A DNA stretch of 38,625 nucleotides from Anaerolineaceae bacterium (lineage in GTDB: Bacteria > Chloroflexota > Anaerolineae > Anaerolineales > Villigracilaceae): assembly GCA_009885945.1 (NCBI GenBank), contig VFJR01000078.1, positions 1 through 38,625 of the forward strand, in the 5' to 3' direction. This document shows positions 1-38,625 of the stretch, in pieces. The notes under the pieces are model-generated. The model was not told where the DNA came from. It saw only the letters and a program-made list of their open reading frames with translations, and ran no database searches. The position numbers were made by a program, and so were the translations under genes. The first letter of the stretch is position 1, and the number at the start of each line of letters is the position of its first letter.

Positions 1-29
1 ACCGTCCTTCCGGCAGGACGGTTCTTCTT
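1..29 (+). terminator. Hairpin at window edge, probable terminator
   Basis: An 8-bp perfect stem (1-8 with 15-22) closes a 6-nt loop and is followed by TTCTTCTTA. It may end a plus-strand gene lying before the window. It also sits 3' of the minus-strand tRNA, so it could end that transcript instead; the T-run seen is on the plus strand, which favours the first reading. Confidence 0.45.
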
Positions 30-37
30 ATCTAGCT

Positions 38-113
<76 letters not shown>

Positions 114-208
114 ATTGAGCGACCGAGATTATAGTCGCCTTCTTTGTTTCTGGCAAATGGAATTTTAGATAAGGAATATTTTTATCCTGTTTTATCTTTT
201 TATAAGTT

Positions 209-326
209 GACCTCTTGCAAAAGTCTTTTTTGCCACACAGATCACAGAGAAAACGAGCTTCAAAAGCTTTTCTCAGAGAACTCTGTGTACTCTGTGGCTA
301 GTTTGTTTTTACTTATGCAAGAGGTC
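209..326. repeat. 118-bp palindromic MITE-like repeat
   Basis: The terminal inverted repeats match at 15 of 16 positions (209-224 and 311-326, starting GACCTCTTGCA). Nested inside is a second inverted pair (233-249 and 281-297, 14 of 17 matching, with CACAGAG-like units), then GAGAAAA/TTTTCTC around the centre. The whole unit would fold into one long hairpin. It contains no convincing gene: the 61-codon ORF across it is simply a translation of the repeat. No target-site duplication is clear. Confidence 0.65.
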
Positions 327-366
327 TAGTGAATTTAATTTCTAAACAATCACAATCAACCCTTTA

Positions 367-375
367 TGCTAAAAT
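367..375 (+). promoter_or_regulatory. Extended -10 promoter for the replication operon
   Basis: TG-C-TAAAAT forms an extended -10 box (TGn plus a 5/6 match to TATAAT) 21 bases before the first start codon. No good -35 is found 16-18 bases upstream. The same TGCTAAAAT string occurs before the iron permease gene, which supports it as a real promoter element here. Confidence 0.45.
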
Positions 376-396
376 AGAGACATCGGAGAAATTCCC

Positions 397-1008
397 ATGC
401 TTGATATGATAGAAGTTCAGATAGACAGTATTCGCGTACATTTGATGCAGCCTCAAAGGCTTGTTATCCTTAAAGAAAAAGATAGCGAGCGCTATCTGCC
501 TATTTGGGTGGGTATGTATGAAGCAGAAGCGATTACACTTGCTTTGCAAGAAGTTGAAGTAGTACGTCCGCTTACACATGATCTATTAAAAAATGTTTTT
601 GGCGCATTTGACGCTCGTGTAAAGCGAGTAGAAATAATCAGCCTAAGCGCTGATATATTTTATGGAAATATCGTCGCAGAATCCAATGGAGTTGAAGTTC
701 AAATTGATTCGCGCCCATCTGACGCATTGGCATTAGCCGTCCGCGCTCATGTTCCGATTCTTGTTCATGCTAGCGTAATGAATTCTGCTAGCATTATGCC
801 GGAGCAAGAAGTGCCTGAAGGCGAAGATAATAATCCATCTCCTGAAAAACAAAAGCCTGTTCCGCTTACTGATGAAGGAAACGCAAGATTATCTGTCTTT
901 GAAGATTTCCTTGGAAAACTAGACCTTGATAATCTAAGCAAAAACGATAATCCAGACGAAGATAAACCTGACAAATCAGACAAACCGAAAAAACCGAAAA
1001 AGAAATGA
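397..1008 (+). CDS. Bifunctional nuclease family protein (DUF151)
   Basis: This 203-aa protein belongs to the BFN/DUF151 family, whose plant member was described as having DNase and RNase activity; the bacterial role is poorly known. The family core is visible from residue ~4 to ~135: an N-terminal IEVQIDSIRV strand, LVILKEKDSERYLPIWVG, the EAEAITLALQ helix, and SRPSDALALAVRAHVPILV. A linker rich in E, N and P follows, then a helix (residues ~162-180) resembling the UvrB/UvrC-type tail of longer members, and a Lys/Asp/Pro-rich tail. GGAG lies 10 bases before the ATG; a second ATG 9 bases later is possible. The gene overlaps dnaB by 4 bases (ATGA), so translation is probably coupled. Confidence 0.9.
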   Translation: MLDMIEVQIDSIRVHLMQPQRLVILKEKDSERYLPIWVGMYEAEAITLALQEVEVVRPLTHDLLKNVFGAFDARVKRVEIISLSADIFYGNIVAESNGVEVQIDSRPSDALALAVRAHVPILVHASVMNSASIMPEQEVPEGEDNNPSPEKQKPVPLTDEGNARLSVFEDFLGKLDLDNLSKNDNPDEDKPDKSDKPKKPKKK

Positions 1009-2378
1009 CAGACATTTATCCACAAGAAGAATCACCCGCCCCATCCGCACCCAGCATTCCGCATAGCCGCGAAGCAGAAGAAGCAGTCATTGGGGCGGTT
1101 CTGATTAACCCTGAGGCCTATTATGACGTCGCTCAATTTTTGAGCGCGGATGATTTTTATATTCATCGTAATCAATGGATATGGGAGGCGTATGTTAGCT
1201 TGCATGAACGGCGCATTCCAATCGATATGCTCACGATTGCAGAAGAATTGGGGCGCAAGAATCAACTCGCAGAGATCGGCGGACCCGCTTATTTAACTTC
1301 GCTGGTTAATCAAGTTCCATCATCTCTCAATGCAGAATCGTACGGGCATATTGTTGAAGGTCATTCTGTGCGGCGTAAAATGATCAACGCCGCAAATCAG
1401 ATCGCGTCAATGGCTTATAACGAAAAGACAATGGTTGATGATGTGATGAACGAGGCGGAAAAAGCCATCTTCAACGTGAGCGAGAAGCGCCTCAAGCATG
1501 ACCTTCAGCCTATCTCTGCCATCCTCAGCAATTACTACGACCGAATTGACGAACTCGCCAAGCGCCCCGAAGATATTCATGGTGTACCCACTGGTTTTAT
1601 TGATCTCGATAGAATGTTGACAGGTTTACAACCATCAGATTTTTTGATTATTGCGGGTCGCCCGGGTCAGGGTAAAACAGGTTTTCTATTATCCGTTGCC
1701 AAGAACGCGGCTTTAACTCACAAAAAACATGTTGCTATTTTTTCACTGGAAATGTCTAATGAACAAGTTGTTCAGCGTTTGATCGCGCAGGAGACTGGAA
1801 TTGATTCGCAAAGATTGCGCAATGGAAAATTAAATGAAAACGAATGGCCCCTGTTTACCCATTCTATTGAAGTCTTCTCGGATACGCACATTTATCTTGA
1901 CGATACACCAGCAATTACGCCTTTGCAACTCCGTACCAAATGCCGCCGCCTACACATGGAATTTGGCATTGACCTTGTGATTATTGATTATCTTCAACTC
2001 ATGGGCGGCGATACCCGAAATGATAATCGTGTGCAGGAAGTGTCGCATATATCGCGCAGTCTCAAAGTATTGGCGCGTGAGTTGAACGTGCCTGTCCTAG
2101 CGGCTGCTCAATTAAGCCGCGCGGTGGAACAACGTACGGATAAAAGACCAGTGCTTTCAGATTTAAGAGAATCGGGCAGTTTGGAACAGGATGCTGATAT
2201 CGTAATGTTCATTTATCGCCCCGATCAATACGAGAAGGACAGCGATAAACAAAACGTAGCTGAGATCATTATTTCTAAGCATCGCAATGGACCTGTGGGC
2301 AGTGTGGAGATGATCTTCCGCGGGGCGCTGGCGAAGTTTGAGAATGCGGCGACGAAGCATGTGCGGTTTGATGATTAG
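1005..2378 (+). CDS. dnaB: Replicative DNA helicase DnaB
   Basis: DnaB is the hexameric 5'-3' helicase that unwinds DNA at the replication fork. The 457-aa length is normal for the family. Residues ~18-120 form the N-terminal helical domain (begin PHSREAEEAVIGAVL), followed by a linker and the RecA-like ATPase domain. Walker A is GRPGQGKT at residues 218-225, Walker B is LVIIDYLQLM, and the C-terminal SDLRESGSLEQDAD motif is intact. There is no intein. The start overlaps the stop of the upstream nuclease-family gene by 4 bases. A DnaD-like and a DnaC-like gene follow, giving a compact helicase-loading cluster. Confidence 0.97.
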   Translation: MTDIYPQEESPAPSAPSIPHSREAEEAVIGAVLINPEAYYDVAQFLSADDFYIHRNQWIWEAYVSLHERRIPIDMLTIAEELGRKNQLAEIGGPAYLTSLVNQVPSSLNAESYGHIVEGHSVRRKMINAANQIASMAYNEKTMVDDVMNEAEKAIFNVSEKRLKHDLQPISAILSNYYDRIDELAKRPEDIHGVPTGFIDLDRMLTGLQPSDFLIIAGRPGQGKTGFLLSVAKNAALTHKKHVAIFSLEMSNEQVVQRLIAQETGIDSQRLRNGKLNENEWPLFTHSIEVFSDTHIYLDDTPAITPLQLRTKCRRLHMEFGIDLVIIDYLQLMGGDTRNDNRVQEVSHISRSLKVLARELNVPVLAAAQLSRAVEQRTDKRPVLSDLRESGSLEQDADIVMFIYRPDQYEKDSDKQNVAEIIISKHRNGPVGSVEMIFRGALAKFENAATKHVRFDD

Positions 2379-2425
2379 TGGTTAGCTAATTAGCTTTTAG
2401 TAATTAGCTGTAATGATAAACAAAT
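2379..2425. repeat. Short AT-rich palindromic spacer
   Basis: The gap between dnaB and the DnaD-like gene holds AGCTAATTAGCT, a perfect 12-bp palindrome, then a near copy (AGTAATTAGCT). No Shine-Dalgarno sequence is visible before the downstream ATG. The TTAG/AATTAG composition resembles the insert in the second glycine aptamer around 14105-14190. Confidence 0.35.
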
Positions 2426-3082
2426 ATGCCTAATTTTAATGGCTTTACATCATCAGAAACATTTACTCAATTTCCCGATTCGTTATTTAATAACGTTTTA
2501 AAAGAAATTGATGATGTTTCTGAGTTGAAAGTAGTCTTGTACTCTATTTGGCGCATTGACCACATTGAGGGTCCATTCCGCGCGTTGTGCGAATCTGATT
2601 TCGAGACTGAGTCGCTGGGGTTGAGCGTTAAGCAGATTCAGCTTGGGCTGGGAAAAGCTGTGAAGCGCGGCATCCTGCTCAAGGCGGAGTATGAAGCGGA
2701 TGTTTTTTATTTCCTCAACTCTCCGCGCGGGCGTTTGGCGGTGGATGCATTTTCCAAAGGCGATTGGCGCGCATCTGCTCAAAATACTGCGCCGCGTCAA
2801 CGCTCTAATATATTTAAATTATATGAAGATAATGTTGGCGCATTAACGCCGATGCTTTCGGATATGTTGAATGAAGCTGAAAAAGAATATCCAGTAACAT
2901 GGTTTGAAGAAGCGTTTGAAATTGCAGTAAAAAGAAACATTCGTAATTGGAAATATATTGAAGCAATTTTGAAACGTTGGAAAGAAAAAGGAAAAGATGA
3001 AAGCGCAAATCAATCAGACACTGTCCAAGATGCAAAAAGATACACAGACAGCGAGTTCTCCGAATTCATCCAGCGAGATTAA
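2426..3082 (+). CDS. DnaD-like primosomal protein
   Basis: This 218-aa protein has the two-part layout of DnaD/DnaB2 primosome proteins, which in Firmicutes help load the replicative helicase. Residues ~1-110 look like a winged-helix N-terminal domain (GLSVKQIQLGLGKAVKRGIL fits a recognition helix). Residues ~128-192 match the DnaD C-terminal domain: IFKLYEDNVGALTPM near its start and WKYIEAILKRWKEKG at its end. The remaining ~25 residues are acidic and probably disordered. Its place between dnaB and a DnaC-like ATPase supports a helicase-loading role. The 3' end overlaps the next gene by 86 bases. Confidence 0.85.
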   Translation: MPNFNGFTSSETFTQFPDSLFNNVLKEIDDVSELKVVLYSIWRIDHIEGPFRALCESDFETESLGLSVKQIQLGLGKAVKRGILLKAEYEADVFYFLNSPRGRLAVDAFSKGDWRASAQNTAPRQRSNIFKLYEDNVGALTPMLSDMLNEAEKEYPVTWFEEAFEIAVKRNIRNWKYIEAILKRWKEKGKDESANQSDTVQDAKRYTDSEFSEFIQRD

Positions 3083-4523
3083 TACTATTACGCCCACGCT
3101 GGGTGACCCAAACTGCCCGCATTGCGGGGGGGTGGGCTATGTGCGTTTAGATGTCGAGATGGGGCATCCAAAATTCGGCAAATTGGAATCTTGTGTGTGC
3201 CGCGCCAAAGATGTTGCCGCCAGCGCGCGCAATCGTTTGTTTGCTTTAAGTAACTTGGATCGTTTGAGCCATTTAACGTTTGAGAATTTTAATGCGACAG
3301 GAAACGACAAAGCAAAATTTATGACCATGCAGGAAAAAGAAAGCCTGCATCGTGCCTTGGAAATTTGTGATGATTTTGCCAAGAAACATGTGGGTTGGCT
3401 TTTATTAGAAGGCGCATATGGCTGTGGAAAGACGCATCTTGCGGCGGCGATTGCGAATCATGCGGTTAGCAAAGGTGTTCCGACTCTTTTTATTACTGTG
3501 CCAGATTTATTGGATTCTTTGCGCTTTGCGTACGCCGATCCCGAGACTACTTTTGAACAACGATTTGATGAAATTCGCAATGCTAATCTTTTGATCTTAG
3601 ATGATTTTGGTACGCAAAATGCAACCCCGTGGGCGCAGGAAAAACTGTTTCAGATCATTAATTTTCGTTATATTAATAAATTGCCCACCGTGATTACTAC
3701 TAATTTAATGCTGGATGAAATTGAAGGGCGCATTCGTTCACGTTTGCAAGATGATGGCTTTGTAAACCATGTCAAGATCAGCGCTTTGGATTATCGCAGA
3801 CCTGAAGAAACCAGTAACCCCGGCATTTCAATGCTGGCTTTGCCGGAAATGAAATCTATGACCTTTAAGAGCTTCCAAACCCGTGAAGATGAAGTTGGCA
3901 AGGAAGCAGTTACGACAACCATCACCGAAAAGCAGGATAAATTTGGTAATAAATATAAAGACAAGGAAATAGCGCGTGTTAAAGTAACCAAGGAAGATGT
4001 GAAATCTCTCTATGAGGCGTTTACAGCCTCGGTAGGTTTTTCAGAATCTCCTGATGGCTGGCTGGTTTTCCTTGGACAATCGTTCAGTGGAAAAACCCAT
4101 CTTGCCGCGGCAATTGGTAATTATCGAATTGGTCTCGGTGGACAGGCTCTTTTAGTAGAAGTTACAACTTTGCTTGATTATTTGCGCCAAACTTTTGGCA
4201 AAGGCTCTGATGTTTCGTTTGACCGCCGCTTCCACGAAATTCGCACCACGCCTTTATTGATATTAGATGACATTAAAGAAAGCGGCGCAGGCTCGATGTG
4301 GGCAGAAGATAAGTTATATAGTGTCTTGAATTATCGTTACAACGCGCATTTACCCACAGTCTTAACCTCGACATTAAAGCCAGATTCGTTTGCCGTTAGT
4401 TATCCAAGCCTATGGAATAAAGTGCTTGATCAATCGAAATGCCAGATCTATGTGATTGATATGCCTCCTTATCGCCGGGTTGTAAAGGGTAATAAAGCAG
4501 GCGCGGCGAATAAGAAAAAATAA
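2997..4523 (+). CDS. Tandem-AAA+ DnaC/DnaI-like helicase loader
   Basis: This 508-aa protein is about twice the usual length of a DnaC/DnaI loader because it carries two AAA+ domains. An N-terminal zinc-binding region has C40, C43, C66 and C68. The first ATPase domain has Walker A GAYGCGKT (139-146), Walker B LLILDD (~199-203) and an arginine-finger-like GRIRSRL (244-250). After a charged linker (~280-340), the second domain has Walker A GQSFSGKT (360-367) and Walker B LILDD (421-425), but SLWNKVLD stands where the arginine finger should be. The chosen ATG has AAAGGAAAAG before it and lies 86 bases inside the DnaD-like gene; an in-frame ATG at 3030 would reduce the overlap. Helicase loading is inferred from family and context. 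Confidence 0.85.
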   Translation: MKAQINQTLSKMQKDTQTASSPNSSSEINTITPTLGDPNCPHCGGVGYVRLDVEMGHPKFGKLESCVCRAKDVAASARNRLFALSNLDRLSHLTFENFNATGNDKAKFMTMQEKESLHRALEICDDFAKKHVGWLLLEGAYGCGKTHLAAAIANHAVSKGVPTLFITVPDLLDSLRFAYADPETTFEQRFDEIRNANLLILDDFGTQNATPWAQEKLFQIINFRYINKLPTVITTNLMLDEIEGRIRSRLQDDGFVNHVKISALDYRRPEETSNPGISMLALPEMKSMTFKSFQTREDEVGKEAVTTTITEKQDKFGNKYKDKEIARVKVTKEDVKSLYEAFTASVGFSESPDGWLVFLGQSFSGKTHLAAAIGNYRIGLGGQALLVEVTTLLDYLRQTFGKGSDVSFDRRFHEIRTTPLLILDDIKESGAGSMWAEDKLYSVLNYRYNAHLPTVLTSTLKPDSFAVSYPSLWNKVLDQSKCQIYVIDMPPYRRVVKGNKAGAANKKK

Positions 4524-4560
4524 AAGAAAGAAATTAGGAAACAGGTAATTAGGATTTATA

Positions 4561-4620
4561 AACGAGACTTTATCCGTAATTAAATTTGTAATCTGCGTAA
4601 TCAGCGAAATCTGCGGATTA
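4561..4620. repeat. 9-nt-period repeat track (ATCNGCG units)
   Basis: The spacer after the loader gene holds three consecutive 9-nt units: ATCTGCGTA, ATCAGCGAA and ATCTGCGGA (about 4590-4617), with a degenerate ATCCG copy upstream at 4572. The design, a 7-nt word plus a 2-nt spacer, matches the CACNAAG repeats elsewhere in the window. Only one arm is clear here, so the hairpin form is incomplete. Confidence 0.5.
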
Positions 4621-4646
4621 TTTTGGATAATGTTTAAGGAGCAAAA

Positions 4647-5057
4647 ATGAAAAACCGTCTTGGCGCCGTTGTTGGGGGACAGGTAATCGCTTTGCTTATT
4701 GTTTGTGTTGCATCCACATTTATCGCCCTTGTTTCATTTGGAGGAATTGCAGGCGTAGCCATGGCAACATCCCCCAACGAAGTGTTTAACTATGTTGCGC
4801 CTTTCACTTGCCCCAATGGGACTGTGGATTATCAAGAACATCACGCCAGTTATAACCGCCCCGGCGAAAATCAAATCACTGTCGAGTGTGTCGCCGCAGA
4901 TGGAACGCGAGAAGATATTACATTTGCTTCTATTGGCTATTCCATGCTGGGCATATATCTCGCCTGCTTTTTGCCGATGTGTATCCCTGGCGGCGTGATC
5001 GCCATTTTTGCGCCGACATTGTTCTTGCGCCGTTCTAAAAAACAGGATTCCGCATAA
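4647..5057 (+). CDS. Small two-TM membrane protein, function unknown
   Basis: I do not recognise a family for this 136-aa protein. A hydrophobic segment at residues ~11-40 and another at ~98-127 flank a polar loop with two cysteines (in FTCPNG and VECVAA) that could form a disulfide outside the membrane. The tail is short and basic (LRRSKKQ), suggesting that both ends face the cytoplasm. A strong Shine-Dalgarno (AAGGAG) lies 6 bases before the ATG. A possible hairpin follows the stop, so it is probably transcribed on its own or as the end of the upstream unit. Confidence 0.7.
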   Translation: MKNRLGAVVGGQVIALLIVCVASTFIALVSFGGIAGVAMATSPNEVFNYVAPFTCPNGTVDYQEHHASYNRPGENQITVECVAADGTREDITFASIGYSMLGIYLACFLPMCIPGGVIAIFAPTLFLRRSKKQDSA

Positions 5058-5069
5058 TTTATCAAGAAG

Positions 5070-5094
5070 TTCGTCACCCTTTTTTCGTGACGAA
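5070..5094 (+). terminator. Hairpin after the two-TM gene
   Basis: TTCGTCAC (5070-5077) and GTGACGAA (5087-5094) form a perfect 8-bp stem around a T-rich loop, 12 bases after the stop codon. The T-run is in the loop rather than after the stem, so intrinsic termination is uncertain. Confidence 0.35.
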
Positions 5095-5120
5095 TATTTA
5101 TGAAAAATGTGATAAATATC

Positions 5121-5182
5121 TTGTAAATTATTTATCCTTATGCTAAAATGCGCTTACAAAATAGCCTACAAAAAGCTATTTT
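5121..5182 (+). promoter_or_regulatory. Promoter and hairpin before iron permease gene
   Basis: TTGTAA (5121-5126), a 17-bp spacer and TAAAAT (5144-5149, preceded by TGC as an extended -10) form a good sigma-70-type promoter. Just downstream, AAAATAGC (5158-5165) and GCTATTTT (5175-5182) form a perfect 8-bp inverted repeat near the predicted transcript start. It could be a metal-responsive operator or an RNA hairpin. It does not match a Fur box that I recognise. Confidence 0.5.
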
Positions 5183-5207
5183 ACATCCCGCTATATTATG
5201 AGGTAAT

Positions 5208-6059
5208 ATGCTCGCATCTTATTTACTTTCTTTGCGTGAAGGACTTGAAGCCGCACTGATCATTGGTATCGTTCTTGGTGCATTAGATAAAATTCGTCGT
5301 TCAGACCTTTCTCCCATGATCTGGTTTGGCACTTTCGCTGCAGTTGGGGTCAGTATCCTAGTTGCTTTGTTACTTACTGTATTTGGCTTGAGTCTTGAAG
5401 GTCAAGCAGAAAAAATTTACGAAGGCATCACCATGCTCGTTGCGGCAGGCTTGCTGACATGGATGATCTTCTGGATGAGCTATCAAGCCCGCACGCTCAA
5501 ATCAGGACTTGAAGCAGATGTTAATAAAGCCGCCGCTGCAACAGGCAAAACTGCCATGTTCTGGATGGCTTTTGTTGCTGTGGTGCGCGAAGGTGTAGAA
5601 CTTGCCTTCTTTATTACCGCAGCTTTCTTTGCTGGTAATAACCAACAAATTACTACAAATACTATTCAAACGCTTGCCGGCGTAATCCTTGGCTTAGGCA
5701 CAGCCATTTTGCTAGGCTGGTCCCTTTTTGCATCTACTGTCAAACTTGATCTGCGCCGCTTCTTCCAAGTCACAGGTTATTTACTTATTTTATTTGCCGC
5801 TGGACTTGTAGCGCACGGTATTCATGAATTCAACGAAATTAATTGGATCCCATCCATCATTGAACATGTTTGGGATATCAATATGATCATAGACGAAAAA
5901 TCTATTTTCGGAGAACTACTCAAAACCCTCTTTGGGTATAACGGTAACCCATCGTTGACAGAAATGATCGGTTACTTCGTCTACCTTATTGTGGTAGTGT
6001 TGTTCTTTACCAAAACCACAGCCAAACGCGAAGTAAAGTCCGCGCACGTAAAAGCATAA
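5208..6059 (+). CDS. FTR1 family iron permease
   Basis: This 283-aa polytopic membrane protein belongs to the FTR1/EfeU family of iron transporters. The hallmark REGLE motif sits at residues 10-14 in the first membrane helix and a second copy, REGVE, at 127-131. About seven hydrophobic segments are visible. The start is supported by GAGGTAAT just before the ATG. No EfeO or EfeB partner is adjacent, so how iron is delivered or oxidised is not shown. A strong terminator follows, making it a single-gene transcript with its own promoter. Confidence 0.92.
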   Translation: MLASYLLSLREGLEAALIIGIVLGALDKIRRSDLSPMIWFGTFAAVGVSILVALLLTVFGLSLEGQAEKIYEGITMLVAAGLLTWMIFWMSYQARTLKSGLEADVNKAAAATGKTAMFWMAFVAVVREGVELAFFITAAFFAGNNQQITTNTIQTLAGVILGLGTAILLGWSLFASTVKLDLRRFFQVTGYLLILFAAGLVAHGIHEFNEINWIPSIIEHVWDINMIIDEKSIFGELLKTLFGYNGNPSLTEMIGYFVYLIVVVLFFTKTTAKREVKSAHVKA

Positions 6060-6075
6060 TTAGCCATTAAATAAA

Positions 6076-6113
6076 AAACGCTTCGATGAATTACATATCG
6101 AAGCGTTTTTTTA
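6076..6113 (+). terminator. Rho-independent terminator after iron permease
   Basis: A 12-bp perfect stem (6076-6087 with 6097-6108, AAACGCTTCGAT/ATCGAAGCGTTT) with a 9-nt loop runs directly into a T-rich tail. It lies 16 bases after the permease stop codon. Confidence 0.93.
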
Positions 6114-6244
6114 TTTAATCTGAGGAACGATTCTTTATTCGCTCAAATCTGCTTCTGACCGTCAGCGTTATCAATTTGGAAAAAAAAAGCTATGTTTTCC
6201 CTTCCAGTATTGATGTAAACTACTATTTTGATAAAATCTAATTT

Positions 6245-6274
6245 TTGCCAAGAGTGTGTAATTTGTTTTATACT
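6245..6274 (+). promoter_or_regulatory. Putative promoter for ABC transporter operon
   Basis: TTGCCA (6245-6250), an 18-bp spacer and TATACT (6269-6274) form a plausible sigma-70-type promoter 26 bases before the ABC ATPase start. The preceding 130 bases are AT-rich and show no other clear signal. Confidence 0.45.
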
Positions 6275-6300
6275 GCATATATTGTTTTCAAGGAAAAATT

Positions 6301-7443
6301 ATGATAGACACAGCGCAAAAAAATAAAAACATTATTGAAATCCGCGATTTGGTGAAGGTGTACAAAACACCCGCTGGTGAATTTACTGCTATTAAAGGTT
6401 TGGATGTCGATGTTCAGCGCGGGGAATTTGTGGCTGTTATCGGCAAGTCTGGAAGCGGCAAATCAACTTTTATTAACATGCTCACTGGTATTGATCGTCC
6501 CAGCACAGGAAGTATTTACATCGATGGTGCTCCAATCCATGATTACACAGAAGCGCAAATGGCGGTCTGGCGCGGAAAAAACCTTGGTATCGTATTTCAA
6601 TTTTTCCAATTACTACCTACGCTCACAGTTCTTGAGAATGTTATTTTGCCAATGGAGTTGAATAACCTATATAGTAAAGCAGAGCGCCGTGAACGTGCTA
6701 TGAATTTACTTGAAAAGGTTGAAATGACTCAGCAAGCAAATAAACTTCCTGCCGCTATTTCAGGTGGACAGCAGCAGCGTGTTGCAATTGCACGCGCATT
6801 GGCAAATGATCCACCATTGATTGTGGCAGATGAGCCTACGGGAAATCTTGATTCAAAAACCGCCGAAAAAATATTCTTGTTGTTTGAAGATTTGGTAGCC
6901 TCAGGTAAAACCATACTGATGGTGACGCATGACAGCGACCTTGCGCGGCGTGCCAATAGAACCATCTTGATTTCTGATGGTGAAGTGGTGAATGAATATC
7001 TTGTGCGCGCGCTTTCTTCATTAAATCAGGATCAGCTCATAGAAGTAGTAAAACATGTTAAGCCCCATGCCTATCCGCGCGATACGAATATTATTCATGA
7101 AGGGGAAGTGGGAGATAAGTTTTATATTATCCTGGAAGGCAAAGTGGATATTGTGCTTGCTCAACGCGGAGGCGGCAGTGTGGTGGTAAACCAGCTACAT
7201 CCCGGGAATTATTTTGGCGAAATGGCTTTGCTCGGCAGTGGAATTCGTACGGCTACAGTAAGAGTTACCAGTGATGCAGATGCAAAATTGATCGCTCTTG
7301 ATAACAAAGCTTTTAATAACCTGATCAACGAGTCAAGATTATTGCGTGAAGAATTAACCAAGATCACAGCCGAGCGGGCAATTCCCCAGCGTGATCACGC
7401 AACAATGCGCATCAAGCGCGTGGTACCTCAAGGCGAAAAATGA
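6301..7443 (+). CDS. ABC ATPase fused to cyclic-nucleotide-binding domain
   Basis: Residues ~10-235 form a MacB/LolD-type ABC ATPase: Walker A GKSGSGKS at 48-55, signature SGGQQQ, Walker B LIVADEP and the switch histidine in MVTHDSD. Residues ~255-365 form a cyclic-nucleotide-binding (CAP-like) domain with [15 protein letters not shown] and the phosphate-binding-cassette pattern [15 protein letters not shown]. The key Glu and Arg are kept, so ligand binding is plausible. A LolD-type subunit is normally ~225-235 aa; here 380 aa. The next gene, overlapping by 4 bases, is the matching FtsX-like permease. The transporter may therefore be gated by a small-molecule ligand. The substrate is unknown; lipoprotein or other envelope substrates are only a family-based guess. 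Confidence 0.92.
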
Positions 7444-9806
7444 ATATTCAGCGCGCGAAGATCTTTCGCGACTTAACCAGTAATAAACCGCGCAGTTTGT
7501 TGATCATTATTTCAGTAGCAGTTGGTGTAATGGCATTTGGCTTGATGCAAATTGGCGGGGCTGTATTGCAGAAAAATTTACAGGATTCTTTTTCTGCAAG
7601 CCATCCTGCCCAAGCTGTTCTAGATATTTCTGCATTCCATAGCGGGTTGGTAGAAAATGTGCGCACCCTGCCGTATATTGAAGCAGCTGAGGCGAGGTCA
7701 ATATCACAAGCCTTGTTAGAAACCGCGCCCAATAAATGGTTGACATTGGAATTGCATACCATTCCTGACTTCTCAGCATGGGATATTAATAAGATCGTAC
7801 CCGAAGCAGATGCGCAATTTCCATTATCTGCTAATTCCATTTTGCTAGAGCAGTCATTGCGTGATAACGCCCAAATTGGCGATACAGTCCGTGTAAAAAC
7901 CTTGGACGGAAAAATTTATTTGTTACAAGTGGCTGGTTTTGCAAACGATCTTTCCATTGTGCCTACCAGCACTAGTTTGATCGCTTATGGATACATTGCG
8001 CCAGAAACCGCTGAAGTATTAAACCTCTTGCTGGATTACAACCGTTTATATGTTCGTTTGCATCAAAAAACAAACCGCACAATGATACAGAATGATATTA
8101 GCTTGTTGATAAAACATATTGAACAAAAAAATCTTACGGTGTTTAGCGCGCCGGTGCCTGAACCCGGCAAACAATTATTGAGTGATAGTGTAGATTCAGT
8201 GTTGGTCATTCTCAATTCGCTGGGCAGACTTACGCTTTTGTTGAGCGCTTTTCTCGTTACCACTGTGATGTTCGCGGTGATGAATCAGCAGGTGCGCCAA
8301 ATTGGTATTCTCAAATCGTTAGGCGCGCGCAACACGCAAACAATGTCTATTTATTTTCAAGAAGTGTTGTTGTACGGTCTGTTTGCGCTTTTATTGGCTA
8401 TCCCATTAAGCGCTGTCGGTGGATATTTTATGGCAGACGGCGTTGCCAATGGAATGAATATGATCGTTAGTAAATTCTTCATCCCATCGCGCGTTGTTGG
8501 GCTTCAGATCATGAGCGCTTTGCTTATTCCACTGCTCGCCGCACTCTTTCCAATATTAAATGGAGTGCGTATTACCATTCGAGAAGCCATTGCTGATAAT
8601 AGTGCTAAAGATTCTAAGCACATGGATTTGATTGGGAGTATTGCTTCGATTTTTAAAAATGCATCGCAGGTTTTTAATCTTTCCATTCGTAATACATTTC
8701 GCCGTCCTGGCAGGTTGATATTGAATTTTGCGACATTGATCCTCGCTGGAGCCATGTTCATTGCCATTATCGGTATTCGCCAATCGCTGCGCGCCACACT
8801 TACTGATATTCAAAATGAAATTAAATATGATGTGGATATTGATTTTTCCCAGCCCTATCCAAAAAAAGAATTCCAAACAAAAATGAACCGCATCGAAAAT
8901 GTTTCTCGCGTTGAATCATGGAATTTAGCAAGCGGACGGATTGTTTTTGAGAACGACTTGTATAGCGGCAGTATTGCTTTGATCGCAATCCCTGACGATA
9001 CTCGAATGACTTTACCCAGAGCTGTGGATGGCAGATTTCTTGAATCTTCAGACGAGTTTACTATCTTTGTAAACGCCGATACGCTCGCTCTTACCAAGCT
9101 GAAACCTGATTCTGTGATCCGACTCAGAATCGGCGACAAAGAACACGATTGGACAGTTGTTGGCATTGGCACACGCGGATTTGGCGCGGTTGCTTACGTC
9201 CACTACGATGACCTTGTTACGCAAACAGGCATGGATGGATATGCAAACCGCCTCGTGGTGCAAGGCTTCACTCATGATCCTGCCTCGCAAACGTTGTTGC
9301 AATCAAACTTACTATCTGCGTTGAATGATGCGGGCTATGAAATGAATGCTTCTCACACCACCACCGAAATTAAAGAATCCACAGCCGCTCAAATGGATAC
9401 TTTGATCGTACTCCTGATGGTGATGGTTATATTAATTGCGATTGTTGGCGGGCTTGGTCTTGCCATCACGATGAGCTTAAATGTTATGGAACGCACGCGA
9501 GAGATTGGGATTCTGCGCTCTCTGGGTGCAAAAAATAGCGTCATTCAGAAATTGGTACTTGGTGAGGGCTTGATCATTGCTTTAATTAGCTGGGGCATTG
9601 CAGTGCCTCTCTCCATTCCGTTGGCAATTTTTCTTGGAAATTCTTTAGGGGTTTCCTTATTAGCGACTCCTTTAGATTATATTTTTTCCATCCCCGCCAT
9701 TGTGATTTGGCTTGCGATCATCGTTAGCATATCTATTATTGCTAGTCTTGTCCCAGCTCAAAATGCCACAAAATTAACTATTCGTGATACGTTAGTGTAC
9801 GAATAA
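7440..9806 (+). CDS. FtsX-like ABC permease with two FtsX cores
   Basis: This 788-aa permease carries two MacB/FtsX-type halves. The first has an N-terminal membrane helix (~17-37), a large extracytoplasmic region and a helix bundle starting around residue 258, including the coupling sequence ILKSLGARN. The second repeats this with a helix at ~430-450, another extracytoplasmic region and a bundle from ~655, including ILRSLGAKN. Such proteins work with LolD/MacB-type ATPases in mechanotransmission or export of envelope molecules rather than classic import. The ATGA overlap with the ATPase-CNB gene indicates coupled translation and a shared complex. The substrate cannot be told from sequence. 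Confidence 0.92.
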
Positions 9807-9827
9807 TTTTTCAAAAAAGGAATCGTA

Positions 9828-11060
9828 ATGATCAATCTTGAATCTATTGCTCGAAAAATAACAACCATTTTGTTTACCCAGCAAGCGCTTGCCTCAGCAG
9901 GCTTTATCGCCGCTGCTACATTGAATTCAATCGTTGGCAAAGAACTTAGCGGACACCCAAACTGGGCAGGTGTACCTACCGCGATTTATCTTTTGGCTGG
10001 CGCTTTTGCCGCTTTTGGCTGGGGATATGTTTTTGATGCAATAGGCAGGCGTAACGGATTAACTTCAGGGTTAATCATTGGCGCAATTGGTTCAGGCATC
10101 TCGTTTTATGCCATTGCGATTCATTCATTCGCATTTTTTCTTGGCGGCATGGTATTTATGGGCATAGCCAATGCCGCTGTTCAACTTGCCCGTTTTGCCG
10201 CCGCAGAAGTTAGCAACCCTCAGCATCGTGGGCGCGCAATCTCAAATGTTGTTATCGGCGGAACTGTGGGCTCGGTGGTTGGTCCTTTTGTGGCAGGTCC
10301 CGCAGGCAAAGCCATACTTTCTTTTGGCATTAATGAACTTGCAGGCGCGTATCTTGTCAGCTTGATCCTCTTTGTGATTGCCGCAGTTGTCATCTTCATC
10401 GGCTTGCGCCCCGACCCGCGCGAAATTGCAAAACAAATTGCAGAAAAATATCCCGATACAATCATGCGCTCAAAAGTAGTGCGCAGTATGGTTCAGATTT
10501 TTAGCCAGCCCGCCGCGTTGGTAGCCCTTATTAGTATGGTCTTGGGGCAAATGGTGATGGTCTTGATTATGGTTATCACTTCATTGCACATGCGTGACCA
10601 TAATCACTTACTCGGTGATATTTCAATTGTGATTTCATCGCACACATTTGGCATGTTCGCATTTTCAATTATTTCAGGCAGGCTTTCTGATCGCTGGGGT
10701 CGTTTGCCTGTCATTATTACAGGTTCCGCAACACTCATGCTTGCCTGCATTGCCGCAACATTATCCCCAGATGTATTGCCTTTAAGCGTTGCCTTATTTT
10801 TACTGGGGCTTGGTTGGAACTTTTGTTTTGTGGGCGGTTCCACTTTGTTGGCAGATCAACTCTCTCCACTCGAGCGTTCGCGTACGCAAGGCTTCAATGA
10901 TTTACTGGTTGGGCTTGCCTCTGCTGTTGGAAGTTTAGGAAGCGGATTTATCTTCGCCTCATTAGGATTCAACACCATGTCTTGGATCGCCGCCGCCGTT
11001 TCGATCATCCCCCTCGCCGCCGCTTCTTATCTAAGCTTGAGGCGGGTTGCTGTTTCTTGA
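9828..11060 (+). CDS. MFS transporter
   Basis: This 410-aa protein has about 12 hydrophobic segments in two halves. The loop between helices 2 and 3 contains GYVFDAIGRRNG, matching the MFS signature G-x3-D-x2-GRR; the equivalent in the second half is SGRLSDRWGRLP. A central cytoplasmic loop (~200-225) separates the halves. AAGGAA lies before the ATG, 21 bases after the ABC permease, so it is probably co-transcribed. The substrate is unknown; drug or metabolite efflux is the usual role of similar proteins. Confidence 0.9.
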   Translation: MINLESIARKITTILFTQQALASAGFIAAATLNSIVGKELSGHPNWAGVPTAIYLLAGAFAAFGWGYVFDAIGRRNGLTSGLIIGAIGSGISFYAIAIHSFAFFLGGMVFMGIANAAVQLARFAAAEVSNPQHRGRAISNVVIGGTVGSVVGPFVAGPAGKAILSFGINELAGAYLVSLILFVIAAVVIFIGLRPDPREIAKQIAEKYPDTIMRSKVVRSMVQIFSQPAALVALISMVLGQMVMVLIMVITSLHMRDHNHLLGDISIVISSHTFGMFAFSIISGRLSDRWGRLPVIITGSATLMLACIAATLSPDVLPLSVALFLLGLGWNFCFVGGSTLLADQLSPLERSRTQGFNDLLVGLASAVGSLGSGFIFASLGFNTMSWIAAAVSIIPLAAASYLSLRRVAVS

Positions 11061-11094
11061 ACATTACCCACCCGAAAAAAAACAGGAGTCGCTC

Positions 11095-12561
11095 ATGAAG
11101 CTAATGTACATCAACGGAAAATTTACAAAAGGCACTTCAAAAGAAGCCATCGAAGTGCAAAACCCCGCCACAGAAGAAGTAATTGATTCTGTTCCGCGCG
11201 GCACGCCTGAGGATATTGAAGCGGCAGTGCAAGCGGCAAAATCTCAGTTTGATATGTGGCGCAGAATGGGGGCGAATGAGCGCGCGAATCATCTGCATGA
11301 AGTAGCCCGCAAAGTTCATGAGCATAAAGAAAAAATTGTTCACTTGTTAACTCTGGAAGAAGGCAAACCAGTCTCAGAGAACGAAGAGGAAGTGGAGTGG
11401 GTTATTAACACCTTTCGTTATTACGCCGAGTTGGGGCGCCATCATCGCGGCAGTGTCTTGACTTCAGGCGAAGCATCTCAATTCAACTTTATTATCAAAG
11501 AACCCTATGGTGTAGTCGGCTGCATTGTGCCGTGGAATTATCCATTGTTGTTATTGGCATGGAAAGTTGCGCCTGCCTTAGCCGCAGGGAATACCATTGT
11601 GATTAAGCCATCCGAGATGACTCCGCTGACCGCGTTGTATCTTGCCGAATATTGTTTTGATCACCTGCCCGCAGGCGTGCTGAATGTTGTTACAGGTTAT
11701 GGGCTTGAAACAGGCGAGTCGTTGGTGAAACATCCCGACGTGCCAGTCATCGCATTTACTGGAAGCCTCGCCACCGGACAAAAGATTGCATCCATTGGTG
11801 CGCCCATGATGAAGAAACTGCATCTCGAATTGGGCGGCAAAGATGCAACGGTCATCGCCGAAGATGCCGACCCTGAGATTGCGGCAAAGGCTGTCGCGTA
11901 TGCCGCGCTCATTAACGCCGGGCAGGTTTGCACAAGTACAGAACGGGTTTATATCCCAAGAATAGGCGCAGATAAATTTATCGAGGCGATCGTGGCGCAT
12001 GTCAAAACGCTGCGACTTGGACCCGGGCTTGATTCAACTACCGATATGGGGCCCATGATCGGAGAAATGTACCGCGCCAAGTTCGAGAAACAAATTGCAG
12101 AGGCGAAATCTAGCGGCGCAAAAATTTTGACAGGCGGCGGGCGTCCAAAGAATTTAACAAAAGGATTCTTTCACGAACCGACTGTGCTTACGAATGTAAA
12201 TCACAATATGGTCATTATGCGTGATGAGACCTTTGGTCCCGCGGTGCCCATTATGGAGTACACATCCTTTGATGAGGCAATTCGATTAACCAATGATTGT
12301 CAATATGGATTAGGCGCAGTGTTGATTTCTAACGATACAAAGAAGATCAAACAATTTTTTGATGATGTGAAAGCGGGCACGATCTGGATCAATGACCCGC
12401 TGACCGATAACTATGCAGGTCCATTTGGCGGCATGAAGTATTCTGGCGGCGCGCGTGAACTTGGCGAAGAAGGTCTCGATGAGTTTCGTGAGACAAAGCA
12501 TGTTCATTGGGATTTCAACATGGAAGATAAATCCTATTGGTATCCTTATGGGAGAGAATAG
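11095..12561 (+). CDS. NAD(P)-dependent aldehyde dehydrogenase
   Basis: This 488-aa protein is a standard-length ALDH-superfamily enzyme that oxidises an aldehyde to an acid. The signature blocks are present: VVGCIVPWNYPL, the cofactor-binding FTGSLATGQ, the general-base Glu in LELGGKDA and the nucleophilic Cys in NAGQVCTS, with DETFGPAVP and FGGMKYSGGARE towards the C terminus. The sequence does not fix the substrate. The frame stays open back to an in-frame TTG at 11047, inside the MFS gene, but ATG 11095 is chosen because ACAGGAG lies 7-8 bases before it. It follows the MFS gene closely, so co-transcription is likely. Confidence 0.93.
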   Translation: MKLMYINGKFTKGTSKEAIEVQNPATEEVIDSVPRGTPEDIEAAVQAAKSQFDMWRRMGANERANHLHEVARKVHEHKEKIVHLLTLEEGKPVSENEEEVEWVINTFRYYAELGRHHRGSVLTSGEASQFNFIIKEPYGVVGCIVPWNYPLLLLAWKVAPALAAGNTIVIKPSEMTPLTALYLAEYCFDHLPAGVLNVVTGYGLETGESLVKHPDVPVIAFTGSLATGQKIASIGAPMMKKLHLELGGKDATVIAEDADPEIAAKAVAYAALINAGQVCTSTERVYIPRIGADKFIEAIVAHVKTLRLGPGLDSTTDMGPMIGEMYRAKFEKQIAEAKSSGAKILTGGGRPKNLTKGFFHEPTVLTNVNHNMVIMRDETFGPAVPIMEYTSFDEAIRLTNDCQYGLGAVLISNDTKKIKQFFDDVKAGTIWINDPLTDNYAGPFGGMKYSGGARELGEEGLDEFRETKHVHWDFNMEDKSYWYPYGRE

Positions 12562-12564
12562 AAA

Positions 12565-13899
12565 TTGATTTATAAAAAAATAGCGTCCTTTGTTCAATGT
12601 CTATTAGCGTTGTCGTTTTTTTTAATGACCAGCGCTTGTAGTTCGCTCTTTGAGCAGGATGAACGCCCAAATATTCTAATTATCGTAACAGATGACCAAC
12701 GCTATGACACCATGCAATACATGCCAGAGACTCAGTCTCTTATTTTTGATCAGGGAGTTTCGTTCATAAATGGATTTGTTACTACTCCTTTGTGCTGCCC
12801 TAGTCGTTCCAGTATATTAACAGGCATGTATGCTCACAACCATGGCGTACATAATAACGATGAGGATTTAACGCAAGAAACTTTTGTGCTATTAATGCAA
12901 GAGAGTGGTTATTACACAGGTCTTGTTGGAAAGTATCTCAACTCGTGGAAAGGGGATCCGCGCCCTGAGTATGATTATTGGGTATCCTACGCAAACGGCG
13001 AGACGCGTTATTACAACCCGCGTCTTAATGTGAATGGGGAGTGGCTGCGGCATCAAGATCAATATGTTACCTATGCACTTGGAGATTATGTAATTGATTT
13101 TGTAAATAAAGCCAGCAAAAAAAATAAACCCTTTATATTGCTGTATACGCCTAACGCTCCGCATGACCCTGTTACACCTGCAAAAGAAGACCGCGATCTG
13201 TTGCCAGATCTGCCAGTGTATCGCCCTCCTAGTTTTAATGAAGCAGATATTTCTGATAAGCCGAACTGGCTTGCTGTTCGCCCGCAATTGACCGAGCAGG
13301 AGATTCGAGATAACGATGCGTTCAGGCGTAATCAAATTCTGACCCTTTTCTCACTTGATCGTACGATTTCCAAAATAATGGGCGCTCTTAAAGAAACAGG
13401 CGAACTTGATAACACGATGATCATCTTTATTTCAGATAACGGCAAGTTTTGGGGCGAACATCGCATCACATCCAAAAATGGATTTTATGAAGAAGCCAGC
13501 CGCGTGCCGTTTGCGATTCGCTATCCAGCTTTAATCACAAACCCATATATAGACACAGATAGCATTGTGGCAAATATTGACATTGCTCCAACAGTATTGG
13601 ATGTAGCGGGTATTCCCATCCCAGAGAATATGGATGGAATGTCTTTGATTCAATTGTTATCTGGGGATGCCAAATGGCGTGATGCACTTCTGCTGGAAGG
13701 TTGGCCCGACCGCGGAGTTTATTCTGCTGTTCGCACAGAAGATTATGTGTATGCTGAGACTACGGACGATTTGTCTGAATTTTATGACCTTCAAATTGAC
13801 CCTTATCAGCTTCAGAATTTGATCGGCGATCCAGCTTATCAAGAGTTGATCCAAAAACACAAAGAATTGCTTGATGGATTGCGTGAGCCTACGCCATAA
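12565..13899 (+). CDS. Sulfatase, predicted lipoprotein (TTG start)
   Basis: This 444-aa protein belongs to the type I sulfatase/alkaline phosphatase superfamily. A signal sequence ends in lipobox TSAC, with C25 as lipidation site, placing it at the outer face of a membrane. Metal-binding DD lies at 43-44. The formylglycine site is C77-C-P-S-R81, so an anaerobic or aerobic maturase is needed; none is in the window. FISDNGKFWGEH provides further metal ligands. The start is TTG at 12565, with GGGAGAG 8 bases upstream; the first in-frame ATG lies inside the signal peptide and would destroy it. The aldehyde dehydrogenase stop is 3 bases upstream. Substrate is unknown; sulfated glycans are typical. 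Confidence 0.9.
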   Translation: MIYKKIASFVQCLLALSFFLMTSACSSLFEQDERPNILIIVTDDQRYDTMQYMPETQSLIFDQGVSFINGFVTTPLCCPSRSSILTGMYAHNHGVHNNDEDLTQETFVLLMQESGYYTGLVGKYLNSWKGDPRPEYDYWVSYANGETRYYNPRLNVNGEWLRHQDQYVTYALGDYVIDFVNKASKKNKPFILLYTPNAPHDPVTPAKEDRDLLPDLPVYRPPSFNEADISDKPNWLAVRPQLTEQEIRDNDAFRRNQILTLFSLDRTISKIMGALKETGELDNTMIIFISDNGKFWGEHRITSKNGFYEEASRVPFAIRYPALITNPYIDTDSIVANIDIAPTVLDVAGIPIPENMDGMSLIQLLSGDAKWRDALLLEGWPDRGVYSAVRTEDYVYAETTDDLSEFYDLQIDPYQLQNLIGDPAYQELIQKHKELLDGLREPTP

Positions 13900-13915
13900 T
13901 CAACTTGTTTCCCCC

Positions 13916-13944
13916 TTGACGCTCATTCTTCTAAACCTTACAAT
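13916..13944 (+). promoter_or_regulatory. Promoter of the glycine-riboswitch operon
   Basis: TTGACG (13916-13921), a 17-bp spacer and TACAAT (13939-13944) form a strong sigma-70-type promoter. Transcription would start near 13951, about 15 bases before the first riboswitch stem, which fits well. Confidence 0.8.
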
Positions 13945-13965
13945 CCAAACATAATCAAACGGATT

Positions 13966-14212
13966 ACAGGGAAGAGACTCGCAAGAGCGCCGAAGGTGCA
14001 AATCTGGAAACAGGCGAACCCAGATGAATCTCTCAGGCAAAAGGACCCTGTTTCTGAAACATAAGCTCTGGAAAACTCCCGCAAGGGATACCGACGGTGT
14101 AAAGTTAGTTTGATAGTTTGTTAGTGCAATAGTTGGTTAGTTGAAAAACTATAAAACTAGAGCAACTAGGTAACTACTTCACTAAACTAATCTCTCAGGT
14201 TCAATTACAGAG
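13966..14212 (+). ncRNA. Tandem glycine riboswitch
   Basis: Two glycine aptamers lie in series. Aptamer 1 spans 13966-14051: P1 pairs ACAGGG with CCCTGT and the core has GCGCCGAAGGTGCAAA and AATCTCTCAGGCAAAAGGAC. Aptamer 2 spans ~14066-14212: P1 pairs CTCTG (14066-14070) with CAGAG (14208-14212), the core has ACCGACGGTGTAAAG, and it ends CTAATCTCTCAGGTTCAATTACAG. Its P3 arm is unusually long (~14104-14190, closed by TTAGTTT/AAACTAA) and filled with AT-rich repeat-like sequence. The conserved joining segments look intact. It should sense glycine and control the gcv genes downstream. Confidence 0.95.
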
Positions 14213-14246
14213 GCGCGCGATTTATTTCGTGCGCCTCTATCTTTTT
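14209..14246 (+). terminator. Riboswitch expression platform (terminator)
   Basis: AGAGGCGCGC (14209-14218) pairs with GTGCGCCTCT (14229-14238) over 10 bp with one G-U, followed by ATCTTTTT. Its first four bases (14209-14212) also form the 3' side of P1 of aptamer 2, so the two structures exclude each other. Glycine binding should stabilise P1, block the terminator and allow read-through. This is the known ON arrangement for glycine riboswitches controlling gcv genes. Confidence 0.85.
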
Positions 14247-14258
14247 AAATCAAAGTTA

Positions 14259-14772
14259 TTAACCGCCAAGATGCCGGGAGCGCCAAGATTCATTATGAAG
14301 ACGCCAAGTGTTTTCCCTGTAATAACAAAGGTTGAGCCAAGCAAGGATGTTGATGAAATTGCGCGGAAAATCATTGGCGCCGCAATTGAGGTTCATCGTG
14401 CTTTGGGTCCTGGTTATCTGGAAAGTGTTTATGAGGAGGCTCTTTGTATTGAGATTGAAAACCAAAAAATTCCTTTTGAAAGACAATTCACTATTGCAGT
14501 GGAATATAAGGGAAGAAACGTAGGCGAAGGACGACTGGATTTGTTGGTGGCGAAAATCTTGCCCGTGGAGTTGAAGGCAGTTGAAAACCTAGCGCCCATT
14601 CATCAAGCTCAATTAATCTCTTACCTTAAAATGACCCGCCTGCAATTAGGATTGCTAATTAATTTTAATGTACCAATGCTCAAACAAGGAATTAAACGAG
14701 TAATTTACACCCAACCATAACCCCTTGGCGGCATTAAATAAAACTTGGCGAACTTTGCGCCTTGGCGGTTAA
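14259..14772. mobile_element. Inverted-repeat unit carrying a GxxExxY gene
   Basis: A perfect 12-bp terminal inverted repeat, TTAACCGCCAAG (14259-14270) and CTTGGCGGTTAA (14761-14772), encloses a single gene. Each end carries several CGCCAAG-type 7-nt units (left at 14264, 14281, 14302; right inverted, ~14724-14767). Over the outer 27 bp the two ends match at 20 positions. The unit lies between the riboswitch terminator and the gcvH ribosome-binding site. I see no clear target duplication and no transposase, so mobility is inferred from structure. Confidence 0.5.
14295..14720 (+). CDS. GxxExxY family protein (PD-(D/E)XK nuclease-like)
   Basis: The family signature is GYLESVY, a literal G-x2-E-x2-Y, preceded by IIGAAIEVHRALGPG. 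Downstream, RLDLLV, then PVELKAV (E-x-K) and HQAQLISYLK fit the catalytic strand order of PD-(D/E)XK nucleases. The biochemical role of the family is not established; members often occur in many copies per genome. ATG 14295 gives 141 aa; GTG 14229 lies inside the riboswitch terminator and ATG 14271 inside the terminal repeat. No start has a clear Shine-Dalgarno. It is bracketed by CGCCAAG inverted repeats and lies between riboswitch and gcvH, so it would be transcribed when glycine is bound. Confidence 0.85.
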   Translation: MKTPSVFPVITKVEPSKDVDEIARKIIGAAIEVHRALGPGYLESVYEEALCIEIENQKIPFERQFTIAVEYKGRNVGEGRLDLLVAKILPVELKAVENLAPIHQAQLISYLKMTRLQLGLLINFNVPMLKQGIKRVIYTQP

Positions 14773-14800
14773 ATATTTTTTTACAAGGAGACTCTCAAAC

Positions 14801-15178
14801 ATGAATACCCCCGCAAACCTCAAATACGCAAAATCTGACGAATGGTTCGACCCCGCAACTGGCAAGGTTGGCATCACAGACTATGCCCAGAATCAACTCT
14901 CTGACATTGTCTTTATCGAAATCTTTGTAGAAGCAGGTGAAACGATAGAAGCTGGGAAAGCGATTGCATCTGTTGAATCTGTCAAAGCATCTTCCGAGAT
15001 TTATGCGCCAGCATCAGGAAAGGTTGCGGCGATCAATAAAGATCTGCCCAATAAACCTGAATCACTCAACAGTGATCCATTTGGTTCAGCGTGGATGATC
15101 CAACTTGAAAGTGCAAGCGCTGGTGATGTGATGGACGCCGCCGCGTATGAGAAGCATTGCGAAGAAAGAGCGCATTAG
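14801..15178 (+). CDS. gcvH: Glycine cleavage system H protein
   Basis: GcvH is the lipoyl shuttle protein that carries the aminomethyl group between the P and T proteins. At 125 aa it has normal length, with the lipoylation site ESVKAS (K62) and the family context VFIEIFVEAGETIEAGKAIASVESVKA. ATG 14801 is preceded by AAGGAG with good spacing; the longer frame from 14762 would start inside the terminal repeat. It is the first gcv gene after the riboswitch, separated from it by the GxxExxY unit. A palindromic repeat starts 3 bases after its stop. gcvT and the lipoamide dehydrogenase gene are not in the window. Confidence 0.97.
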   Translation: MNTPANLKYAKSDEWFDPATGKVGITDYAQNQLSDIVFIEIFVEAGETIEAGKAIASVESVKASSEIYAPASGKVAAINKDLPNKPESLNSDPFGSAWMIQLESASAGDVMDAAAYEKHCEERAH

Positions 15179-15181
15179 TAA

Positions 15182-15235
15182 TGTAGGGGCGGGTTTTTCT
15201 CGCTCCGTTTTGGGCGGGGAAATCCCGCCCCTACA
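15182..15235. repeat. GC-rich palindromic repeat inside gcv operon
   Basis: TGTAGGGGCGGG (15182-15193) and CCCGCCCCTACA (15224-15235) are perfect 12-bp inverted repeats. They fill almost the whole 69-base gap between gcvH and gcvPA, leaving room only for the gcvPA ribosome-binding site. The transcript would carry a stable hairpin here, which could change mRNA stability or the H:P protein ratio. Confidence 0.75.
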
Positions 15236-15247
15236 ACAAGAGGAAAT

Positions 15248-16600
15248 ATGACCTATATACCCATTAGTCCGCACGAACGCGATGATATGCTTAAGACCGT
15301 TGGCGTTAAATCACTCGATGGTTTATTCGAAGCTATTCCCGCGAAACATCGTTTTCCAAAACTGGATTTGCCCCAAGCGCTGACCGAAATGGAGGCATAT
15401 GCAGAACTAAGTGAAATCGCAAATTCGAATGAAAATGTGCGCGGTGATCTGGTTTCATTTCTGGGCGCTGGTATGTATAACCATTACATCCCCGCTGTGA
15501 TCGATCACATGCTGAGGCGCGGTGAATTTTATACTGCGTATACTCCGTATCAACCAGAGATTTCACAGGGTACTTTGCAAGCCATCTTTGAATATCAATC
15601 CTTGATGTCTGCTTTAACGGGCATGGAAGTTTCTAACGCCTCGCATTATGACGGCGCGACTGCAACGGCTGAAGCTGTCAATCTTGCGTATGCACAATTT
15701 CGCGGCAAACGCAAAAGGGTGTTAATGTCGCCGAGTGTGCACCCGCAATATCGCGCGGTGGTACGCACGTACACTCAAGGCATGGAATTAGAAACTGCCG
15801 GGGATGATGAATCAAATATCAGCTTAAGCCCTGAAGCGTTTGCGAATCAAGTGGACGAAAATACTTGTCTCGTCATTGTTCAATATCCAGATTTCTTTGG
15901 GCGCGTCAATGATTACACAAAATTAATTAAAGCCTCTCATGCAAAAGGCGCGCTGGTGTGTGTGGTTGCAAACCCCACTGCATTGGCAATGTTCAAAACA
16001 CCCGGCGAGATGGGCGCGGATATTGTGGTGGGGGATGGGCAGCCGCTTGGCATTCCCATGTGGTATGGCGGACCGAGCGTTGGGTTTTTCACCACGCGTA
16101 AAAGTTATGTGCATAAAATGGCGGGGCGTTTGATCGGCGAAACAGTGGATGCGCGCGGTCAGCGTTCTTATGTGCTCACGCTCACATCGCGCGAACAACA
16201 TATCAAACGCGAACGCGCAACTTCAAACATTTGTACCAATCAAGGTTTGCTTGCGCTTGCTTCTGCAATTTATTTAAGCGTGCTGGGGAAAAGCGGATTG
16301 AAACAAGTTGCAAATCTTTGTTATCAAAAAGCGCATTACGCGGCGAGTGAGTTAAATAAAATTAAAGGATATAAAGTTTCATCTGAAACTTTCTTCCATG
16401 AATTTGTTTTGGAATGCCCCATGCCCGCCGCAGAGGTCAACGCGCACTTGCTTGAACATGCAATGTTAGGCGGCTATGATCTTGGACAGGATTATCCATC
16501 GCGCGTAAATCATCTTTTGATTGCAGTTACAGAAATGAACAGCAAGCAGGATATTGATGATCTTGTAGCTGTGTTGTCGGAGGTGAGCCATGGATCCTAA
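15248..16600 (+). CDS. gcvPA: Glycine dehydrogenase (decarboxylating) subunit 1
   Basis: This 450-aa protein is the N-terminal-half subunit of the P protein, which decarboxylates glycine and passes the aminomethyl group to GcvH. Family blocks are clear: YIPISPHERDDML at the start, FLGAGMYNHYIPAVIDH, YTPYQPEISQGTLQ, and FFTTRKSYVHKMAGRLIGETVD. This subunit lacks the PLP lysine, which is in subunit 2. AAGAGGAAAT gives a good ribosome-binding site. It overlaps gcvPB by 11 bases, so the two halves are translationally coupled, as expected for an obligate alpha2beta2 enzyme. Confidence 0.97.
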   Translation: MTYIPISPHERDDMLKTVGVKSLDGLFEAIPAKHRFPKLDLPQALTEMEAYAELSEIANSNENVRGDLVSFLGAGMYNHYIPAVIDHMLRRGEFYTAYTPYQPEISQGTLQAIFEYQSLMSALTGMEVSNASHYDGATATAEAVNLAYAQFRGKRKRVLMSPSVHPQYRAVVRTYTQGMELETAGDDESNISLSPEAFANQVDENTCLVIVQYPDFFGRVNDYTKLIKASHAKGALVCVVANPTALAMFKTPGEMGADIVVGDGQPLGIPMWYGGPSVGFFTTRKSYVHKMAGRLIGETVDARGQRSYVLTLTSREQHIKRERATSNICTNQGLLALASAIYLSVLGKSGLKQVANLCYQKAHYAASELNKIKGYKVSSETFFHEFVLECPMPAAEVNAHLLEHAMLGGYDLGQDYPSRVNHLLIAVTEMNSKQDIDDLVAVLSEVSHGS

Positions 16601-18086
16601 GATCGTTGAACCTACTATTTTTGAATTATCTTCCCATGGACGAATCGGCGTGACCATGCCCGCTTCAGACGTGCCCGAAACTGCTCTGCCTCCCAAAGAT
16701 TTACTACGCTCAGATCTGCCTCTGCCCGAGCTCGCCGAAGTGGACGTGGTACGCCATTACATGCACCTCTCTAAATTTAATTACAGCGTAGACAGCGGCT
16801 TCTATCCGTTGGGTTCATGCACAATGAAATACAACCCAAAGATCAACGAAGATACCTGCCGTTTGCCAGGATTTTTATTCACGCATCCATTACAGCCGAT
16901 TGAAACCGTACAAGGCAATCTTGCTTTGATGTATCAGCTCCAAGAATGGTTGAAAGAAATTGCAGGCTTTGCGGGCGTCACTTTGCAACCTGCCGCTGGC
17001 GCGCATGGTGAATTTACAGGCGTGTTGATGATGCGCGCGTATCACAAATCACGCGGCGATCATAAACGCATGAAGATGCTGATTCCCGATGCCGCGCATG
17101 GCACAAACCCCGCTTCAGTGGGCATGTTGGGCATGAGCGTTGTTACGATCCCATCGGATGAGCGCGGCAACGTGGATTTGAAAGCGCTCGAAGCCGCATG
17201 TGACGATACCGTCGTTGGCATGATGCTGACCAACCCAAATACGCTTGGTATGTTTGATGAGAACATTGAAAAGGTGATTGCGTTGGTCCATAAATGCGGC
17301 GGTTTGATGTATGGCGATGGCGCGAACCTGAACGCCTTGCTCGGCATTGTGCGCCCCGGCGACTTGGGTTTCGACGTGATGCACTTTAACTTGCACAAGA
17401 CATTTGCTGTGCCTCACGGCGGCGGGGGACCGGGTGTTGGTCCTGTTGGAGTGGCGGCACACCTTGTAGACTTTTTGCCCGAGCCGTTGGTGGGTATCCT
17501 TGAAGAAGGTGAAGATGACGGTGAAACCGCTCCATTGTTTGGGTATGTCAAACCTGCCAAAACGATCGGACGCATGAAAGCTTTTAACGGACATTTCGGC
17601 GGCGGCTTTGTACGTTCCTTTACCTACATCGCCATGCACGGACCCGATGGACTCAAAGATATTGCGCAATACGCGGTCTTGAATGCCAATTATTTGCAAG
17701 CCCGCTTACGTAGTACCTATCACATCCCATATGACCGCATCTGTATGCACGAGTTTGTGGCAGAGGGACGCTTTGAAGGCAGTGATGTACGCGCCTTGGA
17801 TATTGCCAAACGTCTAATGGATTACAACTTCCACCCGCCGACAAATTACTTCCCGCTGATCGTGCCTGAAGCCTTGATGATCGAGCCGACTGAAACTGAG
17901 AATAAAGATACGCTGGATGCCTTCGCAGACGCACTGATCAAGATTGCCGAGGAAGCTAAATCTCAACCTGAATTATTGCATAACGCTCCGCACATCACGC
18001 CTTTCGGCAGAATGGACGAGGTCAAGGCGGCGCGGGAGCTGGTCTTGTGTTGCTGGTTGCCTGAAGGGTATGATACGAGCGCGTAG
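16590..18086 (+). CDS. gcvPB: Glycine dehydrogenase (decarboxylating) subunit 2
   Basis: This 498-aa subunit carries the PLP site of the P protein. The lysine is K270 in FNLHKTFAVPHGGGGPG, with the glycine-rich loop after it. Other family blocks are SGFYPLGSCTMKYNPK, PAAGAHGEFTGVLMMRAYH, DAAHGTNPASV and EPTETENKDTLD near the end. GGAGGTGAGCC precedes the ATG inside the end of gcvPA. A terminator about 25 bases after the stop ends the operon, so aminomethyltransferase (gcvT) must be encoded elsewhere. Confidence 0.97.
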   Translation: MDPKIVEPTIFELSSHGRIGVTMPASDVPETALPPKDLLRSDLPLPELAEVDVVRHYMHLSKFNYSVDSGFYPLGSCTMKYNPKINEDTCRLPGFLFTHPLQPIETVQGNLALMYQLQEWLKEIAGFAGVTLQPAAGAHGEFTGVLMMRAYHKSRGDHKRMKMLIPDAAHGTNPASVGMLGMSVVTIPSDERGNVDLKALEAACDDTVVGMMLTNPNTLGMFDENIEKVIALVHKCGGLMYGDGANLNALLGIVRPGDLGFDVMHFNLHKTFAVPHGGGGPGVGPVGVAAHLVDFLPEPLVGILEEGEDDGETAPLFGYVKPAKTIGRMKAFNGHFGGGFVRSFTYIAMHGPDGLKDIAQYAVLNANYLQARLRSTYHIPYDRICMHEFVAEGRFEGSDVRALDIAKRLMDYNFHPPTNYFPLIVPEALMIEPTETENKDTLDAFADALIKIAEEAKSQPELLHNAPHITPFGRMDEVKAARELVLCCWLPEGYDTSA

Positions 18087-18110
18087 GGGGTGAATAGTTG
18101 TTTGATTAGG

Positions 18111-18142
18111 AGAGCCTTGGAGAGAATCTCTGAGGCTCTTTT
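18111..18142 (+). terminator. Terminator of the gcv operon
   Basis: AGAGCCT (18111-18117) and AGGCTCT (18133-18139) form a perfect stem, with a further GAGA/TCTC pair inside, followed by TTTTC. It lies between gcvPB and the SEFIR gene. Confidence 0.75.
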
Positions 18143-18157
18143 CATGTCAGGCAAATG

Positions 18158-18163
18158 TATAAT
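18158..18163 (+). promoter_or_regulatory. Possible -10 box before the SEFIR gene
   Basis: A perfect TATAAT lies 38 bases before the SEFIR start codon, just after the gcv terminator. No matching -35 is seen at 16-18 bases upstream, so it is only a weak candidate. Confidence 0.3.
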
Positions 18164-18201
18164 AGCTAAATAGCATAATTTAGTATTTTGATGGAGTCGA
18201 A

Positions 18202-19635
18202 ATGTCTCAAAAAGTTTTCATTTCTTATAGTTGGAGTTCCCCAACTCATCAGTCGTTAATTCAGCAATGGGCAGAGCGATTGATAGATGACGGAATTGAT
18301 GTGATTTTAGATATTTATGATTTAAAAGAAGGTCACGACAAGTACGCTTTTATGGAGAAAATGGTGACTGATGAATCTGTAACTCATGTTTTAGTGGTTT
18401 GCGACCAAAGATATACAGAAAAAGCTGATGCAAGAGAGGCGGGCGTAGGAACTGAATCTCAGATAATTTCAAGGGAGGTATACGAAAAAGTTCAACAATC
18501 AAAGTTTATCCCGATTGCATGCCAATTCGATGAAAGTGGAACCCCGTATTTACCTATCTTCTTAAAATCGAGAATTTGGATTGATTTCTCAACACCTGAG
18601 GCGGTTAATGGAAATTGGGAGCGTTTGATTCGGTTGATTTACGATAAACCATTACACGAAAAACCAAAACTAGGAAAACCACCTATATATATAACAAACG
18701 ACGTAGCAATTCCGACGAGCCGTACAAAGGTAAAACTTGATACCTTTAAACAGGCTATTCTTCAAGGAAAAAATGGGCTGCGGTTATATCGACAAGATTT
18801 TTTAGATTCCTGTATTAGTTATGCCGACGAACTTAGAATTCGTGAACGACCTAACGTTTCATCATTAGGAGAAAAAATTTTGGAAGACACTAAAAAGTTA
18901 ATGTTGGTAAGAAATAATATTGTTGACTGGGTTTTATTTGAAAGTAATACATCACCAAGTAGTGAATTCTCCGAAAGCCTTATACCCTTTCTTGAATCTC
19001 TTAGAGAATTAAAATCACGCCCTCCAGAATTTAATACATGGAGTAGCGTTTGGGCTGAAGCACATTCATTGTTTGTTTACGAAACATTTTTATACATAAT
19101 TGCCGCCTTAATTAAAACCCAATCTTTCCAAGTCTTACATGAAGTTTTCACAACTCATTATCTTATTCCCTCAAGTGAAAGGCACAGTGATAACGCTTTT
19201 GATACGTTTCAAACATTTTATGGATATTCTGATACATTGCAGTCTATATTGGCGCCTGAAGGACAAAAACTACATAGTCCTGCAGCAGAATTGATCCGCC
19301 GAAATGCAGATCGAGAAGACGTTTCATTTAAAACCATTTTAGAAGCTGATTTATTGATATTGATGATGGCTTGTTTAGATGCTAGTACAAGGTGGTATCC
19401 CCAAACTCTTTATTATGCATCTTATGAAAGCAGAGATTACCATTTGTTTTTAAGATCAACTCAGGTTAGTTATTTTATGAAACTCGCAATTATTACAGGT
19501 GTTGATGATGCAAATAAATTAAGAGATGCAGTTAAAAACGGTTTTGAGAGACTAGGTGTGCAAAAATGGTATAACTTTCATTATCAGAATTTTTGGGAAA
19601 TGATGAATATGGATAAACTTGGAACTCTCAAGTAA
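18202..19635 (+). CDS. SEFIR (TIR-like) domain protein, probable defence
   Basis: Residues ~1-150 form a SEFIR domain: KVFISYSWSSPTHQ, ERLIDDGIDVILDIYDLKEGHDKYAFMEKM in outline, VLVVCDQRYTEKAD and GVGTESQIISREVYE. SEFIR and TIR domains in bacteria often cleave NAD+ during abortive anti-phage defence, and a single-gene SEFIR system has been described; the same role here is inference. Residues ~170-477 are mostly helical, with no family I recognise; this part may sense infection. GGAG lies 9 bases before the ATG. The gene is visibly more AT-rich than the neighbouring metabolic genes (sample lines ~28-43% GC), suggesting horizontal acquisition. It stands alone between the gcv terminator and the aconitase X genes. 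Confidence 0.85.
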   Translation: MSQKVFISYSWSSPTHQSLIQQWAERLIDDGIDVILDIYDLKEGHDKYAFMEKMVTDESVTHVLVVCDQRYTEKADAREAGVGTESQIISREVYEKVQQSKFIPIACQFDESGTPYLPIFLKSRIWIDFSTPEAVNGNWERLIRLIYDKPLHEKPKLGKPPIYITNDVAIPTSRTKVKLDTFKQAILQGKNGLRLYRQDFLDSCISYADELRIRERPNVSSLGEKILEDTKKLMLVRNNIVDWVLFESNTSPSSEFSESLIPFLESLRELKSRPPEFNTWSSVWAEAHSLFVYETFLYIIAALIKTQSFQVLHEVFTTHYLIPSSERHSDNAFDTFQTFYGYSDTLQSILAPEGQKLHSPAAELIRRNADREDVSFKTILEADLLILMMACLDASTRWYPQTLYYASYESRDYHLFLRSTQVSYFMKLAIITGVDDANKLRDAVKNGFERLGVQKWYNFHYQNFWEMMNMDKLGTLK

Positions 19636-19672
19636 ATGTAATTAGATTCGCCTCAGCTAAGGTAAATCATCT

Positions 19673-20941
19673 ATGAATCAACTTCATCTAAATCAAGAAG
19701 ATCAAGCCATGTTGAATGGTGAGCAAGGACCCGCTGTTCAAATGGCGATGCAAATTCTCGTGCGCATGGCAGAAATAGCGAATGCGGCAGAACTCATTGA
19801 TATTGCAGGGGCACACATTGATAGTACAGTATATATCGGTGAAGCGGGTTTAGAATATGCCGAAAAGCTTGCAAGCCTCGGCGCAAAAGTAAAGGTGCCT
19901 ACTAGTTTAAATGTCAGCGGCATGGATGAGCATCACTGGCAGGAATGGGCAGTTCCGCGTGAATGGGCAGAAAAAGCACATCGTCAGATGGTCGCGTATC
20001 AAAGCATGGGCACAATTCCCATGTGGACTTGCGCGCCTTATCAAACCGACATGCGTCCAAAGTTTGGTCAGCAAATTGCCTGGGGTGAGTCAAATGCCAT
20101 TTCGTTTGCCAACAGCGTCATCGGCGCGCGCACCGAAAGATATCCCGACCTCTTTGATATTTGTTGTGCCATCACAGGACGCGCTCCCGCGATTGGTTTG
20201 CATCTCACAGAAAATCGTGCAGGCAAAATTTTATTTACACTTAAAGATATTCCCCTTGAAGTACAACAAAGCGAAGAGTTCTATCCTATCCTTGGGCATT
20301 TGCTGGGGAAAATTGCGCTCGATCAAATTCCAGTCATTGATGGAATTCAATTTATGCCCGATGAAGACCGCCTTAAAGCATTATGCGCCGCCGCCGCATC
20401 TTCGGGCGTGGTTGCTTTAATTCATATCGTTGGCGTGACGCCTGAAGCGCCGACGCTTTCTGCTGCATTTCAAGGACATGCCCCCGCGCAATTCTTTGAT
20501 GTGAGCATGCCAACCCTGCGGCAGGCGCGCCGCGAATTAACACAAGCAGAAGGGGAAGAGTTGGATATGGTCGTCTTGGGCAGTCCTCATTTTTCAATTG
20601 CAGAATATAAACAATTATCCGCGCTTGTCAAAGGAAAAGAAAAACATACCTCTGTAAAATTTCTGGTGACATCCAGCCGCATCATGACCGAAGCCGCAAA
20701 ACGATTCGGTTTTCTGGAAGATATCCAACGCTTCGGCGCTCAGGTGACGTTGGATACTTGCATCCTCACCACTCCCATGCTGCCAGCCGAAATCAAGCGT
20801 CTGATGACAAATTCTGCTAAGTTTGCATATTACAGCCCAGGCTTATTAAACCGTGAAGTTACCTTCGGAAATTTAATAGATTGCGTAAACTCTGCCGTTG
20901 CAGGCAAGGTTATTCGAGATGAGACGATATGGAAAGAATAA
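19673..20941 (+). CDS. Aconitase X catalytic (large) subunit
   Basis: This 422-aa protein is an aconitase X (DUF521) catalytic subunit. Cysteines suited to the iron-sulfur cluster are C120 (WTCAPYQ), C164 or C165 (DICCAITGRAP) and C363 (LDTCILT), and GESNAISFANSV is a family block. Known two-subunit AcnX enzymes are cis-3-hydroxy-L-proline dehydratase in bacteria and phosphomevalonate dehydratase in archaea. Sequence alone does not tell me which applies; no proline-racemase-like or mevalonate-pathway gene is next to it. The 3' end overlaps the small-subunit gene by 13 bases, which supports a heterodimer. Confidence 0.93.
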   Translation: MNQLHLNQEDQAMLNGEQGPAVQMAMQILVRMAEIANAAELIDIAGAHIDSTVYIGEAGLEYAEKLASLGAKVKVPTSLNVSGMDEHHWQEWAVPREWAEKAHRQMVAYQSMGTIPMWTCAPYQTDMRPKFGQQIAWGESNAISFANSVIGARTERYPDLFDICCAITGRAPAIGLHLTENRAGKILFTLKDIPLEVQQSEEFYPILGHLLGKIALDQIPVIDGIQFMPDEDRLKALCAAAASSGVVALIHIVGVTPEAPTLSAAFQGHAPAQFFDVSMPTLRQARRELTQAEGEELDMVVLGSPHFSIAEYKQLSALVKGKEKHTSVKFLVTSSRIMTEAAKRFGFLEDIQRFGAQVTLDTCILTTPMLPAEIKRLMTNSAKFAYYSPGLLNREVTFGNLIDCVNSAVAGKVIRDETIWKE

Positions 20942-21345
20942 TTCAGGCAAAGACAGTTGTTGCAGGGAATGTGGATGGAATAACACTTGTCAGCAACGAG
21001 CCGCTTTCGTTTTGGGGCGGGTACGATTGGAAAACAGGCGAGATCATAGATCGGCGTCATTCCCTGTCAGGGCAGATCGCCGCACAACGCATTTTATGCA
21101 TCCCGTTTGCGCGCGGTTCATCCACCACAACAGCTGTTTTACTCGAAGCGATTCGTAATAAGACCGCGCCTGCCGCCATTATCACTACCGAAACAGATTT
21201 CTTCTTCGCGCTTGCCTCTGTAGTTGCAGATGTGTTGTATCAAACACCAATTCCGTTATTTGCAATTGCACAATCGGATTTTGATGCGCTGGCTTCAGAA
21301 TTATTCATCTTGATTCAGGATGGAAAAATTCATATAAAAGCATAA
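20929..21345 (+). CDS. Aconitase X swivel (small) subunit
   Basis: This 138-aa protein is the DUF126 swivelling-domain partner of aconitase X. It shows SFWGGYDWKTGEIIDRRHSLSGQ and IPFARGSSTTTAVLLEAI, the latter holding the conserved serine-rich loop of the active site (often GRGSCSG in relatives; here ARGSSTT). The start lies inside the large-subunit gene. Together the two proteins should make one Fe-S hydro-lyase. A long palindromic repeat follows. Confidence 0.93.
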   Translation: MERIIQAKTVVAGNVDGITLVSNEPLSFWGGYDWKTGEIIDRRHSLSGQIAAQRILCIPFARGSSTTTAVLLEAIRNKTAPAAIITTETDFFFALASVVADVLYQTPIPLFAIAQSDFDALASELFILIQDGKIHIKA

Positions 21346-21386
21346 GCTATGCTGGACTTTATAAGAAAAATCGTAATTACTCAATC

Positions 21387-21496
21387 ATGTCTTTGCGAGG
21401 CGGGTTTTGCTCTTCCGCCGAAGCAATCCCCAGTGATTAGGAGACTGCTTCGGCACATTTGCCCTGTGGGAAACCAAGAGCGCCTCGCAGCGACAT
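21387..21496. repeat. Long nested palindromic repeat (TTGCGAGG family)
   Basis: The outer arms 21387-21402 and 21481-21496 match at 14 of 16 positions (ATGTC..TTGCGAGGCG). An inner pair GCCGAAGCA (21417-21425) and TGCTTCGGC (21446-21454) is perfect. A 12-bp direct repeat, TAATTACTCAAT, flanks the region at 21374-21385 and 21537-21548. A second member of the family starts at 38440. No gene is present between 21346 and 21558. Confidence 0.75.
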
Positions 21497-21558
21497 AATC
21501 ACAAGTAAGAAGGATGGCTGAGTAGTTACGAAAACATAATTACTCAATTGAGGTATCT

Positions 21559-22587
21559 ATGAAATCAGTACGTATGATAAAAGCAGGGGCTGAGTTACAA
21601 ATGCAGGAAATTCCAGTTCCGCAAATTGGGGAGCGGGATGTGTTGGTTAAGGTGCGCGCGGCGGGCATATGTCACTCCGATGCGCATTATCGTGCGGGGC
21701 GTTCTGCGATGGGTATGATGCCGATCACCTTGGGGCATGAGGTGGCGGGCGTTGTGGAAAAAATCGGCGCGCAAGTGAATAACGTAAAAATTGGCGACAG
21801 GGTTTGCTTACATTACAACATTTCCTGCGGCGATTGTTATTATTGCAGTTCAGGCAATGAGCAATTTTGCGCGCAAGTAAAAATGCTTGGGCATCATGTT
21901 GATGGCGGATACGCGGAGTATATTGCCGTGCCTGCGCGCAATGCAATCCTTTTGCCAGATGAGATTCCGTTTGAGGCGGGGGCTACGCTGATGTGCGCCT
22001 CAGCCACGGCTTTGCATGCACTGCGTAAGAGTAGACTCAAGCCCGGGGAAACAGTGGCAGTTTTCGGCGTGGGAGGACTCGGGCTATCAGCCATTCAGCT
22101 AGCGCGTGCGTTGGGCGCTATCGAAGTGTATGCAATCGATATCAAAGAAGATAAATTAAAATTAGCATCTGAATATAAAGCCGTTCCGATTCACGCTGGA
22201 AGTGGAGATGCCGTCCAGGAAATTCTCAAGCTGACAAATGGCAGGGGCGTGGATGTTGCGCTGGAGATGATCGGTTTGCGCAAGACGATGGAGCAGGCGA
22301 TTGATTGTGTTGCGAATTTGGGACGCGCGGTGCTGGTGGGCTTGAATCAAACGCCGATTGAAATTAATTCTTATAAACAAGTGTTGGGAAAAGAAGCGGA
22401 GATCATTGGCTCCAACGATCACCTTTTGCAGGAATTACCGCTCTTGGTGGATATGGCGCGGCGCGGCATTTTGGATACCACGCACGTGGTTTCGCAGGTG
22501 ATTTCTTTGGATGAGAGTAAAATCAACAAACGCTTGGACGAGCTGGAAAACTTTGCAAGCGATATTCGTGCAGTAATTGTGCCTTAG
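21559..22587 (+). CDS. Zinc-dependent alcohol dehydrogenase (MDR family)
   Basis: This 342-aa medium-chain dehydrogenase has both zinc sites. Catalytic ligands are C38 (AAGICHSD) and H60-E61 (TLGHEVAG); structural zinc ligands are C90, C93, C96 and C104. The Rossmann motif GVGGLG follows, and an acidic residue after the second strand (YAIDIKEDK) favours NAD over NADP. Start supported by GAGG upstream. The substrate is unknown. It is followed 8 bases later by a methyltransferase gene with a strong Shine-Dalgarno, so an operon with the next two genes is likely. Confidence 0.92.
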   Translation: MKSVRMIKAGAELQMQEIPVPQIGERDVLVKVRAAGICHSDAHYRAGRSAMGMMPITLGHEVAGVVEKIGAQVNNVKIGDRVCLHYNISCGDCYYCSSGNEQFCAQVKMLGHHVDGGYAEYIAVPARNAILLPDEIPFEAGATLMCASATALHALRKSRLKPGETVAVFGVGGLGLSAIQLARALGAIEVYAIDIKEDKLKLASEYKAVPIHAGSGDAVQEILKLTNGRGVDVALEMIGLRKTMEQAIDCVANLGRAVLVGLNQTPIEINSYKQVLGKEAEIIGSNDHLLQELPLLVDMARRGILDTTHVVSQVISLDESKINKRLDELENFASDIRAVIVP

Positions 22588-22595
22588 GAGGACAC

Positions 22596-23408
22596 ATGAT
22601 CAACAAGTACTTATTCTTTCGATTTCCTACCATCAAAAGCTGGGTGGCGCGTCTTACTTATGATCTGGTCTCTTTTTGGGATACAGATAAATATAATGTT
22701 TTTATGAATTATGGATTTGCCAGACATCAGCATGAGCAGGGTCACGCGCCGCTTGATTTGGATGAGCATGATGAGCCGCATCGTTACCCGATTCAGTTGT
22801 ATCATCATGTTGCCAAGTCTGTGGATTGGAAAGATAAGGATGTATTGGAAGTGAGTTCGGGGCGCGGCGGGGGGGCTCATTTTTTAATGAGGCACTTCAA
22901 ACCAAATTCCTATAAAGGCTTGGATTTTTCAACACGTGCGATTAAGTTTTGTCAATCTCATTACAAATTAGATGGCTTGTCTTTTGAGCATGGCAACGCA
23001 GAAGAACTATCTTTTGCAGACCATTCTTTTGATCTGGTCATGAATGTAGAGGCTTCGCTGTATTATCCTAGCATCGAAAAATTCTTTAATCACGTGGCGC
23101 GGGTGTTGAGACCCAACGGGTATTTCCTTTATACCGATTTGCGCTACAGTGAAAAAGTGAGCGAGTGGAAAGCTGAATTAAATAAGATTGGGCTAAAGCT
23201 TATCAAAGAAGAAGAAATTACGGATAATGTTTTGCGCGCAATGGAACTCGATCAAGAGCGCCGTGTCTGGATCATTCGAAAATATATCCCGCGCATTTTC
23301 CATAAACCGTTTTATGATTTTATCGGGCTTGATCCCGATGCGCCTTTGGAGCGTAAGCCGCATTTGAATGACCGCAAGTATTGGTATTTTGTCTTTCAGA
23401 AGGTGTAG
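22596..23408 (+). CDS. Class I SAM-dependent methyltransferase
   Basis: This 270-aa protein has a SAM-binding Rossmann domain: motif I is VLEVSSGRGGGAHFL, followed by YKGLDFSTRAIKFC, the acidic motif GNAEELSFADHSFDLVMNVEA and VARVLRPNGYFLYTD. The motif EVSSGRGGG and the C-terminal region resemble methyltransferases acting on long-chain or phenolic lipids, but this is only a resemblance. Residues ~195-270 form a helical lid with KYWYFVFQK at the end. A strong AGGAGG precedes the ATG. The downstream hydrolase gene starts 2 bases after its stop. Confidence 0.9.
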   Translation: MINKYLFFRFPTIKSWVARLTYDLVSFWDTDKYNVFMNYGFARHQHEQGHAPLDLDEHDEPHRYPIQLYHHVAKSVDWKDKDVLEVSSGRGGGAHFLMRHFKPNSYKGLDFSTRAIKFCQSHYKLDGLSFEHGNAEELSFADHSFDLVMNVEASLYYPSIEKFFNHVARVLRPNGYFLYTDLRYSEKVSEWKAELNKIGLKLIKEEEITDNVLRAMELDQERRVWIIRKYIPRIFHKPFYDFIGLDPDAPLERKPHLNDRKYWYFVFQKV

Positions 23409-23410
23409 CA

Positions 23411-24079
23411 ATGCCTATTCAATCTTCAGAAATCAAATTGAAAGTAAATGATACAGAAGTGAATTCGTATCTTGCTGTGCCAGCATCAGGCAATGGACGA
23501 GGCGTGCTTGTATTACATGCGTGGTGGGGATTGAATCCGTTTTTCAAACAAATCTGTGACAAACTTGCTGAACAGGGCTTTGTGGCTTTTGCTCCTGACT
23601 TGCGCAATGGAAAAGTCGCATTGACAGTGGATCAAGCAAAAGAGTTGATGGAGCAGGAAGATCAACAGTTTATCCAAGATACTGTGATTGCAGGCAAAGA
23701 TTATTTGCTGGCGTTCACAAAAGACAATATCAGCGTGATGGGCTTTTCGATGGGCGCGGCTTGGTCTTTGGTAACCTCAATGATGGATCCCGAAAATATT
23801 TCTGCGGTTGTCTTGTTTTATGGTGCTTATAGCGTAGATTTTAGTAAAGTGAAGGCGAAATTTATAGGTCATTTTGCCGAAGTGGACGAATGGGAATCTT
23901 TGGAAAGCGTGCAAGCTATGCAAAAAGAGATGGTGGATGCAGGCTTGGATGCGACTCTTCATATATATTCCAACGTCAGTCATTGGTTTATGGAAGATGA
24001 TAGACCTGAGTTTGATGAAGCAGTTGCAAAGATTGTTTGGGATAGGACGATTGAGTTTTTGAATACGAGTATCAAATAA
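23411..24079 (+). CDS. Dienelactone-hydrolase-family protein
   Basis: This 222-aa alpha/beta hydrolase resembles dienelactone hydrolases, with LVLHAWWGLNPF (oxyanion region), the nucleophile elbow GFSMGAA, a later acid (AEVDEWE) and histidine in NVSHWFMEDDRPEFD. Classical dienelactone hydrolases use Cys at the elbow; here it is Ser, so an esterase or other hydrolase is likely and lactone specificity is unproven. ATG 23411 is chosen over the upstream in-frame start at 23381 because AGAAGGTG precedes it and the family start is here. A bidirectional terminator follows. Confidence 0.87.
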   Translation: MPIQSSEIKLKVNDTEVNSYLAVPASGNGRGVLVLHAWWGLNPFFKQICDKLAEQGFVAFAPDLRNGKVALTVDQAKELMEQEDQQFIQDTVIAGKDYLLAFTKDNISVMGFSMGAAWSLVTSMMDPENISAVVLFYGAYSVDFSKVKAKFIGHFAEVDEWESLESVQAMQKEMVDAGLDATLHIYSNVSHWFMEDDRPEFDEAVAKIVWDRTIEFLNTSIK

Positions 24080-24100
24080 AAATCTGATACTAAAATATGA

Positions 24101-24141
24101 AAAAACAATCGAGCGCTGTTCAATGGCTCGATTGTTTTTTT
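24101..24141. terminator. Bidirectional terminator between convergent genes
   Basis: ACAATCGAGC (24105-24114) pairs with GCTCGATTGT (24126-24135), flanked by a run of A on the left and a run of T on the right. It sits between the plus-strand hydrolase gene and the minus-strand tryptophanase gene and should end both transcripts. Confidence 0.92.
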
Positions 24142-24153
24142 ACATAGGTGCGG

Positions 24154-25533
24154 TTACAAAGGTTCAAATTGGGCGGTGAAGTGCCTGAGCATTTCAGGTG
24201 CGTAGGTGAATTTATAGCCTCTTAAATTCTTGGCGCGGGATTTGATCTTTGCAAGCGCATCGGCGACATAATCCATGTGGGTTTGGGTATACATGCGGCG
24301 TGGAATGGCGAGACGCATCAATTCAAGTTTTGGGTAATTCCATGTGTTGGTCTCAGGGTCGAGGCAGGCAAACATGACGGAGCCGATCTCACAGCCGCGG
24401 ATGGCGCCTTCGCGATAAAGCTCCACCGTCAAGGATTGGGCGGGGAATTCGTAATTGGGAATGTGCGGCAGAATCTCATTTGCAACCACATACACGGCAT
24501 GACCGCCCGCGGGTTGGATGGTGGGGATGCCAGCATCATTGATGCACGCGGCGAGATACGCAGTTTGCCCTAAACGATACACGAGATAGGCTTCATCCAA
24601 GCCTTCATACAAGCCTACTGCCAGCGCATCGAGGTCGCGTCCGGCGAGTCCGCCGTAGGTGGGGAAGCCCTCGCGCAGGATCAACTCATTGCGGATGTTG
24701 TTGAACAGAGCCTCGTCGTTGGTGGCGAGCAAGCCGCCGATGTTGACGATGGCGTCTTTTTTGGCGCTCATGCAAAAGCCGTCTGCTAATGAGAACATTT
24801 CACGGGCGATCTCAATGGGCGATTTATGCTCATAGCCGCGCTCACGCTGTCTGATGAAGAAGCAGTTTTCAGCGTAGCGTGCCGCGTCGATATAGAATGG
24901 GATTCCGCTTGCGCGGTAGATTTCCGCAACTGCTTTGAGATTTTCCATTGAGACAGGCTGACCGCCTCCGGCGTTGTTTGTAACTGTGATCATCCCGAAG
25001 GGAATTTTCTCCCGCCCATACTTGGCAATGAAGGCTTTGAGTTTGGCGAGATCCATATTGCCCTTGAAAGGATGCAGATTGGCGGGGTCGAAGGCTTCAT
25101 CAATGACGAGATTGGCAGGGCGCCCGCCGCGCGCGCGGATGTTGGCATCGGTGGTGTCGAAGTGCATGTTACTTGGCACCCATTGATTCTCTTTGACCAG
25201 ACATGCCGATAAAATATTTTCGGCGGCGCGTCCCTGATGCGTGGGCACAAAATATTTGAAACCGAAAATATCATCCACTGCGGCTTTGAGCCGATGGAAC
25301 GAACGCGCGCCCGCGTAGGACTCATCGCCGCGCATGATCGCCGCCCATTGTTCGGAACTCATCGCGCCTGTGCCTGAGTCGGTCAGCAGGTCGATGAAGA
25401 TATCTTCAGCTTTGAGGGTAAATACGTTATACCCCGCGGTTTTGAGCGCGGCTTCGCGCTCTTTGGGCGATGGCAGGCGGATGGATTCAACGGTCTTAAT
25501 GCGGAAGGGTTCGGGTGGATAGGTAGTAGTCAT
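24154..25533 (-). CDS. tnaA: Tryptophanase
   Basis: This 459-aa PLP enzyme cleaves tryptophan to indole, pyruvate and ammonia. EPFRIKTVE, FIDLLTDSGTGAMS, VPTHQGRAAE and MSAKKD (K259 is the PLP lysine) are typical of the tryptophanase/tyrosine phenol-lyase family. Near the C terminus, IRGCEIGS and IPRRMYTQTHMD follow the tryptophanase pattern; tyrosine phenol-lyases carry an MERG-type sequence at the first site. AAGGAG lies before the ATG. A 25-codon ORF with its own ribosome-binding site overlaps the start by ATGA. It is transcribed convergently with the plus-strand operon and has its own promoter. Confidence 0.92.
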   Translation of the reverse strand: MTTTYPPEPFRIKTVESIRLPSPKEREAALKTAGYNVFTLKAEDIFIDLLTDSGTGAMSSEQWAAIMRGDESYAGARSFHRLKAAVDDIFGFKYFVPTHQGRAAENILSACLVKENQWVPSNMHFDTTDANIRARGGRPANLVIDEAFDPANLHPFKGNMDLAKLKAFIAKYGREKIPFGMITVTNNAGGGQPVSMENLKAVAEIYRASGIPFYIDAARYAENCFFIRQRERGYEHKSPIEIAREMFSLADGFCMSAKKDAIVNIGGLLATNDEALFNNIRNELILREGFPTYGGLAGRDLDALAVGLYEGLDEAYLVYRLGQTAYLAACINDAGIPTIQPAGGHAVYVVANEILPHIPNYEFPAQSLTVELYREGAIRGCEIGSVMFACLDPETNTWNYPKLELMRLAIPRRMYTQTHMDYVADALAKIKSRAKNLRGYKFTYAPEMLRHFTAQFEPL

Positions 25534-25607
25534 TTGGTCTCCTTGAAAATTTGAGTATGCGTCAAATTTTGGGTAGCGAGCCTGGCGTGTATCCCCTTAA
25601 TTGCCAT
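25530..25607 (-). CDS. 25-aa upstream ORF coupled to tnaA
   Basis: A short ORF beginning MAIKGIHARL has its own GGAGACCG ribosome-binding site, and its TGA overlaps the tnaA ATG as ATGA. Its initiation region (GGAGACCGAATG) nearly repeats that of tnaA (GGAGACCAAATG), so a local duplication is possible. Known TnaC leader peptides in proteobacteria are ~24 aa and contain Trp and a terminal Pro; this peptide has neither. It could couple translation or act as a leader of a different kind, or be spurious. Confidence 0.4.
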   Translation of the reverse strand: MAIKGIHARLATQNLTHTQIFKETK

Positions 25608-25628
25608 TCGGTCTCCAATGACAGATTT

Positions 25629-25666
25629 ATTCTACAACCAATCCATTATTTGTCACTGTAACAAAT
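25629..25666 (-). promoter_or_regulatory. tnaA promoter overlapped by a palindrome
   Basis: On the minus strand GTGACA (25651-25656), a 16-bp spacer and TAGAAT (25629-25634) make a plausible promoter starting near 25622, 15 bases before the short ORF. The -35 lies inside a 19-bp near-perfect palindrome at 25648-25666 (ATTTGTTAC-A-GTGACAAAT, 8 of 9 pairs). This layout suggests an operator for a dimeric regulator that I cannot name. Confidence 0.5.
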
Positions 25667-25697
25667 GTCATGAAAATTGAAGATATTATCAAAATGT

Positions 25698-25780
25698 AAA
25701 CCGTCCACGAATTTTTCACGAATGCACGAATGGATGGCTCTCGCTATTCGAGGATTCGTGGTTTTATTCGTGGACGGTTT
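25698..25780. repeat. 83-bp palindromic repeat with CACGAAT units
   Basis: Perfect 15-bp terminal inverted repeats (AAACCGTCCACGAAT and its complement, 25698-25712 and 25766-25780) enclose three CACGAAT words on the left arm and inverted copies on the right. It lies in the 250-base gap between serB and the tnaA promoter, which otherwise holds no gene. It may also stop serB transcription, though the following T-run is weak on that strand. Confidence 0.75.
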
Positions 25781-25857
25781 TTGTTTCATCGTATGTAGAA
25801 CTGAGGAACACTTTCATCTATAATCTCCTGTTTTGTACAATTCTACAGTAGAACTTT

Positions 25858-27072
25858 CTATTTCGTCTCCCTCTCCGAGAGCCCCATCAAATATAAAATC
25901 CCATCCAAGCCCAAAGTATTCAGCGATTGTTTAGCAGATGCTTTCACCAGAGGTTTAGCGCGAAAAGCAATGCCAAGCCCTGCAATACTTAACATGGGTA
26001 AGTCGTTGGCGCCGTCGCCAACTGCGATGGTTTGTTCAAGAGAAAAGCCCTCGTGTTGTGCAATGCTCGCCAACAGGGATGCTTTCTTTTCGCCGTCTAT
26101 GATTTCACCCGTTACATTACCTGTGATAAATCCATTTTCAATTTCAAGTTCGTTCGCAAAAACATAATCAATACCAAATCTTCTTTGCAGGGCGCGTCCA
26201 AAATAAGTGAACCCTCCCGAAAGGATCGCGGTTTTGTAGCCAAGCTTTTTTAACGTGGAAATTAATCGTTCTGTGCCCTCGCTGAGTTTCAATGTGGCGG
26301 CAACTTCTCCCAGCGCTGATTCGGGTAAGCCTTTCAGTAGTGCAACTCTTTGCGTAAAACTTTTTTTGAAATCAATTTCACCGCGCATGGCGCGTTCTGT
26401 AATTTCTGAAACTTGTTTGCCAACGCCCGCGCGTTTTGCAAGTTCATCTATGACTTCAGCTTGAATTAAAGTTGAATCCATATCAAATGCCACCAGCCGC
26501 CGATTGCGCCGATAAATATTGTTTTCCTGGTAGGCAATATCCGCGTCGATCTCGTTGGAAAGCTCAAGGAAATTGCGCCGTAAAGCATTTACATCTTTTA
26601 CAGCTCCGCGCAATGAAAATTCTACACAAGCCTGATTTTGATTCTCAATCGATTTAAGCGGAACTCTGCCAGATAGGCGTGTGATCTTATCAATATTCAA
26701 GCCATTCTCTGCAACGCTGCGACTCAACCGACTGATCTGGTGCGCCGTAATTTGCCTTGCCAGCAAGCTGACGATGTGTCTCGGCTTGCCCTGACGGTTT
26801 ACCCAGCTTTCATAATCCTGCTTGCTGATATCTATAAAGCGTATGTTCAAGCCTAATTCGTTGACAGTTTGTTGAACAGCATCTTTAACCATTTGAGCAT
26901 TGACGGTTTCGGCAGGAATTTGCACCAACATTCCAAGCGACAGAGCGTCATGGATAACAGATTGCCCAATATCAAGGATGTTGACATCAAAGCCTGCCAA
27001 GACCTGGGTGATGGATGCCGTGATGCCGGGCTTATCCATACCTGTAATGCTAATGAGGATAGGGGTGGGCAT
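25858..27072 (-). CDS. serB: Phosphoserine phosphatase with N-terminal ACT domains
   Basis: SerB removes phosphate from phosphoserine in the last step of serine synthesis. Residues ~1-170 hold two ACT-like regulatory domains (starting ILISITGMDKPGITASI), as in long actinobacterial SerB proteins that respond to serine. The HAD phosphatase domain follows: DMDSTL with D197 as nucleophile and D199 as acid/base, SGGFTYF and VGDGANDLPML. GGAG lies upstream; ATG 27072 is chosen, but TTG 27078 has slightly better spacing and would add two residues. Serine feeds the glycine pathway encoded elsewhere in the window, though the genes are not linked. Confidence 0.93.
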   Translation of the reverse strand: MPTPILISITGMDKPGITASITQVLAGFDVNILDIGQSVIHDALSLGMLVQIPAETVNAQMVKDAVQQTVNELGLNIRFIDISKQDYESWVNRQGKPRHIVSLLARQITAHQISRLSRSVAENGLNIDKITRLSGRVPLKSIENQNQACVEFSLRGAVKDVNALRRNFLELSNEIDADIAYQENNIYRRNRRLVAFDMDSTLIQAEVIDELAKRAGVGKQVSEITERAMRGEIDFKKSFTQRVALLKGLPESALGEVAATLKLSEGTERLISTLKKLGYKTAILSGGFTYFGRALQRRFGIDYVFANELEIENGFITGNVTGEIIDGEKKASLLASIAQHEGFSLEQTIAVGDGANDLPMLSIAGLGIAFRAKPLVKASAKQSLNTLGLDGILYLMGLSERETK

Positions 27073-27114
27073 GATCAAAAAATCTCCGTCATTTTCTTTT
27101 TGATATTGATGTTC

Positions 27115-27531
27115 TCATAACCGATCAACTCGATCTCGAAAGTTTTGATGCACCTGGAATGTCATTGTCTGATTTTCGTAATCAATATCTACGGGTTCTG
27201 GATCTTCCAATTCCCCACATTTTTCACACTGAGGAATGTAAATGATTACGTTGGATGATTCTTTCGGACTAGTCGATTTGAAAAGAGCTGCCCATAAAGA
27301 TGATTCATCGTCTCCTGAAACACGCACAGTTCTTTCTGTTTCAGCATTACATGAATAACAATAGCTTGGAAGTTCGTCTGATTCATGAATTATTAAAGAT
27401 ACCTGATTGGGGTTTGTATCTCGCACATACGACAAATCTTCTTGACACGCAGGACATATATTGTTTGTTTTTGGGATAATCTTTGTGTGGCAATGTGGGC
27501 ATTCTAAAATCGATCCTTCTTTTTTGGTCAT
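27115..27531 (-). CDS. Zinc-ribbon protein of unknown function
   Basis: This 138-aa protein has four CxxC pairs: CPHC (~residues 11-14) and CPAC (~26-29) make one zinc ribbon, and CYSC (~58-61) with CEKC (~99-102) could make a second. The segment between holds alternating beta-type sequence. I recognise no family. AAGGAGC lies ahead of the ATG. It sits between serB and the YbaK gene on the same strand with short gaps, so it is probably co-transcribed, but its role is not shown by the context. Confidence 0.75.
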   Translation of the reverse strand: MTKKEGSILECPHCHTKIIPKTNNICPACQEDLSYVRDTNPNQVSLIIHESDELPSYCYSCNAETERTVRVSGDDESSLWAALFKSTSPKESSNVIIYIPQCEKCGELEDPEPVDIDYENQTMTFQVHQNFRDRVDRL

Positions 27532-27552
27532 GGTGAAGCTCCTTTTCTTAAT

Positions 27553-28047
27553 CTATGTTTTGAAATTAACTAGTTGCTCGCGATCTGTTAAATTAACCAC
27601 AAGCGCCCCGCTGGCTTGAATCAAATTCTCAGGCGTGATCATGATCTCTTCGCCCCATTGCCCTGCACCTGTGCCGAGTATGGGTTCATTAAGCAGGCTC
27701 GCTTCAAGGAAGGATCGGAATCCGATGGGCTGCCAGCCAAAGGCGGGAATGGAGCCGATGATATATCCCGTAGTTTCTTTCACTGATTCAGGAGTCGCCA
27801 TTTGTATGTTGCGTGAGCCGATGGCTTTTTTTAAATTAGCAGAGACGGCATTTTGATCTGCGCCCAACATGACCAGCACCCGTTCGCCTTTGTCGGTTTG
27901 AAAGATAAGCGTTTTAACGGCTTGTCTTTCTGCGAAGCCTAAAACTTTTGCAACATTTGCCGCGCCTTTTTCAGTATCTGCTGAAAAACTGCGCGCTTCA
28001 TAGGGAATATTAAGTTTATCAAGGTGGAGGTGGGCGGGTAGTTTCAT
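27553..28047 (-). CDS. YbaK/ProX-type aminoacyl-tRNA deacylase
   Basis: This 164-aa protein is a YbaK/EbsC-family editing-domain protein, which hydrolyses mischarged tRNA such as Cys-tRNA(Pro). The family blocks are KTLIFQTDKGERVLVMLGADQNAV, LKKAIGSRNIQMATPESVKETTGYIIGSIPAFG and a central GTGAGQWGEEIMI. ATG 28047 is preceded by AAAAGGA; the longer frame would begin at TTG 28083 inside a palindromic repeat and is unlikely. The exact tRNA substrate is not known from sequence. Confidence 0.9.
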   Translation of the reverse strand: MKLPAHLHLDKLNIPYEARSFSADTEKGAANVAKVLGFAERQAVKTLIFQTDKGERVLVMLGADQNAVSANLKKAIGSRNIQMATPESVKETTGYIIGSIPAFGWQPIGFRSFLEASLLNEPILGTGAGQWGEEIMITPENLIQASGALVVNLTDREQLVNFKT

Positions 28048-28074
28048 GTGTCCTTTTAGCTGACCTTGCGCATG

Positions 28075-28164
28075 AACCGCCAAGTAGCCATGACGCCAAG
28101 GCTATATAAAGTTCGCCAAGAAGAATTCTTTGCGCCTTTCGAAAAACTTGGCGCTCTTTGCGCC
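28075..28164. repeat. 90-bp repeat with inverted CGCCAAG units
   Basis: The left side has CGCCAAG words at 28078, 28094 and 28113. The right side has inverted CTTGGCG and CTTTGCG words around 28130-28164. The left end AACCGCCAAG is the same as the end of the GxxExxY unit at 14261-14270. There is no gene inside. It separates the minus-strand YbaK gene from the plus-strand phosphoesterase gene. Confidence 0.65.
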
Positions 28165-28303
28165 TATGTCCTCTTTAGAGGGTGGCGGTGAAAAGATTTT
28201 GATTCTGCGTAAGGTCAGCTTTTAATTTGGATGATGATATTTTATTTTAACGCTTATAATTATAGACGAAAGAAACAAATCAACCAGTCGAAGGAAATGC
28301 CTT

Positions 28304-29242
28304 GTGACCACTATATTTTTTGCAACGGATATTCACGGTTCGGATATTTGCTGGAGTAAGTTTCTAAATGCGGGCAAGTTTTACGGCGCCGATCAATTGG
28401 TGCTGGGGGGCGATATGACAGGCAAGGCAGTGATTCCTGTGATTCATCAGGGCGGGAAAAACTACCGCACCACTTTGCTTGAACAAGTGTTTGATATTTC
28501 AACAGACGAAGAATTAACTGACTTTACCAAGCGCATCCGCAGCCGCGGTTATTATCCATATATGACCACGCCTGATGAAATGGCTGAATTGGAAAAAGAC
28601 CCCGGGCGTGTTTCCAAAATATTTTTAGAGCAAGTGCTTAAGGTTGTTCAGCAATGGATGGACTTGGCAGATAAAAAACTAGAAGGTACAGGCATGAAAG
28701 TTTTTTGCTCACCCGGCAATGACGATATGGATGAAGTGGATGAAATCATTACTGCCAGCAAACATGTGCTTTTGGTGGAAGGCAAAGTCTCTTCACTCAA
28801 CGGGCATGAGATGATTGCCTCAGGCTGGAGCAATATAACGCCCTGGGCGACGCACCGAGAAGAGAACGAGGAACAACTTGCAGTGAGGTATGAAGCGATG
28901 ACGTCTCAGTTAAAAGACCCGCACAATTCGATTTTCAATATCCATGTGCCCCCATATAAATCAGGTTTAGACGAAGCGCCGGAGCTGGATAAGGATTTAC
29001 GCCCCGTGCTGGCTGGTAATTCGATGATTCCCGTTGGTTCAAAGGCATTGCGTTCTGCTATCGAAAAAATTCAGCCGCTGATTAGTTTGCACGGGCATAT
29101 TCACGAAGGACGCGGCGCAACCAGGATCGGCAAGACATTGTGTATTAATCCAGGCTCCATGTATGAGCAGGGAACTTTGCTCGGCGCGCTTGTAAAACTT
29201 GAAAAGAATAAGATCGAAAGTTACGTTTTGACCACTGGGTAG
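28304..29242 (+). CDS. Metallophosphoesterase (GTG start)
   Basis: This 312-aa protein has the calcineurin-like phosphoesterase motifs in order: ATDIHGSD (D-x-H), GGDMTG (GD), PGNDDMDE (GND) and LHGHIHEGRG (GHxH), giving a two-metal active site. The substrate is not clear. The start is GTG at 28304, with AAGGAAATGCC upstream; the protein begins directly with the first beta strand, as usual in the family. A TATAAT at 28255-28260 may be its -10 box, but no -35 is found. The permease gene follows after 76 bases. Confidence 0.88.
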   Translation: MTTIFFATDIHGSDICWSKFLNAGKFYGADQLVLGGDMTGKAVIPVIHQGGKNYRTTLLEQVFDISTDEELTDFTKRIRSRGYYPYMTTPDEMAELEKDPGRVSKIFLEQVLKVVQQWMDLADKKLEGTGMKVFCSPGNDDMDEVDEIITASKHVLLVEGKVSSLNGHEMIASGWSNITPWATHREENEEQLAVRYEAMTSQLKDPHNSIFNIHVPPYKSGLDEAPELDKDLRPVLAGNSMIPVGSKALRSAIEKIQPLISLHGHIHEGRGATRIGKTLCINPGSMYEQGTLLGALVKLEKNKIESYVLTTG

Positions 29243-29318
29243 TTAACGAAAATGCATTACGAATTACGAAAAGTAAAACGTAATGCGTTTTCGTAAAATT
29301 TATAATGAGGAGAGAATT

Positions 29319-30962
29319 ATGAGTGATAACTTGTTTGTCCGTAAGGCGACTGGCATGGTCCGTTCGTGGTCAGTCTTCGACGCGTTTATTTACGCGTTCT
29401 TTTCCATCAATCTGGTGACGTTAGGTTTCTATATTTTCAGCCAGATGTATTTCTTTGAAGGCGGCATGATCAATGCTTTGCTGGTCAGTGCATTCTTCCT
29501 AGTCTTTGAAGTCATTATCTATGCTTCATTGATCTCTGTTATGCCCCGTTCTGGCGGCGACTATGTTTGGCAGTCGCGCATCCTTGGCGGTGGTATTGGT
29601 TTTGTGCTTGCCATGACAGGTTGGTGGTTTACGCTCTGGCTTTGGGTTCCGTTATATGGCGATATGCTTCGACATATTGTCATTACGCCAATTTTGGGAA
29701 TCCTTGGCTCAACCAGCACAGCTTTGTGGTTTGGACAAACTGAAATGGGTTTGTTTGTTACTACATTGATTACCGTTGGTTTGGCTACCTTAACCGTTGT
29801 GCTTGGCATGAAGACATACGCCCGTATTCAAAAATATTCTTTCTATGCTGGCATGTTAGGCTTTTTGATTGTGTTAGCGTTACTCTTAACAGGCTCAAAT
29901 GATGCATTCAAAGCTGGTTTAGATAAATACGCTGTTGAAATGTTCGGCGCACAGCCCGGTGTATATGATGCAACTGTTCAAGCTGGTACTGATGCAGGTG
30001 CAATTACTCCGATGACTGGTGGTTCTTTACAAACAGTTGGTCTGCTTTTGCCCTATATTGTATTTTTCAACTTGTTCCCCAACTGGGGTGCAACTTTATA
30101 TGGTGAAGTACGCGGCGCAACAGATTACAAGCGCAATTTAGCAGGTATGGCTTGGGGTCTTGGCGTTACAACCATTTTAGCAATCCTGTTTTTCATCGGC
30201 ATCAATAAAACGATTACTTGGGATTTCTATATGCAAGCCAATGCTGCTTGGTGGAATTCAGTTTGGTTTGGCGCAGAATCCCCCATGCCCATGTGGCCCT
30301 ATCCCGCATTATTTGCTGTCTTCTTAACCAGCAGTAAATTTATCCAATTACTTGTCATTGTGTTGATGAGCTTCTGGTGGTTCGGTTGGGTCGGTACAGT
30401 ATTTCTATCATCTACCCGCGTCATCTTTGCAGGCGCGTTTGATCGTTTGCTCCCCGAGTGGGCGGCTGAATTAAACCCAAAGACAGGCACGCCTGTGAAT
30501 GCCATTATTTTGATGGCTGTTCCAGCTGTTTTAGTTTCCTATCTCTTTGCTTTTAATGAAGCGAACTTCCGCTCGCTTACTTTGTTTGGCACCTTGGTGA
30601 TTGCAGTGATGTACTTGGGTACATCTATTGCCGCCATTGTTTTGCCTTACACAAAGAAAGAATTGTTTGACGCCTCGCCGATTGCCAAGATGAAAATCGC
30701 CGGCATTCCGCTGATCACTATCTCTGGCGTACTCTTTAGCGGTTTCCTCATTTACTTGCTGTATCAATGGATTCTTGACCCGAACGCGCTTTATGGCATT
30801 GGGTACAGTATCAATGAAGCAGGCTATAAAAATGGCACATCTATGATTTTGATGGTTGTGTTCTATGTTGGCGCCGCCGCTATTTATTACGGCTTCAAGC
30901 GGTATCGTAAGAGCAAAGGCATTGATCTAGATAAGATCACTGCTGAAATTCCAGTTGAATAA
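29319..30962 (+). CDS. APC-superfamily amino acid permease
   Basis: This 547-aa protein has about 12 to 14 membrane helices. The N-terminal helix region (FSINLVTLGF) and PRSGGDYVWQSRILGGGIGF, with the unwound-helix motif SGGDY, are typical of APC amino acid/polyamine transporters. A larger loop (~residues 200-230) breaks the middle. ATG 29319 is chosen because GAGGAGAG lies just before it; the longer frame from 29283 lacks one. The substrate is not predictable here. A perfect 12-bp terminator follows, so it ends its own transcription unit. Confidence 0.88.
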   Translation: MSDNLFVRKATGMVRSWSVFDAFIYAFFSINLVTLGFYIFSQMYFFEGGMINALLVSAFFLVFEVIIYASLISVMPRSGGDYVWQSRILGGGIGFVLAMTGWWFTLWLWVPLYGDMLRHIVITPILGILGSTSTALWFGQTEMGLFVTTLITVGLATLTVVLGMKTYARIQKYSFYAGMLGFLIVLALLLTGSNDAFKAGLDKYAVEMFGAQPGVYDATVQAGTDAGAITPMTGGSLQTVGLLLPYIVFFNLFPNWGATLYGEVRGATDYKRNLAGMAWGLGVTTILAILFFIGINKTITWDFYMQANAAWWNSVWFGAESPMPMWPYPALFAVFLTSSKFIQLLVIVLMSFWWFGWVGTVFLSSTRVIFAGAFDRLLPEWAAELNPKTGTPVNAIILMAVPAVLVSYLFAFNEANFRSLTLFGTLVIAVMYLGTSIAAIVLPYTKKELFDASPIAKMKIAGIPLITISGVLFSGFLIYLLYQWILDPNALYGIGYSINEAGYKNGTSMILMVVFYVGAAAIYYGFKRYRKSKGIDLDKITAEIPVE

Positions 30963-30975
30963 TATTTAAAAATTA

Positions 30976-31015
30976 GGTGACAGTCACCTTCAAGTGACTG
31001 TCACCTTTTTGTTTT
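30976..31015 (+). terminator. Terminator after the APC permease
   Basis: GGTGACAGTCAC (30976-30987) and GTGACTGTCACC (30994-31005) form a perfect 12-bp stem with a 6-nt loop, followed by TTTTTGTTTT. It lies 13 bases after the permease stop and just before the next start. Confidence 0.93.
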
Positions 31016-31026
31016 ATGGAGCATGT

Positions 31027-31920
31027 ATGTCCATTATTGAAGAAGCAGTTGCAAAAATAAACGAATGGAAAGGCAAGGATATTTCTATTCAACAGCTCTC
31101 AGGCGGGTTAACCAACACCAACTATAAAGTGATTGTTGACGGAAAATTATTTTTTATCCGCGTGCCCGGCGCCGACACAGAATTACTTGCTATTAATCGT
31201 GACAATGAATATCACAGTGCCAAATCTGCGGGGCAGGCGGGCGTGGGTCCCAAAGTTTTATATTATTTGCCTGAATACAATGTGATGGTCTTGGAATTTT
31301 TAAACGGCATTACGATGTCGAAGGATTCGCTGAATCAGCCTGGGATGCCCTCGAGGATGGCTCAAGCCATCAAACGGCTCCACGCCGGAGAACGCTTCTT
31401 ACTGGACTTCAACATGTTCCGCCTGACCGAATATTATCTACGCCTGTGCAAGGAACGAGGCATTAAGATTCCTGATGGTTATCTCGAAAGACTCGATACG
31501 ATTAATCAAATTGAGCAGGCTATCAATATCCATCCGCTAGCAACAGTCCCATGTAATAATGACCTGCTCGCTGAAAATTACATAGATGATGGCAATCAAC
31601 TCTGGTTGATTGATTATGAATACAGCGGCAACAATGATCCCACCTTTGAGCTTGGGAACACCTGTCAGGAAATGCAATTCAACGACGAACAGATCAGCGA
31701 AGTGTGCGCCGCCTATTTTGGTAGCGCAAGTTCTCAGATGATCTCACGCATGAAACTTAATATGATCATGTCTGATGTAGGCTGGGGCTTGTGGGCGGCT
31801 ATCCAAGCGAACATCTCCACCATCGATTTTGACTTCTGGGGTTGGGCAATGGAACGCTGGGGCAGGGCAGTGCAAAAAATGGATTCTGCTGAGTTTGGAA
31901 TATGGTTGCAGGATGTTTAA
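31027..31920 (+). CDS. Choline/ethanolamine-kinase-like phosphotransferase
   Basis: This 297-aa protein belongs to the choline kinase/aminoglycoside phosphotransferase (LicA-like) fold. It has the nucleotide loop LSGGLTNTNYKV, the lysine-position strand FFIRVPG, a hinge MVLEFLNG, the catalytic loop PCNNDLLAENYI with its aspartate and asparagine, and the metal-binding WLIDYEYSGNNDPTFELGN. In most relatives the residue two before the catalytic Asp is His (CHND); here it is Asn. ATG 31027 has GGAG upstream; the longer frame would start inside the terminator. A role in phosphorylating choline or a similar alcohol is inferred. Confidence 0.87.
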   Translation: MSIIEEAVAKINEWKGKDISIQQLSGGLTNTNYKVIVDGKLFFIRVPGADTELLAINRDNEYHSAKSAGQAGVGPKVLYYLPEYNVMVLEFLNGITMSKDSLNQPGMPSRMAQAIKRLHAGERFLLDFNMFRLTEYYLRLCKERGIKIPDGYLERLDTINQIEQAINIHPLATVPCNNDLLAENYIDDGNQLWLIDYEYSGNNDPTFELGNTCQEMQFNDEQISEVCAAYFGSASSQMISRMKLNMIMSDVGWGLWAAIQANISTIDFDFWGWAMERWGRAVQKMDSAEFGIWLQDV

Positions 31921-31923
31921 AGA

Positions 31924-32016
31924 TTTAAACACCAAGGGCACGAAGTACACAAAGTTTAAATCTTTGATGATTTTAATGTTTTCTCCTTCGTGACCTTTGT
32001 GTACTTTGTGTTTAAA
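31924..32016. repeat. 93-bp palindromic repeat with CACNAAG units
   Basis: The left arm has three 9-nt units, CACCAAGGG, CACGAAGTA and CACAAAGTT, after TTTAAA. The right arm mirrors it (about 24 of 31 bases match between arms) and ends TTTAAA at 32016. A second perfect inverted pair, AGATTTAAAC/GTTTAAATCT, lies at 31921-31930 and 31954-31963. It fills nearly all the gap between two plus-strand genes. Confidence 0.75.
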
Positions 32017-32027
32017 AAGGTTTTTTT

Positions 32028-32777
32028 ATGGCAACCAATCAAGTTGATATGATCATGGAAATGTACCGCCTGGTCAACGCAGCGGAAGAAAAAAATATTC
32101 AATTGCGCTCAGTAGGTGGAATTGCTGTTCACGCGCATAATAAAAAAAAGCACCCGCTGTTTTTGCGCGAGTTTGCTGATCTTGACTTTGCGATTGCAAA
32201 AAAACAACGCCGCGAATTTGAAACTTTTATGTCCCAAATAGGCTATACCTCTGATAAAGAATTGAACATGCTCAATGGCGATCAAAGACAAATTTATTAC
32301 ACCCCTGAATTCAAAGTGGATGTCTTCGTGGGTGTCTTTGAGATGTGTCACAAAATCCCATTGGAAAACCGCCTGAGTATTGACCCTGTGACTGTGCCTC
32401 TTGCAGAGTTATTGTTGACCAAAGCGCAAATCCTAGAGCTGAATCGCAAAGATGCGTTGGATATTACCTCTATTTTATTGAACAACGATGTTGGGCATGG
32501 CGACAACGAGATGATCAACTTGCAAATCCTTAATCAACTGTTTAGTCAAGATTGGGGCTTGTACAAAACCACTTCTATTAATTTAGAGCGGGTGAAAGAA
32601 TTGGTTACAAAGGGCGACGTGTCTTTATCCACTGAAGATGGAGAATTAGTTCTTTCTCGCATAGATCAAATTTTTAAATCCTTTGAAGAAACTCCCAAGC
32701 CTTTAGCGTGGACTTTGCGCGACAGGGTAGGTACACGTGTCAAGTGGTATGAGGAAGTGGAAGAAGTGGAGAGGTGA
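32028..32777 (+). CDS. Nucleotidyltransferase-fold protein, function unknown
   Basis: This 249-aa protein resembles minimal nucleotidyltransferases: LRSVGGIAVHAH is followed by FADLDFAI, giving the G-G...D-x-D arrangement, and later VDVFVG could supply the third carboxylate. Residues ~120-150 (PLAELLLTKAQILELNRKDALDI) are typical of substrate-binding helices in such proteins (AbiEii/MNT-like). The second half (~165-249) is helical and unassigned. No partner antitoxin is adjacent, so a toxin role is not supported. Only a weak AAGG lies before the ATG, directly after a palindromic repeat. Confidence 0.7.
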   Translation: MATNQVDMIMEMYRLVNAAEEKNIQLRSVGGIAVHAHNKKKHPLFLREFADLDFAIAKKQRREFETFMSQIGYTSDKELNMLNGDQRQIYYTPEFKVDVFVGVFEMCHKIPLENRLSIDPVTVPLAELLLTKAQILELNRKDALDITSILLNNDVGHGDNEMINLQILNQLFSQDWGLYKTTSINLERVKELVTKGDVSLSTEDGELVLSRIDQIFKSFEETPKPLAWTLRDRVGTRVKWYEEVEEVER

Positions 32778-32778
32778 C

Positions 32779-32916
32779 ATGAAAAAGAATTTTCGCTTGA
32801 TGCTTGCGAGTATTATTTTGATTGTTTCAGTTTCTCTTTTGGTTTGGGGATATTCTACAAATCCGCGTGAGACGCGCATCCAATCAGTTGATTCTTCTGT
32901 GATGCAATTGCCGTAA
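32779..32916 (+). CDS. 45-aa single-span membrane peptide
   Basis: A 45-codon ORF starts one base after the upstream stop, with GGAGAGG as ribosome-binding site. It reads MKKNFRLMLA, then a hydrophobic helix to about residue 28 ending in LVWGYS, then a short polar tail outside the membrane. The basic N terminus and lack of a lipobox fit a small membrane-anchored protein. Tight spacing with genes on both sides supports it as real. Function is unknown. Confidence 0.6.
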   Translation: MKKNFRLMLASIILIVSVSLLVWGYSTNPRETRIQSVDSSVMQLP

Positions 32917-32921
32917 TCGCT

Positions 32922-33650
32922 ATGAACAAAATATTCCCATTTCTTTTGTTTATTTTAATATCTTTGCTTTCTGCTTGCGCCGCCACAGGGCTTGAGGGAG
33001 GTGCCGGCGAAGCTCCGGTGCGAACACAACCTGCTCCAACAGAAGTTGTTCAGATTCCCGTAGAAAATACGCCTATCGTCAAAAGACCTGCCATCTCAGA
33101 ATCACGGCGGCTTACTTTGGAATTCCCTGCTAAGATGCGCGCAGGCGTGGAAGGGGATATTGTGCGCCTGACATTGGAAATAGACGATCTAGGCAATATC
33201 ACGCCGACGGCATTAATAGATGGGAATATTGTTGAAGGTGGTGTTATTCAAATCCCTAATTTATATGAGACTCATAACGTTACTGCAGAAGCGCAATTTG
33301 ATTTGGCTGGTATGGATGTTAGCCCAGCTCAGCCAATATTCGAGCCATTGACCGCAGGTCAGGCGGTGACGTTTTACTGGAGCATTCGCCCGCCTGATGT
33401 TGGAATATATAGAGGCACGGTTTGGCTGCACTTGAACTTTGAGAATCGCTCGACGGGAGAAAAAAGCCGAATTGCGGTATCAGCCCAAATCGTTGAGATT
33501 GAAGCGGTGGATTTTTTCGGGCTGTCGGTCAATGTGGCGCGCACCTCTGGGGTAGTGGGCACGATCGTTGGCGGCATCGTCGGGTTTCCGTTTTTGGAAG
33601 ATATGCTAAAGTTTTTGTTTAAAAGAAAGAAAAAAACATACAAGTCCTAA
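32922..33650 (+). CDS. Predicted lipoprotein with C-terminal membrane segment
   Basis: This 242-aa protein has a signal peptide ending in lipobox LSAC with C19 as the lipid site, then a proline- and threonine-rich linker (~25-60) and a beta-rich domain (~65-195) that resembles an immunoglobulin-like fold. A hydrophobic stretch at ~205-225 (GVVGTIVGGIVGFPFL) and a basic tail KRKKKTYKS suggest a second membrane anchor with the tail inside. I recognise no named family. It starts 5 bases after the 45-aa membrane peptide, so the two are likely made together. Confidence 0.7.
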   Translation: MNKIFPFLLFILISLLSACAATGLEGGAGEAPVRTQPAPTEVVQIPVENTPIVKRPAISESRRLTLEFPAKMRAGVEGDIVRLTLEIDDLGNITPTALIDGNIVEGGVIQIPNLYETHNVTAEAQFDLAGMDVSPAQPIFEPLTAGQAVTFYWSIRPPDVGIYRGTVWLHLNFENRSTGEKSRIAVSAQIVEIEAVDFFGLSVNVARTSGVVGTIVGGIVGFPFLEDMLKFLFKRKKKTYKS

Positions 33651-33675
33651 ATATTAGACCAATACGAGGGGAATA

Positions 33676-33721
33676 TACTGTAGCTACTGTAAATCATGAG
33701 GTAAAATCACGCTGTTATAAA
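33676..33721 (+). promoter_or_regulatory. Possible regulatory region before pntAA
   Basis: TACTGTA occurs twice (33676-33682 and 33685-33691) with a 2-bp spacer, around a GTAGCTAC palindrome. TATAAA at 33716-33721 could be a -10 box, but no good -35 is present. The direct repeat may be a binding site; this is speculative. Confidence 0.3.
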
Positions 33722-33764
33722 ACAGGAATCAAATTCACAAAGATCGGAAAACAGGAAAAAACAT

Positions 33765-34898
33765 ATGAATATAGCTATCCCCAAAGAGAATTCGACGCTT
33801 GAAACGAGAGTACCATTACTGCCATCAGCGGTCGAAAAATTATCCAAGAAGGGCGCAAAGGTTTTTGTAGAATCAGGCCTTGGCGCGACACTAGGGATTA
33901 CAGACCAGGAATATAAAAAAGCTGGTGCTGTTATTGAAAAAAATCATAAAAAGATTTTTGCGGTTGGAGATGTAGTTTTACGACTGCGCAAGCCAGAATC
34001 GAAAGACCTTGCGTTGCTGAAGAAAAACGCAATTCATATCAGTTTTCTTGACCCTTTCAACGAAACTAAATTGATTACAGAGATGGCGAAGAAAAATATT
34101 TCAGCCATTTCAATGGAGATGATTCCTCGCTCCACCCGTGCCCAAAAGATGGACGCATTAAGTTCACAGGCAAGCTTGGCAGGTTATGCCGCAGTGGTAG
34201 TGGCGGCAGATAACATACAGAAAATCTTTCCAATGATGATGACGCCTGCTGGAACCATTCAGCCGTGTAGGGTCTTCATTATCGGCGCAGGGGTTGCAGG
34301 TCTTCAAGCGATTGCTACGGCAAAACGCCTTGGCGCAAAGGTGGATGCGTTTGATACCCGCCCTGTTGCAAAAAATGATGTGTTATCGCTTGGCGCGAAA
34401 TTTGTAGAAATTGACCTCGGTGAAACCGGGCAAACCGCTCAGGGGTATGCAAAAGCTTTAACACAGGAACAATTAAAGAAACAGCGTGAAGTAATGAAAC
34501 AGTATTGTTCTCAAGCAGATGTTGTTATCACTACCGCACAACTTTTCGGACGAAAAGCGCCCGTTATTGTCACAAAAGAAATGATTGCAGCCATGAAGCC
34601 TGGCAGCGTTGTTGTGGACCTTGCTGTTGAAAGCGGTGGTAATGTTGAAGGCGCAGTAGCAGGAAAAACCGTTGAGATCAACGGGGTTAAGATCATTGGA
34701 ATGAAGAATATGCCAGCGCGCGTAGCCATGAATGCCAGCCTGATGTATTCTAATAATTTGTATAATTTACTAGATGAATTTTGGAATGCTGAAACAAAAC
34801 AGTTTGATTTGAAATTGGAAGATGAAATCATACAAAGTTGTTTGATTACGCACGCAGGAAAAATCGTTCATCCAAATTTTATCCCTTCCAAAAAATAA
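33765..34898 (+). CDS. pntAA: NAD(P) transhydrogenase subunit alpha, part 1
   Basis: This 377-aa soluble subunit binds NAD(H) in the proton-translocating transhydrogenase, which moves hydride between NADH and NADP+ using the proton gradient. The AlaDh/PNT N-terminal domain begins IAIPKENSTLETRVPLLP, and the Rossmann site IIGAGVAGLQAIATAKRLGAKVDAFDTRP is intact. SSQASLAGYAAVVVAA and ARVAMNASLMYSNNLY are family blocks. AACAGG precedes the ATG. As in many non-enteric bacteria, the alpha chain is split: the membrane part is the next gene, 66 bases downstream. Confidence 0.96.
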   Translation: MNIAIPKENSTLETRVPLLPSAVEKLSKKGAKVFVESGLGATLGITDQEYKKAGAVIEKNHKKIFAVGDVVLRLRKPESKDLALLKKNAIHISFLDPFNETKLITEMAKKNISAISMEMIPRSTRAQKMDALSSQASLAGYAAVVVAADNIQKIFPMMMTPAGTIQPCRVFIIGAGVAGLQAIATAKRLGAKVDAFDTRPVAKNDVLSLGAKFVEIDLGETGQTAQGYAKALTQEQLKKQREVMKQYCSQADVVITTAQLFGRKAPVIVTKEMIAAMKPGSVVVDLAVESGGNVEGAVAGKTVEINGVKIIGMKNMPARVAMNASLMYSNNLYNLLDEFWNAETKQFDLKLEDEIIQSCLITHAGKIVHPNFIPSKK

Positions 34899-34964
34899 TT
34901 TTGGGGCTATTGATTTTGCCGCTTTTGCTGCATTATCAAATTTGATTTTCAGTCAGGAGACACC

Positions 34965-35243
34965 ATGCAAATAGAGCTTGTTTACATTCTCATCCTCGCA
35001 GGTTTTGTGGGTTTTGAGATTATTAGAAAAGTAACACCAACTTTACACACGCCCCTCATGTCTGCTACCAACGCGATCTCAGGTATCTCACTTGTGGGAT
35101 CTCTTGTAGCCGCAGGCAGTGATCACCAGTTAGGGCAGATCCTTGGATTTATTGCGGTTACTGCTGCTACCATTAATGTCGTCGGCGGATTTATGATCAC
35201 CGAACGTATGCTGAAGATGTTCAAAAAGAAAGAGAAGAAATAA
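34965..35243 (+). CDS. pntAB: NAD(P) transhydrogenase subunit alpha, part 2
   Basis: This 92-aa membrane subunit supplies about three helices of the proton channel. The segment TPLMSATNAISGISLVGSL is the family hallmark, followed by GFIAVTAATINVVGGFMITERML. CAGGAG lies before the ATG. The stop shares one base with the pntB start codon, so the membrane subunits are translated together. Confidence 0.96.
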   Translation: MQIELVYILILAGFVGFEIIRKVTPTLHTPLMSATNAISGISLVGSLVAAGSDHQLGQILGFIAVTAATINVVGGFMITERMLKMFKKKEKK

Positions 35244-36619
35244 TGAGCGCTACTGAAATCGTTTATCTTATTTCGTCGGTCTTGTTCATTTTAGGACTTA
35301 AAGGACTCTCTCATCCCGAGTCTGCCCGCCGAGGAATGCATCTCGCTGAAGCTGGAATGGTGCTTGCTATCGTAGGCACTCTTGTGAGTGGAAAAATTGT
35401 TACCTGGGAATGGATCATTACGGGCATAATCATTGGCTCTGCTATTGGTGCGGCAATGGCGATCTTTATGCCGATGACAGCCATGCCTCAGCGTGTAGCG
35501 CTGTCCCATGCATTTGGAGCGCTGGCAGCAGTTCTAGTTGGCGTAAACGAATATGTTGAGAAGAGCAATCTGAATGAACTCACCAATGGATTGATGGGTG
35601 CGTTGGGGTTTGAAGTGTTGTTTGGTGCATTAACAATTACAGGAAGTTTGATGGCGTTTGGTAAATTAAGCGAAATGATCACAGGCTCCCCGATCACCTA
35701 TAAAGGCCAAAACGCAGTAAATATTTTGCTTTTTATTGCAGCAATGGGCATGTTCGTTTATTTGATCTTTTTCCCATATAACACCATAATATTCTATTCG
35801 ATGATTGCATTATCTCTTCTCATCGGTATCTTTATCGTCATGCCAATCGGTGGGGCGGATATGCCGGTTGTTATATCATTATTGAATTCTTATGCGGGAC
35901 TTGCCGCGGCGGCGACTGGTTTTGCGATCAATAACAAAGTGTTGATTATTGCCGGTGCCCTGGATGGCGCATCAGGCTTCATCCTTTCCATCATCATGAG
36001 TAAGGCAATGAATCGTTCATTTGCGAATGTTCTTTTTGGCGCAGTTGGATCCGCTCAGGTTGATTCATCAAAACTTGCGGAATCACGGCCAATCACACGC
36101 TTTGGGATTGAGGATACAAAATTTGTGCTCGAGCAGGCAGAGCGCGTTGTGATTGTGCCTGGATATGGAATGGCTGTTGCTCAAGCGCAGCATACTGTGC
36201 GCGAATTGAGTGATGAATTAGAAAAGCAAGGTATCAAAGTTGAATATGCAATTCATCCAGTTGCGGGAAGAATGCCTGGACATATGAATGTGTTGCTTGC
36301 AGAAGCAAACGTATCTTACGATCAACTGCTAGAAATGGAAACGATCAATCCCACCATGGATACCGTTGATGTCTGTATCGTGATCGGGGCAAATGATGTC
36401 GTCAACCCAGCCGCGCGCACCGATAAAAGCAGCCCGATCTATGGTATGCCGATTATTGATGTGGATAAGGCAAAAACAGTGATCGTTATGAAGCGCTCAA
36501 TGGCAGCAGGGTTTGCTGGGATTGAAAATCCTCTCTTTTATCAACCAAACACAAAGATGTTGTTTGGCGATGCCAAAAAAGTGATGCAAGAGTTGGTTTC
36601 TGAGTTTAAGAAAGTTTAA
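35243..36619 (+). CDS. pntB: NAD(P) transhydrogenase subunit beta
   Basis: This 458-aa protein has about nine membrane helices (residues ~5-270), including SHAFGALAAVLVG and PVVISLLNSYAGLAAAATGF, followed by the NADP(H)-binding domain: VVIVPGYGMAVAQAQH, YAIHPVAGRMPGHMNVLLAEA and VIGANDVVNPAA. These motifs are complete, so the PntAA-PntAB-PntB enzyme should be functional. A clear terminator follows the gene. Confidence 0.97.
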   Translation: MSATEIVYLISSVLFILGLKGLSHPESARRGMHLAEAGMVLAIVGTLVSGKIVTWEWIITGIIIGSAIGAAMAIFMPMTAMPQRVALSHAFGALAAVLVGVNEYVEKSNLNELTNGLMGALGFEVLFGALTITGSLMAFGKLSEMITGSPITYKGQNAVNILLFIAAMGMFVYLIFFPYNTIIFYSMIALSLLIGIFIVMPIGGADMPVVISLLNSYAGLAAAATGFAINNKVLIIAGALDGASGFILSIIMSKAMNRSFANVLFGAVGSAQVDSSKLAESRPITRFGIEDTKFVLEQAERVVIVPGYGMAVAQAQHTVRELSDELEKQGIKVEYAIHPVAGRMPGHMNVLLAEANVSYDQLLEMETINPTMDTVDVCIVIGANDVVNPAARTDKSSPIYGMPIIDVDKAKTVIVMKRSMAAGFAGIENPLFYQPNTKMLFGDAKKVMQELVSEFKKV

Positions 36620-36646
36620 TATTAAATTCAGATACATATCGAACTC

Positions 36647-36686
36647 AAAAAAGTCTCAGAGACTATCATATCTTTGAGACTTTTTT
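36647..36686 (+). terminator. Terminator after pntB
   Basis: AAAAAAGTCTCAGAG (36647-36661) pairs with CTTTGAGACTTTTTT (36672-36686) at 14 of 15 positions, ending in a T-run. It lies 28 bases after the pntB stop. Confidence 0.9.
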
Positions 36687-36881
36687 CTTTTTTAATTCTC
36701 TGCCGCACTATCCTATATTTGATGTAAGGAAAAATAAGATTGCGCTCAGAACAACACCAATATTTTGTATATATCCTTGATATTATATACTCGTCAAATT
36801 GGGATGATATGTGTGAAAAATTTTTAAAGTGGTGAACTATTTGATAAAACTGACGCATGCAAAGGTGGGGCAGAAGCGGGT
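36687..36881. other. Gene-free AT-rich spacer
   Basis: Between the pntB terminator and the V/A-ATPase promoters I see no gene with a ribosome-binding site and no repeat of the families listed. A 76-codon minus-strand ORF (36628-36858) is AT-rich, overlaps the terminator and has no family signature. Confidence 0.5.
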
Positions 36882-36950
36882 TTGACAGATTATTGACTCA
36901 CCCCTATAATTGTGTATAATTACACAATCAATATCGAAATTGTATTGATT
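36882..36950 (+). promoter_or_regulatory. Two overlapping promoters with palindromic operators
   Basis: TTGACA (36882-36887), a 17-bp spacer and TATAAT (36905-36910) make a perfect consensus sigma-70-type promoter. A second, TTGACT (36893-36898), 16 bp and TATAAT (36915-36920), is shifted by about 10 bp. A perfect inverted repeat, ATTGTGTA-TAAT-TACACAAT (36909-36928), covers both -10 boxes, and another, AATCAATA-N9-TATTGATT (36926-36950), follows. Tight repression of a strong promoter is the natural reading. The leader to the first ATPase gene is then ~100 bases. Confidence 0.8.
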
Positions 36951-37029
36951 TACAAATAAACCTTGATGATGGTCATTTTAGCGTTTACAATTGCGAGCCA
37001 ATGCAAGTATTCCAATGAGGTGATTTCTA

Positions 37030-37341
37030 ATGAACGAAAAGAATATTCAGCAAGTTCTTGAAATAGAAAAACAAGCAGCAGAAATGCAGGAAAAAGCCAA
37101 GCGTGATGCGCAGGAAATTCCTGTCAAAGCTGAGCAAGAGGCTCAGGCATTGATTGCAAAAGCAAAAGCAGACGCTCAAGAAGAAGCGCGTAAGATGATT
37201 GCAAATGCGCAATCAGTTGATTCTTCCAGCGGCGTTGCGGCTGGTATGGCTTCAAAAAATAGCGAATTTGAAACTCTTGCAAAAAAGAATTTTGATAAGG
37301 CTGTTGCTTTCGTGTTAGAACGTGTGATTGGCAGGGCGTAA
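37030..37341 (+). CDS. V/A-type ATPase peripheral-stalk subunit (G/H-like)
   Basis: This 103-aa protein is mainly a coiled coil (~residues 5-62) rich in Ala, Glu, Lys and Gln, with a C-terminal helical region (EFETLAKKNFDKAVAFVLERVIGRA). This matches the G/H-type subunit that forms the peripheral stalk of V/A-type ATPases with subunit E. The repetitive coiled-coil sequence gives weak family evidence alone; the assignment depends on the next gene, a C subunit 2 bases downstream. GAGG lies 8-9 bases before the ATG. Confidence 0.8.
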   Translation: MNEKNIQQVLEIEKQAAEMQEKAKRDAQEIPVKAEQEAQALIAKAKADAQEEARKMIANAQSVDSSSGVAAGMASKNSEFETLAKKNFDKAVAFVLERVIGRA

Positions 37342-37343
37342 CC

Positions 37344-38429
37344 ATGTTTGGTGGTGTTGCAGGTTACGCGGCAATTAGCACGCGCGTGCGGGCAATGTAT
37401 TCTGACTTGCTCAGCCCGCAAGAAATGATTCGTTTAAGTGAGTCGGCTGATTTTTTGGCATTGGTAACTGCGCTTAAGGCTACGCCATACGGAAAATATC
37501 TTGCAGGGTTTAAAGATAATGAGTTAACGCCGCGCCGTGTAGTTCATGCGCTTAAGAAGAGATTGTCCGATTCTTATTACAGTGTCGTTCAGCAAGCTCC
37601 GGAACAAAGCCGCCCGTTGGTGAAGCAGTTATATCGTTATTTTGAAGTGGGAAATCTTAAGGCTGTCTTGCGCAGTATTCAAACTGTATCTGCTTGGAAT
37701 CCCGAAGTGCAAACATGGGATCGTGTGCGCGAAATACTTTTCCCATTCGGTTCTTTTACAACGATCCCAGCACAAGCTATGGTTGAATCTGGAAATGTCA
37801 GCTCAGCCGTTGAGTTGTTAAAAGGCTCGCCCTATGAAGCGCCGATGTCTTTTGCGATGAAACGATTTTCAGCAGAGCAAAATCTATTCCCTATAGAAGT
37901 GGCATTAGATTTAGATTATTGGCGCGCTTTATGGTCAGCCACGAAACGGCTTTCAGGGAAAGATCAAGAAGTGGGCGTGAAGATCATCGGCTCATTGTTA
38001 GACATGAATAATTTAATGTGGGTGATTCGCTACAAGGTCTATCACAAACTTTCGGAAGAGGAATTAATTAATTACACGTTGCCGTTTGGGTATCGCGTCA
38101 AAGATACAGATATCCGCGCGATTGCATCTGGCGCAGATATTGCAAGTGTAGTCTCGCGCATTTACCCAGGCATTGCAGATATAAATGCGCTTCTTGAACA
38201 CCCGCAATCTGGTTTGCCAAAACTGGAACAGCAGCTTAAGCGACAGGTGATTAAGACCTGCCTTGCTGCATTTTTGGGCAACCCATTCCATATTGGAATT
38301 CCGCTTGCCTATTTGTTGTTATTCGATTTTGAAGTACAAGATTTGATAGTTTTAATTGAAGCCAAATCTTCCAACATGGCTGATGAAGATTATCGTCCGT
38401 TGTTGTTGAAGACGAGTGTAGTTCAGTAA
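37344..38429 (+). CDS. V/A-type ATPase subunit C (AC39 family)
   Basis: This 361-aa protein is the funnel-shaped C/AC39 subunit that links the membrane ring to the central stalk. The family pattern is visible: YAAISTRVRAMYSDLLS near the start, FLALVTALKATPYGKYL, and the repeated three-lobe helical design, ending EVQDLIVLIEAKSSNMAD. It is complete. In related operons subunits I, K, E, F, A, B and D follow, but here a palindromic repeat and a change in sequence character come next, so the rest of the operon is not seen. Confidence 0.9.
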   Translation: MFGGVAGYAAISTRVRAMYSDLLSPQEMIRLSESADFLALVTALKATPYGKYLAGFKDNELTPRRVVHALKKRLSDSYYSVVQQAPEQSRPLVKQLYRYFEVGNLKAVLRSIQTVSAWNPEVQTWDRVREILFPFGSFTTIPAQAMVESGNVSSAVELLKGSPYEAPMSFAMKRFSAEQNLFPIEVALDLDYWRALWSATKRLSGKDQEVGVKIIGSLLDMNNLMWVIRYKVYHKLSEEELINYTLPFGYRVKDTDIRAIASGADIASVVSRIYPGIADINALLEHPQSGLPKLEQQLKRQVIKTCLAAFLGNPFHIGIPLAYLLLFDFEVQDLIVLIEAKSSNMADEDYRPLLLKTSVVQ

Positions 38430-38438
38430 ATTTATTAT

Positions 38439-38526
38439 GTCATTGCGAGGGCGATGTACTTTCGCCCGAAGCAATCTCCAAATTAACAGGAGGTTGCTTC
38501 GTCGGGCTAGCGCCCTCCTCGCATGC
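38439..38526. repeat. Second TTGCGAGG palindrome, broken at its right end
   Basis: TGTCATTGCGAGGGCG begins the left arm (38439), the inner arms are CCCGAAGCAA and TTGCTTCGTCGGG, and the right arm starts CGCCCTCCTCGCA. The expected ending CAATGACA is missing: from about 38526 the sequence is unrelated. It belongs to the same family as 21387-21496. Confidence 0.7.
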
Positions 38527-38625
38527 CCCTTCCGGCCACGCGGCCGTGCCGCGTGCGTTCTCGTCCAGGATGGATCGCTGGCGGCACTACGGCCCCACGC
38601 GCAGCGCTCGCTCGCAGTACTCCGG
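38527..38625. other. GC-rich tail unlike the rest of the window
   Basis: The last ~100 bases are about 70% GC and rich in GCGC, CGGCC and CGCTCG strings, unlike the AT-rich spacers elsewhere. There is no recognisable gene. The change begins inside a dispersed repeat, which is where assemblies often join unrelated pieces, so it may be a chimeric end rather than true flanking DNA. Confidence 0.55.

Follow-up and report, generated by a model that had tools for sequence, protein, structure and literature searches.

In the REP/RAYT systems and the REPINs, a low-copy gene for an HUH Y1 transposase (RAYT) is accompanied by GTAG-tagged palindromes that are dispersed through intergenic regions. The locus studied here lies in a 38,625-nucleotide stretch of DNA from an Anaerolineaceae bacterium (hereafter the window) and resembles them in its arrangement: a low-copy gene, GxxExxY, is flanked by inverted copies of short sequences, gene-less copies are dispersed between genes, and the type of arm is matched to the type of protein. 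In contrast, the GxxExxY protein is a predicted PD-(D/E)XK nuclease of the RecB/Cas4-like type and not an HUH Y1 transposase, and its arms are tandem 7-nt words with no GTAG tag, whereas REP repeats are GTAG-tagged single palindromic hairpins.

Other described systems are similar in part. The intervening sequences (IVS) of 23S rRNA (S23p or 23S_rRNA_IVP, PF05635) are also small single-gene inserts between inverted repeats; however, they encode an unrelated helical protein and show a 7-nt word pitch, while RNA pairing between the GxxExxY arms is not conserved and the window element lies outside rRNA genes and encodes a protein of another family. Cas4, lambda exonuclease and RecB share the predicted fold and the catalytic set D..ExK..QxxxY, but the GxxExxY segment has no Cas or helicase partner, and its protein of ~125–140 aa stands alone between arrays. 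Insertion sequences and MITEs likewise have terminal inverted repeats, one gene and gene-less derivatives. Unlike insertion sequences, the GxxExxY element lacks a DDE, HUH or recombinase domain; no clear duplication of the target site was seen, and the gene-bearing copies in one genome are divergent. A search of the open-access literature by gene name, Pfam and NCBIfam identifiers and word sequence returned no description of these elements, and no function for GxxExxY, a name that was met in passing.

We consider it probable that the segment at 14259–14772 belongs to a widespread class of minimal elements. These would form a selfish system of the REP/RAYT kind with a PD-(D/E)XK nuclease at its core, for which we infer binding, cleavage and dispersal. 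The class, which is apparently undescribed, consists of a single small GxxExxY gene with an array of ~7-nt words (CRCNRAG or CRCNRAT) on either side; the two arrays are inverted relative to each other, and their words keep a fixed pitch of 8–9 nt.

The segment between the glycine riboswitch and gcvH

The preliminary description had reported an inverted-repeat unit with CGCCAAG words, and reading of the sequence confirmed it. The 514-bp segment has perfect 12-bp terminal inverted repeats, TTAACCGCCAAG at 14259–14270 and its exact reverse complement at 14761–14772, and CGCCAAG words, inverted as CTTGGCG on the right, occupy both ends together with one variant word per side (TGCCGGG on the left, CGCAAAG on the right; Table 1). 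GxxExxY is the sole gene inside the segment. Its start codon sits in the left arm, with in-frame alternatives at ATG 14271 and GTG 14229, and the innermost left-arm word falls within the ORF. This arm architecture is common to other GxxExxY elements; since it recurs at most GxxExxY genes elsewhere, the window arms are beyond what chance would produce.

Table 1. Features of the window discussed in the text, with positions counted from its first letter
Feature	Position	Strand	Description
Glycine riboswitch aptamer	13959..14058	+	RF00504, 56.2 bits; upstream context
GC-rich hairpin, then T run	~14210..14246	+	Putative riboswitch terminator, by sequence; kept in element-free relatives
Left arm	14259..14308	+	TTAACC with CGCCAAG 14264, degenerate TGCCGGG 14272, CGCCAAG 14281, CGCCAAG 14302
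GxxExxY gene	14295..14720	+	141 aa from ATG 14295; predicted PD-(D/E)XK nuclease with QxxxY motif
Right arm, inverted	14724..14772	-	CTTGGCG 14724, 14744; CTTTGCG 14753; CTTGGCG 14761; ends in GGTTAA
gcvH, glycine cleavage H protein	14801..15178	+	PF01597; downstream context
Gene-less composite miniature	28059..28219	.	~160 bp; inverted CGCCAAG-word arrays inside outer inverted repeats GCTGACCTTGCGCA / TGCGTAAGGTCAGC

The location proposed for the unit, in the interval between the riboswitch and gcvH, also held, and the element lies directly downstream of the terminator-like hairpin. Putative glycine control of the GxxExxY gene would follow from this position. Two further features were observed nearby. 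At 14100–14190, 7-nt words (TTAGTTTGATAGTTTGTTAGT with its complement) form a hairpin between the apparent halves of the second glycine aptamer; relatives carry variable versions in the same place, and the hairpin is similar to the arrays of 7-nt words found around PF05635 genes. A SEFIR/TIR-domain gene (18202–19635) directly follows the two ORFs downstream of gcvH.

Comparison of this interval among relatives, a check put forward in the preliminary description, revealed 16 (L045–L060) in which the riboswitch, the terminator-like hairpin and gcvH are present and the element is absent. In a genome of another genus (G035), the same interval holds a GxxExxY element whose arms are of the CGCCAAG type, and the protein of this element is 68% identical to that of the window; slightly closer proteins (71%) were found in other phyla, in records under the names Deferrisomatales and Rivularia. 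This pattern would fit two separate insertions into a favoured site, or one old insertion followed by losses. In the relatives compared, no clear target-site duplication was seen at the gcvH site, where the flanks are too diverged to give the exact join.

The GxxExxY protein and its family

Profile searches agreed with the identity proposed for the lone inner gene. The window protein matched TIGR04256 (GxxExxY) with 147.1 bits against a cut-off of 35 and PF13366 (PDDEXK_3) with 145.2 bits against a cut-off of 22, the latter being its sole Pfam match; no DDE, HUH, serine or tyrosine recombinase domain was detected with the Pfam profiles. Its motif residues are E43, D82, E92-x-K94 and Q106-xxx-Y110. 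Among 150 GxxExxY proteins, D82, K94 and Q106 were conserved in all 150, E92 in 149 and Y110 in 147; E43 was near-invariant, although E43 and Y46 belonged to the peptide pattern by which the loci from other records were fetched.

The AlphaFold model of the window protein (pLDDT 90.8) gave Cas4 SSO0001 as its best structural match (Z 9.9 over 103 residues), followed by many other restriction-fold nucleases (Z 6–8), and the top Foldseek match was lambda exonuclease (E 2.4e-3, prob 1.00). Both the catalytic residues (D, ExK, QxxxY) and the predicted fold are of the RecB/Cas4/lambda-exonuclease (QxxxY) type, and we predict that the protein acts as a minimal PD-(D/E)XK nuclease of this type. A sequence search of solved structures returned nothing convincing for the window protein, and it had no match in PHROGs. 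GxxExxY was found in 0 of 50,697 phage records and 8 of 72,556 plasmid records; therefore, phages and plasmids are not its main carriers.

A nuclease of this kind might instead be domesticated and benefit the host, for example in anti-phage defence or repair, with arms that are regulatory or protective. The conserved active site, the vertical retention of orthologues across genera and the weak matches to Cas4 profiles in a defence-family library (E 0.03) are consistent with such a role. However, that library gave no confident match, the loci are scattered and variable with presence and absence at the same site, and two-sided inverted arrays fit regulation poorly. We regard a defence or repair role as improbable.

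Inverted word arrays at GxxExxY genes

At each of 150 GxxExxY loci, the 250 bp upstream of the gene were compared with the reverse complement of the 250 bp downstream; 73 loci came from the window's family, and the 77 from other records, which carry 18 phylum labels, were picked by peptide pattern. Dinucleotide shuffles served as the null, and arms counted as significant at p<=0.01, that is, when at most 1/100 shuffles did as well. A null based on arm similarity across loci was uninformative, as different loci have words in common, and we therefore relied on shuffles and on gcvH controls. Significant inverted arms were found at 122 of the 150 loci, in many phyla (63/73 in the window's family and 59/77 in other records), and at 2 of the 27 gcvH controls. 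The terminal repeat architecture, for which the preliminary description had suggested a check at homologues, is thus widely shared. Six GxxExxY matches lie in the genome of the window; two of them are fragments at contig ends, and each of the four complete genes has its own distinct inverted arms. The two fragments (L013 and L014; G000 C37 and C17) stop near the contig ends at a common ACTTTAGTTTCCGCTAA, as if one gene had been split by a repeat at which the assembly broke.

The ends follow a consensus of TTT[AC]ACC (also TTNACC-RCNRAG) and then about three CRCNRAG words at a pitch of 8–9 nt, inverted at the opposite end. A strict search of 153 loci for three inward CRCNNA[GT] words with 1–3 nt spacers recovered 79 left arms and 93 right arms; 24 outward arrays were found, and shuffles gave none. 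In 59 elements with two such arms, spacer lengths agreed between the arms of the same element in 98% of comparisons, against 49% between elements, and the variable word letters agreed in 86% against 63%. In contrast, the spacer letters were identical in 46% against 38%, and pairable with G-U wobble in 58% against 54%. Because register and words are kept and spacer base pairing is not, the arms look less like an RNA stem than like putative binding sites for a protein, set in phase.

This result bears on an RNA-level explanation akin to the intervening sequences of 23S rRNA, in which the arms would pair in the transcript, RNase III would cut the hairpin and an insert in an operon would be tolerated, with the protein secondary. 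In its favour, the window element encloses one small gene between inverted arms and sits within a transcribed leader between the riboswitch and gcvH; moreover, PF05635 is the known IVS-encoded family, and PF05635 genes in these genomes likewise have inverted word arrays. However, selection on a stem would keep the spacer letters paired, and they are barely complementary despite the near-complete agreement in spacer length. An RNA stem was therefore rejected as the main function of the arms, and we consider the RNA-level explanation very unlikely.

Arm words were next compared with a FastTree phylogeny of the 150 GxxExxY proteins, in which character changes were counted against shuffled labels. 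The ..AG/..AT word ending required 3 changes (shuffles: mean 27.8, minimum 24), a covariation that rests on few transitions and in which the ..AT rows come from the window's family only. The CAC/CGC character required 31 changes (mean 48.8, minimum 40) and spacer length 33 (mean 57.9, minimum 48). Host-genome labels were unclustered (43 changes against 44.2 in shuffles), and both endings occurred together in 13 genomes. The exact word CGCCAAG did not cluster (8 changes against 7.9 in shuffles), so we confine the claim to covariation at the level of word class. This covariation with protein clade shows that arms and protein are kept together as a unit, and recognition of the arms by the GxxExxY protein would be the natural inference. 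The positions that best separate the AG and AT clades are 125, 128, 130 and 132, near a C-terminal NF[N/G] motif. One contig (G017 C14) carries three ..AT-clade genes (L032, L074 and L082) within ~6 kb.

Dispersed arrays and the proposed mode of spread

Gene-less arrays were sought with the pattern AACCRCNNAG-N1-2-CRCNNAG-N1-2-CRCNNAG, with the reversed pattern as a control. The 120 genomes of the window's family contained 2019 arrays, and the control matched once. The median per genome was 12 arrays where a GxxExxY gene was present and 1 where it was absent (Mann-Whitney p 7e-5), and array count correlated with gene count (Spearman 0.51). In a phylum sample of 151 genomes, arrays occurred in 26/34 genomes with the gene against 7/117 without it (Fisher p 4e-16). 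The association was also seen outside the window's own family (15/23 against 6/116; p 4e-10) and when the phylum data were collapsed to families (p 3e-4). Some genomes have more than 280 arrays and two or three GxxExxY genes; the highest count was 287 arrays with 3 gene matches (G145). Conversely, some genomes have the gene without matching arrays, and others have arrays without the gene (36 in G256 and 51 in G059).

The arrays take several forms. Some are inward pairs of ~70–100 bp, among them four gene-less miniatures that stand in tandem upstream of one GxxExxY gene. In one family (f26), whose genomes include some with high array copy number such as G145 and G204, the arrays are mostly single and not inverted pairs. 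The preliminary description had noted an end sequence shared with the window element at 28075 and likened it to a non-autonomous copy without a gene. The shared sequence and the lack of a gene were borne out; however, the site is not a simple copy but part of a different family, a composite miniature with outer repeats (Table 1). About 12 copies of this composite occur among the loci read from the window's genome, where it is the commonest gene-less form seen. Besides the window copy, its loci (G000) are L001, L004, L293–L295, L300, L305 and L307–L310; the outer inverted repeats are near ACTGACCTTACGCA, with TTA/TTAA-like flanks.

The main rival to the REP/RAYT-like reading is that some other enzyme, from the host or from an IS, moves or binds the arrays, or that a nucleoid protein uses them as sites, with GxxExxY as a passenger between two arrays. 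The IS-like outer repeats of the composite miniature and the arrays in some gene-free genomes point in this direction, as do PF05635 four-helix genes in the same genomes that also lie between inverted short-word arrays. In contrast, the arm word class tracks the GxxExxY clade and not the host, the arrays are strongly tied to the presence of GxxExxY across the phylum, and the PF05635 arms are of another word class with a 7-nt pitch. We therefore judge the passenger explanation unlikely. The PF05635 genes (L194–L223) are themselves abundant in the window's family, where one genome may carry as many as 22. Of the 22 loci tested, 18 were bounded by inverted short-word arrays at a 7-nt pitch, a second class of word array. 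Array-bounded genes are thus a broader phenomenon, which could fit either a maker or a passenger.

Evidence on age and movement was also collected. Gene-bearing copies within one genome are divergent, and no near-identical gene-bearing copies were found at different sites, the best element-only match being ~78%. A number of insertions date far back and have been inherited vertically, with orthologues across genera. At one site, G072 has the full element and G108 has arms without the gene. One GxxExxY gene (L012, G000 C55) is interrupted by an internal stop; three other genera have open orthologues of it (L247–L251) in the same position, which points to an old insertion. Around another gene, 1330 bp are 99.9% identical between genomes given as different genera (L098 and L099; G025 and G004), which may reflect either recent transfer or a binning error. 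Two loci considered as clean empty sites (L232 and L233) were discarded for their too-variable intergenic regions, and a gene beside L236, considered as a second insertion, proved to be an ordinary hydrolase-like gene. The earlier proposal of a small element whose nuclease-like protein may act on its ends is partly supported. Shared arms and element-free relatives favour it, and the two results named beforehand as refutations, homologues without conserved flanking repeats and the same gene at this site in all relatives, were not obtained. The covariation of word class with clade indirectly favours action on the ends, and mobility of the element is putative.

Returning to the REP/RAYT-like reading, we propose the following mechanism. 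The GxxExxY protein would bind the word arrays in register, on double- or single-stranded DNA, and draw both ends of the element together; it may then cut DNA at the ends or at targets. Host replication or repair would subsequently copy the array-bounded segment into T-rich intergenic sites, and gene-less miniatures would be copied more often than the gene-bearing segment. The gene-bearing copy would thus act as a low-copy maker, often vertically kept, while the miniatures multiply, as in REP/RAYT. Such an arrangement would be in keeping with genes that are divergent and low in copy number beside numerous dispersed arrays.

A stronger version, which we put forward tentatively and hold to be possible, is that minimal transposable elements of a categorically new class exist in prokaryotes, with GxxExxY proteins as their enzymes. 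A RecB/Cas4-type PD-(D/E)XK nuclease would alone recognize phased tandem word arrays as ends and spread pairs of arrays without a gene, and at least two protein clades that differ in word specificity (CRCNRAG and CRCNRAT) would coexist in the same genomes. Such an element would be a variant of REP/RAYT or MITE by its behaviour and new by its enzyme.

The tie between GxxExxY and the arrays gives a common gene, annotated without a function, a concrete and testable putative function. It also accounts for a large class of intergenic repeats, which number hundreds per genome in some members of the phylum. The covariation of protein and words is a natural candidate for a recognition code and is directly testable. 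If the proposal is true, PD-(D/E)XK nucleases would have to be counted among the enzymes that can sustain repeats of the REP kind.
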